DNA from: Lachnospiraceae bacterium
Lineage (GTDB): Bacteria; Bacillota; Clostridia; Lachnospirales; Lachnospiraceae
Assembly: GCA_024403455.1 (NCBI GenBank)
Contig: JAKSRR010000010.1
Span: 37,382 to 101,381 of the forward strand
DNA: 64,000 bases
Direction: 5' to 3'
Of this stretch, positions 1 to 64,000 are shown in pieces. The position numbers and the translations under genes are program-made. A model generated the notes under the pieces. The model made no database searches and had not been told where the DNA came from. It saw nothing but the letters and a program-made list of their open reading frames with translations. Numbering within the stretch: position 1 is the stretch's first letter; every line of letters begins with the position of its first letter.

Positions 1-350
1 GCGTAAAGGCTGATAAGATTGACCCCTATGCAAAGCTGGTAGCCATCGCCGACGTATATGATGCCATGACCAGCGCCAGAGTATACCGTGGAGCTATGTG
101 TCCTTTCACCGTTATCAAAGTATTTGAAGATGAGGGCTTAAATAAATATGACGCTGTGTATATCATGACTTTCCTGGAAAATGTCGTGAACACTTACATC
201 GACAGCCGTGTACTTCTTTCTGATGGTCGAAAGGCTACTGTAAAGTGGATTGATAAAAACAAGCTTTCCAAGCCTATGGTACAGCTAATGGATGGAAGCT
301 TCGTAGAGCTTTCAAAAGAACCCAACCTGCATATTAATAAGATTTTGTAA
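1..350 (+). CDS. HD-GYP domain protein, C-terminal end only
   Basis: The reading frame is open from the left edge, so this is the 3' end of a longer gene. The first residues read VAIADVYDAMTSARVYRG, which matches the conserved C-terminal part of HD-GYP phosphodiesterases (family pattern: I.D.YDAMTS.R.YR). Members of this family degrade the second messenger cyclic di-GMP. The metal-binding HD motif lies outside the window, so activity cannot be judged. The remaining ~90 residues end in an acidic/basic tail (LSKEPNLHINKIL) often seen after HD-GYP domains. It is followed by a clear terminator and faces the convergent uvrA gene. An ATG at 66 is internal and not the start. Confidence 0.85.
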   Translation, partial: VKADKIDPYAKLVAIADVYDAMTSARVYRGAMCPFTVIKVFEDEGLNKYDAVYIMTFLENVVNTYIDSRVLLSDGRKATVKWIDKNKLSKPMVQLMDGSFVELSKEPNLHINKIL

Positions 351-370
351 ATCATTTACCAGAAACCAAA

Positions 371-399
371 AACCTCTGCCAGCAGGCAGAGGTTTTTTA
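371..399 (+). terminator. Rho-independent terminator of the HD-GYP gene
   Basis: A perfect 10-bp stem (371-380 with 385-394) closed by a 4-base loop is followed by TTTT on the plus strand, 20 bases after the HD-GYP stop codon. The left side is A-rich, so it may also stop transcripts arriving from uvrA on the other strand. Confidence 0.9.
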
Positions 400-416
400 T
401 TGCATCCTATTTGCTA

Positions 417-3263
417 CTACAGCATTCTCTTTAAAAACTGTCCTGTGTAGGACTTCTTAATCTTTGCTACTTCTTCCGGCGTACCCTTTGCAATGACTGT
501 TCCACCTCCGTCACCACCTTCTGGCCCCATATCAATGATGTAGTCTGCCGTCTTAATAACATCCAGATTATGCTCTATTACAATTACCGTATTACCAGCA
601 TTTGTCAGTTTCTGCAAAATATCCACTAGTTTTTTTACATCCGCGAAATGAAGTCCCGTAGTAGGCTCATCTAAAATGTAAAGCGTTTTTCCTGTGCTTC
701 TCTTAGATAATTCCGTTGCCAACTTAATACGCTGCGCTTCACCACCGGATAGCTGGGTAGAAGGCTGTCCCAAACGAATATAGGAAAGACCTACATCATA
801 CAGTGTCTGCATCTTATCACGAATGGAGGGAACTGCCTGGAAGAACTCCAGTGCTTCCTCTACCGTCATATTCAGAACTTCATAAATATTTTTTCCCTTA
901 TAATGTACATCTAAGGTTTCTCTGTTATAGCGCTTTCCGCCGCAGACTTCACAGGGTACATAAACATCCGGAAGGAAGTTCATCTCTATCTTGATAATAC
1001 CATCGCCGGAGCAGGCTTCACATCGTCCGCCTTTTACATTAAAGGAAAAACGTCCCTTCTGATAGCCCCTGACCTTTGCCTCCTCTGTTGCAGCAAAAAG
1101 ATCACGAATCTGATCAAATACACCGGTATAGGTTGCCGGGTTCGACCTAGGCGTACGCCCAATGGGGGACTGATCAATATCAATTACCTTATCTAATGCC
1201 TCATAGCCCGTAATACACTTATGCTTTCCGGGAATGGTATAAGCACGATTCAGTTTTGCCAGCAGACTCTTATTCAGAATCTCATTCACTAGCGAACTCT
1301 TTCCAGAGCCAGATACTCCCGTCACACAGGTAAACACAGACAGTGGGAAATCCACATTAATACCGCACAGATTATGTTCCTTTGCTCCATGCACCGTCAT
1401 GAATCCCTTCGGCTCTCTTCTTATGGCAGGAACTTCAATCTTCATCTTACCGGATAAGTACTGTCCTGTGATGGAAGCATCACACTGCATGATTTCTTCT
1501 GCCGTACCAGTAGCGATAATCTCGCCACCATGTTCTCCAGCGCCAGGTCCCACATCCACAATAAAGTCTGCCGCGCGCATGGTATCTTCATCATGCTCCA
1601 CCACAATGAGCGTATTACCAAGATCCTTTAAATTCTTCAGTGCACCTAACAACTTATCATTGTCTCTCTGATGCAGACCAATACTTGGTTCGTCTAAAAT
1701 ATAGCAAACGCCAACCAGACCTGAACCGATTTGGGTTGCTAACCTAATACGCTGCGCCTCTCCACCAGACAGGGTGGCTGTTCCCCGAGATAGATTTAAA
1801 TAGTCTAATCCCACTTCCTTTAAAAAGCCGACACGTCCACGAATCTCCTTAATAATCTGTGCACCAATGGCTAACTGCTGCTTCGTTAATTTCTCTTCGA
1901 TGGTTTCCATGAAATGGCATAACTCTCCCACTGACTGGGTGGTCATCTCATAAATATTCTGCTCTGCCACCGTTACCGCCAAAGACTCCTTCTTGAGTCT
2001 CTGACCCTGACAGTCTTCGCAGGGCGTAATGGTCATATACTTCTCATATTCAGCCTTCATGGTTTCTGAGAAGGTCTCTCGGTAACGTCTCTCGGTATTC
2101 TTTTTGATTCCTTCAAAAACCGTTGGATATATACCACTTCCACGCTGTCCCACGTAATGCACATCCACCGATACATCCGTACCAAACATCAGCATATGCT
2201 GCACTTTCGGAGACAGTTCTTCCCAAGGTGTCGATAAGGAGAACTTAAACTTCTTGGAAAGAGCCTGCAAAAGAGCATTAGAAAAACTACCTTCTTTCGC
2301 AGAAGACTGCCATCCCATCACCATAATGGCTCCATCCTCTATGGAAAGACTGTGATCCGGCACCATCAGTTCCGGAGAGAAATCCATCTTATATCCAAGA
2401 CCTGTACAGGTCGGACAGGCGCCAAAAGGATTGTTAAAAGAAAAACTTCTGGGCTCAATTTCTGCAATAGCAATACCGCAGTCCGGGCAGGAGAAACTCT
2501 GGGAGAAATTCTCCGGTTCTCCCCCGATGACATCCACTGTCATTAAACCGTCCGCCAGTTTTAATACATTTTCTATGGAATCAGAAAGTCTCTTTTCAAT
2601 TCCCGGCTTCACTACCAGTCGGTCAACAATCACCTCAATGGTATGCTTGATGTTTTTATCTAACGCGATTTCTTCGGACAGCTCATATAAATTACCATCA
2701 ACCCTTGCTCTTACATAACCGCTCTTCTTTACACTCTCCAACACTTTCTCGTGCCGCCCCTTCTTCCCGCGAACTACAGGTGCAAGCAGCTGAATCTTTG
2801 TGCCTTCCTCATAGAGCATAATTTTATCAACCATCTGATCAACGGTCTGTCTTGCGATTTCCTTACCACAGTTAGGACAATGGGGGATTCCTGCTCTGGC
2901 AAATAGGAGACGAAAATAATCATAAATCTCTGTTACCGTTCCTACCGTAGAACGAGGATTTCGATTAGTCGATTTCTGGTCGATACTGATGGCGGGGGAA
3001 AGTCCTTCAATCTTATCTACCTCCGGCTTCTCCATCTGCCCAAGGAACTGACGTGCATAGGAAGACAGGGACTCCATGTATCGTCTCTGTCCCTCTGCAT
3101 AAATAGTATCAAAAGCAAGGGAAGATTTTCCCGAACCGGAAAGACCTGTGATTACTACAAACTGGTCTCTTGGAATTTCTACTGATATGTTTTTTAAGTT
3201 ATGTTCTCTGGCTCCCTCAATGCGAATCACCTTGCCTGGAGGAAGCATTTTCTGTGCTGCCAT
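417..3263 (-). CDS. uvrA: Excinuclease ABC subunit A (UvrA)
   Basis: UvrA is the DNA-damage sensor of nucleotide excision repair: a dimeric ABC-class ATPase that loads UvrB at lesions. At 948 residues the length is normal. Two Walker A motifs are visible (GLSGSGKSS near residue 41 and GVSGSGKSS near 645), with two ABC signatures ([24 protein letters not shown]) and two zinc modules (CPDC...CPTC near 258-285 and CEAC...CEVC near 745-770). The start has a GAGAGG ribosome site 7 bases upstream. It lies 43 bases downstream of uvrB on the same strand, forming the usual uvrBA operon. Confidence 0.98.
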
Positions 3264-3306
3264 ACTTTAGCCTCTCTATTAATCCATGGGTACCGTCCTG
3301 AAACGT

Positions 3307-5289
3307 TTACGCCATATCTTCCAAATGTTTCTTTAGTTCCGCCATCTTGTCACGCAGTTCTGCTGCCATTTCAAAGTTCAGCTCTGCTGCGGCTTTACGC
3401 ATCTGCTTTTCAGTAGCGGCAATGACTTTCCTGAGTTCCTTTTCATCCATGGACTCAGGATCCTTAGATAGTTTCTCTTCAACCTTCGCAATATCTTTGG
3501 AAATCGTAATCAGGTCACGAACTGCCTTCTTAATGGTTGTAGGGGTAATGCCATGTTCTTCATTGTATGCCTGTTGGATTTCCCTTCGCCTATTGGTCTC
3601 TCCAATGGCCTTCTTCATGGAATCCGTCATCTGGTCCCCGTACATGATTACGCGTCCCTTTGCGTTACGAGCCGCACGGCCTACAGTCTGAATGAGAGAG
3701 GTTTCACTTCGAAGAAATCCCTCTTTGTCTGCATCTAAAATAGCTACTAGCGTTACTTCCGGAATATCTAAGCCCTCTCGCAAGAGGTTGATGCCCACCA
3801 GAACGTCGAATACATCTAGTCGCATGTCCCTGATAATCTCCGCACGCTCCATGGTATCAATATCCGAATGAAGATATTTAACGCGTATATCCATCTCCTT
3901 CAGATAGTCTGTTAAATCTTCTGCCATGCGTTTGGTGAGGGTCGTAATCATAATCTTGTTGCCCTCTTTGGTTTCCTTTTTGATTTCTCCAACGAGGTCA
4001 TCAATCTGTCCCTTTGTCGGCCTGACATCAATTTCCGGATCTAGAAGTCCAGTAGGACGAATCACCTGCTCTGCTCTTAATAGTTCATGTTCCCTTTCAT
4101 AATCCGCAGGGGTAGCAGATACAAAAAGCATCTGGTCAATGCGTCCTTCAAACTCTGTAAAGTTTAACGGTCTATTATCTAGTGCGGAAGGCAGTCGAAA
4201 ACCATAATCCACCAGATTCATTTTGCGGCTTCGATCACCGGCATACATAGCTCTCACCTGAGGAATCGTCATGTGAGACTCATCCACAATCATCAAAAAG
4301 TCATCCTTGAAGAAGTCTAAAAGACAATGGGGCGGACAGCCAGCTGGTAATCCCGTTAAATGTCTAGAATAATTTTCAATGCCCGAGCAGAATCCTGTTT
4401 CCCGAAGCATCTCCACATCAAACATGGTGCGCTCCTTGATACGCTGGGCTTCAATCAGCCTATTCTCACCAATAAAGTACTGGGTTCGCTCCTGCCCTTC
4501 CTTTTCGATAGCATTGCAGGCGCGCTCTAGCTTTTCGGGAGAAACAACATAATGGGAGGCCGGAAAGATGGAAATATGTTTTAATGCTTTTAGTACCTTG
4601 CCCGTTAATAAGTCCACTTCGGAAATCTGATCTATCTCATCTCCGAAGAATTCTACTCGAATCCCATTCTGGTGTCCTTCGGCAGGATTGATCTCAATGA
4701 CATCTCCATGCACTCTGAAGCATCCGCGGTTCAAATCCAAATCATTGCGATCATACTGGATACGAATCAACTCCCTGATAATCTCATCTCTGTCTTTGGT
4801 CATACCCGGTCGTAAGGAAACAATGAGTCCCTCGTAATCCTCCGGAGAACCCAAACCATAAATACAGGATACGGATGCAATCACAATCACATCTCTTCGC
4901 TCAGACAAGGACGCCGTTGCGGAAAGGCGCAGTCTATCGATCTCATCATTGATTGAAGAGTCCTTCTCAATGTAGGTATCCGTCTGTGCAATATAGGCTT
5001 CCGGCTGATAATAGTCATAATAGGATACAAAATACTCAACTGCATTCTCAGGGAAGAATTCCTTGAACTCGGAATAGAGCTGTCCAGCTAATGTTTTATT
5101 GTGCGCCAGCACCAAAGTCGGTTTGTTCAGTTGCTGAATAATATTTGCCATGGTAAAGGTCTTACCAGAACCAGTTACACCCAGGAGTGTCTCAAACTGA
5201 TTACCTGCTTTAAATCCTTCTACCAATTCTTTAATCGCCCTCGGCTGATCACCCGTTGGCTGATATTCTGAGTGTAATTTAAACTCCAT
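3307..5289 (-). CDS. uvrB: Excinuclease ABC subunit B (UvrB)
   Basis: UvrB is the helicase-like subunit that verifies damage and recruits UvrC. The 660 residues contain Walker A GVTGSGKT near residue 40, the beta-hairpin region [20 protein letters not shown] that clamps DNA, a DESH box, helicase motif VI (QTVGRAARN), and the C-terminal UVR domain ([14 protein letters not shown]) that contacts UvrC. Ribosome site AAGGTGA lies 7 bases before the ATG. The gene is between the YkgJ-like gene (32-base gap) and uvrA, all co-directional, so the three are probably co-transcribed. Confidence 0.98.
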
Positions 5290-5321
5290 AAAATCTCACC
5301 TTGCCAGTATCTGGCATTTAT

Positions 5322-5969
5322 TTACGAAAGACTCTGCCAGCGATGTAAGCGTTTATAAAACTGCTCATAGAAATCACTGTCCTCATACTGTTCTAAGTAA
5401 AATATTTCTAAAAACTTTGTGTTCACTGCTCTCGCTGTGGCATCGTCACATTCTGCCAATGCTTCTCTTAGATTTACCGTTATTGTATGCCACTCTTGAA
5501 TGTATGCCTCATACTTAGAAAGCTCTGGAAGTCCAAGCCACTTCTCAATCTTCATCTTCACCTTTGGCTCTCTAGGACAGTCCTCTTTCTGCAGAATATA
5601 ATGCATCCCATCCTCATCATAAATTCTTGCCAACGGAAACAGTCGGCACAACCCCGTGCGCATGCCGTGAACACTGCATTTTCCGTCCTCGCGAAGATAA
5701 ACACATCGGTTTGTTCCTTCCTTTGTTTTAATATGGGGCATGATGATTCCCTCATATACGGAAAGTTCCAGCGTATCCTGTAACAGGCCTCCAAAATTTC
5801 TCGCTAGACCAATCTCAAACTGCCACACATCATAGGGATCTAAAACAATGGTTTCCCCCATTTCCTCACAGCAGTGACTGCAGCCCATACAGTCTGAAGT
5901 TCCACAGCGGACCATGTCATCCTTTGTATATAAATTTTGTAAATATTCTTCCTTTATTTCACGTCGCAT
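5322..5969 (-). CDS. YkgJ-family cysteine cluster protein
   Basis: 215 residues with the pattern of the YkgJ / CxxCxxxxC zinc- or iron-chelating family: CGTSDCMGCSHCCEE near the N-terminus, then CVYLREDGKCSVHG, then GLCRLFPLARI and a final Cys in EDCPREP. These cysteines are predicted to bind a metal or Fe-S cluster; the biochemical role of the family is not established. No transmembrane segment or signal peptide. There is no good ribosome site before the ATG at 5969, so the exact start is uncertain. It is the first gene of the uvrB-uvrA unit, downstream of an extended -10 promoter and an inverted repeat. Confidence 0.8.
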   Translation of the reverse strand: MRREIKEEYLQNLYTKDDMVRCGTSDCMGCSHCCEEMGETIVLDPYDVWQFEIGLARNFGGLLQDTLELSVYEGIIMPHIKTKEGTNRCVYLREDGKCSVHGMRTGLCRLFPLARIYDEDGMHYILQKEDCPREPKVKMKIEKWLGLPELSKYEAYIQEWHTITVNLREALAECDDATARAVNTKFLEIFYLEQYEDSDFYEQFYKRLHRWQSLS

Positions 5970-6020
5970 GGATTTAATAATCTTTCATGGAATGAATACT
6001 AATTGTTCGTTAAATAAATA

Positions 6021-6038
6021 GTTTCATTATCATGAAAC
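6021..6038. promoter_or_regulatory. Inverted repeat, candidate operator of the uvrBA unit
   Basis: GTTTCAT-TATC-ATGAAAC is a perfect 7-bp inverted repeat with a 4-base centre. It lies directly downstream (minus-strand sense) of the -10 element at 6046-6054, so it would overlap or closely follow the transcription start, a typical repressor position. It does not match the GAAC-N4-GTTC LexA pattern of Clostridia. Confidence 0.45.
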
Positions 6039-6045
6039 CATTTAT

Positions 6046-6054
6046 AGTATACCA
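6046..6054 (-). promoter_or_regulatory. Extended -10 promoter for the YkgJ-uvrBA operon
   Basis: On the minus strand the bases read TGGTATACT, an extended -10 (TGnTATAAT type). It lies about 77 bases upstream of the ATG at 5969. No convincing -35 is visible. Confidence 0.5.
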
Positions 6055-6101
6055 CAAACAAAACAAATGTTCTATTCCATATAAAAAGAACCTTTCGCCT
6101 A

Positions 6102-6133
6102 AACAAAAAGATGCCAGGTTTTTCCTGACATCT
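6102..6133 (-). terminator. Terminator of the 129-residue orphan gene
   Basis: Stem AGATG.CAGG / CCTG.CATCT (one mismatch) around a short A/T loop, followed on the minus strand by TTTTTGTTT. It lies 29 bases after the stop codon of the gene at 6162. Confidence 0.8.
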
Positions 6134-6161
6134 CATTCTTTCTTATATTCAGTTTATTCTC

Positions 6162-6551
6162 TTATATCCCTGCTTCTGAAAGCACCTTAGCCACTAGGTC
6201 AACATGCCCCATACAAATATTCTTTCCTTTTCCCGTAAGGGAAGTCATATCTGACCAACCATCTGTAATAGCCGAAAGTGCAAGATTCTTTGCAACCGTC
6301 TTTCCGCTGGCAGGCTGACTGGAACGTTGCAGAATAAATTTATTATTCTTTCCACTAATCTGCACCTGATTCTGCCTATCAATTTCCGGCCACACAATCA
6401 GCTGTTTTCCTAGATAGGGCACCAAAAGTGGACTGCCTGCATCTCGAAAATCCAGTTCCTGAATTACAGAGAAAAGCTGACTAGTATCCGCATAATTTCC
6501 ATGCAATTTTAATTTAATTGTCTTTACGCCCAAGGCTTTACCAAGTCCCAT
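6162..6551 (-). CDS. Hypothetical protein, 129 residues
   Basis: I do not recognise a family. The protein is soluble-looking, with no signal peptide or membrane segment, and is rich in Lys, Gly and Ser. It opens with MGLGKALGVKTIKLKLHG, which looks like a beta strand, and has a central segment LLVPYLGKQLIVWPEIDR. The gene is real by several signs: a strong GGGGAG ribosome site 8 bases before the ATG, its own terminator, and no competing frame. It is monocistronic, between the uvrBA promoter region and the divergent hydrolase gene. Confidence 0.65.
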   Translation of the reverse strand: MGLGKALGVKTIKLKLHGNYADTSQLFSVIQELDFRDAGSPLLVPYLGKQLIVWPEIDRQNQVQISGKNNKFILQRSSQPASGKTVAKNLALSAITDGWSDMTSLTGKGKNICMGHVDLVAKVLSEAGI

Positions 6552-6663
6552 ACTAAGTCTCCCCTCTTATTATGAGATACTAAACCACTTTATCGTATCA
6601 TCTTCTTACAAATAAAAGATGGTAACAGCATGAAAATCATTGAATGAGCATAAAAGTCATGTG

Positions 6664-6672
6664 TGCTATAAT
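6664..6672 (+). promoter_or_regulatory. Extended -10 promoter of the alpha/beta hydrolase gene
   Basis: TGCTATAAT on the plus strand is a perfect consensus extended -10 (TGnTATAAT), 34 bases before the hydrolase ATG. A TTGAAT lies 21 bases upstream, too far for a standard -35, so the promoter probably relies on the TG extension. Confidence 0.65.
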
Positions 6673-6706
6673 TATGTAAATTATACTGCCATAGAGGGGG
6701 AAATCT

Positions 6707-7645
6707 ATGAAACAGGAATATTCCTTTTTATCACACAACAAATCCAATCATATTCACTGTGTACGTTGGATTCCTGAAAAGGAGCCCATCGCTATTCTTT
6801 ATGTGATTCATGGTATGCAGGAGTATGTTGAACGTTATCAAGACTTTGCTGAGTTTATGAGAAGACGCGGTTTTCTCGTAGCAGGACATGACCATATCGG
6901 CCATGGTAAGACGGCTTGGAACATCAGCGATCTTGGCAACATGCATGCTACCAATCCAAAGAAAAGTATGGTGGAAGATATTACTACGCACTTCCAGCTT
7001 TTGCGAAAAGAATATCCAACCACACCCTTCTTTATCTTAGGTCATTCCATGGGATCCTATCTTCTGCGTTGTTTCCTGGCAGAAAAAGCACCCCGCTTGA
7101 AGTCATTAACAGGTGTCATTCTCATGGGTACCGGCACGGAGAAGAACAGTGTGTTAACTGCAGGTCGTGTAGTACTGCATACCTTAGCTGTGAAAAACAG
7201 TTGGTCCCATAAGAGTGATTTTGTGAAAGGACTGATGTTTAACAGTGCTTACCACAAATTTAATATTGATGGCACAGCTCCAGAAAATAGCTGGTTATCC
7301 ACGAATACAGAAGCAAATCGTGCTTTTTACGCAGATCCTTATTGCAACTACACATTTTCTTTAGGCGGCTATTTGGCACTCGTCGATGCCGCTATGGAAA
7401 GCAACTTGCTAAAAGGTATTGAGCGTATCCCTAAAGATCTTCCCATTCATTTTGTTTCAGGTAGTGAAGATCCTGTGGGAGGACTTGGAAAAGGCGTCAA
7501 CAAAGCCTACCAAAAATTTAAAAAGGTGGGACCTACCCATGTATCCATTCGCATGTACAAGGGGTTACGGCATGAACTGCTGCATGAGCCCTGTCGCAAT
7601 GAGATTTATCAGGATCTCTACGAGTGGATGTCCACAAAAATATAA
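6707..7645 (+). CDS. Alpha/beta hydrolase, lysophospholipase / monoacylglycerol lipase type
   Basis: 312 residues of the Hydrolase_4 (serine aminopeptidase S33 / PldB-like) group. Visible features are the oxyanion-region HGMQEYVERYQDFAEFM, the nucleophile elbow GHSMGS with Ser114, a later acid region VSGSEDPVGG, and the catalytic-histidine region YKGLRHELLHE. It probably hydrolyses lysophospholipid, monoglyceride or another acyl ester in the cytoplasm; the substrate cannot be told from sequence. GAGGGGG ribosome site 7 bases upstream. It is the only complete plus-strand gene in the window and is monocistronic, with its own promoter and a shared terminator with aroA. Confidence 0.88.
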   Translation: MKQEYSFLSHNKSNHIHCVRWIPEKEPIAILYVIHGMQEYVERYQDFAEFMRRRGFLVAGHDHIGHGKTAWNISDLGNMHATNPKKSMVEDITTHFQLLRKEYPTTPFFILGHSMGSYLLRCFLAEKAPRLKSLTGVILMGTGTEKNSVLTAGRVVLHTLAVKNSWSHKSDFVKGLMFNSAYHKFNIDGTAPENSWLSTNTEANRAFYADPYCNYTFSLGGYLALVDAAMESNLLKGIERIPKDLPIHFVSGSEDPVGGLGKGVNKAYQKFKKVGPTHVSIRMYKGLRHELLHEPCRNEIYQDLYEWMSTKI

Positions 7646-7661
7646 TGTCACATAAAGCATC

Positions 7662-7693
7662 AAAAAAGGGCTCTATGAAAGAGCCCTTTTTGT
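7662..7693. terminator. Bidirectional terminator between hydrolase and aroA
   Basis: AAAAAGGGCTC paired with GAGCCCTTTTT around a 7-base loop, with A-rich and T-rich flanks on both sides. It separates the two convergent genes. Confidence 0.92.
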
Positions 7694-7701
7694 TTACACA
7701 A

Positions 7702-9018
7702 TTATTCATTCACAAACTTCCCAATCACATCATCCAATACTTCAAAATATTCAGCAAAGGTTTTGCGGCAGCACTCTGGATTCTTGATGACAACACCTTC
7801 CGTAAGAAGTCCCGGCAAAGCAAAACTCATGGCCACACGATGATCCTCAAAGGTTTCAATCTCACCACCATGAAGGACAGACGGATTTATGGAAATCACA
7901 TCGCTTACCTCCGAAACATCTGCACCAAGCACTTTTAAATTTTCCACAATAGCATAGATGCGATCACATTCCTGACCACGAATGTGGCTAATGCCCTTGA
8001 TCGTAATAGGACCATCTGCAAAAGATGCAATGGCAGCTAAGGTTAAGGCCTGATCTGAAAATGCGGACAAATCAAAAACTTTATTGCCATGCAAACCATC
8101 TGCCGATGGAGAAAGCACTACGCCTTCCTGCGCATCTTCCAAGGAACATCCCATCTGACAAAGCACATCCAAAAAGGCAACATCCCCCTGCAGCATCGTT
8201 TTATGCACAGCTGGAATCATTACCTTGCCTCCTGTAATAGCACCAAGCGCATAAAAATAAGCTGCTGCCGACATATCTGGCTCAATCTGATATTCCAAAT
8301 TTTTATAGGAAGAATTTGCAGCGACTGTATAGATGATGACACCTTCTTCGTTCTTTTTCGTCATCGGTTGTACACCAAAATCTGCCATCATCGCTGCGGT
8401 CATTTCCACATAAGCCATGCCATGGCTACCTTCTAGTGCAATAACAACCTCTTCTTTTCTAGTTCCTGCCGCAATTAATAGCGCACTTAGAAACTGAGAA
8501 CTTTTATCAATATTAACGGTCAACGCACAGGTCTGCATAGAAGCAGCGCAGCCTTTGATTCTCATAGGGAAATGCCCCTCATCCTCTAGACAGGTAATCT
8601 CTGCCCCAGCCTCTCGAAGGGTTTCAATGAGCGGCCCCATAGGTCTCTTTTTCATTTGGTCAGAGGACTGCAGTGTATAGCAGCCATCCGAAAATGCACA
8701 CATCGCCGCTAAAAATCTCGCTGCAGTTCCTGCACTTCCTACATAAATTTCCGCTTCCTGCTTCGGAATTTTTCCTCCAAATCCCGTGATTCGCACCGTT
8801 GTTCCTTCTACCTGCACTGGGAAACCTAGCGTTTCAAGACACTGCAAAAAATAGGCAGCATCCTCACTCTTTAAGCATCCATAAAGCGTGCTTTCTCCCT
8901 CTGCCATAGCCGCTAACAGAAGCGCTCTGTTGGTAATCGACTTAGAGCCTGGCACAGATACCTGAAGCATGTCTTCAACTTTTTTATTTTTTATGCAGGG
9001 AACCTGATAGGTATTCAT
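7702..9018 (-). CDS. aroA: 3-phosphoshikimate 1-carboxyvinyltransferase (EPSP synthase)
   Basis: Sixth step of the shikimate pathway: transfers the enolpyruvyl group of PEP to shikimate 3-phosphate. The 438-residue length is normal. Characteristic motifs are VPGSKSITNRALLLAAMA (S3P/PEP binding), VGSAGTAARFLAAM, the QMKKRPMGPLIETL loop, EPDMSAAAYFYALGA, and the late active-site segments RGQECDRI and FEDHRVAMSFA. The gene stands alone here, with no other shikimate genes adjacent. The N-terminal 15 residues before LQVSVPGSKS are a short extension. Confidence 0.97.
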   Translation of the reverse strand: MNTYQVPCIKNKKVEDMLQVSVPGSKSITNRALLLAAMAEGESTLYGCLKSEDAAYFLQCLETLGFPVQVEGTTVRITGFGGKIPKQEAEIYVGSAGTAARFLAAMCAFSDGCYTLQSSDQMKKRPMGPLIETLREAGAEITCLEDEGHFPMRIKGCAASMQTCALTVNIDKSSQFLSALLIAAGTRKEEVVIALEGSHGMAYVEMTAAMMADFGVQPMTKKNEEGVIIYTVAANSSYKNLEYQIEPDMSAAAYFYALGAITGGKVMIPAVHKTMLQGDVAFLDVLCQMGCSLEDAQEGVVLSPSADGLHGNKVFDLSAFSDQALTLAAIASFADGPITIKGISHIRGQECDRIYAIVENLKVLGADVSEVSDVISINPSVLHGGEIETFEDHRVAMSFALPGLLTEGVVIKNPECCRKTFAEYFEVLDDVIGKFVNE

Positions 9019-9064
9019 ACATTCTTTCCTTTTTAAAATGGCAGCACTTTCATGCCGCCAAACA

Positions 9065-9847
9065 TTAATAATTCGTCAAGAACTGTTTTGTTCTTTCCAT
9101 CTTTGGATTCTCAATTACTTCCTTGGCATCGCCCATCTCCACGACAACACCGCCATCCATGAAAATGACAGTATCTGCTACATCTCTGGCAAATGCCATT
9201 TCATGAGTAACGATAATCATGGTCATCTTCTCTTCTGCCAAAGACCGAATGACCTTCAGAACTTCTCCCGTAAGCTCGGGATCCAGTGCGGAAGTAGGTT
9301 CATCAAAGCACAAAATATCAGGACTCATAGAAAGCGCTCTAGCAATAGCTACTCGCTGTTGCTGTCCTCCAGACAGCTGATGAGGATAGAAGTTTGCTCT
9401 TTCCGCTAGACCCATCTTTGTTAAAAGTTGCATACCCATTTCATCAATGGCTGCATATTCCTTCTTAAGATTGATGGTTTTATCAAATAATTTATTTCTT
9501 TTAACCTCTAACTTCTTCGCCAGGGTAACATTCCCAAGGGCTGTATACTGCGGAAAAAGATGGAATGCCTGGAACACCATTCCAAAATGTTTTCTTTTCT
9601 GTCGCAGTTCCCAATCCTTTAGTTTCTGCTCTACAGCACCAGAATAAATGGTATTCCCATCAATTCTCATGGTTCCACTCGTAGGTGTCTCTAAAAAGTT
9701 GATACAACGAAGAAGTGTTGTTTTTCCTGAACCTGAGGATCCAATGATTGCAACAGTTTGTCCTTTTTCCAAGGAAAAAGAGATGTCTTGTAGCACCTTT
9801 GTTTCCCCAAAATTCTTTTCAAAATTTTCAATCTCAAAAAAAGCCAT
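9065..9847 (-). CDS. Polar amino acid ABC transporter ATP-binding protein
   Basis: 260-residue ATPase of the GlnQ/ArtP/HisP type that drives uptake of a polar amino acid. Walker A GSSGSGKTT, Q-loop, signature LSGGQQQRVAIARAL, Walker [14 protein letters not shown] and H-loop IIVTHEM are all intact. I placed the start at 9847 (MAFFEIENFEK) because it follows an AGGAT ribosome site and clears the permease gene; the frame stays open further upstream to 10009 but that part overlaps the permease. There is a somewhat long insertion between Walker A and the signature. Last gene of the SBP-permease-ATPase unit. Confidence 0.93.
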   Translation of the reverse strand: MAFFEIENFEKNFGETKVLQDISFSLEKGQTVAIIGSSGSGKTTLLRCINFLETPTSGTMRIDGNTIYSGAVEQKLKDWELRQKRKHFGMVFQAFHLFPQYTALGNVTLAKKLEVKRNKLFDKTINLKKEYAAIDEMGMQLLTKMGLAERANFYPHQLSGGQQQRVAIARALSMSPDILCFDEPTSALDPELTGEVLKVIRSLAEEKMTMIIVTHEMAFARDVADTVIFMDGGVVVEMGDAKEVIENPKMERTKQFLTNY

Positions 9848-9855
9848 AATGTATC

Positions 9856-10542
9856 CTATTTGAAAAAGTTTAACTTCTTCTCCAGAAGTCCAAATAATAT
9901 CGTTAGTACACCGGAGAATATCAGATAGTAAATACCCGTAAAGAACATAGGCCAAATGATACCAGCCATACCTGCGGGACCACCTTTCAGGAAATCCTGT
10001 CCTGCCCAAACAACTTCCTGCAGTGCAATAATTCTCGCCAAAGAAGTATCCTTTACAAGAGTGATAATCTCATTAGACATAGGCGGAACAATACGCTTAA
10101 TCATTTGCAGTAGCTTGACTTTGAAGAAAATCTGCCCCTTTGTCATGCCAAGAACTAACCCTGCTTCCGTCTGTCCTTCAGAAATGCCAATAATACCACC
10201 TCTGTAGATTTCAGAAAAATAGCAGGCATAGTTGATAATGAACGCAACGGCGGCAGCCACAAAACGCCCCTTTTCTCCCTGTCCCCAGAGAACCACATCA
10301 AAAACTAGCCCTGGGAAATAATACACAATAAGTAACTGAATCATCAGCGGCGTTCCACGGATAATCCATACAATAGTCTTCATAATCGCCCGAAGGGGCT
10401 TGAACTTTGAAGTTGTTCCCAAACAAATCAAAAGCCCCAAGGGGATGGCGCCTAGAAGCGTCACCCCAAAGAGCTTTAAGGTCTGTAAGAAACCTGTATT
10501 TAATGCTTTTATTACAATAGGAAACTGTTCTGCAAATGTCAT
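9856..10542 (-). CDS. Polar amino acid ABC transporter permease
   Basis: 228-residue HisM/GlnP-type membrane permease. It opens with the typical amphipathic segment and TM1 (GFLQTLKLFGVTLLGAIPLGLLI), includes PLMIQLLIVYY, and carries the EAA coupling loop (EAGLVLGMTKGQIFFKVKLLQ) that docks the ATPase. About five membrane helices. Starts one base after the SBP gene ends and ends 8 bases before the ATPase, so translation is probably coupled. Confidence 0.93.
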   Translation of the reverse strand: MTFAEQFPIVIKALNTGFLQTLKLFGVTLLGAIPLGLLICLGTTSKFKPLRAIMKTIVWIIRGTPLMIQLLIVYYFPGLVFDVVLWGQGEKGRFVAAAVAFIINYACYFSEIYRGGIIGISEGQTEAGLVLGMTKGQIFFKVKLLQMIKRIVPPMSNEIITLVKDTSLARIIALQEVVWAGQDFLKGGPAGMAGIIWPMFFTGIYYLIFSGVLTILFGLLEKKLNFFK

Positions 10543-10543
10543 T

Positions 10544-11332
10544 TTACTGCTCGATTACTGCTGCGGATACACCGTACTTTTCTGCGATAGCCATTATGGT
10601 TCCATCTGCATATGCAGTCTTAAGGAAATCATTCAACATAGCGGTCAAATCGGAGTCTTTTCTAAATCCAACACCATACATTTCTGCATTTAAGCTAACG
10701 GTGTAGGTTAAATTGCTATAGCTGGTACCTTCCCCTACCATAGCTGCTGCCATCAGCGCATCAATGGCTGCTGCATCAGAAGTACCTGCAGCTACTTCCA
10801 TGATAGCATCAGACTGTGCCTTTACAGGGGTATAGTTAAGCTCAAGTGCTTTCACTTCGTTCTCTCCTGCAGAACCTGCCTCTACAGCAAAACTAAGATC
10901 TGCAAGACTTTCTACGGTCTGGTACTGGTCAGCAACATCGCTCTTTACTACAACCACCTGCGCATTGTTGCAGTAAGGATTACTGGTGCTCATGGATGCC
11001 TTCACTTCTTCATTCAGTGTCATACCATTCCATACACAGTCAATGGTCTTTCCATTTAATTCTAACGTTTTGTTATCCCAGTCAATTTCGATAAACTCTA
11101 CAGAAACACCCAGGCTATCTGCAAATGCTGTTGCAAGTTCTGCATCAAAGCCAATCCAATTTCCATTTGCATCTTTGTAATCCATCGGTGCAAAGTCGGT
11201 AATACCAACAACTAAATTTCCTTTTTCTTTGATATATTCAGAATCGGTCTGATCCTTTTTTGCACCACAGCCAAGAAGACTGCCTGCTACGGTCATAACA
11301 CAAAGGGCTGCTGCCAATACTCTCTTTTTCAT
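10544..11332 (-). CDS. Amino acid ABC transporter solute-binding lipoprotein
   Basis: 262 residues with a lipoprotein signal (MKKRVLAAALCVMTVAGSLLGC, lipid-modified Cys at the LLGC box) and an SBP_bac_3 fold. The ligand-pocket signature GITDFAPMDYKDANGNWIGFDAELATAFA and the later segment VWNGMTLNEEVKASMSTSNPYC fit cystine/glutamine/general polar amino acid binding proteins. AAAGGAG ribosome site upstream. First gene of the three-gene transporter operon. The exact amino acid cannot be assigned from sequence. Confidence 0.92.
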   Translation of the reverse strand: MKKRVLAAALCVMTVAGSLLGCGAKKDQTDSEYIKEKGNLVVGITDFAPMDYKDANGNWIGFDAELATAFADSLGVSVEFIEIDWDNKTLELNGKTIDCVWNGMTLNEEVKASMSTSNPYCNNAQVVVVKSDVADQYQTVESLADLSFAVEAGSAGENEVKALELNYTPVKAQSDAIMEVAAGTSDAAAIDALMAAAMVGEGTSYSNLTYTVSLNAEMYGVGFRKDSDLTAMLNDFLKTAYADGTIMAIAEKYGVSAAVIEQ

Positions 11333-11402
11333 AATAATACTCCTTTAGTTTTTTCTCAGTTTTTTTCCCGCGGTTTATTGTAGCATAAAGCTTCCATTTA
11401 GG

Positions 11403-12398
11403 CTAATTCTTTAAAGTATAAGTCATCTCAAAAACTTCTTTTTTGATGATGTACACGTCTTCTAAGTCATCTTCACGAACCGCCAGATAATCCCCCGGCA
11501 CCCCTAGATCATAATCTTCACCGCTCTCTTTGCGAAATACCTTGGTTCGATTGGCAAGTGGTATTGCATAAATTCCGCTTCCCCCTCTGGGATAGCAGAG
11601 TCTTGCCATCTCATCGATAGGAATATATTCTCCCGTTTCCTCTTCCTCTGCAGCCGGAATATACTCCATCATCTGATGAAAGACATCCAGTCCCTCCGTA
11701 GAAGACATATACGTTTTATCAAACTTTTCTCTGGAAATATCGTACACCTCACCTTTACAGCCAATCATGATATACTTATCCACTTCAGCAGCAATCATGA
11801 TACCCGAGGTATTTTCCAAAGTCTTTAATAAAAATCTCTTCCCTTCCGGCACAATATCTGTAGACTTCACAAAGGACCAGGGCTTTTTCTTCTTCTCGTA
11901 AAGAGGTCTCTTTACTACTTCCTCCTTGTGGGTCTTGCAATATTCTACGGCACTGATCCATTCGCACTCCGCATAATAGCGATGCAGATTTCTCTGCACA
12001 TAACCAAGCACGCCGCTGCTTTCCTCATTGGCCATTTGCACTTTAAAGATTGCAGTGGAAATCTGGCAGAAAGCTATATTTCCATTTCCTTTCACAAGGG
12101 CAAATTCCGCCATAAGAAAATCTAAAAATTCCAGAGCTCTAATATCCTTATTCTTGCTGACAAAGAAAAGCCTTTCTTCATCCAGTTCCTTCCAGAGAAA
12201 GAGTCCATAATCGAAAGAAGACTGGTCCATATAGGTTTTGCAGTTCTCCACACTTTCTCCTGTTAATGTGTTTGCTCCACGCATGCTGGCTGTTTCCATC
12301 TGGAATATAATAAATTTCTTTTCCATGCAAAGCACGGCCCCTAAGGACCCAGCTGGCATCTCACCCATATATTTTTCAAAGCTTAAATATTGTTCCAT
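11403..12398 (-). CDS. Unknown protein with a duplicated C-terminal motif, third gene of TIR-cyclase operon
   Basis: 331 residues, cytoplasmic, acidic, with no membrane segment or recognised enzyme motif. The N-terminal ~170 residues show no family I know. The C-terminal half contains two copies of a beta-rich unit that each end in the same pattern: DKYIMIGCKGEVYDISREKF followed by DKTY, and GDYLAVREDDLEDVYIIKKE followed by VFEMTY (consensus Y-[IL]-x(6-9)-VY-x-I-x(2-3)-E-x-F-x-x-TY). Such doubled units look like ligand- or protein-binding modules rather than catalysts. The start is 11 bases after the cyclase stop, so it is very likely co-expressed with the cyclase and the TIR protein. No cyclic-nucleotide-binding (CAP-type) signature is visible. 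Confidence 0.7.
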   Translation of the reverse strand: MEQYLSFEKYMGEMPAGSLGAVLCMEKKFIIFQMETASMRGANTLTGESVENCKTYMDQSSFDYGLFLWKELDEERLFFVSKNKDIRALEFLDFLMAEFALVKGNGNIAFCQISTAIFKVQMANEESSGVLGYVQRNLHRYYAECEWISAVEYCKTHKEEVVKRPLYEKKKKPWSFVKSTDIVPEGKRFLLKTLENTSGIMIAAEVDKYIMIGCKGEVYDISREKFDKTYMSSTEGLDVFHQMMEYIPAAEEEETGEYIPIDEMARLCYPRGGSGIYAIPLANRTKVFRKESGEDYDLGVPGDYLAVREDDLEDVYIIKKEVFEMTYTLKN

Positions 12399-12409
12399 CC
12401 TGTCACCTA

Positions 12410-13903
12410 TTAGCTTCTTCGAAGATCATCTACATAGTTTTCAAATCCACGACTGGTTCTGGTAAAGTGAATCGTTATTTCATCATTTTCCTGCGCAACA
12501 ATCTTTCCAAATACACTGGTAAATAGCGCATGTCCATTCTCTGAAACCGCAAAGATTTCCACATCTGTGTAAAGCGGCAGACTCTTTGTCTTATCCTCTA
12601 ATCGCACCAAGGCTCTTCTTCTGCTAATAAAGATAAGCTCTGCCGGAGATACCGTTTCCGAAACAATTTTCTCCTCAATGGGAAACATATTGAAAATAAC
12701 GCGGCCTGTCACAAAACTCATGGCATTGATATCCACGTTATTAATCATCATCTGATACTTTCCTTCAATACCAATGACTTCAACTACCTGTAGTGGTCTC
12801 TGGGTTCCCTTCGCCTGAATATCCTGATAGTTTTTCTTTTTCAACGGACATCTTACTTCTGCAATGGCCTCTCTGGAAACCAGAATCTGTCCGCCAACAG
12901 AAAATCCTTCCACGCGGGAACACTCGTTGACAATACGTCCTACTACGTTGTATCGCATCATAGTCTCAGAGCCTACATTACCAATAAACACATCTCCCCG
13001 ATGAATGCCAATACCCATCTCTAACTGCGGATATCCCTGGTCTCTGCAAAATTCCTGTACTTCCTCCATGGCATTCTGCATCATAATGGACGCAGCAATG
13101 GCTTCCTCCGTGTGGTTGTCTTCACTATTGGTGGCACCAAATACCGCCAAAATCCCATCTCCTAGCAGCTCGATGATAATACCTTTATATTTCAAAATGG
13201 CAGCCACCATTCTGTCAAAATAAAAGTTCAGAATCTTCTTCACTTCTTCTGGATCCAGCCCTTCAGAAATAGCCGTAAATCCCCGAAGGTCACTCATAAG
13301 AACGGTCACTTCCTTCTTCTCACCGCCTAGACCTTCGCTACCAGGATGCTCTAAAATCTCCCGTACAATTTCATCCGGAAAGTATCTTCCAAACACTTTA
13401 TAAAGGAGCTCATTTCTTCTCTTTAACTGCTCGTTTAATTCTACAACCTCTTTGGTCTGGTGCAGATGATATGCCTGCTTCTGCAGCATCTTTTCATAAT
13501 TCTTCGTTACTTCATGTTGCCAGGCAATACGCTCAATACGGAGAAGACCTGTCGCTGTAAAAGGTTTAGAAACCACCACGATCGCACCACGTTCAAAACA
13601 GACTTCATCTCGTTCCGCATTTCTCTCTTCCATCATAAAGAAAATCGGCACACCCGCTAAAATCATCTGCTCCCGCATCATGCGAAGTACTTCAAAGCCA
13701 TCCTGCACACAGGTATCATAATCAAAAAGAATCAGGGCCGGTAAATTTTCACTCCCCGGATCCTGGTTCTCCATAATAGCATGTTCTGCTGCCTGCCTGG
13801 ACAAAATAGCAATAGCTCGCATGCTGCCTTGCGAATTAATTTGTCTTTGCGTGTAGATCATGGCCTTGCGGTCAAAATCCACCACCCAGATAATTTTCTC
13901 CAT
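12410..13903 (-). CDS. Receiver domain - class III nucleotide cyclase
   Basis: 497 residues in three parts. Residues 1-125 form a CheY-like receiver (FDYD phospho-acceptor region, late Lys in VVSKPFTATGL). A coiled-coil linker (about 135-175) leads to a class III cyclase domain (about 195-370), then ~120 residues of unassigned beta-rich C-terminus. Both metal-binding aspartates are present (MSDLRGFTAISEG and LLGDGILAVFGA), as are the transition-state Asn and Arg in VNECSR. The purine-selecting positions are atypical: Glu in IIELLGDG, where adenylate cyclases have Lys and guanylate cyclases Glu, and Asn in RYNVVG, where they have Asp/Thr or Cys. Product (cGMP or another cyclic nucleotide) is therefore open. 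It sits 13 bases downstream of the TIR gene. Confidence 0.9.
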   Translation of the reverse strand: MEKIIWVVDFDRKAMIYTQRQINSQGSMRAIAILSRQAAEHAIMENQDPGSENLPALILFDYDTCVQDGFEVLRMMREQMILAGVPIFFMMEERNAERDEVCFERGAIVVVSKPFTATGLLRIERIAWQHEVTKNYEKMLQKQAYHLHQTKEVVELNEQLKRRNELLYKVFGRYFPDEIVREILEHPGSEGLGGEKKEVTVLMSDLRGFTAISEGLDPEEVKKILNFYFDRMVAAILKYKGIIIELLGDGILAVFGATNSEDNHTEEAIAASIMMQNAMEEVQEFCRDQGYPQLEMGIGIHRGDVFIGNVGSETMMRYNVVGRIVNECSRVEGFSVGGQILVSREAIAEVRCPLKKKNYQDIQAKGTQRPLQVVEVIGIEGKYQMMINNVDINAMSFVTGRVIFNMFPIEEKIVSETVSPAELIFISRRRALVRLEDKTKSLPLYTDVEIFAVSENGHALFTSVFGKIVAQENDEITIHFTRTSRGFENYVDDLRRS

Positions 13904-13916
13904 AGATGACTGTCTC

Positions 13917-14795
13917 TTATTTTCTTAATAAGCTGTGCCAGATATCACCCTTCTGTGTTGGCGTTCCACCTGTCTGATTGAGTGCTCTGGACTTACAGCT
14001 ATCACAATACTCTCCTGAGCGAATCGGTGCTCCACAACTTTTACAGGAAACTCTGACTTCACTCTGCTGCGGAATTTCCAAAAATTCCTCTCTAAAAAGT
14101 GCTTCTATCGTCGAACGGGAAACACCTGTCTCCTGTTCAATAACGGATGCAGGCGCTTTTCCTACTACCCCTAGATAATTACGAATCTTCTGAAAGTCAT
14201 CGTAATTTTCGTAACCACAAGTGAGGCAGGTATAGGTTCCAAGCTTTGTATTTTTTAAAAATGATCCTCGGCACTTCTCGCAGGTTACAGGGATGTGATT
14301 GATTCGCAGGGAGTTGGTCGAACGAAGTCCGCCTCGGCTTCCGGGTTTTATCTTTCCACCTGGCATCGTCCCTGCCGGAACCGGTGCTGCCTGCACATTT
14401 GGAGCAAAGACTGCATCTATCTGTCCTTTTAGATCTATTAGCTGTTCAGACAACTCTCTTTTATAAGAAATCATCTGCACATTGCTTAGATAAAACTGAA
14501 ACGTGCTGGATATAGGCGCCTGATCCAACTGTATCGGAAAAACTCTTACGCGATGAGACAATGCATGATCAAGCTCTTTCTCAACCCATATGGAATTCAT
14601 AGAATTTGCCGAAAGGATTAGAATAAAAGCCTGGGCACTCTCAATCGCCTGAGGGATTTCCTTTGCATAGCTGGAACCCGCAGGAATCATATCCGGAGCC
14701 ATCCAATAGGAATAATTCCAGGCAGATAGTTCCTGCGCAATACGCTTTGCAAATACCATATCTTTTGTACTGTAGCTAATAAACATGCGTCCCAT
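13917..14795 (-). CDS. TIR domain protein with zinc ribbons
   Basis: 292 residues. The N-terminal ~115 residues are a bacterial TIR domain: MFISYSTKDMVFAKRIAQEL, box-2-like MAPDMIPAGSSY, and SMNSIWVEKELDHAL, where the Glu in W..KEL matches the catalytic glutamate of NAD-cleaving TIR domains. A Pro/Gly linker follows, then a zinc ribbon (CEKC...CLTC), a helix-turn-helix-like segment (VIEQETGVSRSTIEALF) and a second zinc ribbon (CKSC...CDSC). TIR domains either hydrolyse NAD+, make cyclic ADP-ribose signals, or act as scaffolds. First gene of a tight operon with the cyclase. No signal peptide. The ribosome site is weak; a second ATG three codons later is possible. Confidence 0.88.
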   Translation of the reverse strand: MGRMFISYSTKDMVFAKRIAQELSAWNYSYWMAPDMIPAGSSYAKEIPQAIESAQAFILILSANSMNSIWVEKELDHALSHRVRVFPIQLDQAPISSTFQFYLSNVQMISYKRELSEQLIDLKGQIDAVFAPNVQAAPVPAGTMPGGKIKPGSRGGLRSTNSLRINHIPVTCEKCRGSFLKNTKLGTYTCLTCGYENYDDFQKIRNYLGVVGKAPASVIEQETGVSRSTIEALFREEFLEIPQQSEVRVSCKSCGAPIRSGEYCDSCKSRALNQTGGTPTQKGDIWHSLLRK

Positions 14796-14865
14796 TACGT
14801 AGGTTTCTTTCTTACTTAATTTCTATTTCAAGATTCGCGACTGCGTCCCTCGATATTACTCTTCT

Positions 14866-14898
14866 ATTTTACCATAAAAGCGTTCTCCTTTATGGTAA
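14866..14898 (-). promoter_or_regulatory. Promoter of the TIR-cyclase operon overlapped by an inverted repeat
   Basis: Minus-strand TGGTAAAAT at 14866-14874 is an extended -10. A perfect 10-bp inverted repeat, TTACCATAAA (14869-14878) and TTTATGGTAA (14889-14898), spans the -10 to -35 region with a 10-base centre. This is the geometry of a dimeric repressor site, or of a hairpin if transcribed from GH31's side. Confidence 0.5.
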
Positions 14899-14901
14899 GA
14901 A

Positions 14902-14937
14902 AAAAATACTATCAGCTCTTCTGCCAATAGTATTTTT
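14902..14937. terminator. Terminator downstream of the GH31 gene
   Basis: AAAAATACTAT pairs with ATAGTATTTTT around a 14-base loop, 30 bases after the GH31 stop codon on the minus strand. The A/T-rich flanks make it potentially bidirectional. Confidence 0.85.
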
Positions 14938-14967
14938 ATTCTCTTATATTTTGCTGTATTGTTGTGA

Positions 14968-17040
14968 CTAGTTTGTATAGATGTGATATTCCTTACCATC
15001 ACGAATCATGACTGGAATAATATCGATAGGAGCTGGAACCGTAATCATCTGGCCACCTTCATATTCTTTCTTCGTATAGGCATCTGTCCACTTTGCACCA
15101 GCAGGAAGATAGATCTTTCGCTCTGTTGCCCCTGCTTCCATAACAGGAGATACCAGTAAATCCGGTCCAAACATATAGGAATCTTCATGATTCCAAGCTT
15201 CCTTGTCTTCCGGGAAATCGTAGAAGAGCGGACGCATTACCGGACTTCCATTTTCGGAAGCTGTCTTCATACAATCCCTTACATACTCTCTAAGGTTCTC
15301 GCGAATAAATAAGTATTTCTTAAGGATTTCATAATTGTCCTCGCCAAAGCTCCAAACCTCATTATCCTGTCCAGAAGTCAGCTGACGTACACCATTTCTG
15401 AACTCTTCTTCTCTTTCATACCACGGGGATCTTTCTCCATGCATTCTGAATACAGGACAGAATGCGCCCCAAGCAAACCATCTGACAAGTAACTCCTGGA
15501 ACGCAGGATCCTTAATATTGCCACCTAAGAATCCTCCGATATCGCTGGTCCACCAGGGAATACCACTCATACCCATGGAAAGTCCAGCCTGCAGCTGTTC
15601 TCTCATTGCGCGGAAGGAAGAATGAATATCTCCTGACCAGGTGAGTACACCATACTTCTGGCTTCCAGCCCATGCACAGCGCACCAAACTCAGCACATCC
15701 TTTTCTCCAGCTTCTTTTAATCCATCATAAAAACCTTTTGCATAGCCTACAGGATAGGTGTTTGTACACTGCAGAGCAGGACCCGCATAGTATCTATAGT
15801 TATCAAAATCATAAGGACCATATTCCGGTTCCGCTTCGTCTAGCCAGAAGCAGCGAATTCCCTTCTTGTAGTAATTCTCTTTGCACTTCTCCCAAACGAA
15901 TTTCTGTGCACCAGGATGGGTTGCATCATAGAATACCGTATTGCCCATCCAAGTCATATGATTCTGATTTCCACGATCAGCGTTTACAAGATAACCCTTA
16001 TCAGCCATCTCACCATAGTTTTCACTACGCTCGTCAATGGTAGGCCATACAGACACAACCGTCTCTATTCCTAATTCCTTTAACTCTTTTACCATAGCAT
16101 CAGGATCAGGCCAGTCTAAGGGTTCAAACTTGAAATCACCTTGTCTTGTCCAATGGAAGAAATCGATAACAATGGCATCCATGGGAAGTCCGCGTTTCTT
16201 ATGCTCTCTTGCAACCGCCAGAATCTCATCCTGATTACGATATCTTAATTTGCACTGCCAATATCCAAGACCATACTCCGGAATCATAGGCGTGCGTCCT
16301 GTTGCTGCAGAATATTTTTCTTCTATTTCCGCAGGAGTGTCTCCCGCAAAAATCAGGTAGTCCATCTTCTTACAGGACTTTGCCGTCCACTCTGTACGGT
16401 TCATTCCAAAGGTAGCGCTACCGATGGCAGGATTATTCCAAAAGAAACCGTATCCTCTGGAAGATACATAGAAGGGAATGGATGCCTGGCAGTTTCTGTG
16501 AGCTAATTCCAGTGTCGCACCCTTTTTATTAAGCTGTCTGTCCTGGTACTGGCCCATGCCGTAGATTTTCTCATCGTCAAAGGCTTCAAACCTTGCAGTC
16601 AATGCAAAATCAGTAGAACCAGGTACTGGCTTTAATTCTCTCGCATCTAATCTTAAGGATACGCAATATCTGTTTAAACGGTTTCTGTTTCTCCAATACT
16701 CTTCCGTTAATAATTCACCCTTCTGGTTATAAAAGGAAAGCCAGCCTTCATGACTCACTTTAACAGTCAGCTTTCCAATCACCATCTGCCAGTTGGTACC
16801 CTTCTGATGATACTTTTTCCACTCCTCGGTCTGATACCAAGGATCTGTAACATCAACTTCTTCGCTGGTAATCACAGGCACAACCTTTTTCGGTACTTCT
16901 GTTAGTGCCCACTCATGTCCATCCATCTCTGGCGTTGCCGTCATACGGATTCTTGCAGTATCCTCACCCCAAGGCTCAATCCAAACGGCGGTCTTTCCTT
17001 CTGCGATGATAATCTTATTCTCTTCCTGATAAATACGCAT
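14968..17040 (-). CDS. Glycoside hydrolase family 31, probable alpha-xylosidase
   Basis: 690 residues. The GH31 nucleophile region is WLDEAEPEYGPYD and the acid/base region TWSGDIHSSFRAM; GIPWWTSDIGGFLGG and MRPLFYDFPED are further family signatures. GDFKFEPLDWPDPDAMVKEL and YWQCKLRYRNQDEI resemble alpha-xylosidases of the YicI/XylS type more than alpha-glucosidases, so release of xylose from xyloglucan oligosaccharides or isoprimeverose is the best guess. No signal peptide, so it acts in the cytoplasm. It lies 39 bases downstream of the GH74 gene, which supports a xyloglucan role. Confidence 0.9.
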   Translation of the reverse strand: MRIYQEENKIIIAEGKTAVWIEPWGEDTARIRMTATPEMDGHEWALTEVPKKVVPVITSEEVDVTDPWYQTEEWKKYHQKGTNWQMVIGKLTVKVSHEGWLSFYNQKGELLTEEYWRNRNRLNRYCVSLRLDARELKPVPGSTDFALTARFEAFDDEKIYGMGQYQDRQLNKKGATLELAHRNCQASIPFYVSSRGYGFFWNNPAIGSATFGMNRTEWTAKSCKKMDYLIFAGDTPAEIEEKYSAATGRTPMIPEYGLGYWQCKLRYRNQDEILAVAREHKKRGLPMDAIVIDFFHWTRQGDFKFEPLDWPDPDAMVKELKELGIETVVSVWPTIDERSENYGEMADKGYLVNADRGNQNHMTWMGNTVFYDATHPGAQKFVWEKCKENYYKKGIRCFWLDEAEPEYGPYDFDNYRYYAGPALQCTNTYPVGYAKGFYDGLKEAGEKDVLSLVRCAWAGSQKYGVLTWSGDIHSSFRAMREQLQAGLSMGMSGIPWWTSDIGGFLGGNIKDPAFQELLVRWFAWGAFCPVFRMHGERSPWYEREEEFRNGVRQLTSGQDNEVWSFGEDNYEILKKYLFIRENLREYVRDCMKTASENGSPVMRPLFYDFPEDKEAWNHEDSYMFGPDLLVSPVMEAGATERKIYLPAGAKWTDAYTKKEYEGGQMITVPAPIDIIPVMIRDGKEYHIYTN

Positions 17041-17079
17041 ACAACTACCCCTTATTTATTCATACTTCTCTTCTGCTAT

Positions 17080-19452
17080 CTACAACTGCCTTCCATATTT
17101 TGCACCATTGGATCCTGTTGCAATATAGAACGTACCAAATTCTTTTTTGTCACCATCCATACTGTTAATCTCACCGTACATTTGCTGACTGGTATTTAAT
17201 CGCTCAAAAGTCTTGCAGTCATCTAAACTTCTATAGAATCCATATGCACCGTCTACAATACCGCTGAAATAAATAGCTTTATCTTCTTTTAAATAATCAC
17301 CATTCTCCCGCAGTATACCAAGTCCCATACGATATACTTTTGTGCCCGGTTTTGTCAGTCTGTCTAATCTTACCCGACCACTGGTAATTTCATAATGCAA
17401 TTTCCAAAGGCCTTCCTCACCGATAGCTATGTAGATGATGCCGCCTTTTCCATTTTCACAACGTACTTCCGTTTTATTGGCGCAATCAATGAGTCCAAAG
17501 TCAACTTCCGGAAATTCTAAAGGAAGCTCTATCTCTTTAAATACGCGTCCACCATCTCTGCTGACATAGAAATCTGAATGAGATCCAAATGCGTAAAACA
17601 ATGTAGGAATTACACGATCCGCAAACACCTTTAAATTACCTGACGTTTTAATTTTTCCGTAGGAATCGTATACTCTACAGAGGTCAAATGTTTCCCCACC
17701 ATCTCTGGATACAATGACACGATTCACCGGTAAATCAATCTGCTCTGCTACACTCCAGACGATGTTTTTTCCATCACCACTCATAGCAACCCAACCGGCA
17801 TTAACATTGGGACATTCAATTAAGGATAGCGCTTCATCCAAATCCTCTGATAATCCAAAAGGCATTGGCAATCTATCAAAATGTTTTCCCTGATCTTTTG
17901 TAAGAATCAGGCCGCCCTTTGTCTGTCCCTTCCAGTTTCCTCTGGCAGTAACAACAAATAAATCCGGGTTGCTGTCAGAATAATCTGCATTGATACAGGT
18001 GATATAACGATTCCCATCATCATCTGCAAAAGAATTATCACAAGGCGTATCCAAATCCTGGAATACAAATCCGCCTAAATCTCCTAGGATGTCTAGTACT
18101 CTCGCTTTATCCCCTGGAAGACCATAGATATTCAGATGAACCGTCTCTTCGATACCATCACACCAATCGGTAAACTGCACGGTTTCCGCGGTTAGATTCT
18201 TGGTACGGAATACACCCGTTCCAGAGTTAAACCATGCTTCGTCGTCATTCACAGGATTCATTTTAATATCGGAAAGCCAATGGATTAAGGAATGTCCTCC
18301 ATTGCATTCCGGTCGCATATACGGTGCGCGGAACGAGATCTCTCCATCCACAAGGTCATACAGAACCTGATTCCATGTCTCCCCATAATCTCTGGAAACA
18401 AAAACACTGTCCCCATCATCTTTTACAATGGTAGATGCAACTAAGAATCCTGGTGTATTCCTTGATGCACAGATTCCAGAAAATCCATACTCTAAAATCT
18501 GACCATGTTTGATGTTCTCCTGTCTTGTTCCCGTCACCGGGGAATGGGTTCCAGGTGTAATATCCACCATCTTCCCAATCTTTCGAATTCGTCCATTTTC
18601 ACCCTTCTCTAGGGTATAACGAACAATATGACCATCCATTGTGTCACCGCCATCACAGCTATAACCTAGGTCGAAGACATAGGCTCTTCTTCCTGTTGCG
18701 GCAAAGGTAACATATAAATACTCTTCATCGATGCTATAACGCTGTGCTACCACACCACTAAAAGGACTTCCGTCAATTAACCGATGGGGCGGCTCATGCA
18801 GTTCTTCGAAACTAACACCACCATCGTAGGAAACATATAAAGAGTGTCCTCGCATTAAGAAGGTTTCTCTGTTAGCTCTAGTCACACCAGCGCTACCTAC
18901 AATCAGGGCATCTCCCTGCTTCGTCACAAAGGTCAGATACTTTTCTGGAAGCGCCTTACATTCCTGAAAAGTTTTTCCTCTGTCATTACTCTTCAGAAGA
19001 CCATCTCTCATGGATGCAAAGTAAATGGTTTCTCCTTCTACCCAAAGACGATCTCCCGTACCACGTCCATTGGCGTTGCCATGCACCCATACAGGAATCT
19101 TTTCGTAGGTAAAGGTCTCTCCATAGTCTTCAGAGATTGCAAGTACACCCTCCGTACTGGGCACTTTGTTTTTATCCTTGTCTATACCGCAGGCAATATA
19201 CAGTCTGCCCGGATGTAAATCATCCACTGCTAATGCCAGTGGAAATGTTTCATTTAAATCTTCCTGGGTAACATGTGAAATAAGATTAATCCATGTTTCC
19301 TTCTCTGCATCAAAACGATAGGTACCACCAATATCTGTTCTTGCATACAGAACTGGCTTTCTTTCATCCTCCGTTTTGCCATACAGGAAACCGGTAACAT
19401 ATCCGCCTCCTGGAATGGGAAGATTCTTATATTCATAAGGAATTGTCTGCAT
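17080..19452 (-). CDS. GH74-like xyloglucanase / beta-propeller glycosidase without signal peptide
   Basis: 790 residues. The N-terminal YEYKNLPIPGGGYVTGFLYG and VLYARTDIGGTYRFD are the hallmark opening of GH74 endo-xyloglucanases, which form twin seven-bladed propellers; the Asp in RTDIGG corresponds to a catalytic aspartate. Multiple BNR/Asp-box repeats are visible (SEDYGETF, SNDRGKTF, SYDGGVSF, SRDYGETW, SRDGGETF, SRDGGRVF). I chose 19452 because it follows AAGGGG; the frame extends 15 codons further to 19497 without a ribosome site. Unlike secreted GH74 enzymes there is no signal peptide, dockerin or CBM, which suggests that imported oligosaccharides are the substrate. Operon with the downstream GH31 gene. 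Confidence 0.85.
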   Translation of the reverse strand: MQTIPYEYKNLPIPGGGYVTGFLYGKTEDERKPVLYARTDIGGTYRFDAEKETWINLISHVTQEDLNETFPLALAVDDLHPGRLYIACGIDKDKNKVPSTEGVLAISEDYGETFTYEKIPVWVHGNANGRGTGDRLWVEGETIYFASMRDGLLKSNDRGKTFQECKALPEKYLTFVTKQGDALIVGSAGVTRANRETFLMRGHSLYVSYDGGVSFEELHEPPHRLIDGSPFSGVVAQRYSIDEEYLYVTFAATGRRAYVFDLGYSCDGGDTMDGHIVRYTLEKGENGRIRKIGKMVDITPGTHSPVTGTRQENIKHGQILEYGFSGICASRNTPGFLVASTIVKDDGDSVFVSRDYGETWNQVLYDLVDGEISFRAPYMRPECNGGHSLIHWLSDIKMNPVNDDEAWFNSGTGVFRTKNLTAETVQFTDWCDGIEETVHLNIYGLPGDKARVLDILGDLGGFVFQDLDTPCDNSFADDDGNRYITCINADYSDSNPDLFVVTARGNWKGQTKGGLILTKDQGKHFDRLPMPFGLSEDLDEALSLIECPNVNAGWVAMSGDGKNIVWSVAEQIDLPVNRVIVSRDGGETFDLCRVYDSYGKIKTSGNLKVFADRVIPTLFYAFGSHSDFYVSRDGGRVFKEIELPLEFPEVDFGLIDCANKTEVRCENGKGGIIYIAIGEEGLWKLHYEITSGRVRLDRLTKPGTKVYRMGLGILRENGDYLKEDKAIYFSGIVDGAYGFYRSLDDCKTFERLNTSQQMYGEINSMDGDKKEFGTFYIATGSNGAKYGRQL

Positions 19453-19514
19453 ATTTTTCCCCTTCATCATTTCTGCTGTTTTGGTACTCGCAACCATTTC
19501 ACTCGTTACTTTCT

Positions 19515-19572
19515 ATTTTACCCTATTTATGGCAAGGAGTTTACTAAAAAAGCCTATCTTTCCTGCCATAAA
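19515..19572 (-). promoter_or_regulatory. Promoter region of the GH74-GH31 operon with inverted half-sites
   Basis: Minus-strand TAAAAT at 19515-19520 is a plausible -10. Upstream lie TTTATGGCA (19526-19534) and its inverse TGCCATAAA (19564-19572), 29 bases apart. The half-site is close to TTTATGGTAA in front of the TIR operon, and the -10 context (GGTAAAATAGAA) is nearly the same in both promoters. Confidence 0.4.
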
Positions 19573-19589
19573 AATTAGATATCTCCATA

Positions 19590-19621
19590 AAAAAACGTCC
19601 CCTCTCTTACGAAAGGGGACG
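19590..19621 (-). terminator. Terminator of the ABC exporter gene
   Basis: CGTCCCCT paired with AGGGGACG, followed on the minus strand by TTTTTTATGG; 24 bases after the exporter stop codon. Confidence 0.9.
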
Positions 19622-19645
19622 CTACGCTTCTTTTAGCAAACGAAC

Positions 19646-22531
19646 TTATTCGCTACGCAGTGCAATTACTGGATCTTTCTTTGCTGCTTTTCTAGCAGGT
19701 AAGAGTCCACCAATAACAGTAATGATAATACTGATGCCAATCAATATGATTGCGCTTACCCAAGGCAGAATAGCCTTTAAGTCGGCAAGTCCACTGACCT
19801 TCTGAATGACCATATTCATAGGAATCAATAATAGGCAAGACACAACAATACCTAAGATTCCGGCAAAGCATCCTACAATAAAGGTCTCTGCATTAAACAC
19901 CTGTGCAATATTTCCTTTACTTGCACCAAGGGCACGCAGGATACCGATTTCCTTCGTTCTCTCTAATACAGAGATGTGAGTAATAATACCAATCATGATA
20001 CTACTTACAATAAGGGAAATTGCAACAAAGGCAATAAGTACGTAAGAAATACCATTGATAATTGTTGTTAAGGAGCTGGTAAGAAGGCCAATATAGTCTG
20101 TATATACAATCTGATCTTCTTCTGCTGCTGTCTCATTATATCTGTCGATACACTCAGAAATGAAATCCTTATCTTCAAAGGAGTCTGTATAGATGCTGAT
20201 GGAAGAAGGCGTATCATAGGTAACATAGCCAAAGGCCTTCATATTATCTTCATAGCTAGCTTCACCAATCAGATTATCATACATCATCATTAAAGTATCC
20301 ATATCCGGCTCGGAATCAAACCACATCTCCATCTTGTCATTCATTGTTAAGGATGCCATCTGCGCTTCCATAGCTTCCTTGATGGAGGTCATAATCTGTT
20401 CTTCTGTAATCTGACCATAGGCAAGGGCCATCTGTAAATCGGTCTCTGACATGCCCATCATAGCTGCGATTTCAGATAATTCCATATCCTCCATAGACGG
20501 CATTTCCACTTCGCCGCCACCCATAGCATCCATACCCATGGCAGCGCCTACCATAGTCATCATCTGTACAAGGCTCGTTAATTCTTCCTCATCCATAGAA
20601 AGCATATAGTTCTTTAATTCTTCTGCCTTTTCCTTGTCTGTACCAGGAATAAACTTTGTACCATTTAAGACGTTGGTTTCAGGGTCCTTCATCTGTGCGG
20701 TAACGATATCACTTTCCATCGTATGTTCTACCATGTAATTGGTAAGCATGGTTGTATAAACGAAAGTCGTTGTAATATTTGCATTATCAGCACCTTCTAA
20801 AGGCTTAATGATACCGCAGACATTTAACTTGATTCCATTCTTCTTTAAGAAATCTTCCGTCATCTCTTCCAGTGCAGTAAAGGTTCCATCGCTATTCTTC
20901 TCATATAAGTCACAAGCAGCAATTAAGTAGAAAGGCTTTTCACACATTTCTTCATAAGAGAAGGTGATTTCTTCCGGCTCCTCTTCTGCAAAGATGGCAT
21001 CTACCGCTGCGTCATATACTTCCTCGGTAACAAAACCAAGGCTGTATAAAGTTGAGATGGTTAATGCATTCTTACGGTCTAATACTAATAATATGTCTGT
21101 GTATTCAGTAGGCCATTCACCATATAAGAGCTCATAACTTTCCTTGGTGATGGGGCTAACGGTTTCCCCGTCCTGTCCGTCCTTTACTTCAGAGAAGTTG
21201 CCACCTGTACTGTCATCCATCATAGAAAACAGTGGATGGGTTCCGCTGGAAAGAAGACTCATGGAATTGCCCATTAAACTAAATGCTGAGCTCGCACCAT
21301 GATCAACCTGGGTGTCCGTATCCAAAAGTTCATCCTCTGGATCCTTTGTGTAAACCATAAAGGAAGTATCATAGGAGTACTTCACACCATTCTCACCGAT
21401 GTACTGCCAGATCTCCGAGTTAGGATCGTCCAAGTATCTCTTAAATCCTGTAAGATTATTCTCTGCAATACCACTCATCATAGAAGATCCTGCTTCAATG
21501 ACGGTGTAATCCACATGCACCTCATCATGCGCAACCGTAGCAAGCGCGTCCTGCATTTTCTGCTCCATGGTCTCCTGCTCGCCCATGAGAGTTGCAATAT
21601 CAAATGTTCTTTCCGTAATGGAAAGAGGGTAAGAGGTCATGGTCGACTTCTGAATATCATTGATATACTTACTCATACCAGTGGAAAGCGCCAGAATAAG
21701 CGCAATACCGATAATACCAATAGATCCTGCGAAACTGGTTAAAATCGTACGACCCTTCTTGGTCTTTAAGTTATTAAAGGAAAGGGCAAGGGCTGTACCA
21801 AAGCTCATGGATACTTTCTTTTTCTTCTGTCTTTCCTTCGCTTCCTCTACATCATCGCAAGGATTCGAATCATCTGTAATCTGACCATCCTTTAACTTTA
21901 CGATACGGGTAGAATACTGCTCTGCAAGTTCTGGGTTATGGGTAACCATAATAACCAGCTTATCCTTTGCTATCTCTTTCAGCAGTTCCATAATCTGTAC
22001 ACTGGTCTCAGAATCCAGCGCACCCGTAGGTTCATCTGCAAGAAGAATGTCGGGATTATTGATAAGAGCTCTGGCGATCGCTACACGCTGCATCTGTCCA
22101 CCAGACATCTGGTTGGGCTTCTTGTGCATGTGATCTTTTAAGCCTACCTTCTCTAATACCACCTTGGCTCTTTCTTTTCGTTCCTTCTTGGATACCCCAG
22201 CCAAAGTAAGTGCAAGCTCAACATTGGCAAGAACCGTCTGGTGGGGAATCAGATTATAACTCTGGAATACGAAACCAATGGAGTCATTACGATAATAATC
22301 CCAATCACTGTCCTTATACTTTTTCGTAGATACTCCATTAATAATCAAATCACCACTGGTATAACGATCCAGACCACCAATAATATTAAGCATGGTTGTC
22401 TTACCGGAACCAGACTGACCCAGAATGGAGACAAATTCATTCTCACGGAATTTAATGGATACGCCCTTTAATGCATCCTGCTTTAATTCACCCGTGATAT
22501 ATGTCTTCACAATGTTTTTTAACTCTAACAT
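19646..22531 (-). CDS. MacB-type ABC transporter, fused ATPase-permease
   Basis: 961 residues. Residues 1-225 form a LolD/MacB-type ATPase (Walker A GQSGSGKTT, signature MSGGQMQRVAIARAL, Walker B LLADEPTGALDS). A first membrane helix (~265-290) is followed by a very large extracytoplasmic domain (~295-810) and three C-terminal helices of the FtsX domain. Start at 22531 chosen for its AAAGGAG site, 8 bases upstream; 22549 is also in frame. Such proteins work as mechanotransmitters or peptide/lipid extruders. The outer domain contains an unusual acidic, methionine-rich stretch near residues 650-750. Monocistronic, with its own promoter and terminator; no adjacent membrane-fusion or two-component genes. 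Confidence 0.9.
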   Translation of the reverse strand: MLELKNIVKTYITGELKQDALKGVSIKFRENEFVSILGQSGSGKTTMLNIIGGLDRYTSGDLIINGVSTKKYKDSDWDYYRNDSIGFVFQSYNLIPHQTVLANVELALTLAGVSKKERKERAKVVLEKVGLKDHMHKKPNQMSGGQMQRVAIARALINNPDILLADEPTGALDSETSVQIMELLKEIAKDKLVIMVTHNPELAEQYSTRIVKLKDGQITDDSNPCDDVEEAKERQKKKKVSMSFGTALALSFNNLKTKKGRTILTSFAGSIGIIGIALILALSTGMSKYINDIQKSTMTSYPLSITERTFDIATLMGEQETMEQKMQDALATVAHDEVHVDYTVIEAGSSMMSGIAENNLTGFKRYLDDPNSEIWQYIGENGVKYSYDTSFMVYTKDPEDELLDTDTQVDHGASSAFSLMGNSMSLLSSGTHPLFSMMDDSTGGNFSEVKDGQDGETVSPITKESYELLYGEWPTEYTDILLVLDRKNALTISTLYSLGFVTEEVYDAAVDAIFAEEEPEEITFSYEEMCEKPFYLIAACDLYEKNSDGTFTALEEMTEDFLKKNGIKLNVCGIIKPLEGADNANITTTFVYTTMLTNYMVEHTMESDIVTAQMKDPETNVLNGTKFIPGTDKEKAEELKNYMLSMDEEELTSLVQMMTMVGAAMGMDAMGGGEVEMPSMEDMELSEIAAMMGMSETDLQMALAYGQITEEQIMTSIKEAMEAQMASLTMNDKMEMWFDSEPDMDTLMMMYDNLIGEASYEDNMKAFGYVTYDTPSSISIYTDSFEDKDFISECIDRYNETAAEEDQIVYTDYIGLLTSSLTTIINGISYVLIAFVAISLIVSSIMIGIITHISVLERTKEIGILRALGASKGNIAQVFNAETFIVGCFAGILGIVVSCLLLIPMNMVIQKVSGLADLKAILPWVSAIILIGISIIITVIGGLLPARKAAKKDPVIALRSE

Positions 22532-22559
22532 GTTCTCTGCTCCTTTCACACGAATCTAT

Positions 22560-22568
22560 ATTTTACCA
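22560..22568 (-). promoter_or_regulatory. Extended -10 promoter of the ABC exporter
   Basis: Minus-strand TGGTAAAAT, 28 bases upstream of the chosen ATG. This same nonamer precedes several other units in the window. Confidence 0.5.
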
Positions 22569-22654
22569 TGGTTTTGTGTATTTTCCGTTAAATATGCAGT
22601 TGCCTTTTACCACAATATTTTTCTTAATTTGGTGTTCCTTTTCATGAAAATAGC

Positions 22655-22688
22655 CAAAAAATAGGACTACTCAGCATAGAGTAGTCCT
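22655..22688 (-). terminator. Terminator of the seven-gene kinase/FHA operon
   Basis: Perfect 10-bp stem AGGACTACTC / GAGTAGTCCT with a 6-base loop, followed on the minus strand by ATTTTTTGG. It lies 50 bases after the last gene of the operon. Confidence 0.92.
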
Positions 22689-22738
22689 AAAATGAAATCT
22701 CATACACGCACTTTGTCTTGTAAAATCATCCGTCTTCC

Positions 22739-23611
22739 CTAAAAGCGCACCTTGAATTTTGCACTTCCAATCTGTATCACGTCACCATTATCTAATGGAT
22801 TCATCCGCTGAATCTGCATATCTGCAAGATAGGTTGCCTTCTTCAGAGAAAGATTTTCGATATAGTAGGTGCCATCCATAAAATAAATTCTTGCATGAAT
22901 CTTGGATACATCAGAATCATTAAATACAATATTACAAATGCTTGCACGACCAATGAGCACCTGCTCATCAAAGGAGAAGGATAGTTCCGGATTCACAAGG
23001 GAACCATTTTCTACTTCTAACTTGATGCTGTGGCTTCCTGTGGTAGGGGTAAAAGTCGCACTCATATCTCTTGCAGAAGCCTTAACCTTCTTTTCCTTGC
23101 TAGGTTCCTTTTCTTCTTTCAGTTTTCTTAAAAGAATCCATACCAATCCTGCTGTCTCTAACAATACAATGATTGCTAAAATCACCGTTGGTACCACATT
23201 AATCTTCTGGGGCAGACTTGCATAGATATCCATACGATTGGATACACCCGTCTGTGCTGCTTCCACAGTACTCTGCACATCAGAAACCGTGTTCAGAATC
23301 CCTGTCGTCATGCTTGTGATGCCTCCCACAATTCCAGTAGGCTCTGCTACTACATCTTCAGAAACACTGGTAATTGTTGCTACCACCGCATCTGATGAAA
23401 CACTAGTAGTTGTTACCACTTCCTCTGAATCATTAGTTGCCTCTTCCGCATCATCTGCGGTCTTCTCTTCAGATTCTGCTGTAGCAGTATTTTCTTCTGT
23501 AATCGCAACTTCCCCGTCCTCGCACAGCGCAATGCTTTCTACACCAGTTCCTACTCCCGGCACAAGAAGATGTAAGGTTGTCATGCAAACAATCAGCATT
23601 TTTTGAAACAT
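22739..23611 (-). CDS. Membrane-anchored FHA domain protein
   Basis: 290 residues. A signal-like N-terminus (MLIVCMTTLHLLVPGVGTG) is followed by a Thr/Ser/Glu-rich extracytoplasmic segment (~30-135), one membrane helix (VPTVILAIIVLLETAGLVWILL, ~140-161), and a basic cytoplasmic linker. The C-terminal FHA domain (about 205-290) has LIGRASICNI, SKIHARI and NGDVIQIG, matching the GR..S.N...SR.HA pattern, although the usual SRxHA is SKIHA. FHA domains bind phosphothreonine peptides, so the protein probably recruits phosphorylated partners to the membrane. Last gene of the operon, 31 bases after a PP2C gene. Confidence 0.88.
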   Translation of the reverse strand: MFQKMLIVCMTTLHLLVPGVGTGVESIALCEDGEVAITEENTATAESEEKTADDAEEATNDSEEVVTTTSVSSDAVVATITSVSEDVVAEPTGIVGGITSMTTGILNTVSDVQSTVEAAQTGVSNRMDIYASLPQKINVVPTVILAIIVLLETAGLVWILLRKLKEEKEPSKEKKVKASARDMSATFTPTTGSHSIKLEVENGSLVNPELSFSFDEQVLIGRASICNIVFNDSDVSKIHARIYFMDGTYYIENLSLKKATYLADMQIQRMNPLDNGDVIQIGSAKFKVRF

Positions 23612-23642
23612 TATTCTATCCTCACTTTTTAGACTGAAGTAT

Positions 23643-24368
23643 CTACTTTACAATCACTGTCATAATCGACAGATTATCATTCTCTTCATTAATGCGATCC
23701 ATTAATCTAAGGAGCAAGTGCTTGGCCCAGGCTTCTGCATTTACCGCTCTCTGCAGATCAATACCGATTTCTCCGTCGCGAATAAATTCCCACATTCCAT
23801 CGCTACAAAGCAAAAATGCATCCCCAGGCACAATGGAAGTTTCTGGCGCATAAATCTCTGGCTTACAGCGATCTTCACTGCCTACCGTTCGTAAAAGTGC
23901 GGATTGATCCGGATCCGTACAAATTTCCTGTCTTGTTATTTCTCCGCCTTTGTATTTCTTGTAAGCAACAGAATGGTCATTGGTATAAGACTGCACTTCT
24001 CCTTCATGCACATAGTATAGTCTGGAGTCACCTACATTGGCCCATACTGCTTTGTCTCCTACAACAGAAAGTGCAACCACTGTACTCTTAAGTACAGAAT
24101 TACGTTCCTCCTGCTCTTTTAGTATTCTTCGATTCGACTCTATAATCTTTTCCTGAAGCCATCCCTTCTGGTCCGGCTGGAATGTGCCATCCCACTCTTC
24201 AACCATGGTATTGCATACGATTTCAGACGCCAACTCTCCAAAGGAGTGTCCACCAAGTCCATCAGCAACCACAAAAATACCATTTTGTTCTATGGTTCGA
24301 AAGGATACGTGATCCTGATTATAAGATCTTCCACCTTTATTTGTATACGCAAATACATCAAATTTCAT
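23643..24368 (-). CDS. PP2C-family Ser/Thr phosphatase
   Basis: 241 residues of the PPM/PP2C fold. Metal-binding motifs are NQDHVSF near the N-terminus, VADGLGGHSFGE, ANVGDSRLYY, LLCSDGMWEF and the terminal ENDNLSIMTVIV. All the expected aspartates are present, so it should be an active Mn2+/Mg2+-dependent phosphatase. No membrane segment. It would reverse phosphorylation by the two kinases of the same operon. It shares the fold with the neighbouring PP2C gene but the two are clearly diverged. Confidence 0.93.
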   Translation of the reverse strand: MKFDVFAYTNKGGRSYNQDHVSFRTIEQNGIFVVADGLGGHSFGELASEIVCNTMVEEWDGTFQPDQKGWLQEKIIESNRRILKEQEERNSVLKSTVVALSVVGDKAVWANVGDSRLYYVHEGEVQSYTNDHSVAYKKYKGGEITRQEICTDPDQSALLRTVGSEDRCKPEIYAPETSIVPGDAFLLCSDGMWEFIRDGEIGIDLQRAVNAEAWAKHLLLRLMDRINEENDNLSIMTVIVK

Positions 24369-24410
24369 AGGTGCATTCTTTTCCTTCTCTGTTCTTTCAA
24401 CAACTACGGA

Positions 24411-25172
24411 CTACACAACACACTTCACAACGATGGCTGTGTAATTATCCTGATTTTTCTTTTTATGTGCTAATACAGAACGTTCAATCGCTGCACACAT
24501 CATTTCCGGCTGAGGATAACTTAGTACAGCTTTAATCTCCTCTTCCGATAATACTCCACCCACACCATCAGAGCAGGCAAGAAGGACATCCCCTTCATGA
24601 AGCTTCATCGGTCTAACGGACCCATCAATTTCAGACAATCCTGCATATCCCAAAAACTGAGTGAGTGCAGCTGTATCTGGATGCACTCTGGCAGGTTCAG
24701 GATCCAGTTCTCCATCCATAATGGCTTCGTCATACATCTGGTTGCGAAGATTATGTTCTGTGTTCAACTGAAAAAGATCCTCTCCTCGTTTTAGAAAGAG
24801 AAAACTGTCTCCTACGGAAGCATAATATAATCCATCGTCATAAATCATACAGGTAACCGCCGTGGAACCACCCTGTCCCTCTAAAAGCTTCTCTACTTCT
24901 GCAGAAGACTCATAGACACTCTGCTTTAACTGTGCTGCGATATTTTTGGAAACATTCATGTTTTCAAAATTTTTAACAATGTAGGTGATTGCCGTCTCAC
25001 TTGCTACCTTGCCATCGCGCATTCCACCCATTCCATCGCACACAACAAAAAGAAGACCCTTCTCTTTACTGACTTTTACATTATGATCATTTACATATGC
25101 AAAGGAATCTTCCTGTCTGGCCCTTGTGCCAATTCCCTGTACACTTGCAATATGATAGCTTTGCTGTGGCAT
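24411..25172 (-). CDS. PP2C-family Ser/Thr phosphatase
   Basis: 253 residues. Metal-site motifs: ARQEDSF, VVCDGMGGMRDGKVAS, YASVGDSFLFL, LLACSDGVGG and KNQDNYTAIVV. It resembles PstP/PppA-type phosphatases that counter Hanks-type kinases. It begins 4 bases after the stop of the FHA-repeat protein, implying coupled translation with that likely substrate or partner. Having a second phosphatase in one operon is notable; the two differ in the variable flap region and could act on different substrates. Confidence 0.93.
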   Translation of the reverse strand: MPQQSYHIASVQGIGTRARQEDSFAYVNDHNVKVSKEKGLLFVVCDGMGGMRDGKVASETAITYIVKNFENMNVSKNIAAQLKQSVYESSAEVEKLLEGQGGSTAVTCMIYDDGLYYASVGDSFLFLKRGEDLFQLNTEHNLRNQMYDEAIMDGELDPEPARVHPDTAALTQFLGYAGLSEIDGSVRPMKLHEGDVLLACSDGVGGVLSEEEIKAVLSYPQPEMMCAAIERSVLAHKKKNQDNYTAIVVKCVV

Positions 25173-25176
25173 AGTA

Positions 25177-26814
25177 TTACTCCTCAGTTGCTTCTTCTGT
25201 TACCGTAGTATCTTCTCCTGCTTTGATTCCATCATTCCAATTGAATTTATCATTACAGAATGGTACATACACCAGAGTGGTTGCTCCAAACTCTATCTTA
25301 TCGAAAGCCTGCAGCTTTTCTGGCTGAATGACTGCTTCTCCATGCAGATAAATGTTGGAAGAGTTTTCTCCCGGAACCAAATAGCAGACATTATGCTTAG
25401 AGTCATAGTTAATCTTTGCATAATTTTCTCTGGATATTGCAGTATCTCCCTGGATAGAAATATCCATATGTCCGCCACGACCAACCGTGTTAATCTTCTC
25501 GTAAATTCTATAGTCCTTACCTTTTTCGGCACCTTCAATACATACAAGCCATCCTACTACAGGTTCCGTCTTCGTACTTACGTTTTTCTGAACAATACCT
25601 ACTGTTTTACCTATATCTTCAGAAGAATCTCCACCTAACTGTGGCACAGGCATCTGCAGCGGCTGGGAAAGTTGAGAAATGCCTCCACCCATCGGCGGCA
25701 CTACAGGACTCACCGGCTGCTGATTATTATTTGGCTGCACACCCATTGGCTGAGGCACAGGCTGCATAGCACCAGGCATGGGCTGCATGCCATTTTGCAT
25801 TGGTTGAGGCATAGGCTGCATACCATTCTGGGGCATAGGATTCCCCATCGGCATCTGATTCATAACTGGCTGGTTGGGTTGCTTCAATTTATCACCCAAC
25901 TTCTGGAATATATTCTTTTTCGGCGCCTGTTGCTGGGGCACACCATAAGGATTCTGTCCCTGTGGCATTCCATTATTCATCATCTGTCCTGGAGCCATCA
26001 TTCCTGGCTGAGACATAGATTGTTGAGGCATAGGCTGGACACCTACAGGTGCTGATTGCATATTACCCAAAGGGGAGGCCATCATGGCAGGATTCATACC
26101 ATTGTTTTGAGGAATGGGCTGGGGTATGGGCTGCATCATCGGCTGAGGCATACTACTTTGCGGCATCGGATTTCCTATAGGCTGCATTACTGGTGCGCTC
26201 ATTCCGGCCTGTGGCATAGCATTACCCATAGGTTCCTGCGCAGGAGCCTTTTCCATCTGCTGGGCATTCTGGTTTGCCAGCGCATTCTGTCTTCTAACCT
26301 CTGCTGAATTTACATTATTGGCAGGCATCGTTTTTCCAATATCTACAGAAGGTGCTGCTACATTCGATGCTGGCATTGTTTTTCCAATATCTACGGAAGG
26401 TGCTGCTACATTCGATGCTGGCATTGTTTTTCCAATATCTACGGAAGGTGCTGCCACATTCATTGCGGGCATTGTCTTTCCGATATCTGCCGAGGGCGCT
26501 GCTACATTCATTGCGGGCATTGTTTTTCCGATATCTGCCGAAGGCGCTGCTACAAAGGGTGCAGGTATAGACTCTTCAGCAACTACAGGTGCTGCCGGCA
26601 TAACAGGCATCTGGGGTAAATCAACTTCTACTGTTTTATCCGCTTCCAAAACGGGAGCATTTACAGACGGACTTGTCGTCTCTTCTTTACTGCCTGCCAT
26701 CTCTGCAATGGGAGCAAAACTCTTGATTACTACACCACCATTTTGGCAATAAGGACAGGTTGCATTCTGATCCGTATTATATAAATGACCCTGATCACAT
26801 TTTACGAAAGCCAT
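25177..26814 (-). CDS. Zinc-ribbon / threonine-repeat / FHA domain protein
   Basis: 545 residues. N-terminal zinc ribbon (KCDQGHLYNTDQNATCPYC), then an acidic linker with EADKTVEVD. Next are five tandem 16-residue repeats whose core is DIGKTMPA (about residues 85-165), a long low-complexity Pro/Met/Gln-rich region (~180-400), another copy of the core (EDIGKTVG), and a C-terminal FHA domain (about 420-525; NTVGRGGHMDISIQ, ISRENYAKI). FHA domains bind phosphothreonine, so the repeated GKT threonines are good candidates for kinase targets that the FHA domain of this or a neighbouring protein reads. No signal peptide or membrane helix. Genetically between the kinase and PP2C genes. Confidence 0.88.
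   Translation of the reverse strand: MAFVKCDQGHLYNTDQNATCPYCQNGGVVIKSFAPIAEMAGSKEETTSPSVNAPVLEADKTVEVDLPQMPVMPAAPVVAEESIPAPFVAAPSADIGKTMPAMNVAAPSADIGKTMPAMNVAAPSVDIGKTMPASNVAAPSVDIGKTMPASNVAAPSVDIGKTMPANNVNSAEVRRQNALANQNAQQMEKAPAQEPMGNAMPQAGMSAPVMQPIGNPMPQSSMPQPMMQPIPQPIPQNNGMNPAMMASPLGNMQSAPVGVQPMPQQSMSQPGMMAPGQMMNNGMPQGQNPYGVPQQQAPKKNIFQKLGDKLKQPNQPVMNQMPMGNPMPQNGMQPMPQPMQNGMQPMPGAMQPVPQPMGVQPNNNQQPVSPVVPPMGGGISQLSQPLQMPVPQLGGDSSEDIGKTVGIVQKNVSTKTEPVVGWLVCIEGAEKGKDYRIYEKINTVGRGGHMDISIQGDTAISRENYAKINYDSKHNVCYLVPGENSSNIYLHGEAVIQPEKLQAFDKIEFGATTLVYVPFCNDKFNWNDGIKAGEDTTVTEEATEE
26324..26563 (-). repeat. Five 48-bp in-frame tandem repeats inside the FHA gene
   Basis: Units begin at 26324, 26372, 26420, 26468 and 26516. 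Each encodes one DIGKTMPA-containing 16-residue repeat. Neighbouring copies fall into two near-identical subgroups (copies 2-3 and 4-5), a sign of recent duplication by slippage or unequal crossover. The outermost unit diverges at its end. Confidence 0.9.
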
Positions 26815-26831
26815 ACGCTACTCCTTTTTCT

Positions 26832-28631
26832 CTAATATGAAATATCAGTTCCCTGAATCCATACGGTTATATAGTTTGTATTTTCTGCTTCATTAAATTC
26901 CGCAGTAATAATAATTCCAGAGGCATTAGGAAGACTCAGTCGATTCACTAATTCCCAACCACTCTTTGCATTCATTAAAAGCAGAAACTCCTGCGTTGCG
27001 GAATCGCTATTCTGCAGACTTGTCATATCTAGTTCATCAAATATCTGGTCCAGGAAAATATCGTTATCATCCAGATTGTCATTTAACGCAGCTACACAAT
27101 TATTACTTAGTAAGGTGCAGTAAGCCTTATCTGCCTCATACCAACTGTCTTCCAGTTTCTGGGTTGCCGTCGAGCTAAGTCCCATTTGCTTGCTAAGTAA
27201 AATTTCATGTGCCTTACGAAGGTTACCACTCTCTTCGTAGCTAAACATGTCCTTGATCAACTCGGCTCTATCTGATGCATCCAGGTATCCTTTTGCTGTT
27301 TCGTAACTATCCAGCGCTTTTTCATACTTTCCTGCATTCATATAGGATTCCGCATCTTCATAGGCATCCTTCTTCTTCACCATATCTCTAGATGCTTCCG
27401 CCTGTTTCTTTGCATCCTTATAGAATGAGATAGCATCAAAAGCCTTTGCAGCTTCTTCATATTTCTCCTGTGCATAAAGCGCGTTGGCCTCTTTATAGGC
27501 ATTTCCCCACTTTGTAAACAGGAGAACAAGCACTACCGCAGCCGCGGCAACAACGCCTCCAATAATCACAAAAATAGGCCAGATCTTTTTCTTCTTCTGT
27601 TCTGATGATACAGGTGTGGAAGCAGTCATCGGCTGATTACCCGTTGTCGGTATATACCCATTGGGAACAAATGTACCACCAGAAGCAGGCACACTAGGTG
27701 CCATAGGAGACGGTACCTGCTGTGGCTGCATATAGCTGTTAATGCTAGACTGCTCCTTTACACTGGTAAGTGCATTCTTAAACACGCGCATTCCCTGAAA
27801 ACGATTTTCCGGGATGACCGCCAATGCCATAAGTAGCGCACTCTCTTGGTCTGGGGTAATCTGCACACCCATGGCAGAGGGTCTGACCATTTCATCCCTT
27901 TCCAAACGATCAATCGCATCCGGTGGACGCTGTCCCGTCAGTGCAAAGTAGAATGTTGCACCCATGGAGTATACGTCTGTAAAAGGACCTTGCTTACCAC
28001 GTCTGGAGTATTGCTCCTTAGGTGCAAACCCATGTTTCAAAACAATATCAAGACTCTGGCTCTTATCCCCCAGACTATATCTCGCCGCACCGAAATCTAT
28101 TAACTTAACATCTCCACTCTCCGTTATGAAAATGTTATCCGGCGTAACATCTCTGTGAATGATTCCCTTATCATGTACCTGCGCCAACGCTTCCATGACG
28201 GGAAGAAGAATCTTTTCTGTCGTAGGATAATCTACTCTTCCGCCGTTTCTTCGGATAAATTCTTCAAAGCTTTCCCCTTCCACGAAATCCATTACGAAAT
28301 ACGCGGTATCATTTTCTTCAAAATATCCAAGCACATGAACTATGCCTGGAACTTCGCTAAATTCCGCAAGGGTTTCTGCCTCCTGCAAGAAACAGGATTT
28401 TCCGTAATTAAAGTTTTCCTGACGCTCACCAGAAAAAGATGTTACCGTTGTGCCTGTACGGGTAACCATCGCATCTGGAAAAAATTCCTTGATTGCAACT
28501 TTTAAGTTTGTTTCGTATTCAACAGCCTGGTAGGTTATACCAAAACCACCCTGTCCTAAAACTCGTTCTAGTACGTATTTTCCTGCTAATACAGTTCCTT
28601 CAGGTAATGCTAAGGGGTACTTTTCACTCAT
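26832..28631 (-). CDS. Hanks-type Ser/Thr kinase with membrane helix and outer TPR-like domain
   Basis: 599 residues. Kinase domain ~15-290: Gly loop GQGGFGITY, VAIKEF lysine, catalytic HRDVTPDN and LIDFGAAR. The activation segment lacks the usual GTxxYxAPE and instead reads KHGFAPKEQYSRRG. A Pro-rich linker leads to one membrane helix (~350-372, FVIIGGVVAAAAVVLVLLF), then an extracytoplasmic part with TPR-like repeats (ANALYAQEKYEEAAKAF, AESYMNAGKYEKALDSY). It is therefore a receptor-like kinase that could sense an outside ligand and phosphorylate cytoplasmic FHA-pathway proteins. Located 23 bases after the propeller-protein gene. Confidence 0.93.
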   Translation of the reverse strand: MSEKYPLALPEGTVLAGKYVLERVLGQGGFGITYQAVEYETNLKVAIKEFFPDAMVTRTGTTVTSFSGERQENFNYGKSCFLQEAETLAEFSEVPGIVHVLGYFEENDTAYFVMDFVEGESFEEFIRRNGGRVDYPTTEKILLPVMEALAQVHDKGIIHRDVTPDNIFITESGDVKLIDFGAARYSLGDKSQSLDIVLKHGFAPKEQYSRRGKQGPFTDVYSMGATFYFALTGQRPPDAIDRLERDEMVRPSAMGVQITPDQESALLMALAVIPENRFQGMRVFKNALTSVKEQSSINSYMQPQQVPSPMAPSVPASGGTFVPNGYIPTTGNQPMTASTPVSSEQKKKKIWPIFVIIGGVVAAAAVVLVLLFTKWGNAYKEANALYAQEKYEEAAKAFDAISFYKDAKKQAEASRDMVKKKDAYEDAESYMNAGKYEKALDSYETAKGYLDASDRAELIKDMFSYEESGNLRKAHEILLSKQMGLSSTATQKLEDSWYEADKAYCTLLSNNCVAALNDNLDDNDIFLDQIFDELDMTSLQNSDSATQEFLLLMNAKSGWELVNRLSLPNASGIIITAEFNEAENTNYITVWIQGTDISY

Positions 28632-28654
28632 CTTTGTGCCACGCTCTCTTCATC

Positions 28655-30211
28655 TTATTCTGGAAGATCAATATACAGAGTGGTAAAATCCTCTGTATCA
28701 TAATCGTAATGCAGTGCAAGGAAGTTCGTAGATCTGGGAACCATATTAATAGTTAATATAAGTCCGGTTCCTTCATAAACCATATTCAGATCCAGCGTCT
28801 CAATGTCCTCACTATATACAGTACAATAATCATCTGCGCTATTGCTGAATCCATAATACAGGACACCATCTCTAACATTAAGACAGGTACAATCCATGGT
28901 CGTTTCTAATATATCCAAGGTGTCACATGCTGCATAATAGGTATCATACATACCTATCTCGTAACCATCATCTGTCGCATCCGCCCAATAGATGTAATTA
29001 TCATACGCCACCATTGCTACAGGACTATTTACAGTACAGATGTACTCTTCATATCCGTACCCCATCTTTTCCACTGGACAACAATACATGACACCAACGG
29101 GATCCACATAGTAGATGTTGCCATCCCAAATGCTAACGCAAGCCGGGTCATAGATTTCGGTATCTGGACTGTCATTATTTACAGAGATATAGAAACTATC
29201 CGTTTCCAAATCCTTGTAAACTAGGATAATGTCATCTGCAGCCGCAACAAGATACCATATATCGGAACTCTCCTCTGCGTCAAAAACAAGTTCCGTCTGT
29301 CCAGAAGTATTTGCCTTCCAAATTTCATAATCCTTGTTATAGAAAATGCTGTCATCACTATAGGCGTATAGTCCATCAATACCGCCTTCATCAATCACTA
29401 CGCTATCTCCATTTTTAGGCTGGAAGTAAAGACATTTATCTCCCTCATCAGCATAAAAATAGCCGTTGGGTGTATCTACCGCATATCCCCAGTTTGCAAA
29501 AATATTATTAATAGCGATGGCATCAAAGGTCTGAACGCGGCCAGAGCTTTCCTGTGCCTGGCGCTCAGCCTCTTCCTGTGCCAGTCTTGCCTCTTCTGCA
29601 GCAGCGGCCTCTTCTGCTTCTCTTCTTGCCTGTTCTTCTGCTTCTTTTCTTGCCTGTTCCTCTGCCTCTCGCTGGGCCTGACGCTCTGCTTCTCTAGCCT
29701 GACGCTCTGCTTCTTCTTTTTCCAGACGAAGTCTCTCTGCTTCCTCGGCTTCCTGCTGTGCCTTCACCTTCTGGTTGTGATTAATAATACCAAAGGCAGC
29801 ACCGCCGCCACCTAAAACAACCACAGAGGCAACAATACTAATAATCACGGGAAGCTTACTCTTCTTTTTCTGCGTAGGATCTTCCCCATTGATGTAGGTT
29901 ACAGGAGGCATGGCGCCATAGGTTGGCGGAACCTGCTGCGGCATTGTTCCATACATCGGTGTCTGGTTTGGCATACCCTGGGGCTGCGTTCCATACACAG
30001 GCATCTGAACCGGTGCTCCCGGCATATCATAAGGACTCTGGGGCTGTGGCTGAACATTATCCGCTTTGGGAGCATACGGGCTAACCGGCTGGGCTGGCAT
30101 ATAGGGGTTCTGTAAAGGAACCGTTTTCCCAACTTCTCCCATGGGAGGAACTGGCTGCTGGCCAGGCATCCCGCTATTCATTTGCTGATTATACATTTCT
30201 TCTGGTGTCAC
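28655..30211 (-). CDS. Membrane protein with coiled stalk and propeller-like outer domain
   Basis: 518 residues. The N-terminus carries one copy of the operon's threonine motif (GEVGKTVPLQN) and a Pro/Gln-rich cytoplasmic segment. One membrane helix follows (~122-145, LPVIISIVASVVVLGGGGAAF), then a ~75-residue uninterrupted Glu/Arg/Ala/Gln helix (QAREAERQAQREAEEQARKE and similar), which would be a long rigid stalk. The C-terminal ~290 residues contain repeated Tyr/Asp-rich strands (DGLYAYSDDSIFYN, IWDGNIYYVDPVG, VAYDNYIYWADATDDG, VRDGVLYYGFSN) resembling DUF5050/TolB-like propellers. Likely a sensor or ligand-binding partner whose inner tail is a kinase/FHA target. Lies between the two kinase genes. 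Confidence 0.82.
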   Translation of the reverse strand: MTPEEMYNQQMNSGMPGQQPVPPMGEVGKTVPLQNPYMPAQPVSPYAPKADNVQPQPQSPYDMPGAPVQMPVYGTQPQGMPNQTPMYGTMPQQVPPTYGAMPPVTYINGEDPTQKKKSKLPVIISIVASVVVLGGGGAAFGIINHNQKVKAQQEAEEAERLRLEKEEAERQAREAERQAQREAEEQARKEAEEQARREAEEAAAAEEARLAQEEAERQAQESSGRVQTFDAIAINNIFANWGYAVDTPNGYFYADEGDKCLYFQPKNGDSVVIDEGGIDGLYAYSDDSIFYNKDYEIWKANTSGQTELVFDAEESSDIWYLVAAADDIILVYKDLETDSFYISVNNDSPDTEIYDPACVSIWDGNIYYVDPVGVMYCCPVEKMGYGYEEYICTVNSPVAMVAYDNYIYWADATDDGYEIGMYDTYYAACDTLDILETTMDCTCLNVRDGVLYYGFSNSADDYCTVYSEDIETLDLNMVYEGTGLILTINMVPRSTNFLALHYDYDTEDFTTLYIDLPE

Positions 30212-30249
30212 TTTTTTCTCCTGTTCTCGTATCGGGACGATATATTCTT

Positions 30250-32007
30250 CTATCCCAGATTTTTTCGAATTTGCTGCAACATATTTGTTTTCTGCTCAAT
30301 CTGCTGTTGTTTTAATCTAATCAGTTCTTTTGTCTGTTCTATTTTTGAGGTCAGCTTACTTCTTCTGGAAAGTTCCCTCGAGGAACAATCCGACACCCCT
30401 GCCTCACAACTCAGCAAAACTGCTTCTAAATCTCGCTTTTCCTCGTTCAGCTGTAAGAGTTCCATCTTCAATTGATTAAACTGCATTTCTTCTTTCAGCT
30501 GAGACTCTGTTTTTTTCGGAACCTGCTGGCCCTCGCTCCTTGCCATTCCGCTTTGTGTATGTTGCAGTTGACTGATGTTATTCCGAATCTGTTGAATCAT
30601 ATTCGCTTTGCGGTCAATCTGCTGCTGTTTGGACTGAATCTGTTCTTTGATTTTTTTAACTTGCGCAGTAAGTTTTCTTTTTCTATTAAACTCTCCTGCT
30701 GAACAGTCTGCCAAACCTTCCTCATAACTAAGCAGGATGTCTTCCATATCCCTCTTCTCTTCATTCAGCTGCAAAAGTTCCAACTTCCAACGATTATAGT
30801 TCTCCTGCAGATCCTCTACAGAAGGAGGGGTCATATTTCCTGCAGGTGATGGTTTCCATGCAGCAACCGGTTTCTGATAATTCGGATCATAGGGCTTCAA
30901 TGCCTGCGCGTTCATAGACGGCTGTCTAAGGGGCATCTTCCCGCTCGCTGCAGTTCCTAAGGGGACATTCTGCGCGGGCGCATTTTGCAATGGAGCCTGC
31001 TGCATAAAGGTACTCTGCATAGAACTGTTTTGCATCGGAATATTCTGCACAGGTATATTTTGTCCTGGCGCAACTAGCTGATTCCCAAAAACGGCTACCG
31101 TGGCCATTGGATTCGGCTGCTGTTGCAATTGCACCATGCCACGAAGTGCATGAATAAATGCCGACATCTTCTGAAATCTATTGGCGGCCTGTACAGCTAG
31201 TGCCATCATAAGTACGTTCTCTTTTTCTGTAGAAATCACAGCACCTTCTTTACTAGGCGGAAGTAGTTCATCATTCTCCAGTCGGTCAATCGAATCCATT
31301 GGTCTATGACCCGTTAATGCCGTATAAAAACAAGCCGCGGTGGAATACACATCCGTAAAGGGACCCTGACGTCCTCTTCTCGAATACTGCTCTTTCGGTG
31401 CAAAACCATGTTTTAGCACCACATCCAGAGACTTACTCTTATCTCCCAGACTCTGTCTCGCTGCACCAAAGTCTAGCAGCTTCACCGTTCCATCTTTCAA
31501 AATGTATATGTTGTCGGGAGCAACATCTCTATGTACAACACCCTTTTCATGCACTTTACTGAGAGCCTCCATCACAGGAAGCATAATCTTTTCGGTTTCT
31601 TCGTAACTGAGCTTCCCACCTTTTTGGGAAAGATACTCTGAAAAACTCTGTCCCTCTAAATAGTCCATGACATAGTATGCTGTAGAGTTTTCCTCAAAAT
31701 AGCAATAGATGCTTACAATACCTTGAATCCCAGAAAAAGATGCCAGAGTTTTGGCCTCTTCCAAAAAGCAATCCATACCATAGGTATAGTTTACGGCATA
31801 CTCCCCACCATGATGCGTTACCGTTGTCCCCATTCTGGTAGCCAAACAATCTGGAAAGTATTCTTTTATTGCCACACTACGTCCCGAATCATAATCGGTC
31901 GCTTTGTATGTAATACCAAATCCACCCTGTCCTAGTACGCGATCCACAATATATTTTCCTGCAAGGACCGAACCGGAAGGTAAGGCTAATGGATACTCTT
32001 TTTCCAT
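30250..32007 (-). CDS. Cytoplasmic Hanks-type Ser/Thr kinase with duplicated coiled coil
   Basis: 585 residues. Kinase domain ~10-285 is a paralogue of the neighbouring kinase: GQGGFGITY, VAIKEYF, HRDVAPDN, LLDFGAAR, and the same activation segment KHGFAPKEQYSRRG. A Gln/Pro/Met-rich linker (QNIPVQNIPMQNSSMQ) follows. The C-terminus has two ~77-residue coiled-coil repeats, both starting with ELLQLNEEKRD and ending in QQIRxN. There is no membrane helix. Start at 32007 (ATG) chosen because AAAGGG lies 8 bases upstream; a GTG three codons earlier is too close to that site. First gene of the seven-gene operon. Confidence 0.92.
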   Translation of the reverse strand: MEKEYPLALPSGSVLAGKYIVDRVLGQGGFGITYKATDYDSGRSVAIKEYFPDCLATRMGTTVTHHGGEYAVNYTYGMDCFLEEAKTLASFSGIQGIVSIYCYFEENSTAYYVMDYLEGQSFSEYLSQKGGKLSYEETEKIMLPVMEALSKVHEKGVVHRDVAPDNIYILKDGTVKLLDFGAARQSLGDKSKSLDVVLKHGFAPKEQYSRRGRQGPFTDVYSTAACFYTALTGHRPMDSIDRLENDELLPPSKEGAVISTEKENVLMMALAVQAANRFQKMSAFIHALRGMVQLQQQPNPMATVAVFGNQLVAPGQNIPVQNIPMQNSSMQSTFMQQAPLQNAPAQNVPLGTAASGKMPLRQPSMNAQALKPYDPNYQKPVAAWKPSPAGNMTPPSVEDLQENYNRWKLELLQLNEEKRDMEDILLSYEEGLADCSAGEFNRKRKLTAQVKKIKEQIQSKQQQIDRKANMIQQIRNNISQLQHTQSGMARSEGQQVPKKTESQLKEEMQFNQLKMELLQLNEEKRDLEAVLLSCEAGVSDCSSRELSRRSKLTSKIEQTKELIRLKQQQIEQKTNMLQQIRKNLG

Positions 32008-32029
32008 AGACAACACCCTTTTCTTAACG

Positions 32030-32055
32030 CAAAAATAGACTGCAAGCAGTCTATT
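32030..32055 (-). terminator. Terminator of the exonuclease III gene
   Basis: AATAGACTGC pairs with GCAGTCTATT around a minimal loop, then TTTTTGCG on the minus strand. It lies 50 bases after the xth stop and is adjacent to the presumed kinase-operon promoter. Confidence 0.8.
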
Positions 32056-32057
32056 CT

Positions 32058-32063
32058 ATTTTA
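32058..32063 (-). promoter_or_regulatory. Possible -10 of the kinase/FHA operon
   Basis: Minus-strand TAAAAT, 50 bases upstream of the first kinase ATG, in the same AGTAAAATAGAA context as other promoters here. No good -35. Transcription would start within the terminator hairpin of the preceding gene, so the hairpin may fold in the leader of this operon. Confidence 0.35.
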
Positions 32064-32104
32064 CTCCAGCAAACAATGTTTTTCCACCAGAAATATCCAA
32101 AACA

Positions 32105-32857
32105 CTAGGAGATTTCTAAGCCAATAGGACAGTGGTCACTCCCCAAAACATCCTGATAAATCATCGCATCCTGTAACCGATCTTTCAGCTTCTCTGAAGC
32201 CACAAAAGCATCTATTCTCCATCCCACGTTTTTCTCTCTGGCATGGAACCTGTAACTCCACCAGGAATATGCATCTTTCTTCTCCGGATAAAAATAGCGG
32301 AAAGTATCAATGTAGCCTGCATTCAGCACGTTTGTAAAACACTGTCTCTCCTCGTCTGTAAACCCAGCACTATGATGGTTGGTTTTGGGATTCTTTAAGT
32401 CAATTTCTTCATGGGCAACATTTAGATCACCACAGTAAATAACCGGCTTCTTCTCTTCCAATGCTAGGATATATTTTAAAAAATCTGCTTCAAAAACCTG
32501 TCTGTATGCTAAACGCTCCAACTCCTGCTTGGAATTTGGCACATAAACCGTGATAAAGTAGTAATCCTCAAATTCCAGCGTAATCACTCTGCCTTCGTGG
32601 TCATGTTCTTCTATACCAATCCCATAGGAAACACTAATCGGCTCTTTCTTTGTAAATATTGCTGTTCCAGAGTACCCCTTCTTCTCCGCATAATTAAAGT
32701 ACTGATAATATCCGGGGGCATCAATCTCTGCCTGGCCTTCCTGCATTTTGGTTTCCTGCAGGCAAAATATATCTGCATCCGCTTCCTTAAAAAAGTCCAT
32801 AAATCCTTTGGTAAGGCATGCTCTAAGTCCATTTACATTCCAGGAAATAAATTTCAT
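32105..32857 (-). CDS. xth: Exodeoxyribonuclease III / AP endonuclease
   Basis: 250 residues of the ExoIII/ExoA family, which cleaves DNA at abasic sites in base excision repair. Motifs: [18 protein letters not shown] (metal-binding Glu), [22 protein letters not shown] (Asp-Asn), [20 protein letters not shown] and the terminal SDHCPI (Asp-His pair). Length is normal. GGAGA ribosome site present. Monocistronic, between the transketolase terminator and the kinase operon. Bacillus would call it exoA. Confidence 0.96.
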
Positions 32858-32888
32858 ATTCGTCTCCTTCTCTCTTCCAAATCGCCAA

Positions 32889-32921
32889 TAAAAAATGGGG
32901 CAGTCTTAAGGCTGTCCCATT
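32889..32921 (-). terminator. Terminator of the transketolase operon
   Basis: AATGGGGCAG / CTGTCCCATT stem (one G-T pair) with a 8-base loop, followed by TTTTTTATT on the minus strand, 6 bases after the transketolase stop. Confidence 0.9.
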
Positions 32922-32927
32922 ATAGAA

Positions 32928-33869
32928 TTACTTCAAGTACTCTTTAACCTGTTCGTAAACGCCCTTGCCATCTAACTTAAACTTCTCCATTAAGGCAGAG
33001 GCACTTCCAGACTCACCGAATCTGTCGTATACACCAATTCTCTTCACTGGAACTGGATAGATTTCAGAAAGTGCTTCACATACTGCACTGCCAAGACCAC
33101 CGATGACATTGTGTTCTTCCATCGTAATCACTTTTCCGGTCTTCTTAGCACTATTTACAATGAGTTCTGTATCTAAGGGCTTAATGGTGTGGATATTCAG
33201 TACTTCAGCATCGATACCATCTGCTGCCAACATTTCTGCTGCCTTGATAGCACTATCAACCATAACACCCGTTGCCACGAGAGTCACATCCTTACCCTCT
33301 TTTACAGTAATACCTTTACCAAGCTCAAACTTGTAGGTTTCTGGATCATTAATGACAGGAACTGCTGCACGTCCCAAACGTACATATACAGGTCCTTGAT
33401 AATCTGCGATAGCATGAATCGCTGCTCTAGCCTCAACATCATCAGAAGGGCAAAGCACTACCATACCAGGAATAGCACGCATCAATGCCAAATCTTCTAA
33501 GCACTGGTGAGATGCACCATCTTCACCAACGGTAATGCCTGCATGAGTAGCACAAATCTTAACATTTAAGCCGGGATAAGCAATAGAATTACGAATCTGC
33601 TCGTAAGCTCTTCCAGAAGCAAACATGGCGAAAGAAGATGCGAACACGGTTTTACCAGTGGTTGCAAGCCCCGCTGCAATACCCATCATATTTCCTTCTG
33701 CAATACCAACATCAAAGAATCTATCGGGATATGCTTTCTGGAATACACCCGTTTTGGTTGCACCTGCAAGATCAGCATCCATTACGATGATATCTTCTCT
33801 CTTTGCTCCTAATTCAACTAACGCATTACCATAGCTTTCTCTGGTTGCGATTTTCTTTACATCTGCCAT
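32928..33869 (-). CDS. Transketolase, C-terminal (pyrimidine-binding) subunit
   Basis: 313 residues, the second half of a split transketolase. It carries the pyrimidine-binding domain (VGIAEGNMMGIAAGLATTGKTVFASSFAMFASGRAYEQIRNS, with the conserved Glu) and the C-terminal transketolase domain (VTMEEHNVIGGLGSAV as ITMEEHNVIGG). Together with the upstream N-terminal subunit it interconverts sugar phosphates in the non-oxidative pentose phosphate pathway. Split transketolases are common in Clostridia and archaea. AAAGGAG ribosome site; 39-base gap from its partner. Confidence 0.94.
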   Translation of the reverse strand: MADVKKIATRESYGNALVELGAKREDIIVMDADLAGATKTGVFQKAYPDRFFDVGIAEGNMMGIAAGLATTGKTVFASSFAMFASGRAYEQIRNSIAYPGLNVKICATHAGITVGEDGASHQCLEDLALMRAIPGMVVLCPSDDVEARAAIHAIADYQGPVYVRLGRAAVPVINDPETYKFELGKGITVKEGKDVTLVATGVMVDSAIKAAEMLAADGIDAEVLNIHTIKPLDTELIVNSAKKTGKVITMEEHNVIGGLGSAVCEALSEIYPVPVKRIGVYDRFGESGSASALMEKFKLDGKGVYEQVKEYLK

Positions 33870-33908
33870 TGTTCCAAATGCTCCTTTAAACAGAAAATCT
33901 GTCTACTC

Positions 33909-34739
33909 TTATTTTAAACTTTCAGCTACCTTCTCGAGATCCGCCATGGCGATGGCATATTCCTCATCATTTGGTGCTTTTCCATGCCATCCTGCATTAT
34001 TTTCCATAAAGGATACATCCTTACCCTTTATCGACTTCATAATGATGGCTGTTGGCTGACCTTTCGTCTCTCTTGCTTTCTTAAATGCTGCACGTAATGC
34101 ATCAAAATCGTGCGCATCAACGTTAATTGCCTGGAACTGAAAAGCTTCAAACTTTTTATCAATAGGATAAGGAGACGCGCTGTCCTCTACATTACCATCA
34201 ATCTGCAGACCATTGTTATCTACGATTACAACCAGATTATCAAGCTTTTTGGTACCTGCAAACATAGCAGCTTCCCATACCTGACCTTCCTGAATCTCAC
34301 CATCACCAAGAAGCGTATAGACTCTGTAGTCTTTCTGATCCATCTTACCAGCAAGAGCCATACCAACCGCTGCACTAATTCCCTGTCCCAAAGAGCCAGT
34401 GGACATATCCACACCAGGGGTGTGTCCCATACAAGGATGTCCCTGCAAATGGGAGCCTACCTTACGGAGTGTAAGTAACTCTTCCTTAGGGAAAAATCCT
34501 CTCTCTGCGAGAGCTGCATATAATCCCGGTGCTGTATGACCCTTAGATAATACAAAGCGATCTCTGTCTGGATCCTTTGGATTCTCAGGATTAACATTCA
34601 TCTCTTCAAAATATAAAAACGTAAAGACATCTGCTGCCGACAAGCTTCCACCGGGGTGTCCGGCTTTTGCTGCATGCACGGAAGAAATAATGCCTTTACG
34701 AATCTCACAGGCTTTGCGCTTTAACTCTAAATTGTCCAT
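33909..34739 (-). CDS. Transketolase, N-terminal (thiamine diphosphate-binding) subunit
   Basis: 276 residues. Motifs: SVHAAKAGHPGGSLSAADVFTFLYF, GHTAPGLYAALAERGFF, and the ThDP/Mg2+ motif GDGEIQEGQVWEAAMFAGTKKLDNLVVIVDNNGLQ. It must pair with the downstream C-terminal subunit to form an active site. AGGAG site 6 bases before the ATG. The two genes form a complete functional unit with a terminator after the second. Confidence 0.95.
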   Translation of the reverse strand: MDNLELKRKACEIRKGIISSVHAAKAGHPGGSLSAADVFTFLYFEEMNVNPENPKDPDRDRFVLSKGHTAPGLYAALAERGFFPKEELLTLRKVGSHLQGHPCMGHTPGVDMSTGSLGQGISAAVGMALAGKMDQKDYRVYTLLGDGEIQEGQVWEAAMFAGTKKLDNLVVIVDNNGLQIDGNVEDSASPYPIDKKFEAFQFQAINVDAHDFDALRAAFKKARETKGQPTAIIMKSIKGKDVSFMENNAGWHGKAPNDEEYAIAMADLEKVAESLK

Positions 34740-34829
34740 GATGGCTCCTTATTTTTCATTTGGGCAGAAATAAGCCCACAGATATATTTATTATATTCCT
34801 TTTTCCACATACATGCAAAAAGACTAATG

Positions 34830-37157
34830 CTACTTTGTTCTTCTTGCAGACGATGTACCACTCGGAACAGAGGGTGCTACCGTAAGAATCGCTGGCATCT
34901 TGGGTAGTGGCTGTTTCTTACTGGATTTTTCCTGCACCGCTTTCTTTTTTGCTGTAGATGTTCTTTCAAAACGAAGACAGGGTTTTCCTTCTTTAACATC
35001 CAGGGTGACATTGCCACCTTTTACCAATTTTCCATAAAGAAGCTCATTTACAAAAAGCGGCTTAATCTGCGTATCCACCACTCTCTCTAACTGTCTTGCT
35101 CCATACTCTCTGGTGATACCTTCCTTTAATACATAGCGGAAGGCTTCATCAGAAACCTGCAGTTTCACTTTCTTTAGAAGCAGTTTCTCAGACAAACTAC
35201 GCAGTTTCTTTCTAGCAATTAGTTCCGCCATCTTCTCGCTCATAGGGTGGAACTCTACGATACCGGAAAGGCGATTTCTGAATTCTGGTGAAAATACCCT
35301 TTTCACTTCCTCCATCATAGCGCCCATGTTTACATTTTCTCCACCAAACCCCATGGCACTCTTTCCAAGTTCTCTGGCACCGGCGTTACTGGTCATAATA
35401 ATAATGACGTTACTAAAGTCCGTCTTTCTTCCCTTATTGTCTGTTAAGGAAGCATAATCTAATACCTGCAGCAGTACGTTATAAATATCCTGGTGTGCCT
35501 TTTCTATTTCATCTAATAAAAGAACACAGTAAGGCTCCTTTTGTACTGCTTCCGTAAGTAATCCACCTTCTTCATATCCAACATATCCTGCAGGCGAACC
35601 AATTAATTTTGCTACGGTATGCTTTTCTGCATACTCACTCATATCAAATCGAACCAAAGGCATTGCCATCTCTTTAGCAAGTACCTTAGCTACCTCTGTC
35701 TTACCAACACCAGTAGGACCCACGAATAAAAGACCTGCAATAGGTTTATGTTCTTCTAAAAGTCCCGCACGAGACATAGAAATGGCTTCCACCAGTTTTC
35801 TGACTGCCTCTTCCTGACCAAAAATCTGAGAGGTAATTTTCTCTTCCAGCTTAGACAGTCTATCAATCTCGCTTCCCTTTGCCTGACTGGCAGGGATACC
35901 ACAGGCTTTGGTTAACACCTCTTCTAGGGTTTCTTTATCTACCACAGGTACTTTCTTATCTTCCTGGGGATGCAGCTTACGATAAGCACCTGCTTCATCT
36001 AGCAAATCAATTGCCTTATCAGGAAGAAATTTCCCGTGCACCAATCTGCTGGTTAGTTCTACAGCCGCCTCGATAACGCCGCTGGCATAGCGTACACCAT
36101 GAAATTTCTCATAAGACTTCTTGATACCCTTAAGAATCTGTACCGCTTCTTCGCTGCTAGGTTCTTTAATCTCTACCGTCTGAAAACGTCTGGATAATGC
36201 ATTATTGTTACCAAAGGATTTTTTATATGCACTATACGAAGTAGCACCAACAAAGCGGATCTCTCCACTCTCAAAATAGGGTTTTAAAATATCGGAAACA
36301 TCCATGGATCCGCCACCTAAAGATCCAGCCCCTAAAAGAGTATGAATCTCATCAATAAACAGAATCGCATTTTCCATACCGACAAAGCACTCCATCACTG
36401 ACTTCATGCGCTTTTCCAGCTCACCTCGATACTGGGTACCTGCAATGAGGGATGCTACATCCAAAAGATAAATCTTTGCATCTTTTAAAGCCTCTGGCAC
36501 TTCTCCCTTCACGATTTTCTCTGCCAGACCATATGCCATGCTGGTCTTTCCAACGCCAGCCTCTCCTAAAAACAGAGGGTTATTCTTTTCCTTTCTGCAG
36601 AGAATCTGCAGTGTTCTTTCCAATTCTTCTGCTCGGCCAATCAAAGGATTATGTTTTGCCACAGTTTCGTTGAGACAGGTTGCATACTTCTTCCATGCAT
36701 CTTCTCTGGTCTCTTCATCCCCATCAGAATCAATGGCTTCCTGAATACGATACAGAATCTCTTCCTTGTCACCAATCTGTTTCTCAATAAAATAAACAGC
36801 AAAGCAATCCTTTAGTTTAAAGATTGCCCACAGCATATGATGCAAATCAATCGCATCATGTCCACTGTTATGAGACGCCTGGGCAGCACCTTCAATCACA
36901 CGTTCAATACCAACGGAAACCTGTGCTTCCTCTCCCGTACGAATTTCCTTATGGGGCAGACTCTCTATAAAATAAGCATCCAAATCTTCTCGAAGCGTAT
37001 CAATTTCTCCGCCCAAATCTTCAAAACAACGAGCAAAAATAGTGTCCGCAGACATTCCAAACAGGATATGTTCCGGCGTCACATACTCATTCTGCATATA
37101 CACGGATTTCATAACTGCATTCCGCATAACTTCTTCTACTCTTGGTGTAAATAACAT
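34830..37157 (-). CDS. clpA: ATP-dependent Clp protease ATP-binding subunit ClpA
   Basis: 775 residues. N-terminal Clp_N repeats (~1-145), first AAA+ module (GEAGVGKTSMAYGLAEKI; FIDEIHTLLGAGS), second AAA+ module (GPTGVGKTEVAKVLAKEM; LLLDEIEKAH) and a C-terminal D2-small domain. ClpA unfolds substrates for ClpP. The assignment to ClpA rather than ClpC/ClpB rests on the adjacent clpS gene and the lack of a UVR/M-domain between the AAA modules. The last ~40 residues are a Lys/Pro/Ser-rich tail that looks disordered. Begins 16 bases after clpS. Confidence 0.95.
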   Translation of the reverse strand: MLFTPRVEEVMRNAVMKSVYMQNEYVTPEHILFGMSADTIFARCFEDLGGEIDTLREDLDAYFIESLPHKEIRTGEEAQVSVGIERVIEGAAQASHNSGHDAIDLHHMLWAIFKLKDCFAVYFIEKQIGDKEEILYRIQEAIDSDGDEETREDAWKKYATCLNETVAKHNPLIGRAEELERTLQILCRKEKNNPLFLGEAGVGKTSMAYGLAEKIVKGEVPEALKDAKIYLLDVASLIAGTQYRGELEKRMKSVMECFVGMENAILFIDEIHTLLGAGSLGGGSMDVSDILKPYFESGEIRFVGATSYSAYKKSFGNNNALSRRFQTVEIKEPSSEEAVQILKGIKKSYEKFHGVRYASGVIEAAVELTSRLVHGKFLPDKAIDLLDEAGAYRKLHPQEDKKVPVVDKETLEEVLTKACGIPASQAKGSEIDRLSKLEEKITSQIFGQEEAVRKLVEAISMSRAGLLEEHKPIAGLLFVGPTGVGKTEVAKVLAKEMAMPLVRFDMSEYAEKHTVAKLIGSPAGYVGYEEGGLLTEAVQKEPYCVLLLDEIEKAHQDIYNVLLQVLDYASLTDNKGRKTDFSNVIIIMTSNAGARELGKSAMGFGGENVNMGAMMEEVKRVFSPEFRNRLSGIVEFHPMSEKMAELIARKKLRSLSEKLLLKKVKLQVSDEAFRYVLKEGITREYGARQLERVVDTQIKPLFVNELLYGKLVKGGNVTLDVKEGKPCLRFERTSTAKKKAVQEKSSKKQPLPKMPAILTVAPSVPSGTSSARRTK

Positions 37158-37173
37158 ATTCTATCTCCAAATA

Positions 37174-37497
37174 CTATTCTTCCACGGGTTCTACAGAAAG
37201 ACTGAAAGGATGCTTTCTGCTTCTGGCTTCTCCTATGACTCTGGACTGTTTGGTTAGCGCAATGTCATAAGGATAAATACCCACTACTGCTTTTCCGCCA
37301 TGATGTACAGTTAACATCAGCTCCATGGCTTCGTCATGGCTTTTCGCAAAATATTTTTCCAACATCTCTACCACAAAATCCATGGGGGTGAAATCATCAT
37401 TATGCATAATCACCTTATAGAGCGTTGGTTTCTTAATCTTCGTGCCTGCTTGTGGCTGTTTTTTATTTGCTGCCTTAGCATTTGTCTTTTCTGCCAT
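37174..37497 (-). CDS. clpS: ClpS adaptor protein
   Basis: 107 residues. ClpS delivers N-degron substrates to ClpAP. Core motifs are LYKVIMHNDDFTPMDFVVEMLEKYF (the NDD/F.PM.FV substrate pocket) and MLTVHHGGKAVVGIYPYDIA. A basic 25-residue N-terminal extension (KTNAKAANKKQPQAGTKIKK) precedes the core; such extensions engage ClpA. GGGG ribosome site. Operon clpS-clpA is the classical order. Confidence 0.96.
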   Translation of the reverse strand: MAEKTNAKAANKKQPQAGTKIKKPTLYKVIMHNDDFTPMDFVVEMLEKYFAKSHDEAMELMLTVHHGGKAVVGIYPYDIALTKQSRVIGEARSRKHPFSLSVEPVEE

Positions 37498-37519
37498 AGT
37501 ATATCCCCGCTATCATTAA

Positions 37520-37547
37520 AAGAAGGCGCCACGATACCGCAGCGCCT
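37520..37547 (-). terminator. Terminator of the small two-helix membrane protein gene
   Basis: AGGCGC / GCGCCT stem with a 12-base loop; the minus strand continues TCTTTTAA. It lies 20 bases after the stop codon of the gene at 37567 and before clpS. Confidence 0.6.
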
Positions 37548-37566
37548 GCAAACTAACTAGTCATCC

Positions 37567-37917
37567 TTACTCGTCTTCGTCGTCATCCACGGCACTGGCC
37601 ACGGAGCTAACGGTAGAGGATACCACCGTAATCACTACTGCAATAATAATGATTAAAGCACCTCCAAGAACAAGCATTACCATCAGGTTTTGCTGCTGGG
37701 TTTCCTCATCTAATTCGGCTGCTGCACTAGCATCGTCATCCTGGGTTTCCTCAATTACCGTATCATCTTCCTTATCTTTCGAGAAATCATGATTCGCAAT
37801 AGAAAATCCTACTAAAGCACCTACAATAATAAGCATCAAAATCCATAATACTGTCTTAATGGGGCTCTTCTTTTTTTCTGCCGGTCTGGTTATTTCTCTA
37901 TTTTCAAGTTCACTCAT
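37567..37917 (-). CDS. Small acidic membrane protein with two helices
   Basis: 116 residues, no family recognised. A basic cytoplasmic N-terminus (ITRPAEKKKSPIK) leads to helix 1 (~25-43, VLWILMLIIVGALVGFSIA), an acidic ~45-residue loop (KDKEDDTVIEETQDDDASAAAELDEE), helix 2 (~80-105, LMVMLVLGGALIIIIAVVITVV), and an acidic end DDDEDE. Start at 37917 preferred, because the AAAGG site abuts the upstream ATG at 37926 but is 9 bases from this one. It has its own promoter and lies upstream of clpS-clpA, but a terminator-like hairpin separates them. Confidence 0.75.
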   Translation of the reverse strand: MSELENREITRPAEKKKSPIKTVLWILMLIIVGALVGFSIANHDFSKDKEDDTVIEETQDDDASAAAELDEETQQQNLMVMLVLGGALIIIIAVVITVVSSTVSSVASAVDDDEDE

Positions 37918-37950
37918 AACATTCATCCTTTCTAGGACATAGATAGGAAC

Positions 37951-37959
37951 ATTTTATCA
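37951..37959 (-). promoter_or_regulatory. Extended -10 promoter of the small membrane protein gene
   Basis: Minus-strand TGATAAAAT, 33 bases upstream of the chosen start. Confidence 0.45.
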
Positions 37960-37981
37960 TAATTAAAACAGGTGGTCAAAG

Positions 37982-38803
37982 CTAGCTTTCCCGTTTCTCT
38001 GCTGTGGAAAGCAGGATTCTATCATTATCCAGATCCTTTCCCGTATTATCAGCAAAACGCTTTAACAGATCCTCCACGGTCATTTCGTCTCTTTCTGCAC
38101 CGGAGACGTCCAGAACAATCTTTCCATCGCTCATCATTAACGTTCTGTTCCCTAGTTCCAAAGCTTGATGCATATTGTGGGTAATCATCATACAGGTAAT
38201 ATTTCTTTCAGACACAATGTCCTTAGTAAGCTTTAGCACCTTATCTGCCGTTCCCGGATCTAGCGCTGCAGTATGCTCATCCAAGAGCAAAATCTTTGGT
38301 GTGACTAATGTTGCCATAAGAAGTGTCAGGGCCTGACGCTGTCCACCGGATAATAGTCCAACTGGATTTTTCATGCGATCCTCCAGTCCCATATCCAATC
38401 TGGCTAGTGCTTCCCTAAAGGTTTCTTTATCCTTCTTGGATACCCTACTGAAATATGCGGAGCTCCTTGTAGATGCACGAAGATAGGCAATGGCAAGATT
38501 CTCCTCAATACTCATATGAGGGGCTGTTCCCTTCATAGGATCTTGGAACAGATGACCAATATACTTGGATCTTTTATATTCCGGAACAAAGGTAATGTCT
38601 TTCCCATCCAGTTCCACAAATCCCTCATCTACATAAAATCCACCACAGATGGCATTAAAGGTGGTCGACTTTCCTGCACCATTACTACCAATAATGGTGA
38701 TAAAATCTCCGTCCTTTACCGTAAGATCTAATCCATCTAAAGCAACCTTTTCATTAATGGTTCCCTTGTTAAATGTTTTTCGAAGTCCGGTTAGTTGTAA
38801 CAT
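37982..38803 (-). CDS. ABC transporter ATPase, TrpXYZ / ABC_sub_bind type
   Basis: 273 residues. Walker A GSNGAGKSTTFNAI, a Q-loop region typical of this import family (IGHLFQDPMKGTAPHMSIEENLAIA), signature LLSGGQRQALTLLMATL, and Walker B LLLDEHTAALDP (with His in place of the usual Pro, as seen in this subfamily). It shares one base with the permease gene (ATG/stop overlap), so the two are translated together. It energises uptake of the ligand bound by the lipoprotein encoded at 39888. Confidence 0.92.
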   Translation of the reverse strand: MLQLTGLRKTFNKGTINEKVALDGLDLTVKDGDFITIIGSNGAGKSTTFNAICGGFYVDEGFVELDGKDITFVPEYKRSKYIGHLFQDPMKGTAPHMSIEENLAIAYLRASTRSSAYFSRVSKKDKETFREALARLDMGLEDRMKNPVGLLSGGQRQALTLLMATLVTPKILLLDEHTAALDPGTADKVLKLTKDIVSERNITCMMITHNMHQALELGNRTLMMSDGKIVLDVSGAERDEMTVEDLLKRFADNTGKDLDNDRILLSTAEKRES

Positions 38804-39768
38804 TAGTTCTCCTCCTCACCTTTCTTCGCTGCCTCTTCTCTCTGCTTAACTAGTTCCTTGTGTTTTTTCATTGCCACAATCTTTGTTCTCTGCAGAGATA
38901 TAATTTCCTTAATGGCTGGCATAGAAATCGCAATACCTACAATAATAGCGGATACCAGCTTTAACGCCGTTGCCGGCAAATTGAAACGAAGCGCAATCGC
39001 TACAATGACTCGATACAAGCAGGAACCGAGAATGACACCAAGGGCACGAATCTTAATTCCCTTTTTACCAAAGATTGTCTCACCGATAATCAGAGATGCT
39101 AACGCAACAGTAACCATACCCGTTCCCATATTAATATCTACTGACTTCTGGTATTCTCCCAAAAGACATCCCGCCAATGCTGTCACCGATCCACCGATAC
39201 ACAGACCCACTGTCGTCGTAATGGATGGATTTATAGAAGAACTCTTGACCATGGCAATATTATCACCCGTTGCACGAAGAGATAATCCAAGTCTTGTTCC
39301 TAAGAAAAGGAGCAGTAACACTGCAACAACGACAACAAAGATAAGTGCCGTAATTAACTTATAGTAAGAAGCAAAAGGTGTATTAGCCAGTAACTCCTTC
39401 ATCATAGTAAAAATGGTCTTCGTATCATTCATACTCAGTGTAGATTTTCCCATCACCAAAATATTAATCGTGTATAGACCTGTATTTACCACAATACCTG
39501 CCAGCATACTTTCCACCTTCATTTTGGTCTGCAGGAAAGCGTTTACTAAACCGGAAAGAATACCTGCGCCCATGGCTGCAAGAGGTGCCAAAAAAGGATG
39601 TCCCGCAATAGCAACTACAGCACCAACTGCTGCGCCCATGGTATAACAACCATCCGTAGACAAATCACAAACATTTAGCATGGAATAGGTTAGAAACAGT
39701 GCCAGCGCAATGAGGGCATAGATGAGTCCCAGTTCCAATGCGCTCTGTATAATAGGCCAGGTAATCAT
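38803..39768 (-). CDS. ABC transporter permease, TrpXYZ / BPD_transp_2 type
   Basis: 321 residues, about eight membrane helices (for example GLIYALIALALFLTYSML, LITALIFVVVVAVLLLLFLG, ALGVILGSCLYRVIVAIAL). It belongs to the LivH-like permease superfamily used by ABC_sub_bind importers. A charged C-terminal tail (KKHKELVKQREEAAKKGEEEN) lies in the cytoplasm. It has its own promoter after a terminator that separates it from the SBP gene. Confidence 0.92.
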   Translation of the reverse strand: MITWPIIQSALELGLIYALIALALFLTYSMLNVCDLSTDGCYTMGAAVGAVVAIAGHPFLAPLAAMGAGILSGLVNAFLQTKMKVESMLAGIVVNTGLYTINILVMGKSTLSMNDTKTIFTMMKELLANTPFASYYKLITALIFVVVVAVLLLLFLGTRLGLSLRATGDNIAMVKSSSINPSITTTVGLCIGGSVTALAGCLLGEYQKSVDINMGTGMVTVALASLIIGETIFGKKGIKIRALGVILGSCLYRVIVAIALRFNLPATALKLVSAIIVGIAISMPAIKEIISLQRTKIVAMKKHKELVKQREEAAKKGEEEN

Positions 39769-39807
39769 AATAGTCTTATCCTTATCGTAATTTACAACAC
39801 TACTTCC

Positions 39808-39816
39808 ATTTTACCA
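39808..39816 (-). promoter_or_regulatory. Extended -10 promoter of the permease-ATPase pair
   Basis: Minus-strand TGGTAAAAT, located after the SBP terminator and 40 bases before the permease ATG. Confidence 0.45.
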
Positions 39817-39821
39817 CAAAT

Positions 39822-39849
39822 AAAAAAATCCCGCTTACACGGGATTTTT
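39822..39849 (-). terminator. Terminator between the SBP and permease genes
   Basis: AAAAATCCCG / CGGGATTTTT perfect 10-bp stem with a 6-base loop, 39 bases after the SBP stop. It would let the binding protein be made in excess over the membrane parts. Confidence 0.9.
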
Positions 39850-39887
39850 CTATCTTTTCACAAGTTCTCTATGCGAGTATTGCTAAC

Positions 39888-40928
39888 TTATTCAAAAGAC
39901 TCTGCTGTGGTGATCTCCTTGAACTGGGTGCAAAGAGGCTCAAAAGCAGCCCTGATGGTCTCTAAGTCAAAGCCTACTGCTGCGCAAGTTTCCGTATTTA
40001 CAGTAGCGATACCATTATCAAAGGTAACAACGGGAGTCTCACCAGCCTTCTTACCATTTACTAGTAAGTCTGCAACCATATCGCCAGTAACCTTACCAAG
40101 GTTTGCATAATCTACACCATATCCGCAGAAACCACCGTTTAATGCGAAGGAGTCAGCACCGGTATAGTGAGGAATGCCTGCTTCCTGTAAAAGTTCATAA
40201 ATAGAAAGCTCTGCTGTCATGATGGTATTATCGCAAGGAGTAAAGATGGCATCTACATCTTCTGCAATCAAAGCCTGGGTTGCTAAGATAACGTCATCGG
40301 TAGAAGAACCCATCTTCTCAACATAAGCAACACCATTTGCATCACACCATGCTTTTGCATCAATGATTGCCTGGGTAGATGCGTCCTGTGCAGTATCATA
40401 TAAGAGACCTACATAAGAAAGATCAGCATCTGCTGCTGCCATTAAATTCATAATCGTCTTGGTATCAAGCGCATCACTGGTACCAGTAATATTTGCCCCA
40501 GGTGCTTCCATAGAAGCAACAAGACCTGCACCAACAGGATCAGATACAGCAGAAAATACAACAGGAATCTGATTGTCTTCCGTTGCAGACTGCATAACCA
40601 TTGCTACGGGTGTTGCAACAGCTACAATCACATCAACCTCATCTGCTACCAGGTCTGTTGCAATCTGATTTAATACAGTGGAATCAGCCTGACAGTTCTG
40701 ATAGTAAGGAGCGTATTCAAAGGTAACACCGTATTCTGCACCCTTTACGTCCAATTCCTTCTCAATGTTTTCTACAATCTGGTTCAGGGAAGCATCATCT
40801 ACATAGTTTACGATACCAACTTTGTATACCGTACCTTCTGATGTGCCACCATTTGCTTTTCCACATCCTGCTAAAGTGGAAGCGACCATTGCACCACACA
40901 TTACAGTTGCTAAAATCTTCTTTTTCAT
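39888..40928 (-). CDS. ABC transporter solute-binding lipoprotein, ABC_sub_bind family
   Basis: 346 residues. Lipoprotein signal MKKKILATVMCGAMVASTLAGC. The mature protein has the two-lobed fold of the ABC_sub_bind family: VGIVNYVDDASLNQIVENIEKEL, VDVIVAVATPVAMVMQSATED, IPVVFSAVSDPVGAGLV and GITPTSD-like ANITGTSDALDTK. Characterised relatives (TrpX of streptococci) bind tryptophan or other aromatic amino acids; the ligand here is inferred only from family membership. AGGAGG ribosome site. No T-box or tryptophan leader was visible upstream. Confidence 0.92.
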   Translation of the reverse strand: MKKKILATVMCGAMVASTLAGCGKANGGTSEGTVYKVGIVNYVDDASLNQIVENIEKELDVKGAEYGVTFEYAPYYQNCQADSTVLNQIATDLVADEVDVIVAVATPVAMVMQSATEDNQIPVVFSAVSDPVGAGLVASMEAPGANITGTSDALDTKTIMNLMAAADADLSYVGLLYDTAQDASTQAIIDAKAWCDANGVAYVEKMGSSTDDVILATQALIAEDVDAIFTPCDNTIMTAELSIYELLQEAGIPHYTGADSFALNGGFCGYGVDYANLGKVTGDMVADLLVNGKKAGETPVVTFDNGIATVNTETCAAVGFDLETIRAAFEPLCTQFKEITTAESFE

Positions 40929-41024
40929 AATCGTACATCCTCCTTTGAAAGCATATTTTTTACTTGCTGCCTTCTACAAGTCAATAACGACCATATTTTA
41001 TAGGATAATTTTTACCCACGCAAT

Positions 41025-41074
41025 AAAAAAAGTGCATACAATCTAAGGTTTTTTCCCCTGTATAATGCACTTTT
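41025..41074 (-). terminator. Terminator of the glucokinase gene
   Basis: AAAAGTGCAT / ATGCACTTTT stem with a long (27-base) loop and T-run on the minus strand, 40 bases after the ROK kinase stop. Confidence 0.7.
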
Positions 41075-41114
41075 TCAACAAAATTATAAGTATTTTGCAA
41101 GGGTGCAAGGCTTT

Positions 41115-42074
41115 TTATTCCACACCAATCAGTCCTGCTGCCCCAATAATTCCTACGTCGTTTCCACCGGGTGCTTTCTTAATGACAGGTATAAAAGCAT
41201 GCTCTCCGCCAAAAGAATTCTTTTTCACATAGTCATTTAGAAATGCTTCCATAAGGTCAAACCTTGCAGAAATCCCGCCGCCAATATACACCACTTCAGG
41301 GCGGAATAAATCAACAATCCCTGTCATACCTTCTGCCAAATGTGTCAGGTACTTATCAAAAGCTTTCTTTGCAACGGGATCCTGATCGCTGACAGCCGTC
41401 ATAATTCTTCGGCCATCTAACTGACCGTCCTTCTTATAAAGCTTTGTAAGCGGTGTCTTTTGTTTTGCCTTTTCAATCTCTTTTTTCGTATCCTTAATAA
41501 GCCCTGTGGTAGAGCAGTACGCCTCGAAGCAGCCTCGTTTTCCACAGCTGCATTTTCTGCCTCCACTCTTTAAAATCATATGTCCTACTTCAGCACCACC
41601 TGCATGCTCGCCGCCATAAATCTTTCCATGTAAAATAATTCCACAGCCTAGCCCCGTTCCTAGTGTCAAAAGGATGGCACTTTCATAGGCTGTTTCCTTT
41701 TCTGATAAAAGTACACCTAGTGCAGCACAGTTTGCATCATTATCCACTTTCACGGAAAGTTCCAGTTTATCGGAAAGATAGTCGGCAACCGGCACATTCT
41801 CCCAGTGGATGTTATTGGAATAGGGAACAAATCCTCTTACGGCATCTACAGTGCCTGGATTGCCAATGCCAACACCCAGACAGTCCATGTCTTTCACTTC
41901 ATCCGCAATCATAAGATCTTTGGCTAGTTCTGCCATACGGTCTAATACAGCATAGGCACCCTCTTCTGCTTTTGTGGGTACCTGGCGCTGCAGAAGTATA
42001 GTATTATTTTCATCTACGATACCGCCTTTAATAAAGGTGCCGCCAAGATCGATACCAATTCTGTAACTACTCAT
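41115..42074 (-). CDS. glcK: ROK-family glucokinase
   Basis: 319 residues. N-terminal ATP-binding motif IGIDLGGTFIKGGIV, sugar-binding VDNDANCAALG, ROK signature LGTGLGCGIILHGKIYGGEHAGGAEVGH with GH as Zn ligand, and the ROK zinc cluster CSCGKRGCFEAYCS. It phosphorylates glucose, or possibly another hexose or amino sugar, using ATP in the cytoplasm. No fused HTH domain, so it is an enzyme rather than a ROK repressor. Monocistronic, between the ABC transporter and a folded intergenic element. Confidence 0.92.
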   Translation of the reverse strand: MSSYRIGIDLGGTFIKGGIVDENNTILLQRQVPTKAEEGAYAVLDRMAELAKDLMIADEVKDMDCLGVGIGNPGTVDAVRGFVPYSNNIHWENVPVADYLSDKLELSVKVDNDANCAALGVLLSEKETAYESAILLTLGTGLGCGIILHGKIYGGEHAGGAEVGHMILKSGGRKCSCGKRGCFEAYCSTTGLIKDTKKEIEKAKQKTPLTKLYKKDGQLDGRRIMTAVSDQDPVAKKAFDKYLTHLAEGMTGIVDLFRPEVVYIGGGISARFDLMEAFLNDYVKKNSFGGEHAFIPVIKKAPGGNDVGIIGAAGLIGVE

Positions 42075-42153
42075 GATGTTCTCCGTTTTTCGTTTCTTTC
42101 AATAGTGCAGGATGTGTGTGCTAGTATTTTCAAATGTTTATGTTGAATGATGC

Positions 42154-42239
42154 GGACCAGGCTAGCGCGGACATTCTCCACAGGACACGCTTCCGCTCGA
42201 CCTTCGGTCCCGTGGAGAAAGAGGCCGCGCGCCTGGTCC
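42154..42239. repeat. GC-rich nested palindrome between glcK and the acetylesterase gene
   Basis: Three nested perfect arm pairs: 42154-42162 with 42231-42239 (GGACCAGGC/GCCTGGTCC), 42165-42170 with 42225-42230 (GCGCGG/CCGCGC), and 42174-42181 with 42212-42219 (TTCTCCAC/GTGGAGAA). A small apical hairpin (GACC TTC GGTC) sits at the top. It is much richer in GC than the flanks and lacks a T-tract, so it is not a simple terminator. It looks like a dispersed palindromic repeat or a structured RNA. Confidence 0.75.
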
Positions 42240-42282
42240 TATGTTACTAATAGGTAGATGAATTACATGGTTATGGTCATAG

Positions 42283-43878
42283 TTATACGGTCATGATTTG
42301 CTGGATTTCCGTGGCATGGGTTCCCGCTTCGAAGCTATCCGTTTTACTGCTTCTATAGGGCGGTACAGGCAGGCCATTCACTCCATATAAATCTACTTGC
42401 ACGGGATAATTGGTCCAGAGATATCTTAAGTACTTTGCCAGAGGTACTGCGTCCGAAGATACCACAACACCAGTACCGGAAAGTCTTCCTACAGCAGGAT
42501 AGAACACCTTGTCTTCGCCTGCCAGTTCAAAACCTGAAATAGGCTTATCCCTTCCTATGACATTTCGTACTTCTAGGCCATCACCCAAATCTCGGAAACT
42601 AACCACAGCATTTCTGCCATCAAACTTCACTGCTTCGATGGCCGGTGTACGGCCTTCTACGGACTTCATCATGTGATATACTTCCGTCATAGCAGTTCTA
42701 TACATACGTTCCCCGACAGGTTCTTTATCCTTAGGATGAATATCATTAAATTCTCCCGCATCAATCAAAACAGACATATAGGCATCTTTTACCATTTTGG
42801 ACACTTCTTCCTGGGCTTCTCTGATGAGACACCAATGCTTATAGTCCGGATCATTCTGGTATCGATTTCCGGGAAGCTGACAGAAAATCATAGGAAGTTC
42901 TTCTCCCCAAAGTTCTCTCCAGTCCTGAATCATTCTGCTAAATAGTTTTTTATACATGACTGGTCTGTGATCATCACTCTCTCCTTGATAGAAAAGCCAT
43001 CCTTTCAAGGTGTAAGGCGCGACTCTCTGTAGCATACATTCATACAGACCACCCGGTCTATAGGGATTACGACAATTAATCGGTCCCGGCCAAAGATTCT
43101 TTCCAATCTTTTCCTGCAGCGCATCCCAGGAAATATTCGGCTGCTGCTTGTACACTTCCTGCGATTTTTCAAACCATGCCTTGTCATATGCCTCATATTC
43201 CAAATACTCTTTAATCTGCTCTTCTTCCGATTTATCTTTATTCTTTTCTACATACTCATTCCAATAGATTGCGGTTTCTTTGTCTTCTAAAAGAGCTTCC
43301 TTTCGCATCCATACACTAGCAGAGGTACCTCCCCAGTTACATCCAATGAGTCCTACCGTTACCCCTAATGCTTCAGACAACTTCTTTCCAAACAGATAGC
43401 CTGCTGCAGACCACGCCTTCGCATCTTCCGGTCCAAAAAGACTCCAACTGGTATTTCCCTCATCCTGGAAAAATTTATCATCCATGTATCCATTTTTCTG
43501 CGTATAATAAAATCTTACATTGGGATGATCTTTCTCTAAGTGTTCCTTTCCACCGGTCATGTTCTGCAGTTCAAACTCCATATTAGACTGGCCGCCACAA
43601 AGCCAGACCTCCCCCACGGCAATATCTGTATAAGTTCTGTTTTCTCTATCACCATCAAAGACGGTCATACGAACGCCTATCTGCGCTTTCATAGGATTTA
43701 AAGAAACCACCCAACGCTCATCTTTCACTTCGGCAACTTTTTGTTGCTTTCCCTCTGCGCTTTCTACTTCAACCGTTATAACTCTTCCTTCTTCTCCCCA
43801 TCCAAAGATTTTGCAAGGCTTTCCCTGCTGCAAAACACAATGGTCACTAAAGACAGCTGCTACTTTAAACTTTGCCAT
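42283..43878 (-). CDS. SGNH-type carbohydrate acetylesterase (sialate O-acetylesterase family)
   Basis: 531 residues. SASA-family motifs: LCGGQSNMEFEL (nucleophile Ser in GQSNM), the oxyanion-type FYQGESDDHRP, and the Asp-His pair in FNDIHPKDKEPVG. Jelly-roll-like segments flank the catalytic core (SDHCVLQQGKPCKIFGWG at the N-terminus). It removes acetyl groups from sugars; related enzymes act on sialic acid, xylan or xyloglucan. Start at 43878 chosen for its GGAGAAGGA site; the frame extends to 43953 but would run into the GNAT gene end. No signal peptide, so cytoplasmic, matching the cytoplasmic GH31/GH74 style. Confidence 0.88.
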   Translation of the reverse strand: MAKFKVAAVFSDHCVLQQGKPCKIFGWGEEGRVITVEVESAEGKQQKVAEVKDERWVVSLNPMKAQIGVRMTVFDGDRENRTYTDIAVGEVWLCGGQSNMEFELQNMTGGKEHLEKDHPNVRFYYTQKNGYMDDKFFQDEGNTSWSLFGPEDAKAWSAAGYLFGKKLSEALGVTVGLIGCNWGGTSASVWMRKEALLEDKETAIYWNEYVEKNKDKSEEEQIKEYLEYEAYDKAWFEKSQEVYKQQPNISWDALQEKIGKNLWPGPINCRNPYRPGGLYECMLQRVAPYTLKGWLFYQGESDDHRPVMYKKLFSRMIQDWRELWGEELPMIFCQLPGNRYQNDPDYKHWCLIREAQEEVSKMVKDAYMSVLIDAGEFNDIHPKDKEPVGERMYRTAMTEVYHMMKSVEGRTPAIEAVKFDGRNAVVSFRDLGDGLEVRNVIGRDKPISGFELAGEDKVFYPAVGRLSGTGVVVSSDAVPLAKYLRYLWTNYPVQVDLYGVNGLPVPPYRSSKTDSFEAGTHATEIQQIMTV

Positions 43879-43945
43879 TTTCCTTCTCCCAATATCAAAG
43901 AATGCCTTGTTTACCTTCTCATCATAGCCTATTACCTTCTCTTCT

Positions 43946-44494
43946 TCAATCATTTATAACAAGTTTCAAACCCATTAGTTTTATCATAAATCGGCCACCC
44001 CAAGTGGTTACTAGTTTTTTATAATCTTCTGGAAAGACACGTCCTTTATTCCCCATAATATCAAAGGTAACTTTCGCCTCCATAATATGCCCGGGAAGAT
44101 CATGAAAACCATTTCTCTCATAGAACGATTTCCTTTTTACTCGACACTCATAATTTTCCGCCTTTGGATCCAAAACCTCTCTAGCAAGGAAAAGGTTCTT
44201 CGACTGATATCTATTTTGCAATTCTTTTAATATTTTGCTGCCATACCCACTTCCGCGAAGATCCTTGTTAATTGCGAAATAAAACAGATACGCGTGTTCC
44301 TCGCCTGTAATAACATAGCTCATTCCAACGACCTTTTCCGCTTCAAGAAATACAAGAAATTCTGATGTTCCTTTCTTCTCATTTTTAAGGAGAATTCTCC
44401 ATGGAAATCTCTCTACTTTCGGAAAGGCCTCATAATATAACCTCTTCACGGTATTTCGGTAGTGCAAAGCATCCACCACTCTTTTTATCTCCAT
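43946..44494 (-). CDS. GNAT-family N-acetyltransferase
   Basis: 182 residues. The acetyl-CoA binding core is visible: YLFYFAINKDLRGSGYGSKILKELQ (motif A, R-G-S-G-Y-G). The following segments are shorter and divergent (ECRVKRKSFYERNGFHDLPG). Substrate unknown. Start ATG at 44494 preceded by TTGGGG at 8 bases; an in-frame GTG at 44512 would overlap the TSUP stop (GTGA) and cannot be excluded. End of the long co-directional run from the amino acid transporter. Confidence 0.82.
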   Translation of the reverse strand: MEIKRVVDALHYRNTVKRLYYEAFPKVERFPWRILLKNEKKGTSEFLVFLEAEKVVGMSYVITGEEHAYLFYFAINKDLRGSGYGSKILKELQNRYQSKNLFLAREVLDPKAENYECRVKRKSFYERNGFHDLPGHIMEAKVTFDIMGNKGRVFPEDYKKLVTTWGGRFMIKLMGLKLVIND

Positions 44495-44508
44495 ACATTT
44501 TCCCCAAA

Positions 44509-45219
44509 TCACAAAAACATACTAGCCCCTGCAAGTATAATCAACACATACGTCATCACCAGAAACTTTTTCTGTGATATTTTCCGGAACAGATAATTTC
44601 CAATAGGCATTGAAATTAACAGCGTCGCTGTTCCTACCACCGACCGTATGATATTCACTCTAGTGAAATGTCCTGATACAGCATCATATATTAAGTACAG
44701 CACACCTGTAATGACCCATACCGCATTCATGGTAGCACGAAATGACTTTTTTTCGGGGATTGCGGAAATTGCATAAATAACTAGCATCGTCCCTCCAGAA
44801 AGAAACATACCATGAATAATTCCTGCAATCAATATCACACACGTAAGAACAATTTTAGGAACACTGATCGTTTTCTTCGCAAAGAGTTTAACCAATCCTA
44901 CTATGATCACAAAACCGCCATAAAAGTAAAGAAGATAATCTAATGAAAGTGACCGAATTACAAGTACTCCTATTGCCATACCAATCAGCATGCCCGTAGT
45001 CATCTTAATGGTTTCTTTTTTATTGATATCCTTTCTGGTTTGCACCATAAGTGCAATACAGCCAACCGTCGAGAATGTATTTAATACACATTTCACACTC
45101 TCTAAATCCACCAGACGAATTCCTAAAGGAACTGCAATCATATTTCCACCAAAACCAGCCACAACTTGTAGGATATTAGATACAATAATTACAACCTGCA
45201 GTAAAACTTCTTTAATCAT
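44509..45219 (-). CDS. TSUP (TauE/SafE) family membrane transporter
   Basis: 236 residues with about seven or eight membrane helices (IMVIVSNILQVVAGFGGNMIAVPL-type opening, VGCIALMVQ, YLLYFYGGFVIIVGLV, KIVLTCVILIAGIIHGMFLSGGTMLVIYA). TauE/SafE members export or import sulfite, sulfonates or organic anions. Located 12 bases after the kinase-SDR gene, so presumably it exports a product of the pathway encoded there. GGAAGGAG ribosome site. Confidence 0.88.
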   Translation of the reverse strand: MIKEVLLQVVIIVSNILQVVAGFGGNMIAVPLGIRLVDLESVKCVLNTFSTVGCIALMVQTRKDINKKETIKMTTGMLIGMAIGVLVIRSLSLDYLLYFYGGFVIIVGLVKLFAKKTISVPKIVLTCVILIAGIIHGMFLSGGTMLVIYAISAIPEKKSFRATMNAVWVITGVLYLIYDAVSGHFTRVNIIRSVVGTATLLISMPIGNYLFRKISQKKFLVMTYVLIILAGASMFL

Positions 45220-45231
45220 GAATACTCCTTC

Positions 45232-46992
45232 CTACTGGCAACCCATCACACCAGTCTCCGGAATAATATTCCCACCGTCAATAATAATTTCTTCTCCAGT
45301 AACATATCCTGCATCCTCAGATGCTAGGAAGGATACCATTGCTCCTACATCTTCTTTCGTACCCATTCTTTTTAAAGGAACCTTTTGGGCAATTTCATTA
45401 AGTACCATTTCAGGATCATCCGGATTTGAAATCATTGCATTTCTTTCTACATTGGGCGTCTTCATAAAACCAGGACAAACGGCATTCACTGTAATTCCAT
45501 CCTTCGCATACTCAGAAGCAATAGCTTTTGTGAATCCAAGAAGTGCAGCCTTGGTCGTTGCATAGGCAGCATAGCCAGGATCACACTCAAAAGGTCCCGT
45601 TACAGAGGATATATTAATTATCCTTCCGTACGCTTGCTTTCTCATCGCGGGAATCACCATCTGTGTCATCTTCCATGTTCCAATGATGTTGATTCCTATC
45701 TGCATATTCAAAAGATCATCTGTTGTTTCTTCAAATGAACTAATTTTCGCCACACCGGCATTATTTACCAAAATATGAATTTTTCCATAATCCCTTAGGA
45801 TTTCACTCACAACATTCCTTATTTCATCCGTCTTCGTAATATCACACAGCTTTCCCTCTGCAAGATACCCCATCTTTTTGAGTCTGGACGCTTCCTTTAG
45901 TACACTCTCGCTTCTGCCAAGTAGGATGACTCTTCTTCCCTCCTCGCAGAGTCGTTCTGCCACGCCTAACCCTAATCCCTGCCCGGCTCCTGTTACGACA
46001 GCAACCTTTTCTCTATCTTCTTTCAATATTTTTCTGCAAAGTTCCTCTGTGACAGTAAGGTAATCTTCCCCCACTGTCTTTGCAGTGTCGCTCTCACTAT
46101 GACTGGCCAACCACGCCAATCGCACAAATCTTCGTATCAACAGAAATACCGGTAGCATATCTTTTTCTTTGGCCGAAAGTTTCCTTACCTTTTCATATCC
46201 TGCTACCCACTTTTCTGTCAGTACATCGAGATCCTTCGAGTAGGTCACCAAGCTACACCCAAAATCATATAAATAGTAGCTATATCCCGCATCATCAAAG
46301 TCAATAATCTGTTTCTTTTCTCCATCACAGATAATATTGCAAAAATGTAAATCACAATGTGTCAGGCCAAAGTGTGTTTTTCCTTTTTCAAATTCTCTCA
46401 ATTTTCTTTTGCAGAAGACCTCAACCGCATTAAACAAACCAAATTGTTCTTTTGTTAATCCTTTATAGTCTCTCCATGAGCCCCAAATTCCATCGCCGTC
46501 ATCACCAAAATAATTCTTCTCGTCCCAAATGGTACGTTTCAGTTTTTTTCCCTTACGGTTCATGGACTGTTTATGCATTTTCGCTGTCATCTCGCCAAGA
46601 TCCAAAATAGCCTGTTCTAAATCCTCTCCTTCTAAGGCACCGAGCAGATTACCATTCAAAAAGGAAATCACAGAAACATATGCATTCTGTCCATCAGGAA
46701 GCCCCATCTCCTGAAGAAGTCCTCCATCTTTTCCTGGAAATACCTTAGGAAGCAGTAGGTCTGTTTCTTCCTGAAGTTCTTTCATCCAAATTATCTCTCC
46801 CAAAATTTCTTCCGATGTGTGATAACCGGGCCTATGCACACGAAAAACAACAGGCGCTTTTCCTGAGGGAAAAGTAATCTTAAATATAATATTTTCCGAG
46901 TATTTAATTAGCGACACGTCATAGGCTTCTTCTACCCCATATAATTTTCCGTAGTATTTTTGCACACAGGCAAGAATCTGTTCTTTCTCCAT
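45232..46992 (-). CDS. APH-type kinase fused to short-chain dehydrogenase
   Basis: 586 residues, two complete enzymes in one chain. Residues ~1-335: aminoglycoside phosphotransferase / choline kinase fold of the COG2334 type (YSENIIFKITF, VFRVHRPGYHTSEEI, catalytic HCDLHFCN, metal site IIDFDDAG). Residues ~340-586: classical SDR (VVTGAGQGLGLG nucleotide loop, NNAGVAKI, catalytic Ser in NISSV and YAAYATTKAALLGF, C-terminal VTGEEIIIDGG). The COG2334 group includes hydroxylysine kinase, whose product is cleaved by a class III PLP phospholyase; such a PLP enzyme is encoded just upstream. Start 46992 has AGGAGG 7 bases upstream; an upstream extension to 47049 overlaps a hairpin. Confidence 0.9.
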   Translation of the reverse strand: MEKEQILACVQKYYGKLYGVEEAYDVSLIKYSENIIFKITFPSGKAPVVFRVHRPGYHTSEEILGEIIWMKELQEETDLLLPKVFPGKDGGLLQEMGLPDGQNAYVSVISFLNGNLLGALEGEDLEQAILDLGEMTAKMHKQSMNRKGKKLKRTIWDEKNYFGDDGDGIWGSWRDYKGLTKEQFGLFNAVEVFCKRKLREFEKGKTHFGLTHCDLHFCNIICDGEKKQIIDFDDAGYSYYLYDFGCSLVTYSKDLDVLTEKWVAGYEKVRKLSAKEKDMLPVFLLIRRFVRLAWLASHSESDTAKTVGEDYLTVTEELCRKILKEDREKVAVVTGAGQGLGLGVAERLCEEGRRVILLGRSESVLKEASRLKKMGYLAEGKLCDITKTDEIRNVVSEILRDYGKIHILVNNAGVAKISSFEETTDDLLNMQIGINIIGTWKMTQMVIPAMRKQAYGRIINISSVTGPFECDPGYAAYATTKAALLGFTKAIASEYAKDGITVNAVCPGFMKTPNVERNAMISNPDDPEMVLNEIAQKVPLKRMGTKEDVGAMVSFLASEDAGYVTGEEIIIDGGNIIPETGVMGCQ

Positions 46993-47011
46993 AACCAGCC
47001 TCCTAAAATAC

Positions 47012-47041
47012 AAAAGGGGCCTACCATACGTAAGCCCCTTT
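47012..47041 (-). terminator. Intercistronic hairpin before the kinase-SDR gene
   Basis: AAAGGGGC / GCCCCTTT stem with a 12-base loop; minus-strand continuation TTGTATTTTAGGAGG. It lies between the aminotransferase stop and the ribosome site of the next gene. The 5' arm begins GCAAAGGGGC. Confidence 0.75.
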
Positions 47042-47054
47042 GCTTCCAAATAAA

Positions 47055-48314
47055 CTATTTATTCTTACATGCAACAGCAATTCCCTTGTCCATCTTCTCA
47101 AACAATTCATCCATAAAGGAATCATCACAAAGAAGTCCTAGTTTTAACTGAAGTGTCTCAGGATGTAGTCTAGAATTATGACTCCATACACCCGCATCAA
47201 AGAGCGGCTTGCATATTTCATATCCAGCATCTTTCACGGCAAAGTTAATTCCCATGATGACACCTCTTTGCGTATAACCTGTAAGGAATCCGTCATATTT
47301 CTCTCTCAACGCATCTACTCTTTCCGTAAGGATCTTTGTATTTTTATTAATATTTGCAATAGTGCTTTCTCTGGTTGTAATTTCTAGAACTTTCATTGCT
47401 ACTGCACATCCAAGCTCAGATCCACCGCAGGTACTTCCATGCATTCTACCAATATCAAACATCCAAGAGGCGGCTTTTCTATTCATCATCGTCGCAGAAA
47501 TCGGATAAACACCGCCAGAAAATCCCTTTGCGGAAACAATCATATCCGGAACAAATCCCTCATGTTCAAAACACCACATTTTCCCTGTTCGATATAAACC
47601 TGTCTGCACTTCATCCGCAATATACAAAGCACCATACTTTTCACACAGTGCTTTCACACTCTTTAAATACCCCGGGTTAGGAATTGGGAATCCATAAGTT
47701 GCCAGAAGGGATTCTATAATAACGCATGCTGTGTCTTCTTTCTTTAGTTCAGCTTCCATCGCATCTAAATCATTTAACGGAACCTGTACAAAACAGTCCT
47801 TCTCTCCCTCGCATAAGAATGGATCCTTGAATCTGGCATCCCCTGTGGAAACGGACAACCCTGTGTGACCGTGATAGCATCCCGCAATAGAAATAACTTT
47901 CTTACGTTTGGTATAGTATCTAGCACTCTTGATTGCTACGTCCACTGCTTCTCCACCACAAGTAGAAAAGCAAACATAATCAATACCATCCGGACACAGA
48001 CCTGATAGCTGCTCTGCCAAAAGCGCCTTTGTAATACCAGTAAAATGATGATTTCCCACATCCAGTTCCTGTGCAGCATCACAAAGTGCCTGAACAACCT
48101 CAGGATTTCGATGGCCAAGATTATAAACACCACCATTTAAATGAATATTCAAAAACTTTCTTCCATCAAGATCCCAAAAATAGTATCCTTCTCTCTTACC
48201 AATGACTAGGGCCATATCGCGATCTATCCACTCCTGTGTCTTGGATGGATTCCAATACTTTATGCTCTTTTCTAAAATACTTTCTTTTGTAATTTCACTA
48301 TTATCAATAAACAT
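47055..48314 (-). CDS. Class III PLP-dependent aminotransferase / phospholyase-like enzyme
   Basis: 419 residues. Fold-type I motifs: FLNIHLNGGVYNLGHRNPEVV, CFSTCGGEAVDVAIKSAR, AGCYHGHTG, ADEVQTGLYRTGKMW, and the PLP lysine in VSAKGFSGGVYPISA. Its residues around the active site differ from typical 4-aminobutyrate or acetylornithine enzymes (for example HGSTCGGSELGCAVA instead of HGTTFGGHP). Enzymes of this class next to a COG2334 kinase can act as phospholyases (ethanolamine phosphate, phosphohydroxylysine) rather than transaminases. Starts 12 bases after the AraC regulator gene. Confidence 0.9.
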   Translation of the reverse strand: MFIDNSEITKESILEKSIKYWNPSKTQEWIDRDMALVIGKREGYYFWDLDGRKFLNIHLNGGVYNLGHRNPEVVQALCDAAQELDVGNHHFTGITKALLAEQLSGLCPDGIDYVCFSTCGGEAVDVAIKSARYYTKRKKVISIAGCYHGHTGLSVSTGDARFKDPFLCEGEKDCFVQVPLNDLDAMEAELKKEDTACVIIESLLATYGFPIPNPGYLKSVKALCEKYGALYIADEVQTGLYRTGKMWCFEHEGFVPDMIVSAKGFSGGVYPISATMMNRKAASWMFDIGRMHGSTCGGSELGCAVAMKVLEITTRESTIANINKNTKILTERVDALREKYDGFLTGYTQRGVIMGINFAVKDAGYEICKPLFDAGVWSHNSRLHPETLQLKLGLLCDDSFMDELFEKMDKGIAVACKNK

Positions 48315-48326
48315 TTTGCTATCCTC

Positions 48327-49085
48327 CTAAACAATCATTAATGTGTCCATGTTCTTTCTGAATCCGGCAGGGGTTAATGATGTATACTTTTTAAATTCTT
48401 TTATAAAATGAGACTGATCATAATATCCAAGTTTCTCATATACATCCTCCTCGTTCCCTTTCTCCAGATAACTCACTGCTTTTTGAATTTTAATAATCGT
48501 TGCAAAACGCTTCATAGTTATCCCAATCGCTACATGAAAGACACGATCTAAGTATTTTTGGCTATACATCATTTCCGTTGCCACATCTTTGATTTCTATG
48601 GCTCCTCTTGCTTCCATGAGATGCTGCGTAATAGCCAGAACTGTTTCATGATGTGCCAATATATGATCGTGATTAGAAAATTCAGATACAAAGATTTCTA
48701 CTCTTTTCTCGAAATCTTTTTCCTTTTCTAAAATTCTGGAAAACTCTCTCATTGCTATACTTTTTTCGATTGGCGAAACTCTCTCAATCAACTCTCCTGG
48801 AGACAGACCCATACATGCTGGAATAACGCCAGGTTCAAATTTAATTCCAAAAGTCTCCTCCTTTTCACTAGCATTTGAGATATGGCTGGATAAAAACGTA
48901 CCACAAAAGTAAGGTTCGTAATGCTCCCCTTCCTTTACAAACTGGATATCAACACAGGCATCTGGAATCGCCATAACTTCCTTTGTTGGATTAGTGAACT
49001 GGTAGAATTTTGCAATTATTCTCCCGTCCACTCTCTTTTCCTGATATCCATGTTCTTTTTCAATTAGATACGTTCTAATATGCAT
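48327..49085 (-). CDS. AraC-family transcriptional regulator
   Basis: 252 residues. The C-terminal ~100 residues form the double helix-turn-helix (IEIKDVATEMMYSQKYLDRVF, then LGYYDQSHFIKEFKKYTSLTPAGFRKN). The N-terminal part (PDACVDIQFVKEG, FGIKFEPGVIPA) is the ligand/cupin-like DUF6597-type sensor found in short AraC regulators. Placed inside the transporter-catabolism run, it is the likely activator of this island. Gap of 15 bases from the cytidylate-kinase-like gene. Confidence 0.92.
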   Translation of the reverse strand: MHIRTYLIEKEHGYQEKRVDGRIIAKFYQFTNPTKEVMAIPDACVDIQFVKEGEHYEPYFCGTFLSSHISNASEKEETFGIKFEPGVIPACMGLSPGELIERVSPIEKSIAMREFSRILEKEKDFEKRVEIFVSEFSNHDHILAHHETVLAITQHLMEARGAIEIKDVATEMMYSQKYLDRVFHVAIGITMKRFATIIKIQKAVSYLEKGNEEDVYEKLGYYDQSHFIKEFKKYTSLTPAGFRKNMDTLMIV

Positions 49086-49100
49086 AGGGTGATTTCCTTT

Positions 49101-49766
49101 TTATTCAATAACCTTCGGCTCTCTCGTAGGTGTGATTACAAAATCTGGATATTTAATTTTAATGTAATCCTCTACCAGCTTTACTGCTCCATCAAATCCA
49201 ACCCTGTCTGTATTAATGGTAAGATCGTAGTTCACAGGATTTGTCCAATAATTTCCTCCCGTATAGTAAGAATAGTATTCCGCTCTATACTTATCTGTTG
49301 CAGTAATACTTCTCGCTGCCGTTTCCTCATTGACTCCCATACGATTCATAATTTCATTCAAACAGTACTTTCTTGGCGCTTCAATATAAATGCTGATTAC
49401 ACCAGGACGATCCTTTAAGATCCAGTCTGCACATTTACCAACAATGACACAGGATTCCGTATCAGCAAGCTGTTCAATAATCTCTTTTTGATACTGGAAA
49501 AGCTGATCATCAGATACAAACTTCTCTTCCGGCTTTGGTGTCCTTTGCCTCGGAAGACCCTTTAAGAAAGAAGAAATCTTGCTCTTCTGTCTCATCTTTT
49601 CATTCACTTCACGAAACATCTCCTCATCAAGACCTGCCATCTGTGATGCTAATACTAAAATTCGATTCTCATAACAATTGATATTTAAATCATGCGCAAT
49701 CTTTGATGCAATCCGCTTCCCGCCGCTTCCAAAACCTCTAGCAACTGTAATCACTAAGTTTTTCAT
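49101..49766 (-). CDS. Cytidylate kinase-like family protein
   Basis: 221 residues. N-terminal P-loop-like ITVARGFGSGGKRIASKIA, then a helical region, SCVIVGKCADWIL, APRKYCLNEIMNRMG and terminal NYDLTINTDRVGFDGAVKLVEDYI, all typical of the cytidylate-kinase-like family common in Clostridia. The family's substrate is not established; it need not be CMP. It is odd to find it embedded between a transport ATPase and an AraC regulator. Start at 49766: AAGGAGG lies 9 bases upstream, whereas the ATG at 49775 abuts the site. Confidence 0.88.
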   Translation of the reverse strand: MKNLVITVARGFGSGGKRIASKIAHDLNINCYENRILVLASQMAGLDEEMFREVNEKMRQKSKISSFLKGLPRQRTPKPEEKFVSDDQLFQYQKEIIEQLADTESCVIVGKCADWILKDRPGVISIYIEAPRKYCLNEIMNRMGVNEETAARSITATDKYRAEYYSYYTGGNYWTNPVNYDLTINTDRVGFDGAVKLVEDYIKIKYPDFVITPTREPKVIE

Positions 49767-49780
49767 TATCTTCATCCTCC

Positions 49781-50530
49781 TTAACTAACCTTTGCTTCCA
49801 TATATCTGTGCAGGAATTCTTTGGTTCTCTCATTCTTCGGATGATTAAATAGAATCTCCGGACTCTCATCTTCTACAACATATCCGTTGTCCATAAAGAT
49901 GGTTCTTGTTGATACATTTTTGGCAAACTCCATCTCATGGGTTACTATAATCATCGTGAGCCCTTGACTTGCCAATGATTTCATAACACTTAGTACTTCA
50001 CCAACCATCTCCGGATCTAACGCAGAAGTCGGTTCATCAAACAGAAGCACTTCTGGATTCATGCATAATCCTCTCGCAATTGCAACACGCTGCTTTTGTC
50101 CGCCAGAAAGCTGCGAAGGTCTAGCGTTAATATAAGGTGCCATACCAACTTCCTTAAGATGCGTGATAGCCCTTGTCCTTGCCTCTTCCTTTGAGAGATG
50201 GAGTACTTTTCTAACACCAAACATACAGTTCTCTAACACATTCATATTGTCAAATAAGTTAAATGACTGAAACACCATACCTACACAGGAGCGATATTTT
50301 GTCAGTGATTTCTGTGTATTCTTTACAACTTCATTATGGAAAAGAATATCTCCTGAAGTCGGGGTTTCCAAATGATTAATGCACCGAAGAAGCGTCGATT
50401 TTCCAGATCCCGAAGATCCAATGATGCAGATCACCTCCCCCTTTTCTACAGAGAAATCAATCTTTTTTAATACCTCATGATCACCAAAAGTTTTTACTAG
50501 GTTTTTTACGTCAATAATTTTCTCGCCCAT
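49781..50530 (-). CDS. Polar amino acid ABC transporter ATP-binding protein
   Basis: 249 residues of the GlnQ type: Walker [25 protein letters not shown], signature [15 protein letters not shown], Walker [14 protein letters not shown], and H-loop IIVTHEM. Start at 50530 ([10 protein letters not shown]) supported by AAAGGAG at 8 bases; the frame runs on to 50620 but overlaps the permease gene. Part of the SBP-permease-ATPase transporter of the island. Confidence 0.94.
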
Positions 50531-50546
50531 GATGATTTCTCCTTTC

Positions 50547-51326
50547 CTAATCTCCAGTAATATATTCTGTCGCAAGTTCATAATCTTTTCTTCCCTTTGT
50601 TTTCTTTTCCACAAAAGCAAGAATTCTATTGATTACAAAGCAAAGAACAAGATAGATGATCGCAATAACCATATAAGATTCATAGTATTTATAATATGCA
50701 CCACCTGCTGTCTTTGCCATCAAGAATAATTCGGACACGCCAATGACGTTTAATACGGATGTCATCTTCAAATTACTCAAGAACGTATTTCCCATTTCCG
50801 GAATGACATTCTTGATAGCTTGAGGAAGAATAATTGTCATCATTGCGCCAAAATGGCTCATTCCCATGGCAAGAGCACCTTCTTCCTGCCCTTTATCAAT
50901 AGAGTTAATACCTGCTCTAACCGTTTCACCCATATAAGCTCCAGTATTTAATACAATGACTAATATACCGGCCATAACGGAAGAAATCATGACATCATTC
51001 TGTCTTAGTCCATAGTAAATAACCATACCTTGAACAATCATAGGTGTATCTCTAAATATTTCAGAGTAGATTGCAACAATCCACTTTAGGATATGAAGCA
51101 GCACTTTCTTTATGGGATTGTCCTCCTTGTGAATCACAATAGTATTGGTAATTCCAACTAAAAATCCCAGAATAAATCCTATGATTGTTCCTATCACAGC
51201 CACATAGAAGGTAGTCCATGTAGCCGACAAAAACATTCCTGAATATTTCTTTAATAAGAACGCACACCATGCAAAAAGCGATCCTTCTGCACCAGGCGTA
51301 CTGGAAAGCAATAATCCGTATTCCAT
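50547..51326 (-). CDS. Polar amino acid ABC transporter permease
   Basis: 259 residues with about five membrane helices. The pattern [67 protein letters not shown] (EAA coupling loop) and [17 protein letters not shown] is that of GlnP/HisM permeases. A loop between helix 1 and 2 is enlarged ([20 protein letters not shown]). AGGAGG ribosome site; preceded by a terminator-like hairpin. Confidence 0.94.
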
Positions 51327-51352
51327 AACTGTTCCTCCTGTTTTTTCAATAG

Positions 51353-51393
51353 AAAAACCCAGACAAGCGTCAGGGACATCTTTGTCTGGGTTT
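51353..51393 (-). terminator. Terminator between SBP and permease of the island transporter
   Basis: Perfect 12-bp stem AAACCCAGACAA / TTGTCTGGGTTT with a 15-base loop, followed by TTTCTATTG on the minus strand. It contains CAAAGATG at the end of its 5' arm. Confidence 0.9.
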
Positions 51394-51415
51394 CATCAAT
51401 TGTTAAATAAGCAAG

Positions 51416-52333
51416 CTAGTTTGCAGAAGGCTGTAAGGTAATCATTTCATCCATCATTTCATTCATATCGTCATTGGTAAGAGCCATTGCATCAACAACT
51501 TCCTGTACGATATCACGAAGGGGATCTCCTTCTCTAAAGCACATGCTGCAGTCATTCGAAATACCATTCATTGCGACGAAATCATCTTCCGGATCTAAGG
51601 TAAGAATCTTCAGGCCAGGAATGGATCCCATTGCAGATACTGCGGTGGTGTAATCAAGCACGCACACATCTGCAGCCTGGTTCTGTACTGCAAGGAAACA
51701 CTCAGAAGCGGTTTCATAATCGGTTACCATCGTTGCTCCAGGAATCTGATCCTTGAAGTTTACATAGGTAGTACCAAGCTGAGAAGTAACGGTCGCACCA
51801 AGGCCATCAAAGTCAGATAGGCAGGTGCAATCTGCAAACTCACTATCTTCTCTTACAACAGCCTTAATCTGTCTTCTATAATATGCTGAGGTGAAATCAT
51901 ACGTTTCATCTCTTTCTTCAGTATAACAAATTCCACTCATAATGATATCATAAGTTTTATCTTCCAGACCCATAAAGATGGAAGTCCACTCAATCTTATA
52001 AATCTCTAACTCATATCCAAGAGCATCTGCAATCCTCTGTGCATACTTTACATCATAACCATATGCATAACCATCGGTATTCTTAATCTTAACTGCCTTA
52101 TCTCCATTTGCAACTTCTTCAGTTTCCTGGGTCCAGTTATAGGGAGCAAATGTACACTCGATGGCAACCTTCAAAACTTTGTCATCATCGGTGGTGTCTT
52201 CCGTAGTCTCAGTGCTCTCAGCATTTTCAGTTCCCTCGGTTTCTTCCGGCTGTGCAGCCTTACCGCAACCTGCTAAAAGCATCGTTGCTGCTGTAACAAC
52301 GCCCATCATTAGTGCTAAAATTCTCTTCTTCAT
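51416..52333 (-). CDS. Amino acid ABC transporter solute-binding lipoprotein
   Basis: 305 residues. Lipoprotein signal MKKRILALMMGVVTAATMLLAGC, an acidic Thr/Glu-rich linker, then an SBP_bac_3 domain: VAIECTFAPYNWTQ, GYDVKYAQRIADALGYELEI, MSGICYTEERDETYDFTSAYY and TVTSQLGTTYVNFKDQIPG. Ligand type is polar amino acid or an analogue; the exact compound is unknown. Its promoter region carries the 18-bp box also found before the aminotransferase at 53760. AGGAGG ribosome site. Confidence 0.93.
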   Translation of the reverse strand: MKKRILALMMGVVTAATMLLAGCGKAAQPEETEGTENAESTETTEDTTDDDKVLKVAIECTFAPYNWTQETEEVANGDKAVKIKNTDGYAYGYDVKYAQRIADALGYELEIYKIEWTSIFMGLEDKTYDIIMSGICYTEERDETYDFTSAYYRRQIKAVVREDSEFADCTCLSDFDGLGATVTSQLGTTYVNFKDQIPGATMVTDYETASECFLAVQNQAADVCVLDYTTAVSAMGSIPGLKILTLDPEDDFVAMNGISNDCSMCFREGDPLRDIVQEVVDAMALTNDDMNEMMDEMITLQPSAN

Positions 52334-52376
52334 AACTTTTTCCTCCTTACATTTTTTCTAAAACTTTGTAAAGAAT

Positions 52377-52411
52377 AAAGGCGCCAAATCCCTGTTGGAA
52401 ATAGCGCCTTT
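52377..52411 (-). promoter_or_regulatory. Leader hairpin / attenuator-like structure before the SBP gene
   Basis: AAAGGCGC / GCGCCTTT stem with a 19-base loop, between the presumed promoter and the ribosome site, 44 bases before the ATG. T-content after the stem is moderate (TTTATTCTTT). It could be the terminator of the iron dehydrogenase gene or an attenuator of the transporter operon. Its 5' side reads GCAAAGGCGC. Confidence 0.55.
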
Positions 52412-52471
52412 GCTCTTTATCGTTTTAGATTATGTTGATGCTGATACTATATCAAAAGTTCATTCCCTAAA

Positions 52472-52489
52472 ATTGTAAAAATTTCACCT
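52472..52489 (-). promoter_or_regulatory. 18-bp promoter box, copy 1
   Basis: Minus-strand AGGTGAAATTTTTACAAT, immediately after the iron dehydrogenase stop codon. A TATAGT -10-like element follows 20 bases later, so the box lies at about -35 to -55, the place for an activator of the AraC type. The identical 18 bases occur at 55074-55091. Confidence 0.6.
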
Positions 52490-53671
52490 CTATAAAACTT
52501 TTTGATAAAGTGAAATAATATCATTTATATTGCTGCTTCTTGGATTCACTAGAATATTTCCACTCTTCATCGCATCCTGTGCCATAAGTGGAATTACTTT
52601 TTCAATATCCGACTTTGCAAATGGTATCTTTCTACTCGTATTCACTGCCTCTCCTAAAGTCGACGGAATTCCAATATCCCTACAGAGAATTTCAATCTTT
52701 TTGGTTAGATAGCAGGGATGGAAGTCTTCCTCCGTTAATTTTCCTTTAGATATGATATTATAAATCTTCCGATACTTTCCCTTATCAGCAAGGGCATTGT
52801 ACTCCACAATGGTTGGAAACAGTACGCCATTTGCAACACCATGAGGCACATCAAAGTATGCACTAATCGGATGACTCATCGCATGAACATTTCCAAGCCT
52901 TGCATTTGAAAACGCTAATCCTGCCAAGGTAGAACCTAGAAGCATCTTCTCAGCAGTCTCAATATTCTCGCGACAGGATACGTAAGCGCGAATGCTCTCA
53001 ATAATCAATTCCATCGCTTTCTCACTCATAGCTTCCGAATAAGGATTTGCTGCCCTTGATACATACGCTTCTTCCGCATGTATAAATGCATCTATACCGC
53101 AAGCAGCTGCAACATTTGGTGGAACAGAAGTAATGAGCTGCGGATCTAGAATTGCATATGCGGGAATCAGCGCATTGCTAAACACCGTTAGTTTATAATC
53201 TCTCTCATGATCTGTAATTACCGAAAAGGCTGTTACCTCTGAACCGGTACCTGCTGTAGTAGGAATGGCTATGATGGGAATGACAGGACCAGGAACTTTT
53301 CCTCCCCCTTCATAATCACAGATATTTCCACCATATTTTGCTACAACTGCAACGGCTTTGGCAACATCCATTGGAGAACCACCACCCAATGCAATGATAA
53401 AATCAGAAGCTGCTGCGTGATATGCCTCTACCGCCTTTTCCACCGTAGTTGTTGATGGATTTCCTTCCACATCAGTAAACTTCGAGGCGCTTATGCCCGC
53501 TTTCTGCAAACTCTCCATTGCACTATCCACCACGCCTATTCGATTTAGGTGTGGCCCGGAAATAATCATAGCATTGCTGCCACCAAGTTTTTCCACGACT
53601 TCCGGCAATTTTTCAAACTTGCCATTTCCAACAATAATACTCTGCGGGATTCCAAAAGAATAACTATTCAT
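52490..53671 (-). CDS. Iron-containing alcohol dehydrogenase
   Basis: 393 residues of the group III (Fe-ADH) family: nucleotide motif GGGSPMDVAKA, IPTTAGTGSEVT, and metal ligands in CGIDAFIHAEEAY and NVHAMSHPISAYFDVPHG. It reduces an aldehyde or oxidises an alcohol with NAD(P). Next to a class III aminotransferase it may reduce the semialdehyde produced by transamination (compare 4-hydroxybutyrate and sulfoacetaldehyde reductases), but the substrate is not decidable. Starts 88 bases after the aminotransferase, across a terminator-like hairpin. Confidence 0.92.
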   Translation of the reverse strand: MNSYSFGIPQSIIVGNGKFEKLPEVVEKLGGSNAMIISGPHLNRIGVVDSAMESLQKAGISASKFTDVEGNPSTTTVEKAVEAYHAAASDFIIALGGGSPMDVAKAVAVVAKYGGNICDYEGGGKVPGPVIPIIAIPTTAGTGSEVTAFSVITDHERDYKLTVFSNALIPAYAILDPQLITSVPPNVAAACGIDAFIHAEEAYVSRAANPYSEAMSEKAMELIIESIRAYVSCRENIETAEKMLLGSTLAGLAFSNARLGNVHAMSHPISAYFDVPHGVANGVLFPTIVEYNALADKGKYRKIYNIISKGKLTEEDFHPCYLTKKIEILCRDIGIPSTLGEAVNTSRKIPFAKSDIEKVIPLMAQDAMKSGNILVNPRSSNINDIISLYQKVL

Positions 53672-53695
53672 TTATGTCTCCTTTCCGAAAAAAAA

Positions 53696-53736
53696 GAACC
53701 ACAACAAAGTATTTTTTTGCACCTTTGCTATGGTTC
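53696..53736 (-). terminator. Intercistronic hairpin before the iron dehydrogenase gene
   Basis: Bipartite stem GAACCA/TGGTTC and CAAAG/CTTTG with an A/T-rich loop, followed by TTTTTTTT on the minus strand, then the ribosome site AAAGGAG. The motif GCAAAGGTGC is present. Strong terminator or attenuator. Confidence 0.8.
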
Positions 53737-53759
53737 CTTCTATCAACCTTCTATTAAAT

Positions 53760-54974
53760 TTATGCCAACGCTTCTACCGATGCCTTAATGATTTCAAATG
53801 CCTCATCACAATTCTCTTTTGTAATGATTAATGGTGGAATCATTCGAATAATATGATCTCCTATTGCTGTGATCAGAAGCTTACGCTTAATACATTCATG
53901 TTTTACTTCCACACCGTTAATCGTATCATCAAATTCAACACCAACCAAAAGTCCCTGGTGACGCACCTCCTTGACATGAGGCAGTTTCTTCAGAATCTCT
54001 GCAAAATAATCACCTACTTCTTTTGCATTCTGATCCAGCTTCTTATCTAACAGTTCATTCACCTCAGCATAAGCCGCCGCACAGCTAACAGGATGTCCAC
54101 CAAATGTAGTTCCATGAGAACCTGCTGAAAAGGCCTTTGCTATTTCTGTCGTGGTACAAATTGCACCGATTGGCATACCACCACCAAGCGCCTTAGCCAT
54201 AGATACAATATCCGGTTTGATACCATAGTTCATAAAGCTCATTACTGATCCTGTTCTGCACCATCCCGTCTGCACCTCGTCTAGAAGAAGCAACATTCCT
54301 TTTTCATCACAAAATGCTCTCAGTCCCTTCATAAATTCCATCGTTGCAGGGTGAACACCACCTTCTCCCTGTACCGGCTCAATCATGATGGCAATGGTAT
54401 TTTCCGTACATGCATTCTTAAACGCCTCCAAATCATTGTAAGGAGCATAGGAGAAACCATAGGTCATAGGACCAAATCCAACCTGACAACCATTTCCCGG
54501 CTGACCAGTTGCTGACATAGAGCCAAACGTTCTTCCATGAAATCCCATCTTAGCAGTGACTATATGATACTTATTAGGTCCATACTTCTCAATACCATAC
54601 TTTCGTGCCATCTTAATCATTGCTTCATTCGCTTCTGTACCAGAATTTTGGAAAAATATTTTATCCATACCAATGGTTGTACAAACTTTCTCTGCAAGAA
54701 GCGCCTGCGGAATCGTGTATGGGTAATTAAACGTGTGAATCAAATCTTTTGCCTGATCAATAATTGCTTCCACTACTTTCTCATTGTTATTACCAGCAGA
54801 ATTTACTGCGATACCTGCATAGAAATCCAAATATTTATTCCCCTCGGTATCATAAAGATACTGGTCTTTTGCAGTTTCCGCTACAAAATCAAATCTCTCG
54901 TAGGTTTCAATCATATAGGTGCTGGCCTTTTTCTTTATATCTTCCGCCGTAAGTCCTAAATCTTTCATTTTCAT
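53760..54974 (-). CDS. Class III aminotransferase, acetylornithine / 4-aminobutyrate type
   Basis: 404 residues. Motifs: YLDFYAGIAVNSAGNNN, FFQNSGTEANEAMIKMARKYG, GFHGRTFGSMSATGQ, LLLDEVQTGWCRTG, PLP lysine in VSMAKALGGGMPIGA, and HGTTFGGHPVSCAAAYA. The FGGHP and TGQP segments resemble ArgD/GabT enzymes. With argF 3 kb away an arginine role is possible, but the tandem iron dehydrogenase and the shared promoter box with the transporter favour a catabolic omega-amino acid role. Start ATG 54974 follows AAGGAGG at 7 bases. Confidence 0.92.
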   Translation of the reverse strand: MKMKDLGLTAEDIKKKASTYMIETYERFDFVAETAKDQYLYDTEGNKYLDFYAGIAVNSAGNNNEKVVEAIIDQAKDLIHTFNYPYTIPQALLAEKVCTTIGMDKIFFQNSGTEANEAMIKMARKYGIEKYGPNKYHIVTAKMGFHGRTFGSMSATGQPGNGCQVGFGPMTYGFSYAPYNDLEAFKNACTENTIAIMIEPVQGEGGVHPATMEFMKGLRAFCDEKGMLLLLDEVQTGWCRTGSVMSFMNYGIKPDIVSMAKALGGGMPIGAICTTTEIAKAFSAGSHGTTFGGHPVSCAAAYAEVNELLDKKLDQNAKEVGDYFAEILKKLPHVKEVRHQGLLVGVEFDDTINGVEVKHECIKRKLLITAIGDHIIRMIPPLIITKENCDEAFEIIKASVEALA

Positions 54975-54998
54975 TATCGCTCCTCCTTAAAAATCAAT

Positions 54999-55025
54999 AG
55001 GCGCCTGCAAAAAATGCAGACGCCT
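54999..55025 (-). promoter_or_regulatory. Leader hairpin / terminator before the aminotransferase gene
   Basis: Stem AGGCG.CTGCA / TGCAG.CGCCT (one mismatch), loop of A's (T's in the RNA), 25 bases before the ATG and just ahead of the ribosome site. It may terminate dusB or attenuate the aminotransferase. Its 5' side reads CAAAGGCG, as in the SBP leader. Confidence 0.55.
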
Positions 55026-55073
55026 TTGTCCTGTACTATCTATTCTTTATTCTATCCATTTGGAGAAGTTATT

Positions 55074-55091
55074 ATTGTAAAAATTTCACCT
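55074..55091 (-). promoter_or_regulatory. 18-bp promoter box, copy 2
   Basis: Minus-strand AGGTGAAATTTTTACAAT, identical to 52472-52489 and likewise just after a stop codon (dusB). TAGAAT, 19 bases downstream, is a likely -10. Confidence 0.6.
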
Positions 55092-55093
55092 TC

Positions 55094-56065
55094 TTATAAA
55101 TTTCTAATGATATCTGTTATCTCCTGCAATTGCTCCAGACTGCTAATTTCACATGCGCTTTTACGAAGCTTTGCGCTGCCTGGAAATCCTGCTGTATACC
55201 AGGTGATATGTTTTCTCATCTCTCGCAGGGCAATATACTCTCCCTTTTCTTTGATGAGTAAGTCGGCATGCTTTAAGACCATATCCGCCACTTCTTCCTT
55301 CGTTGGTCTTTCGGGAACTTCCTTCCCTTCGCTGGCAGCAACTAGCTCTCTAAAGATCCAGGGATTTCCTTTGGCCCCTCTTCCCACCATGAAGCCATCA
55401 CATCCCGTTTCTTCCTGCATCCTGAAATAATCCGCAGGGGTAAACAAATCACCGTTTCCAATCACTGGAATTTTTACGGCTTCTTTGACCTTACGAATAA
55501 TTTCATAATCTGCTGTGCCGGAGTAGAACTGTTCTCTCGTTCTTCCATGTACCGCAATGGCACTGGCTCCAGAAGCCTCGATAATCTTTGCCATCTCAAC
55601 TGCATTTATATGTTCTTCATCAAAGCCCTTACGAATTTTTACAGTCACCGGCTTATGAATGGCATCCACCACAGCTGCTACGATTTCTCCTGCTAACTTT
55701 GGTTGCTTCATAAGTGCGGAGCCTTCTCCATTGCCTACAATCTTTGGCACAGGGCATCCCATATTTATATCCAGAAACCGAAATGGCTTATCTTCAATCA
55801 TTTTAGCCGCCTCGGCCATAATCTCTGGCTCCGATCCAAAGAGCTGCAAAGAGACATCACCCTCTCTTGGATCAATATGCATCAGTGCTTCTGTATTTTT
55901 ATTGTGATAGGTAATCGCCTTCGCACTAACCATCTCCATGCAAAGCAGCGATGCCCCCTGCTCTTTACAGAGTAAACGAAATGGCAGGTCTGTTACACCT
56001 GCCATGGGAGCCAAAATAATATTTCCTTGTAGGGATACATTGCCAATCTGTAAGTTCTGGCTCAT
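55094..56065 (-). CDS. dusB: tRNA-dihydrouridine synthase
   Basis: 323 residues of the Dus family, a flavoprotein that reduces uridines in tRNA. Motifs: LAPMAGVTDLPFRLLCKEQG, DINMGCPVPKIVGNGEGSALM (catalytic Cys region), VTVKIRKGFDEEHI, AIAVHGRTREQFYSG, VIGNGDLFTPADYF and GRGAKGNPWIF. It begins 2 bases after coaX, in the birA-unknown-coaX-dusB operon. This linkage is usual for Lachnospiraceae-type chromosomes. The B subtype is the commonest in Firmicutes and is assumed. Confidence 0.95.
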   Translation of the reverse strand: MSQNLQIGNVSLQGNIILAPMAGVTDLPFRLLCKEQGASLLCMEMVSAKAITYHNKNTEALMHIDPREGDVSLQLFGSEPEIMAEAAKMIEDKPFRFLDINMGCPVPKIVGNGEGSALMKQPKLAGEIVAAVVDAIHKPVTVKIRKGFDEEHINAVEMAKIIEASGASAIAVHGRTREQFYSGTADYEIIRKVKEAVKIPVIGNGDLFTPADYFRMQEETGCDGFMVGRGAKGNPWIFRELVAASEGKEVPERPTKEEVADMVLKHADLLIKEKGEYIALREMRKHITWYTAGFPGSAKLRKSACEISSLEQLQEITDIIRNL

Positions 56066-56067
56066 CT

Positions 56068-56838
56068 CTATCCTCTGTTCTTTTCGTAGATAATGCGAAG
56101 ACCCTCTAACGTAAGGGTACTGTTATAAATCTGAATGCTATCAGTATTCTCAGAAATCACACGACCCAAACCACCGGTAGCAACTACCTTCATGGATGAA
56201 AGCTTTGCTTCTTCCTGTACTTTCTTAACAATATACTCCGTCTGACCAATCTGACCATACATAAGTCCGGCCTGCATACTGGCGATGGTATTCTTTGCTA
56301 GGATTGATGCGGGTTTCATGATTTCAATCTCAGGGAGCTTTGCTGCATTTTCCCAAAGAGCTTTTGCGCTGGTACGAACACCGGGAGCTGTAATTCCACA
56401 AACAAACTCTCCGCCATCTGTCACAAGGTCATAGGTCGTAGCTGTACCATAATCAATGATTAAGATAGGACCGCCATACATTTCATAACCAGCCACCGCA
56501 TCAACGATTCTATCTGCACCAATTTCCTTCGGGTTATCTGTGGACACCTTGATGCCTGTCTTTAGTCCAGGGCCGACAACAAGTGGCTTCTTTCCACCAT
56601 ATCTCTCCAAACCGCCTAATAAAGAGTGCATAATATTAGGCACTACGCTAACCACAACAATACCTTCCAAATCCTCCGGCACAATTCCATTGTGCGCCAA
56701 AAGATTCTTAATGGTAATACCATATTCATCACTGGTACGAGGGCTCTTACTCATCATACGGAAAGAGCACTTTAACTCTTTCCCGTCAAATACACCATAG
56801 GTAATATTGGTATTTCCTACATCTACAGTAAGGATCAT
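56068..56838 (-). CDS. coaX: Type III pantothenate kinase
   Basis: 256 residues. First enzyme of coenzyme A synthesis, phosphorylating pantothenate. Type III (CoaX) signatures: [18 protein letters not shown] (ATP-binding), [53 protein letters not shown] and [10 protein letters not shown]. It overlaps the upstream gene by 4 bases (ATGA), so coupling is likely. Next to birA, as is common in Firmicutes. Confidence 0.97.
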
Positions 56839-57188
56839 TCCATATCCTCCATCTCTTCTCCGAGAATTACTTTACGATAATAAAGGCTTAAAAACTGCAG
56901 CATATCTCTGCGGGTGGACTTAATCTGGGTAAGCAGTAAACCCGCATGGATTTCATCATAATCAAAATCGTTTTCATCTGCCATGGTATTGATATAAACA
57001 CTACCATCCTCTTCAAACTCGAAAGTGATGATACCTCCTACCTCTTCGGTATAAAGAACGCAGATGACATGTAATTCATCCTGCAGTTCCTTTGGCAGAG
57101 AGTCAAATTTTTCACGATTATAATAGTATTTCTGTTCATAGGCATTGGCGCCGCAAAGCACCATGCGCTCCTCTGTCATTTCAGACAT
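56835..57188 (-). CDS. Conserved hypothetical protein between birA and coaX
   Basis: 117 residues, acidic, with no membrane segment. The central part ([40 protein letters not shown]) is beta-rich and followed by helices ([27 protein letters not shown]). I believe it is a Clostridia-restricted domain-of-unknown-function family (possibly DUF6145), but that recall is uncertain. It overlaps birA by 8 bases and coaX by 4, so it is firmly embedded in the operon. An ATG at 57179 is an alternative start with better ribosome-site spacing. Confidence 0.8.
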
Positions 57189-58161
57189 ACCCTAATACTC
57201 CTCTGACACTGACTTCTCCGGAATCCACTCTGACAAAAGTTCCATCTTCCTTCTGTACAATCAGTTCTCCATTATCATTGATTCCCTGTGCAGTTCCTGT
57301 GTACTCCCCTTTGGGATCTAATACTCTGACCTCTTTATTTCGATTAATCAGATAGCTGTCATATAAATTTACAAAATCCGATAAGTCCTGGTGTTCTTCA
57401 AATAGACCATAATAGTATTCAAAGAAATCCATTACATTAATAATGATATCCGTACGTCCCATACGGTTTCCAACTTCATTCAAAAGACTGGTAGCTGTCT
57501 CTGCAATCTCTTCCGGGAACTCGGTATTATTGACATTGATGCCAACACCAATCACTACATAATTGATGCAGTCCATTTCTGCACTCATCTCTGTCAGAAT
57601 ACCACAAACTTTTTTGCCATTCACAAGAACATCATTCGGCCACTTGATGGATACCTTTTGATCAGTCAAATGGTGCAGCACCTCTGCCACCGCTAGAGCC
57701 ATTAATAATGTAAGCTTCGGGGCAACACTGGGAGAAAATGTAGGGCGAAGAAGTAAACTCATGGAAATGGTGCTTCCCTTTTCGGAAGACCAGACTCTTC
57801 CGCGTCTTCCCTTTCCACTGGACTGACTTTCCGCAACTACAAGGCTTCCATGCGTACCACCATTCTCTGCCACTTCCTTGGCATCTTCATTGGTGGAACC
57901 TGTATCTTTTCGATAGTATACTTTCGTACCACACCAGTTGGTATTGATACGGCTCATGATCTCCGTACCTGTCATAAGTTCTGGATAGGAAATCAAATGA
58001 TATCCTCTGTTGCTTACCGCCTCGATATCATACCCTTCTGCCCGAAGCTGTTCAATGACCTTCCAGACAGCGGTACGGGATACTTTCATTTTTTCACTAA
58101 TTTCCTGCCCGGATATATAACTGTCCGTAGCACGAATCATTCGAAGTACTTCGTGTTTCAT
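57181..58161 (-). CDS. birA: Biotin operon repressor / biotin-protein ligase
   Basis: 326 residues. N-terminal winged helix (YISGQEISEKMKVSRTAVWKVIEQLRAEGYDIEAVSNRGYHL) that binds DNA, then the ligase core (STNEDAKEVAENGGTHGSLVVAESQSSGKGRRGRVW, biotinyl-AMP loop SGKGRRGR; VSIKWPNDVLVNGKKVCGIL), then an SH3-like C-terminus. It activates biotin and attaches it to carboxylases, and as a group II BirA also represses biotin genes. First gene of its operon. Confidence 0.96.
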   Translation of the reverse strand: MKHEVLRMIRATDSYISGQEISEKMKVSRTAVWKVIEQLRAEGYDIEAVSNRGYHLISYPELMTGTEIMSRINTNWCGTKVYYRKDTGSTNEDAKEVAENGGTHGSLVVAESQSSGKGRRGRVWSSEKGSTISMSLLLRPTFSPSVAPKLTLLMALAVAEVLHHLTDQKVSIKWPNDVLVNGKKVCGILTEMSAEMDCINYVVIGVGINVNNTEFPEEIAETATSLLNEVGNRMGRTDIIINVMDFFEYYYGLFEEHQDLSDFVNLYDSYLINRNKEVRVLDPKGEYTGTAQGINDNGELIVQKEDGTFVRVDSGEVSVRGVLGYV

Positions 58162-58206
58162 AATATTCTCTACACCTATATCACAGAACTGAAAGCCACG
58201 CCTTCT

Positions 58207-59193
58207 TTACTGTAATGTTGCAGCCATCATCGCCTTAATGGTGTGCATACGATTCTCCGCTTCTTCAAACACCTTAGAACGAGGGGATTCAAAAACTTCA
58301 TCGGTTACTTCCAGTTCCTTCACACCATACTTCTCACAGATTTCTTTACCAATTCCTGTCTTGTCATCATGGAACGCAGGCAGACAGTGCAAGAAAATTG
58401 CAGTAGGCTTTGCATAGGAGAACAGCTCCTCCGTTACCTTGTAAGGGGTTAGGTCGTGCATACGCTTCTCCCAGATTTCATCCGGCTCGCCCATAGATAC
58501 CCAAACGTCTGTGTAAATAATATCTGCATCCTTAGCTGCTTCTGCCGGATCCTCTGTTAATAAAATGGAGCCACCGCTTTCCTTTGCATATCCCTCACAT
58601 ACTTTTACAAGTTCATCATTAGGGAAATATTCTTTCGTGGTACCTGCTGCAAAATGCATACCCATTTTTGTGCAGGCAATCATTAGTGAGTTACCCATGT
58701 TGTATCTTGCATCACCCATATATGCAAGCTTCAGACCTTCTAACTTACCGAACTGCTCCTTAATGGTTAAGAAGTCTGCTAACATCTGGGTAGGATGATA
58801 TTCATTGGTAAGACCATTCCATACAGGAACCTTAGAATACTTTGCAAGTTCCTCTACGATTTCCTGACCATAACCACGATACTCTATTCCCTCAAACATG
58901 GAGGATAATACTCTTGCTGTATCAGCAATACTTTCCTTCTTTCCAATCTGAGAATCCTTGGGATTTAAATAAGTACTTCCCATACCTAAATCATGGGCGG
59001 CAATCTCAAAGGAGCAGCGGGTTCTGGTGCTGGTCTTTTCAAAAATCAGGGCAATATTCTTCCCCCTAAAATCATCATGAGGAATCCCCTTCTTTTTCTT
59101 ATCTTTATATTCTGCTGCAAGATCCAGAAGATAATTAATTTCCTCTTTACTGAAATCACGCAGGGTTAAAAAATCACGTCCTTTTAAATTCAT
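58207..59193 (-). CDS. argF: Ornithine carbamoyltransferase
   Basis: 328 residues. Converts ornithine and carbamoyl phosphate into citrulline. Motifs: FEKTSTRTRCSFEIAAHDLGM (STRTR carbamoyl-phosphate site), VPVWNGLTNEYHPTQMLADFLTI (H-P-T-Q), MGDARYNMGNSLM, DVWVSMGEPDE, and the ornithine site FLHCLPAFHD. Single gene here, flanked by the birA operon and a terminator; a catabolic ArcB role cannot be ruled out but no arc genes are adjacent. GGAAGGA ribosome site. Confidence 0.95.
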   Translation of the reverse strand: MNLKGRDFLTLRDFSKEEINYLLDLAAEYKDKKKKGIPHDDFRGKNIALIFEKTSTRTRCSFEIAAHDLGMGSTYLNPKDSQIGKKESIADTARVLSSMFEGIEYRGYGQEIVEELAKYSKVPVWNGLTNEYHPTQMLADFLTIKEQFGKLEGLKLAYMGDARYNMGNSLMIACTKMGMHFAAGTTKEYFPNDELVKVCEGYAKESGGSILLTEDPAEAAKDADIIYTDVWVSMGEPDEIWEKRMHDLTPYKVTEELFSYAKPTAIFLHCLPAFHDDKTGIGKEICEKYGVKELEVTDEVFESPRSKVFEEAENRMHTIKAMMAATLQ

Positions 59194-59227
59194 GGTTCTT
59201 TCCTTCCTTCACCGTTACATTATCTCT

Positions 59228-59264
59228 TTGAAAAAACAAGAGCCACACCCCGAAAACGTGTGGC
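59228..59264 (-). terminator. Terminator of the SH3/SleB hydrolase gene
   Basis: GCCACAC / GTGTGGC stem with a 9-base loop, then TCTTGTTTTTTC on the minus strand; 48 bases after the stop codon. Confidence 0.85.
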
Positions 59265-59311
59265 CTGTCTATAAAAACTATTTTAATCAAAAGCGCCTAT
59301 TTTCGCAACAC

Positions 59312-60433
59312 TTACCAGAAAACGTGTCCACCAATCACAATTCCGGAACGACCGGAACTAATAGGTCTAAACTGCGTTGCCGCTCCTACCGGTGAATATC
59401 CGTTAATGGCATCCTGGGCTGCTAAAAGACAACTATCCTTTAAGCCTCTCTGAATCGCTCTATCTACGGCACCAGATGCTACCACCGTAAACTGGTAGGG
59501 TGCAGAGATTACCTCCCAAACAGTGTTGGGGTACTTAGGACTTCTGACACGATTCATAATAACCGCTGCAATAGCCTGCTGTCCTTCATAGGGCTGGTTT
59601 CCACCCTCGCACTGAATGACCGCTGCAATCAGCTGAAGGTCTGTCGCCTGGGCTGCATAAGTTCCATAATTGGCTACCTGTAGTTCGGTAGTTCGGTTAG
59701 ATGCAATTTCCGCTGCACGCTTTGCTTCTTCTTCCGCGCGCTTACGTTCTGCAATCTCTTCATTGGTCTCACCGTGTCCAACTAGAAATTCAACATCTAC
59801 ATATTCGGAGCTGACATATGCATCGGTTCCGTTAAAATCAATGAGTACCCAACCCTCCTCATCTACAGAAAGTACATCATAAATACCGTTCTTTTTTACC
59901 GTACCAAGAGCGGTAGACTCCGTTGATGGTGCTTTACGAACATTGAGGGTATCTGCTAAAACCGTTGCCTTATAGGTTCCCAGTTCTTCCGCCTTTTCTC
60001 TTGCCTCATCACCGAAATAAATATATTCGTTACTAACCCAGCCTTCCAATGATCCCGTACGAATCATGGTCCAGTCTTCACCATACTCAATGATCTCGCC
60101 GCCACAGTCACAGTAAAGCTGCCCCAGAATCTTTCCTTCCGTGGATGGCTCCTGTCTGACATTTAAATAAGAGGTGACGTTGGCCATAATCATTGCACCT
60201 GGTTCTTTCCAGGCATTGGCGGCTCTTTCCGCCTCCTCTATGGCTTCCTGTACCTCTTCCTTGGTTGGTGTTGTATTGGCATCCAAAACCTCAGCTACGC
60301 CGCGGCTATAGCTGAGAAGTAATGTATCTGCATCAATTGTTTCTTCTGCGTAACCCTTTACGCTCATGAGCCCCAGCATGGCGGTAAAGCAAATACTACC
60401 CGCTAAAGCGCACTTCATAAATTCTTTGTTCAT
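59312..60433 (-). CDS. Secreted cell-wall hydrolase with two SH3 domains (SleB/CwlJ type)
   Basis: 373 residues. Signal peptide (MNKEFMKCALAGSICFTAMLGLMSVKGYA). Two bacterial SH3 domains (VTSYLNVRQEPSTEGKILGQLYC, ~85-140, and VLADTLNVRKAPSTESTALG, ~155-215), a Glu/Arg/Ala linker helix, then a Hydrolase_2 domain (~265-373): LQLIAAVIQCEGGNQPYEGQ with the catalytic Glu, AAVIMNRVRS, YQFTVV, ending GGHVFW. It cleaves peptidoglycan in the wall; the family includes spore-cortex lytic enzymes, but secreted SH3 forms are often vegetative. ATG at 60433 is preferred over a TTG at 60463. The ribosome site (TGGGAT) is weak and sits at the edge of a folded leader. Confidence 0.9.
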   Translation of the reverse strand: MNKEFMKCALAGSICFTAMLGLMSVKGYAEETIDADTLLLSYSRGVAEVLDANTTPTKEEVQEAIEEAERAANAWKEPGAMIMANVTSYLNVRQEPSTEGKILGQLYCDCGGEIIEYGEDWTMIRTGSLEGWVSNEYIYFGDEAREKAEELGTYKATVLADTLNVRKAPSTESTALGTVKKNGIYDVLSVDEEGWVLIDFNGTDAYVSSEYVDVEFLVGHGETNEEIAERKRAEEEAKRAAEIASNRTTELQVANYGTYAAQATDLQLIAAVIQCEGGNQPYEGQQAIAAVIMNRVRSPKYPNTVWEVISAPYQFTVVASGAVDRAIQRGLKDSCLLAAQDAINGYSPVGAATQFRPISSGRSGIVIGGHVFW

Positions 60434-60441
60434 AATCCCAG

Positions 60442-60498
60442 GCACGGTTTTTGCGCATGACAATCGGCTTTTTCAGTTTCAAAAAGCCTATACCGTGC
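60442..60498 (-). promoter_or_regulatory. Folded 5' leader of the cell-wall hydrolase mRNA
   Basis: On the RNA an inner 8-bp stem GGCTTTTT/AAAAAGCC encloses a 7-base loop, and an outer stem GCACGGT/ACCGTGC closes the structure 8 bases before the ATG, next to the weak ribosome site. It does not match the c-di-GMP, c-di-AMP or other riboswitch cores I know. Confidence 0.5.
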
Positions 60499-60581
60499 TG
60501 TGGGAAAGTTTATCAAAAATATGGCAAAAAGTCAATGTTTATGCGGGTTTGCGTTATGTAAACCAGCTTTTATGGGACTAA

Positions 60582-60609
60582 AAAAGGAGCAGAAATCCGC
60601 TCCTTTCAT
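60582..60609 (-). terminator. Terminator of proC
   Basis: AAAGGAGC / GCTCCTTT perfect 8-bp stem, followed by TTTTTAG on the minus strand, about 75 bases after the proC stop. Confidence 0.85.
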
Positions 60610-60683
60610 TTTCAAAAATATGCAACTACCTTCTGTATTTCTCATGAGATAGTTAATGCGTTCTTAAGATTATATGGTACGCT

Positions 60684-61472
60684 TTATAGCTGCTTGTTTT
60701 TCTCTGCGGCTGCAATGACACCTTCCATAACAGCACTTCTAAGTCCCTTATCTTCCATAGTTCTGACAGCTGCGATGGTGGTTCCTGCAGGAGAGCAAAC
60801 CATATCTTTTAACTCTCCAGGATGCTTTCCTGTATCCAGCATAAGTTTCGCACTTCCATATACTGCCTGGGCTGCAAACTCGTAGGCCTGGGCTCTAGGC
60901 ATACCCTCTAACACAGCCGCATCTGCCATTGCTTCAATAAACATAAATACATACGCCGGTGCGCTACCACTAACACCAACTACGGCATCCATCAGATGCT
61001 CTGCAACAACAGAAGCACGGCCGAAGCTTTCGATTATTTCTTTTGCCTTTGCTAATTCCTCCTCTGTTACGGTTTTAGAAGGCGTCATAGCGGTAATAGC
61101 TTCTCCCACAAGCGCTGCTGTATTAGGCATACAACGAACAACTTTTACTTCTCCTAATAATTCGGTAATCCATGCAATGCTCTTTCCTGCAACGATGGAA
61201 ATGATAACGGTGGTCGCTTTCAGTGCCGGCTTGATTTCCTCTAATACAGGTGCTAAAAACTGAGGCTTTACAGCAAGGACGAGATACTCTGCATTTTCTA
61301 CAACTTCTTTATTGGATGCACAGATCTGCATTCCTAATTCTTCTTTTCTCTTGTCCGCTAATGCCGTTGCCACATCATAGCCATAAAGATCTGCAGGACT
61401 AAAGCCCTTCTTTACAAGGCCGCCAAGCATAGCGCCTGCCATATTTCCAAGTCCAATAAAACCTATCTTCAT
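60684..61472 (-). CDS. proC: Pyrroline-5-carboxylate reductase
   Basis: 262 residues. Last step of proline synthesis, reducing pyrroline-5-carboxylate with NAD(P)H. N-terminal Rossmann motif IGFIGLGNMAGAMLGGLV, LAVKPQFLAPVLEEI, VVRCMPNTAALVGEAITAM, and the C-terminal P5CR dimerisation signature (PAYVFMFIEAMADAAVLEGMPR; CSPAGTTIAAVRTMEDKGLR). Perfect AAAGGAGG ribosome site. Monocistronic. Confidence 0.97.
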   Translation of the reverse strand: MKIGFIGLGNMAGAMLGGLVKKGFSPADLYGYDVATALADKRKEELGMQICASNKEVVENAEYLVLAVKPQFLAPVLEEIKPALKATTVIISIVAGKSIAWITELLGEVKVVRCMPNTAALVGEAITAMTPSKTVTEEELAKAKEIIESFGRASVVAEHLMDAVVGVSGSAPAYVFMFIEAMADAAVLEGMPRAQAYEFAAQAVYGSAKLMLDTGKHPGELKDMVCSPAGTTIAAVRTMEDKGLRSAVMEGVIAAAEKNKQL

Positions 61473-61485
61473 AATTTCCTCCTTT

Positions 61486-61496
61486 GGGGACGGTCC
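61486..61496. repeat. Solo REP-like motif GGGGACGGTCC upstream of proC
   Basis: The 11 bases GGGGACGGTCC occur again, less one base, at the edge of the element at 62203. It overlaps the upstream edge of the proC ribosome-site region and the presumed 5' leader. Confidence 0.45.
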
Positions 61497-61510
61497 TAAA
61501 AAACATTCAT

Positions 61511-61519
61511 ATCATACCA
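61511..61519 (-). promoter_or_regulatory. Extended -10 promoter of proC
   Basis: Minus-strand TGGTATGAT, 39 bases upstream of the proC ATG. Confidence 0.45.
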
Positions 61520-61644
61520 CGAATTCTCACAAAATAGCTTTCTATTGTAGTAAAACTTCCTTTCCCGCTTATAATCCTTGATGAACAAGTAACTAAATTA
61601 TAGGAAATTTACATCAATATAATAAATAGAACAGCACTTTCGAA

Positions 61645-61671
61645 ATTAAAAAAACAGGTCTTACGACCTGT
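61645..61671 (-). terminator. Terminator of the flagellar rod gene set
   Basis: ACAGGTC / GACCTGT perfect stem with TTAC-type loop and T-run (TTTTTTTAA) on the minus strand, 40 bases after the FlgJ-like stop codon. Confidence 0.92.
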
Positions 61672-61711
61672 CTCTTTTGTTCATCCTTATGCAAGAATCG
61701 CGGCTGGTATA

Positions 61712-62188
61712 TTACTCCGTAATCACGCCTTCTTCTGCTGCCGTTTTCGAAATCTCTTCCGCAGTCATTTCCTGAGTGGTCTCATTCTGCTTCGCAGCTT
61801 CCTCTTCAGCGCGTTTTGCTTCTAACTCTTCTGCAGTAATCGTAGTTCTCTTTAACTGCTCATACATCTGCATCGCTAAGGAGTTGGGACCTACCGTCTG
61901 CTCCGTCATCTTTCCTGCCACTTCGCTGATAGCATTATCTGTGAAGAAATCCACCATTTGAGAATTGGCATCTTTGTCCTCATCATCAAAGAGACTCACT
62001 GTATTTTTCATCTCTTTGACCACCTGCTCCCAGAGATAACTCTCAAATTGTTTGCAGGCATCTAACAGTTCTTCATCGGTCTGGGCGTTCTCCGCATTCG
62101 ACTTTAACTTATCTGTCGTATTCTGCGCTGCCTGACTCTGGGCCAAAGAACTGACACTATTAAAATTTAATAAATCTAAACTATCCAT
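61712..62188 (-). CDS. FlgJ-like rod-binding protein
   Basis: 158 residues. The central ~65 residues form a Rod-binding domain (DEELLDACKQFESYLWEQVVKEMKNTV, followed by AGKMTEQTVGPNSLAMQMYEQL), matching the N-terminal half of FlgJ. The muramidase half of proteobacterial FlgJ is absent, which is normal in Firmicutes. The C-terminus is Glu/Ala-rich. It helps assemble the flagellar rod. Start at 62188 chosen for GAAGGAG at 6 bases; the frame extends upstream into a repeat element to 62251. Probably the last gene of the flagellar set. Confidence 0.88.
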   Translation of the reverse strand: MDSLDLLNFNSVSSLAQSQAAQNTTDKLKSNAENAQTDEELLDACKQFESYLWEQVVKEMKNTVSLFDDEDKDANSQMVDFFTDNAISEVAGKMTEQTVGPNSLAMQMYEQLKRTTITAEELEAKRAEEEAAKQNETTQEMTAEEISKTAAEEGVITE

Positions 62189-62202
62189 ATGCTTCTCCTT
62201 CA

Positions 62203-62313
62203 GGGACGGTCCTTTTAGGTCAACATGGGCCAAATCAAAGGGACACTCCACATTTCAAAGGGACACTCCACTGCTCGGGTCAACTCTGTTGACCCTAAGG
62301 ACACGTCCCCGAA
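62203..62313. mobile_element. REP/MITE-like palindromic element between flagellar genes
   Basis: Outer ends GGGACGGTCC (62203-62212) and GGACACGTCCCC near 62299-62310 form imperfect inverted termini. Inside are two copies of TCAAAGGGACACTCCAC (62235-62251 and 62255-62271, period 20) and a GGGTCAA-N5-TTGACCC hairpin (62277-62295). No coding capacity. The sequence differs in style from the neighbouring genes. Confidence 0.6.
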
Positions 62314-62319
62314 ATGAAA

Positions 62320-63141
62320 TTATCTCTTCAGCTGGTTAGCCTGCTCCATCATGGTGTCAGAAGTGGTGATTACCTTGCTGTTTGCTTCATAGGCACGCTG
62401 GGCAACGATTAAATCTACCATTTCATCTGCCAACTGTACATTGGAACCTTCCAGATAACCCTGTCTTACAGAGCTCTTCTGAATTCTGGCTGTTGTGGTT
62501 GCTTCATTGATTACAGGACCGGAAGCTGCAGTGACATTGTATAAGCTGTCACTAAGTTTCTCTAATCCCTCAGGATTGTTAAACTGGTAAAGTCCAATCT
62601 GAATTCCCATGGACTTTAAATTATTGTTCTCGTCAGGATACATCAGTGTTCCATCATCACTTACAGCAATATTGGATGCAGTAAGTCCAGCATCAAAGAT
62701 GATAGGATTACCCTTGGTATCTAATACAGGGTTACCATCTGAGGTGGTTAATGCCATACGGCCACCTGTATAAGTGGAAACATTGAAGTTACCATTTCTG
62801 GTATAGTAAGATTTTCCATCCTGTCCCTTCACCGCAAAGAATCCCGGTCCATCAATAGCAAACGCAAAATTGTTGGTGGATTCATAAAAACTTCCCTGAG
62901 TAAAAATCGTAGTAATGGAAGAAGAACGAACACCTAATCCTACCTGAGAATTGATAGGCTTAAGATCACCATTGGCACTGGTGGTTTTTGCCTGTAACTC
63001 TTGGTAAAGCAGGGACTTAAACTCATTACGATTGGTTTTATATCCATTGGTATTGATATTTGCAATATTATTAGAAATAGTATCTACCGCAGTCTGCTGC
63101 GCGATCATACCGGTAGCACCGCTCCATAAAGATCGAATCAT
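62320..63141 (-). CDS. flgG: Flagellar rod protein FlgG family
   Basis: 273 residues. N-terminal rod/hook signature (SLWSGATGMIAQQTAVDTISNNIANINTNGYK), FlgG-type central beta domain (FAIDGPGFFAVKGQDGKSYYTRNGNF), and C-terminal signature (GYLEGSNVQLADEMVDLIVAQRAYEANSKVITTSDTMM). It forms the distal rod of the flagellar basal body. AAAGGAT ribosome site. Adjacent to a paralogue upstream; Bacillus would call such a pair flhO/flhP. Confidence 0.93.
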   Translation of the reverse strand: MIRSLWSGATGMIAQQTAVDTISNNIANINTNGYKTNRNEFKSLLYQELQAKTTSANGDLKPINSQVGLGVRSSSITTIFTQGSFYESTNNFAFAIDGPGFFAVKGQDGKSYYTRNGNFNVSTYTGGRMALTTSDGNPVLDTKGNPIIFDAGLTASNIAVSDDGTLMYPDENNNLKSMGIQIGLYQFNNPEGLEKLSDSLYNVTAASGPVINEATTTARIQKSSVRQGYLEGSNVQLADEMVDLIVAQRAYEANSKVITTSDTMMEQANQLKR

Positions 63142-63160
63142 AGTCTATCCTTTCTGTCTA

Positions 63161-63937
63161 TTACTTAATTCTTCCAAGTTCTGTAGCTGTCTGGAGAGAG
63201 GTATCCATGGTCTGAATAATCTTCTGGTTTGCTTCATACTGTCTGGATACAGAAATCATCTGCACCATCTCACTTACCGTAGAAACATTGGACACTTCCA
63301 GATAACCCTGCTCTACAGAAATGTTATTAGCATCTTCTAAAGTAGCACCTTCCACGGGATAGTAATAATTCTCCCCGTAGTGTTTCAGATAGTTATAATC
63401 TGCAAAGGTACTTAGCTGTAACTGGGCAACCTTCTGATCATTTTGATAAATGCTTCCATCCTTCTGCATCACCAAATCTGCATTCACATCCAACTGAATG
63501 CGACCATTCTTTCCCAGAACATAATCTCCATCCTGGGTAACCAGATAGCCATCCTGGGTAACCTGAAAATTACCATCTCTGGTGTACATGGTAGATGTTT
63601 CACCATTTTTATTGGTAAATTCTATGGAGAAGAATCCATCCCCCGCCAGCGCAAAATCGTAACTGTTTCCTGTTACCTGGAAACTTCCCTGGCTCCAGTC
63701 CACATACCCTTCACCAATCTTTACGCCGGGATTTACCGAACCAATGCGACGAGCAAGACCTGCATATTCTGACCCGTCCTTAATCTTGTCAATGAGCATA
63801 GCATCAAAGGACTGGCTTGTAGTTCCTTCCTTCTTAAATCCGATGGTATCTGCATTGGCTAAGTTATTTGCCAATGTATCCATACGGTGCTGCTCTTGAA
63901 TCATTCCGGTATAGGCTGTGTATAAACCTTTTACCAT
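63161..63937 (-). CDS. Flagellar hook-basal body protein (FlgF/FlhO-like)
   Basis: 258 residues. N-terminal signature GLYTAYTGMIQEQHRMDTLANNLANADTIGFK, central DFALAGDGFFSIEF and MYTRDGNFQVTQDGYLVTQDGDYV, and C-terminal QGYLEVSNVSTVSEMVQMISVSRQYEANQKIIQTMD. It is a rod component paralogous to FlgG (19 bases downstream). Start at 63937 (MVKGLYTAYTGM) fits family N-termini; a weak AAGAG site is present. The frame stays open to 63976. Upstream flagellar genes, if any, lie outside the window. Confidence 0.9.
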   Translation of the reverse strand: MVKGLYTAYTGMIQEQHRMDTLANNLANADTIGFKKEGTTSQSFDAMLIDKIKDGSEYAGLARRIGSVNPGVKIGEGYVDWSQGSFQVTGNSYDFALAGDGFFSIEFTNKNGETSTMYTRDGNFQVTQDGYLVTQDGDYVLGKNGRIQLDVNADLVMQKDGSIYQNDQKVAQLQLSTFADYNYLKHYGENYYYPVEGATLEDANNISVEQGYLEVSNVSTVSEMVQMISVSRQYEANQKIIQTMDTSLQTATELGRIK

Positions 63938-64000
63938 ACTAAACTCTTGTATGCTAATTAAGAAGCAAAACTGCATACGTTCCTTTCATTTTTCTCTAAC

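Follow-up and report, generated by a model that had tools for sequence, protein, structure and literature searches.

Hanks-type kinases are common in bacteria, but for most of them little is known of the outputs and of the readers dedicated to them. A locus of a Lachnospiraceae bacterium that combines two such kinases with two phosphatases and two FHA proteins raises the question of how these parts work together and what they control. The window (the whole stretch of DNA analyzed, 64,000 nucleotides) contains seven intact minus-strand open reading frames at 22739–32016 (Table 1). They are separated by 31, 42, 4, 17, 23 and 38 bases, which bears out the original prediction of seven minus-strand genes with gaps of 4–42 bases. 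Pfam searches with 12 window proteins (the remaining window genes were judged by eye) returned the anticipated two Hanks-type kinases (Pkinase) and two PP2C phosphatases. Of the two FHA proteins also anticipated, FHAm is clear in Pfam (55 bits), and the FHA domain of FHAz is weak in Pfam and was seen through its family profile. The one terminator expected to end the operon is present downstream and is strong, and a terminator-like hairpin is also found upstream. The seven genes form an operon, bounded by terminator-like hairpins, that combines kinases, phosphatases and FHA proteins. A TIR protein and a cyclase gene are located ~8 kb from the operon, inside the window.

Table 1. Features of the operon (window positions).
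Feature	Position	Strand	Description
Intrinsic terminator after last gene	22662..22689	-	11-pair stem, then six T
FHAm	22739..23611	-	Signal-peptide-like start, Ser/Thr/Glu-rich stalk, one TM (~residue 143), C-terminal FHA
PPM1	23643..24368	-	PP2C phosphatase, motifs intact (Pfam and motif check)
PPM2	24411..25172	-	PP2C phosphatase, motifs intact (Pfam and motif check)
FHAz, proposed hub	25177..26814	-	545 aa; N-terminal zinc-ribbon motif, 393-aa P/M/Q-rich linker with Thr motifs, C-terminal FHA
FHA domain of FHAz (from PVVGW)	25225..25563	-	GarA/OdhI-like
Candidate switch site DIGKTVGI (Thr404)	25594..25617	-	Just 5' of FHA domain; conserved motif and one alignment
48-bp tandem repeat, 4.8 copies	26324..26554	-	Five DIGKTMPA units: Thr98, 114, 130, 146, 162
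KinT	26832..28631	-	Hanks-type kinase, Pkinase 122 bits; TM ~353; C-terminal part weakly TPR-like
Prop	28655..30211	-	N-terminal tail with GEVGKTVP (Thr30), TM ~122, coiled coil, possible propeller
KinC	30250..32016	-	Hanks-type kinase, Pkinase 112 bits; no TM; C-terminal coiled coils (by eye)
Terminator-like hairpin 5' of KinC	32034..32055	-	End of preceding gene or leader hairpin

The glycine loop and the VAIK, HRD and DFG motifs are all present in both kinases, and the usual catalytic-loop lysine is replaced by threonine or alanine (HRDVTP, HRDVAP). Most of the subfamily shares this feature: of the 115 related kinases whose HRD motif could be read, 95 have threonine, serine or alanine at that position. 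The catalytic activity of KinT and KinC is putative. By eye, KinC probably starts at the ATG at 32007 rather than at the GTG at 32016. The pair had been described as a TPR-like and a coiled-coil kinase; the TPR similarity of the C-terminal part of KinT is weak (TPR_2, E 1.3e-4, below the Pfam cut-off), and the account of KinC is corrected in that it has no predicted TM segment. The nonstandard activation segment that the two share is not peculiar to them: KHGFAPKEQ is found in 38 of 127 unique kinases, the window pair counted in, and among the 110 of these 127 with readable HRD and DFG motifs, 23 fitted no pattern and the rest carry variants. It was rejected as a special feature since it is common to much of the kinase family. 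The kinase domains of 14 kinases from operons of the genus and of KinT align in all 105 pairs (median 75.5%); the parts following the TM segment (together with Prop and the ectodomain at locus L051) align in only 22 of 136 pairs, near-identical copies included. Three further kinases of the subfamily are encoded elsewhere in the genome (66–69% to the KinT kinase domain), and no PP2C or FHA gene was found near these orphans. A possible docking motif between kinase domain and TM segment, T[VIM][AGPS], occurs in 34 of 98 juxtamembrane segments (shuffled mean 19.6, maximum 28 of 300) and was set aside because this enrichment is modest.

The four PP2C motifs are present in the window phosphatases. 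In FHAm, whose TM segment was assigned from hydropathy, the stalk would lie outside. Prop had been called a membrane propeller protein; a TM segment is indeed predicted, and the propeller nature of this 518-residue protein, which has no Pfam or PDB match, is weakly supported. A comparison with three kinase ectodomains gave an hhalign probability of 53% (P 1.4e-4), and the propeller part alone found no match among 113 loci. Full-length Prop matches the kinase at L091 (E 1.2e-8) with strong composition bias, and has a match in genome G157 (25%, E 1.4e-8). Prop could be a detached kinase ectodomain.

FHAz, found once in its genome, is recognized in Pfam by a sub-threshold Yop-YscD_cpl match (E 0.005). 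Searched against the PDB, the FHAz family profile finds GarA (7rj3, E 5e-6) and Rv1827 pThr22 (2kfu) as best matches and OdhI (2kb3) in fifth place, with E values for GarA/OdhI from 5e-6 to 3e-4; the FHA domain of the window FHAz alone (phmmer) reaches a nonsignificant E of 0.37. GarA and OdhI carry a conserved, phosphorylatable ETTS motif, according to the excerpted text of PMC8546545. The ETTS string itself is absent from FHAz, and a conserved threonine (GKTV[AG]V) occupies a similar place: the 7rj3 alignment puts gktvavlqk of the profile on VETTSVFRA of GarA, with low posterior scores over the linker. FHAz resembles GarA/OdhI as an FHA protein with a conserved threonine motif before the FHA domain, but differs in its zinc ribbon and multi-threonine linker, in its operon with kinases and two PP2Cs, and in having no known link to 2-oxoglutarate dehydrogenase.

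The candidate switch threonine was followed through a set of 117 FHAz ORFs, reduced to 97 by dropping seven without a PVVGW-type anchor and 13 duplicates. Within the last 30 residues before the FHA domain, T[VIML][GAS] occurs in 64 of 68 homologues that had not been used to find the motif (shuffled mean 6.9, maximum 15 of 1000). A threonine precedes PVVGW by exactly 12 residues in 61 of 63 homologues, and V, I, M or L follows it at +3 in 54 of the 63; in the window FHAz the distance is 14, not 12. The stricter pattern [KRHQ]T[VIM][GASP] is found in 64 of the 97 unique homologues; among the 29 from family genomes, only 18 have T[VIML][GAS]. As the strict motif is missing in six of seven FHAz proteins linked to T6SS-like genes, the candidate switch is not universal. 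The window protein also has tyrosine where most homologues have the histidine of SRxxH, and a crude GR/S/H pattern fits only 60 of the 97. Farther upstream, beyond the last 22 linker residues, the FHAz linkers contain 143 T[VIML][AGP] motifs versus a shuffled mean of 21.5 (maximum 33 of 300).

We read the operon, with a probability of about 0.6, as a pared-down version of a conserved phosphothreonine module at the membrane. FHAz would stand at the center of this module and act as a GarA-like switch and a docking hub. Receptor kinases with fast-changing C-terminal (outside) domains would phosphorylate threonines in the FHAz linker; the hub would be fed by the two operon kinases and perhaps by the three orphans too. 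The juxta-FHA threonine may work like the GarA/OdhI switch, its phosphorylated form being bound by the FHA domain of FHAz itself and causing closure; alternatively, it may dock another FHA protein. FHA proteins at the membrane would dock on the other linker threonines, and the two PP2Cs would reset the hub. Phosphorylation, closure, docking and the direction of signalling are what we infer here, with outside effectors as the output. "Phospho-relay", the term first applied to the operon, is the wrong word, because nothing points to a phosphotransfer chain.

Scanning named genomes for FHAz gave 551 relatives, and the best 80 of them were examined. Among the same-strand clusters of these best 80 of 551, 67 include a kinase, 63 at least two PP2Cs, 60 a trypsin+FHA protein and 39 a vWA protein. 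The six-frame gene counts cover these 80 named loci only, and other locus readings come from a greedy ORF caller, with some genes hidden under antisense ORFs. When only the 48 loci with ≥4 kb of upstream and ≥5 kb of downstream sequence are counted, the corresponding numbers are 47, 44, 39 and 29. The exact order kinase-FHAz-PPM2-protease-PPM1 is seen in 33 of the best 80 of 551, in Bacillota and in one locus labelled Bacteroidota; Pseudomonadota and Bacillaceae have other gene orders. A binning error may underlie the 'Muribaculaceae' locus L159. The comparison of gene order and flanks suggested with the original prediction finds the core kept and several different flanks. Within the genus the operon is patchy (10 of 35 genomes); the nine further genomes with a PPM1 orthologue above 280 bits have trypsin/FHA at 9/9 loci and vWA at 7/9. 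The vWA of the relatives is part of a membrane protein, often together with FHA, and PrsW-FHA and dynamin-FHA proteins occur in a few. The "unknown output" first assigned to the operon can be narrowed, since trypsin+FHA occurs in 60/80 and vWA in 39/80 clusters (best 80 of 551); these candidates are not in the window. In most relatives examined, a trypsin-like protease is among the FHA proteins of the cluster, and often a vWA protein as well. In this genome, only FHAm and Prop are left in the operon.

The window copy has the core of the stand-alone operon type, with kinases, FHAz and two PP2Cs in one operon; trypsin and vWA parts are absent from it, and one extra membrane protein is present. 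Its two PP2C genes are separated by 42 bases. No trypsin/FHA gene is in the cluster, and the best match to that protein in the assembled genome, which is 82% complete, scores 18 bits. A vWA protein is likewise missing from the cluster, FHAm having a TM segment and FHA but no vWA by Pfam and profiles; the genus loci L091 and L092 also encode a TM and FHA protein without vWA. Since the genome is only 82% complete, part of the gene set could be missing from the assembly. Such losses might mark a decayed, nonfunctional remnant without its protease and vWA effectors, as the contrast between nine of nine genus relatives with trypsin/FHA and matches of ≤18 bits in the window and assembled genome would suggest. 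This is very unlikely, however, given that all seven ORFs and the checked motifs are intact, that the threonine repeat is expanded rather than decayed, and that the protease is also missing in 20 of 80 clusters (best 80 of 551), some cut by contig ends.

The likeness to secretion control modules noted in the original prediction is apt, in that more divergent versions are located 9–13 kb from EssC in three family genomes and FHAz relatives adjoin Hcp-like genes in seven family loci, two of which also have GPD-like genes. The predicted absence of secretion, tellurite and vWA genes holds for the window: our own profiles found no vWA, trypsin, type VII, Hcp-like or GPD-like gene (at low sensitivity, as the FHA profile misses FHAm), and a profile search found no relative of the ~725-aa protein of T6SS-like loci. 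"Without a secretion system" does not hold for the genome, which has a minimal type VII core, an EssC-YukD-WXG-like locus on contig C12. The same profiles found no type VII, Hcp-like or GPD-like parts in the best 80 of 551 FHAz loci, and an obligate T6SS link was set aside for this reason; distant contexts are under-sampled because these loci are the closest 80. The T6SS threonine phosphorylation pathway, PpkA/PppA/Fha, has the same kinase, PP2C and FHA logic, but the window differs in its two PP2Cs, its zinc-ribbon FHA hub and the lack of detected T6SS-like genes.

Alternatively, the operon could control the type VII system of its own genome without being linked to it, regulating EssC in trans. 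This was first favored because the nearest family relatives of EssC have such modules in their vicinity: its three best family matches (G109, G012 and G017) are 9–13 kb from kinase-kinase-FHAz-PP2C modules without trypsin/FHA, as in the window, and in G017 a trypsin-like protein lacking FHA is encoded across EssC from the module. By eye, the FHA domain of EssC shows the usual binding residues, and no PP2C is found near the minimal type VII locus. Subtypes of type VII secretion that include kinase, PPM and FHA parts have been described (T7SSe, and T7SSf without the kinase; excerpt of PMC11217815); there, TseJ/TsfJ carry a DUF6382 domain where FHAz has a zinc ribbon, and the window operon has no EssC/WXG100 linkage or co-occurrence. 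Across 35 genus genomes, four have operon and EssC, six the operon only (four of these six being 94–100% complete), six EssC only and 19 neither (Fisher p = 0.42). The association of FHAz with EssC across 150 genomes of the family has p = 0.067, or 0.27 without the three linked genomes, and G002, with the fourth-best EssC, has no FHAz match. EssC cut-offs were E ≤ 1e-50 for the family and E ≤ 1e-100 for the genus, weaker matches being taken as FtsK-like; the family matches left out were five near 1e-21 and a partial one at 5e-34 (G006). The FHAz tree assigns the window protein to a stand-alone group of 49 rows (100/97); the FHAz proteins linked to type VII (78/86) and to T6SS-like genes (100/98) form separate groups. 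On the cross-tables and the tree, type VII control was rejected as the main reading; it is kept as an unlikely rival because two orphan kinases of the operon subfamily share the contig of EssC, ~19–24 kb from it.

The original prediction also invoked TerY-P type triads, which we take to be the kinase/PP2C/vWA sets. The operon resembles these in its kinase and PP2C, and in the vWA of its relatives; no TerD was found in the 82%-complete assembled genome and no vWA in the window. Such sets occur in GTPase-centered systems (excerpt of PMC7159879), and the KKP system (PfkA-PfkB-PfpC) has kinases fused to FHA and cold-shock domains (excerpt of PMC11341870). KKP likewise combines two kinases, PP2C and an FHA domain, but by Pfam neither window kinase carries an FHA or cold-shock domain, and there are two PP2Cs versus one. 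A phage-defence or conflict system using kinase signalling of either type would be in line with the patchy distribution, with PADLOC matches of the kinases to PD-T4-6 and MAD6 and of the PP2Cs to PDC-M21C, with the PrsW-FHA and dynamin-FHA proteins of a few relatives, and with the neighboring TIR and cyclase genes. It was set aside as improbable, since the PADLOC matches look like generic kinase/PP2C similarity; the KKP fusions are not seen here, and the flanks, by eye only, are mostly housekeeping-like genes. In Sulfolobus, ArnA-ArnB pairs a zinc-finger and FHA protein with a vWA partner under phosphorylation (excerpt of PMC6509490), and ArnA is the best PDB match of FHAm (E 2.6e-6); this pair is archaeal and controls the archaellum, however, and FHAz itself matches GarA/OdhI.

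The phosphothreonine module around FHAz can be generalized tentatively, at somewhat less than even confidence, to a multi-phylum architecture in which receptor kinases, their ectodomains interchangeable, all act on a single GarA-like FHA hub with a zinc ribbon and a phosphothreonine docking array of variable number. FHA-tagged effectors (protease, vWA, sometimes an intramembrane protease or dynamin) would plug into this array, and T6SS-like and type VII machines would be served by the hub too. The window copy would have its array expanded to five tandem units, with protease and vWA gone. Neither the operon nor this convergence of kinases on FHAz is described in the literature searched (open-licence PubMed Central), and the operon could be in print elsewhere. 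The operon genetically links kinases, two phosphatases and a reader with a pinpointed candidate switch threonine, with FHA-tagged effectors in relatives, so that the effect of phosphorylation is addressable by a few point mutants. GarA-type switches are known from Actinobacteria. If our reading is true, it would tie them to a membrane module found widely beyond that phylum, and it may account for the origin of the kinase and FHA parts in some secretion loci.

Seven minus-strand genes were confirmed at 22739-32016, with gaps of 4-42 bases and a transcription order of KinC, Prop, KinT, FHAz, PPM2, PPM1 and FHAm. The motifs of the PP2C phosphatases PPM1 and PPM2 and those of the two kinases are kept, except for the catalytic-loop lysine, which is replaced by Thr or Ala in KinC and KinT; Thr, Ser or Ala occupies this position in 95 of 115 related kinases with a readable HRD. 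The absence of secretion genes noted in the original prediction was borne out, as a search of the window with profiles built in this analysis gave no gene for vWA, trypsin, type VII or T6SS-like (Hcp-like or GPD-like) proteins. A promoter-like pair (32086-32058) immediately precedes the upstream hairpin (32055-32034), which, because of this placement, might belong to a leader instead of closing the preceding gene. Promoter-like sites are not commoner in the region than in shuffles.

Architecture of the operon proteins and positions of the bordering hairpins
Feature	Position	Strand	Description
Terminator-like hairpin	32055-32034	-	upstream of operon
KinC			kinase, coiled coils, without transmembrane segment
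Prop			N-terminal tail, transmembrane segment, coiled coil, possible propeller
KinT			kinase, transmembrane segment, small C-terminal part
FHAz			zinc-ribbon motif, long linker, FHA domain
FHAm			stalk, transmembrane segment, FHA domain
Strong terminator	22689-22662	-	downstream of operon

Elsewhere, the window has a three-gene set for a TIR-domain protein, a receiver-like and guanylate/adenylate cyclase protein and a 331-residue protein without Pfam match (11403-14795). A 129-residue protein without Pfam match (6162-6551) resembles, by eye, one from the same genome (L016:16566-16976), which also holds a DUF6382-FHA protein beside Tad pilus-looking genes identified by eye (L015:1347-2597).

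FHAz, the proposed hub, has a match in 23 of 150 family genomes, and PPM1 a match above 280 bits in 10 of 35 genus genomes, own genome counted. All nine other genus loci read contain FHAz, PPM2, a trypsin/FHA protein and PPM1; some of these genes were hidden by the ORF caller and recovered by other searches, and FHAz of L093 is known from a separate reading. Kinases are visible in eight of the nine (L098 begins too late in its contig), and the last protein carries vWA in seven. The flanks vary among groups of genus genomes and are common to four of the nine loci (L093, L095, L097 and L098).

A scan of named genomes with an FHAz alignment gave 551 relatives. The best 80, which were kept, include Lachnospiraceae, Oscillospiraceae, Bacillaceae, Heliobacterium, Syntrophomonadaceae, Methylococcaceae, Comamonadaceae, one Rhodothermota and others. 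The same-strand clusters of these best 80 contain a kinase in 67 cases, at least two PP2Cs in 63, trypsin plus FHA in 60, vWA in 39 and PrsW-like genes in 4; none contains type VII or Hcp/GPD-like parts. For the 48 of them with 4 kb or more upstream and 5 kb or more downstream, the first four counts are 47 (one to five kinases each), 44, 39 and 29. The search in relatives, suggested with the original prediction, showed the set to be widespread with differing flanks; the order kinase-FHAz-PPM2-protease-PPM1 occurs in 33 of the best 80, confined to Bacillota and one locus labelled Muribaculaceae (L159). Pseudomonadota, Bacillaceae and Syntrophomonadaceae among the 80 have other orders, with the protease missing in some. 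Gene order, motif conservation and homology are directly observed. No paper on this gene set was found in the open-licence PubMed Central literature searched. At one locus (L050:10572-17639), the operon is adjoined by genes for a PrsW-like intramembrane protease and two dynamin-like proteins; the protease and one of the dynamin-like proteins carry an FHA tag, the other does not.

The window copy lacks the trypsin/FHA gene (best match in the assembled genome, 82% complete, 18 bits). FHAm lacks vWA, as in two of nine genus relatives, and the separate Prop protein is placed between the two kinases. Prop weakly matches kinase ectodomains, one of them DUF5050; its match to the ectodomain of a same-operon kinase in genome G157 is weak (25%, E 1.4e-8) and has composition bias. 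The propeller part alone had no match in 113 loci. Prop may, as a guess, be a detached sensor and KinC its soluble kinase.

The kinase domains of 14 genus-operon kinases and KinT align in 105/105 pairs (median identity 75.5%), and the post-transmembrane parts of these kinases, Prop and the L051 ectodomain match detectably in 22/136 pairs, both figures being raised by near-identical copies. The own genome has nine kinase matches. Three kinases elsewhere in it belong to the operon subfamily (66-69% identity to KinT, HRDVTPDN, KHGYAPKEQ), and no PP2C or FHA gene was found near them. We propose these orphan kinases as natural further inputs to the same FHAz hub. They lie at L013:6337-11760 and L016:7490-9637; the L013 pair flanks a 447-residue secreted-looking protein and shares its contig with EssC.

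When 14 FHAz proteins are aligned, a Thr directly before the FHA domain is conspicuous within an otherwise variable linker. Of 68 further unique homologues, in which the pattern was counted next, 64 have T[VIML][GAS] before FHA (shuffled mean 6.9, maximum 15, 1000 shuffles). The Thr lies exactly 12 residues upstream of PVVGW in 61 of 63 homologues with T[VIM][GAS], and the +3 residue is V, I, M or L in 54 of the 63, in agreement with the preference of FHA domains at +3. T[VIML][GAS] is found in 18 of 29 unique homologues from family and genus fetches. The stricter [KRHQ]T[VIM][GASP] occurs in 64 of 97 homologues (shuffled mean 2.3, maximum 8, 500 shuffles) and is missing in 6 of 7 T6SS-like-linked FHAz.

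GarA and OdhI, FHA phospho-switch proteins, are the best PDB matches of the FHAz profile. The alignment to GarA (PDB code 7rj3) pairs gktvavlqk with VETTSVFRA in a stretch of low posterior scores. PMC8546545 describes ETTS as the phosphorylatable motif conserved in GarA/OdhI, which autophosphorylated sites of PknG recruit via the FHA domain. Three features of the window protein count against a GarA-like switch: its FHA domain alone reaches only E 0.37 against the PDB, SRxxH has Tyr where most homologues have His, and the candidate Thr lies 14 residues upstream of PVVGW.

Outside the last 22 linker residues, T[VIML][AGP] is present in 71 of 97 FHAz linkers, 143 times in all, against 21.5 on average in 300 shuffles (maximum 33). 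In linkers of genus relatives, DIGKT[AV]P-like and EIGATVAP-like motifs occur once or twice or as repeats; other repeat units, similar in their cores, are found in L096 and L058. The window linker (393 residues, versus 28-281 in 97 homologues) contains five tandem DIGKTMPA units encoded by a 48-bp repeat, and GEVGKTVP occurs in the N-terminal tail of Prop. The surplus and the repeats suggest selection for several candidate docking sites.

A link to secretion was considered. Contig C12 of the own genome carries a minimal type VII-like locus (L014:9353-15282). It encodes EssC, of 1554 residues and with an FHA domain, together with small proteins that are YukD-like with a score below cut-off, WXG-like as judged by eye, or coiled-coil. 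Neither a PP2C nor a substrate gene was recognised next to it, and Pfam WXG100 had no match in this genome. Two of the orphan kinases lie ~19-24 kb from EssC. In the three best family matches of EssC (G109, G012 and G017), kinase-kinase-FHAz-PP2C modules without trypsin/FHA lie 9-13 kb away, in agreement with PMC11217815, in which kinase, PPM and FHA components of type VII subtypes are reported. Within the genus, EssC is missing in 6 of 10 operon carriers and the operon in 6 of 10 EssC carriers, with no association (Fisher p = 0.42, 35 genomes); across 150 family genomes, p is 0.067 for FHAz and EssC, and becomes 0.27 when the three linked genomes are left out. The FHAz tree, built on only 118 columns, places the window in a stand-alone set (49 rows, support 100/97), and type-VII-linked (78/86) and T6SS-like-linked (100/98) FHAz in separate groups. 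The T6SS-like label refers to Hcp-like genes, present at seven loci, and GPD hub-like genes, present at two; the TssD match of the one Hcp-like protein tested (E 0.001) was below cut-off.

The T6SS-like family loci (L054, L055, L056, L060, L061, L062, L063 and L191) hold Hcp-like proteins, FHAz and a conserved protein of ~725 residues (one tested, no Pfam match). Several also have DnaJ, vWA and PP2C-transmembrane proteins, and L191 a DUF4280 protein.

With a probability of roughly 60%, the operon represents a reduced form, standing alone, of a conserved membrane phosphothreonine module organised around a GarA-like hub, for which we infer phosphorylation, closure, docking and an output.
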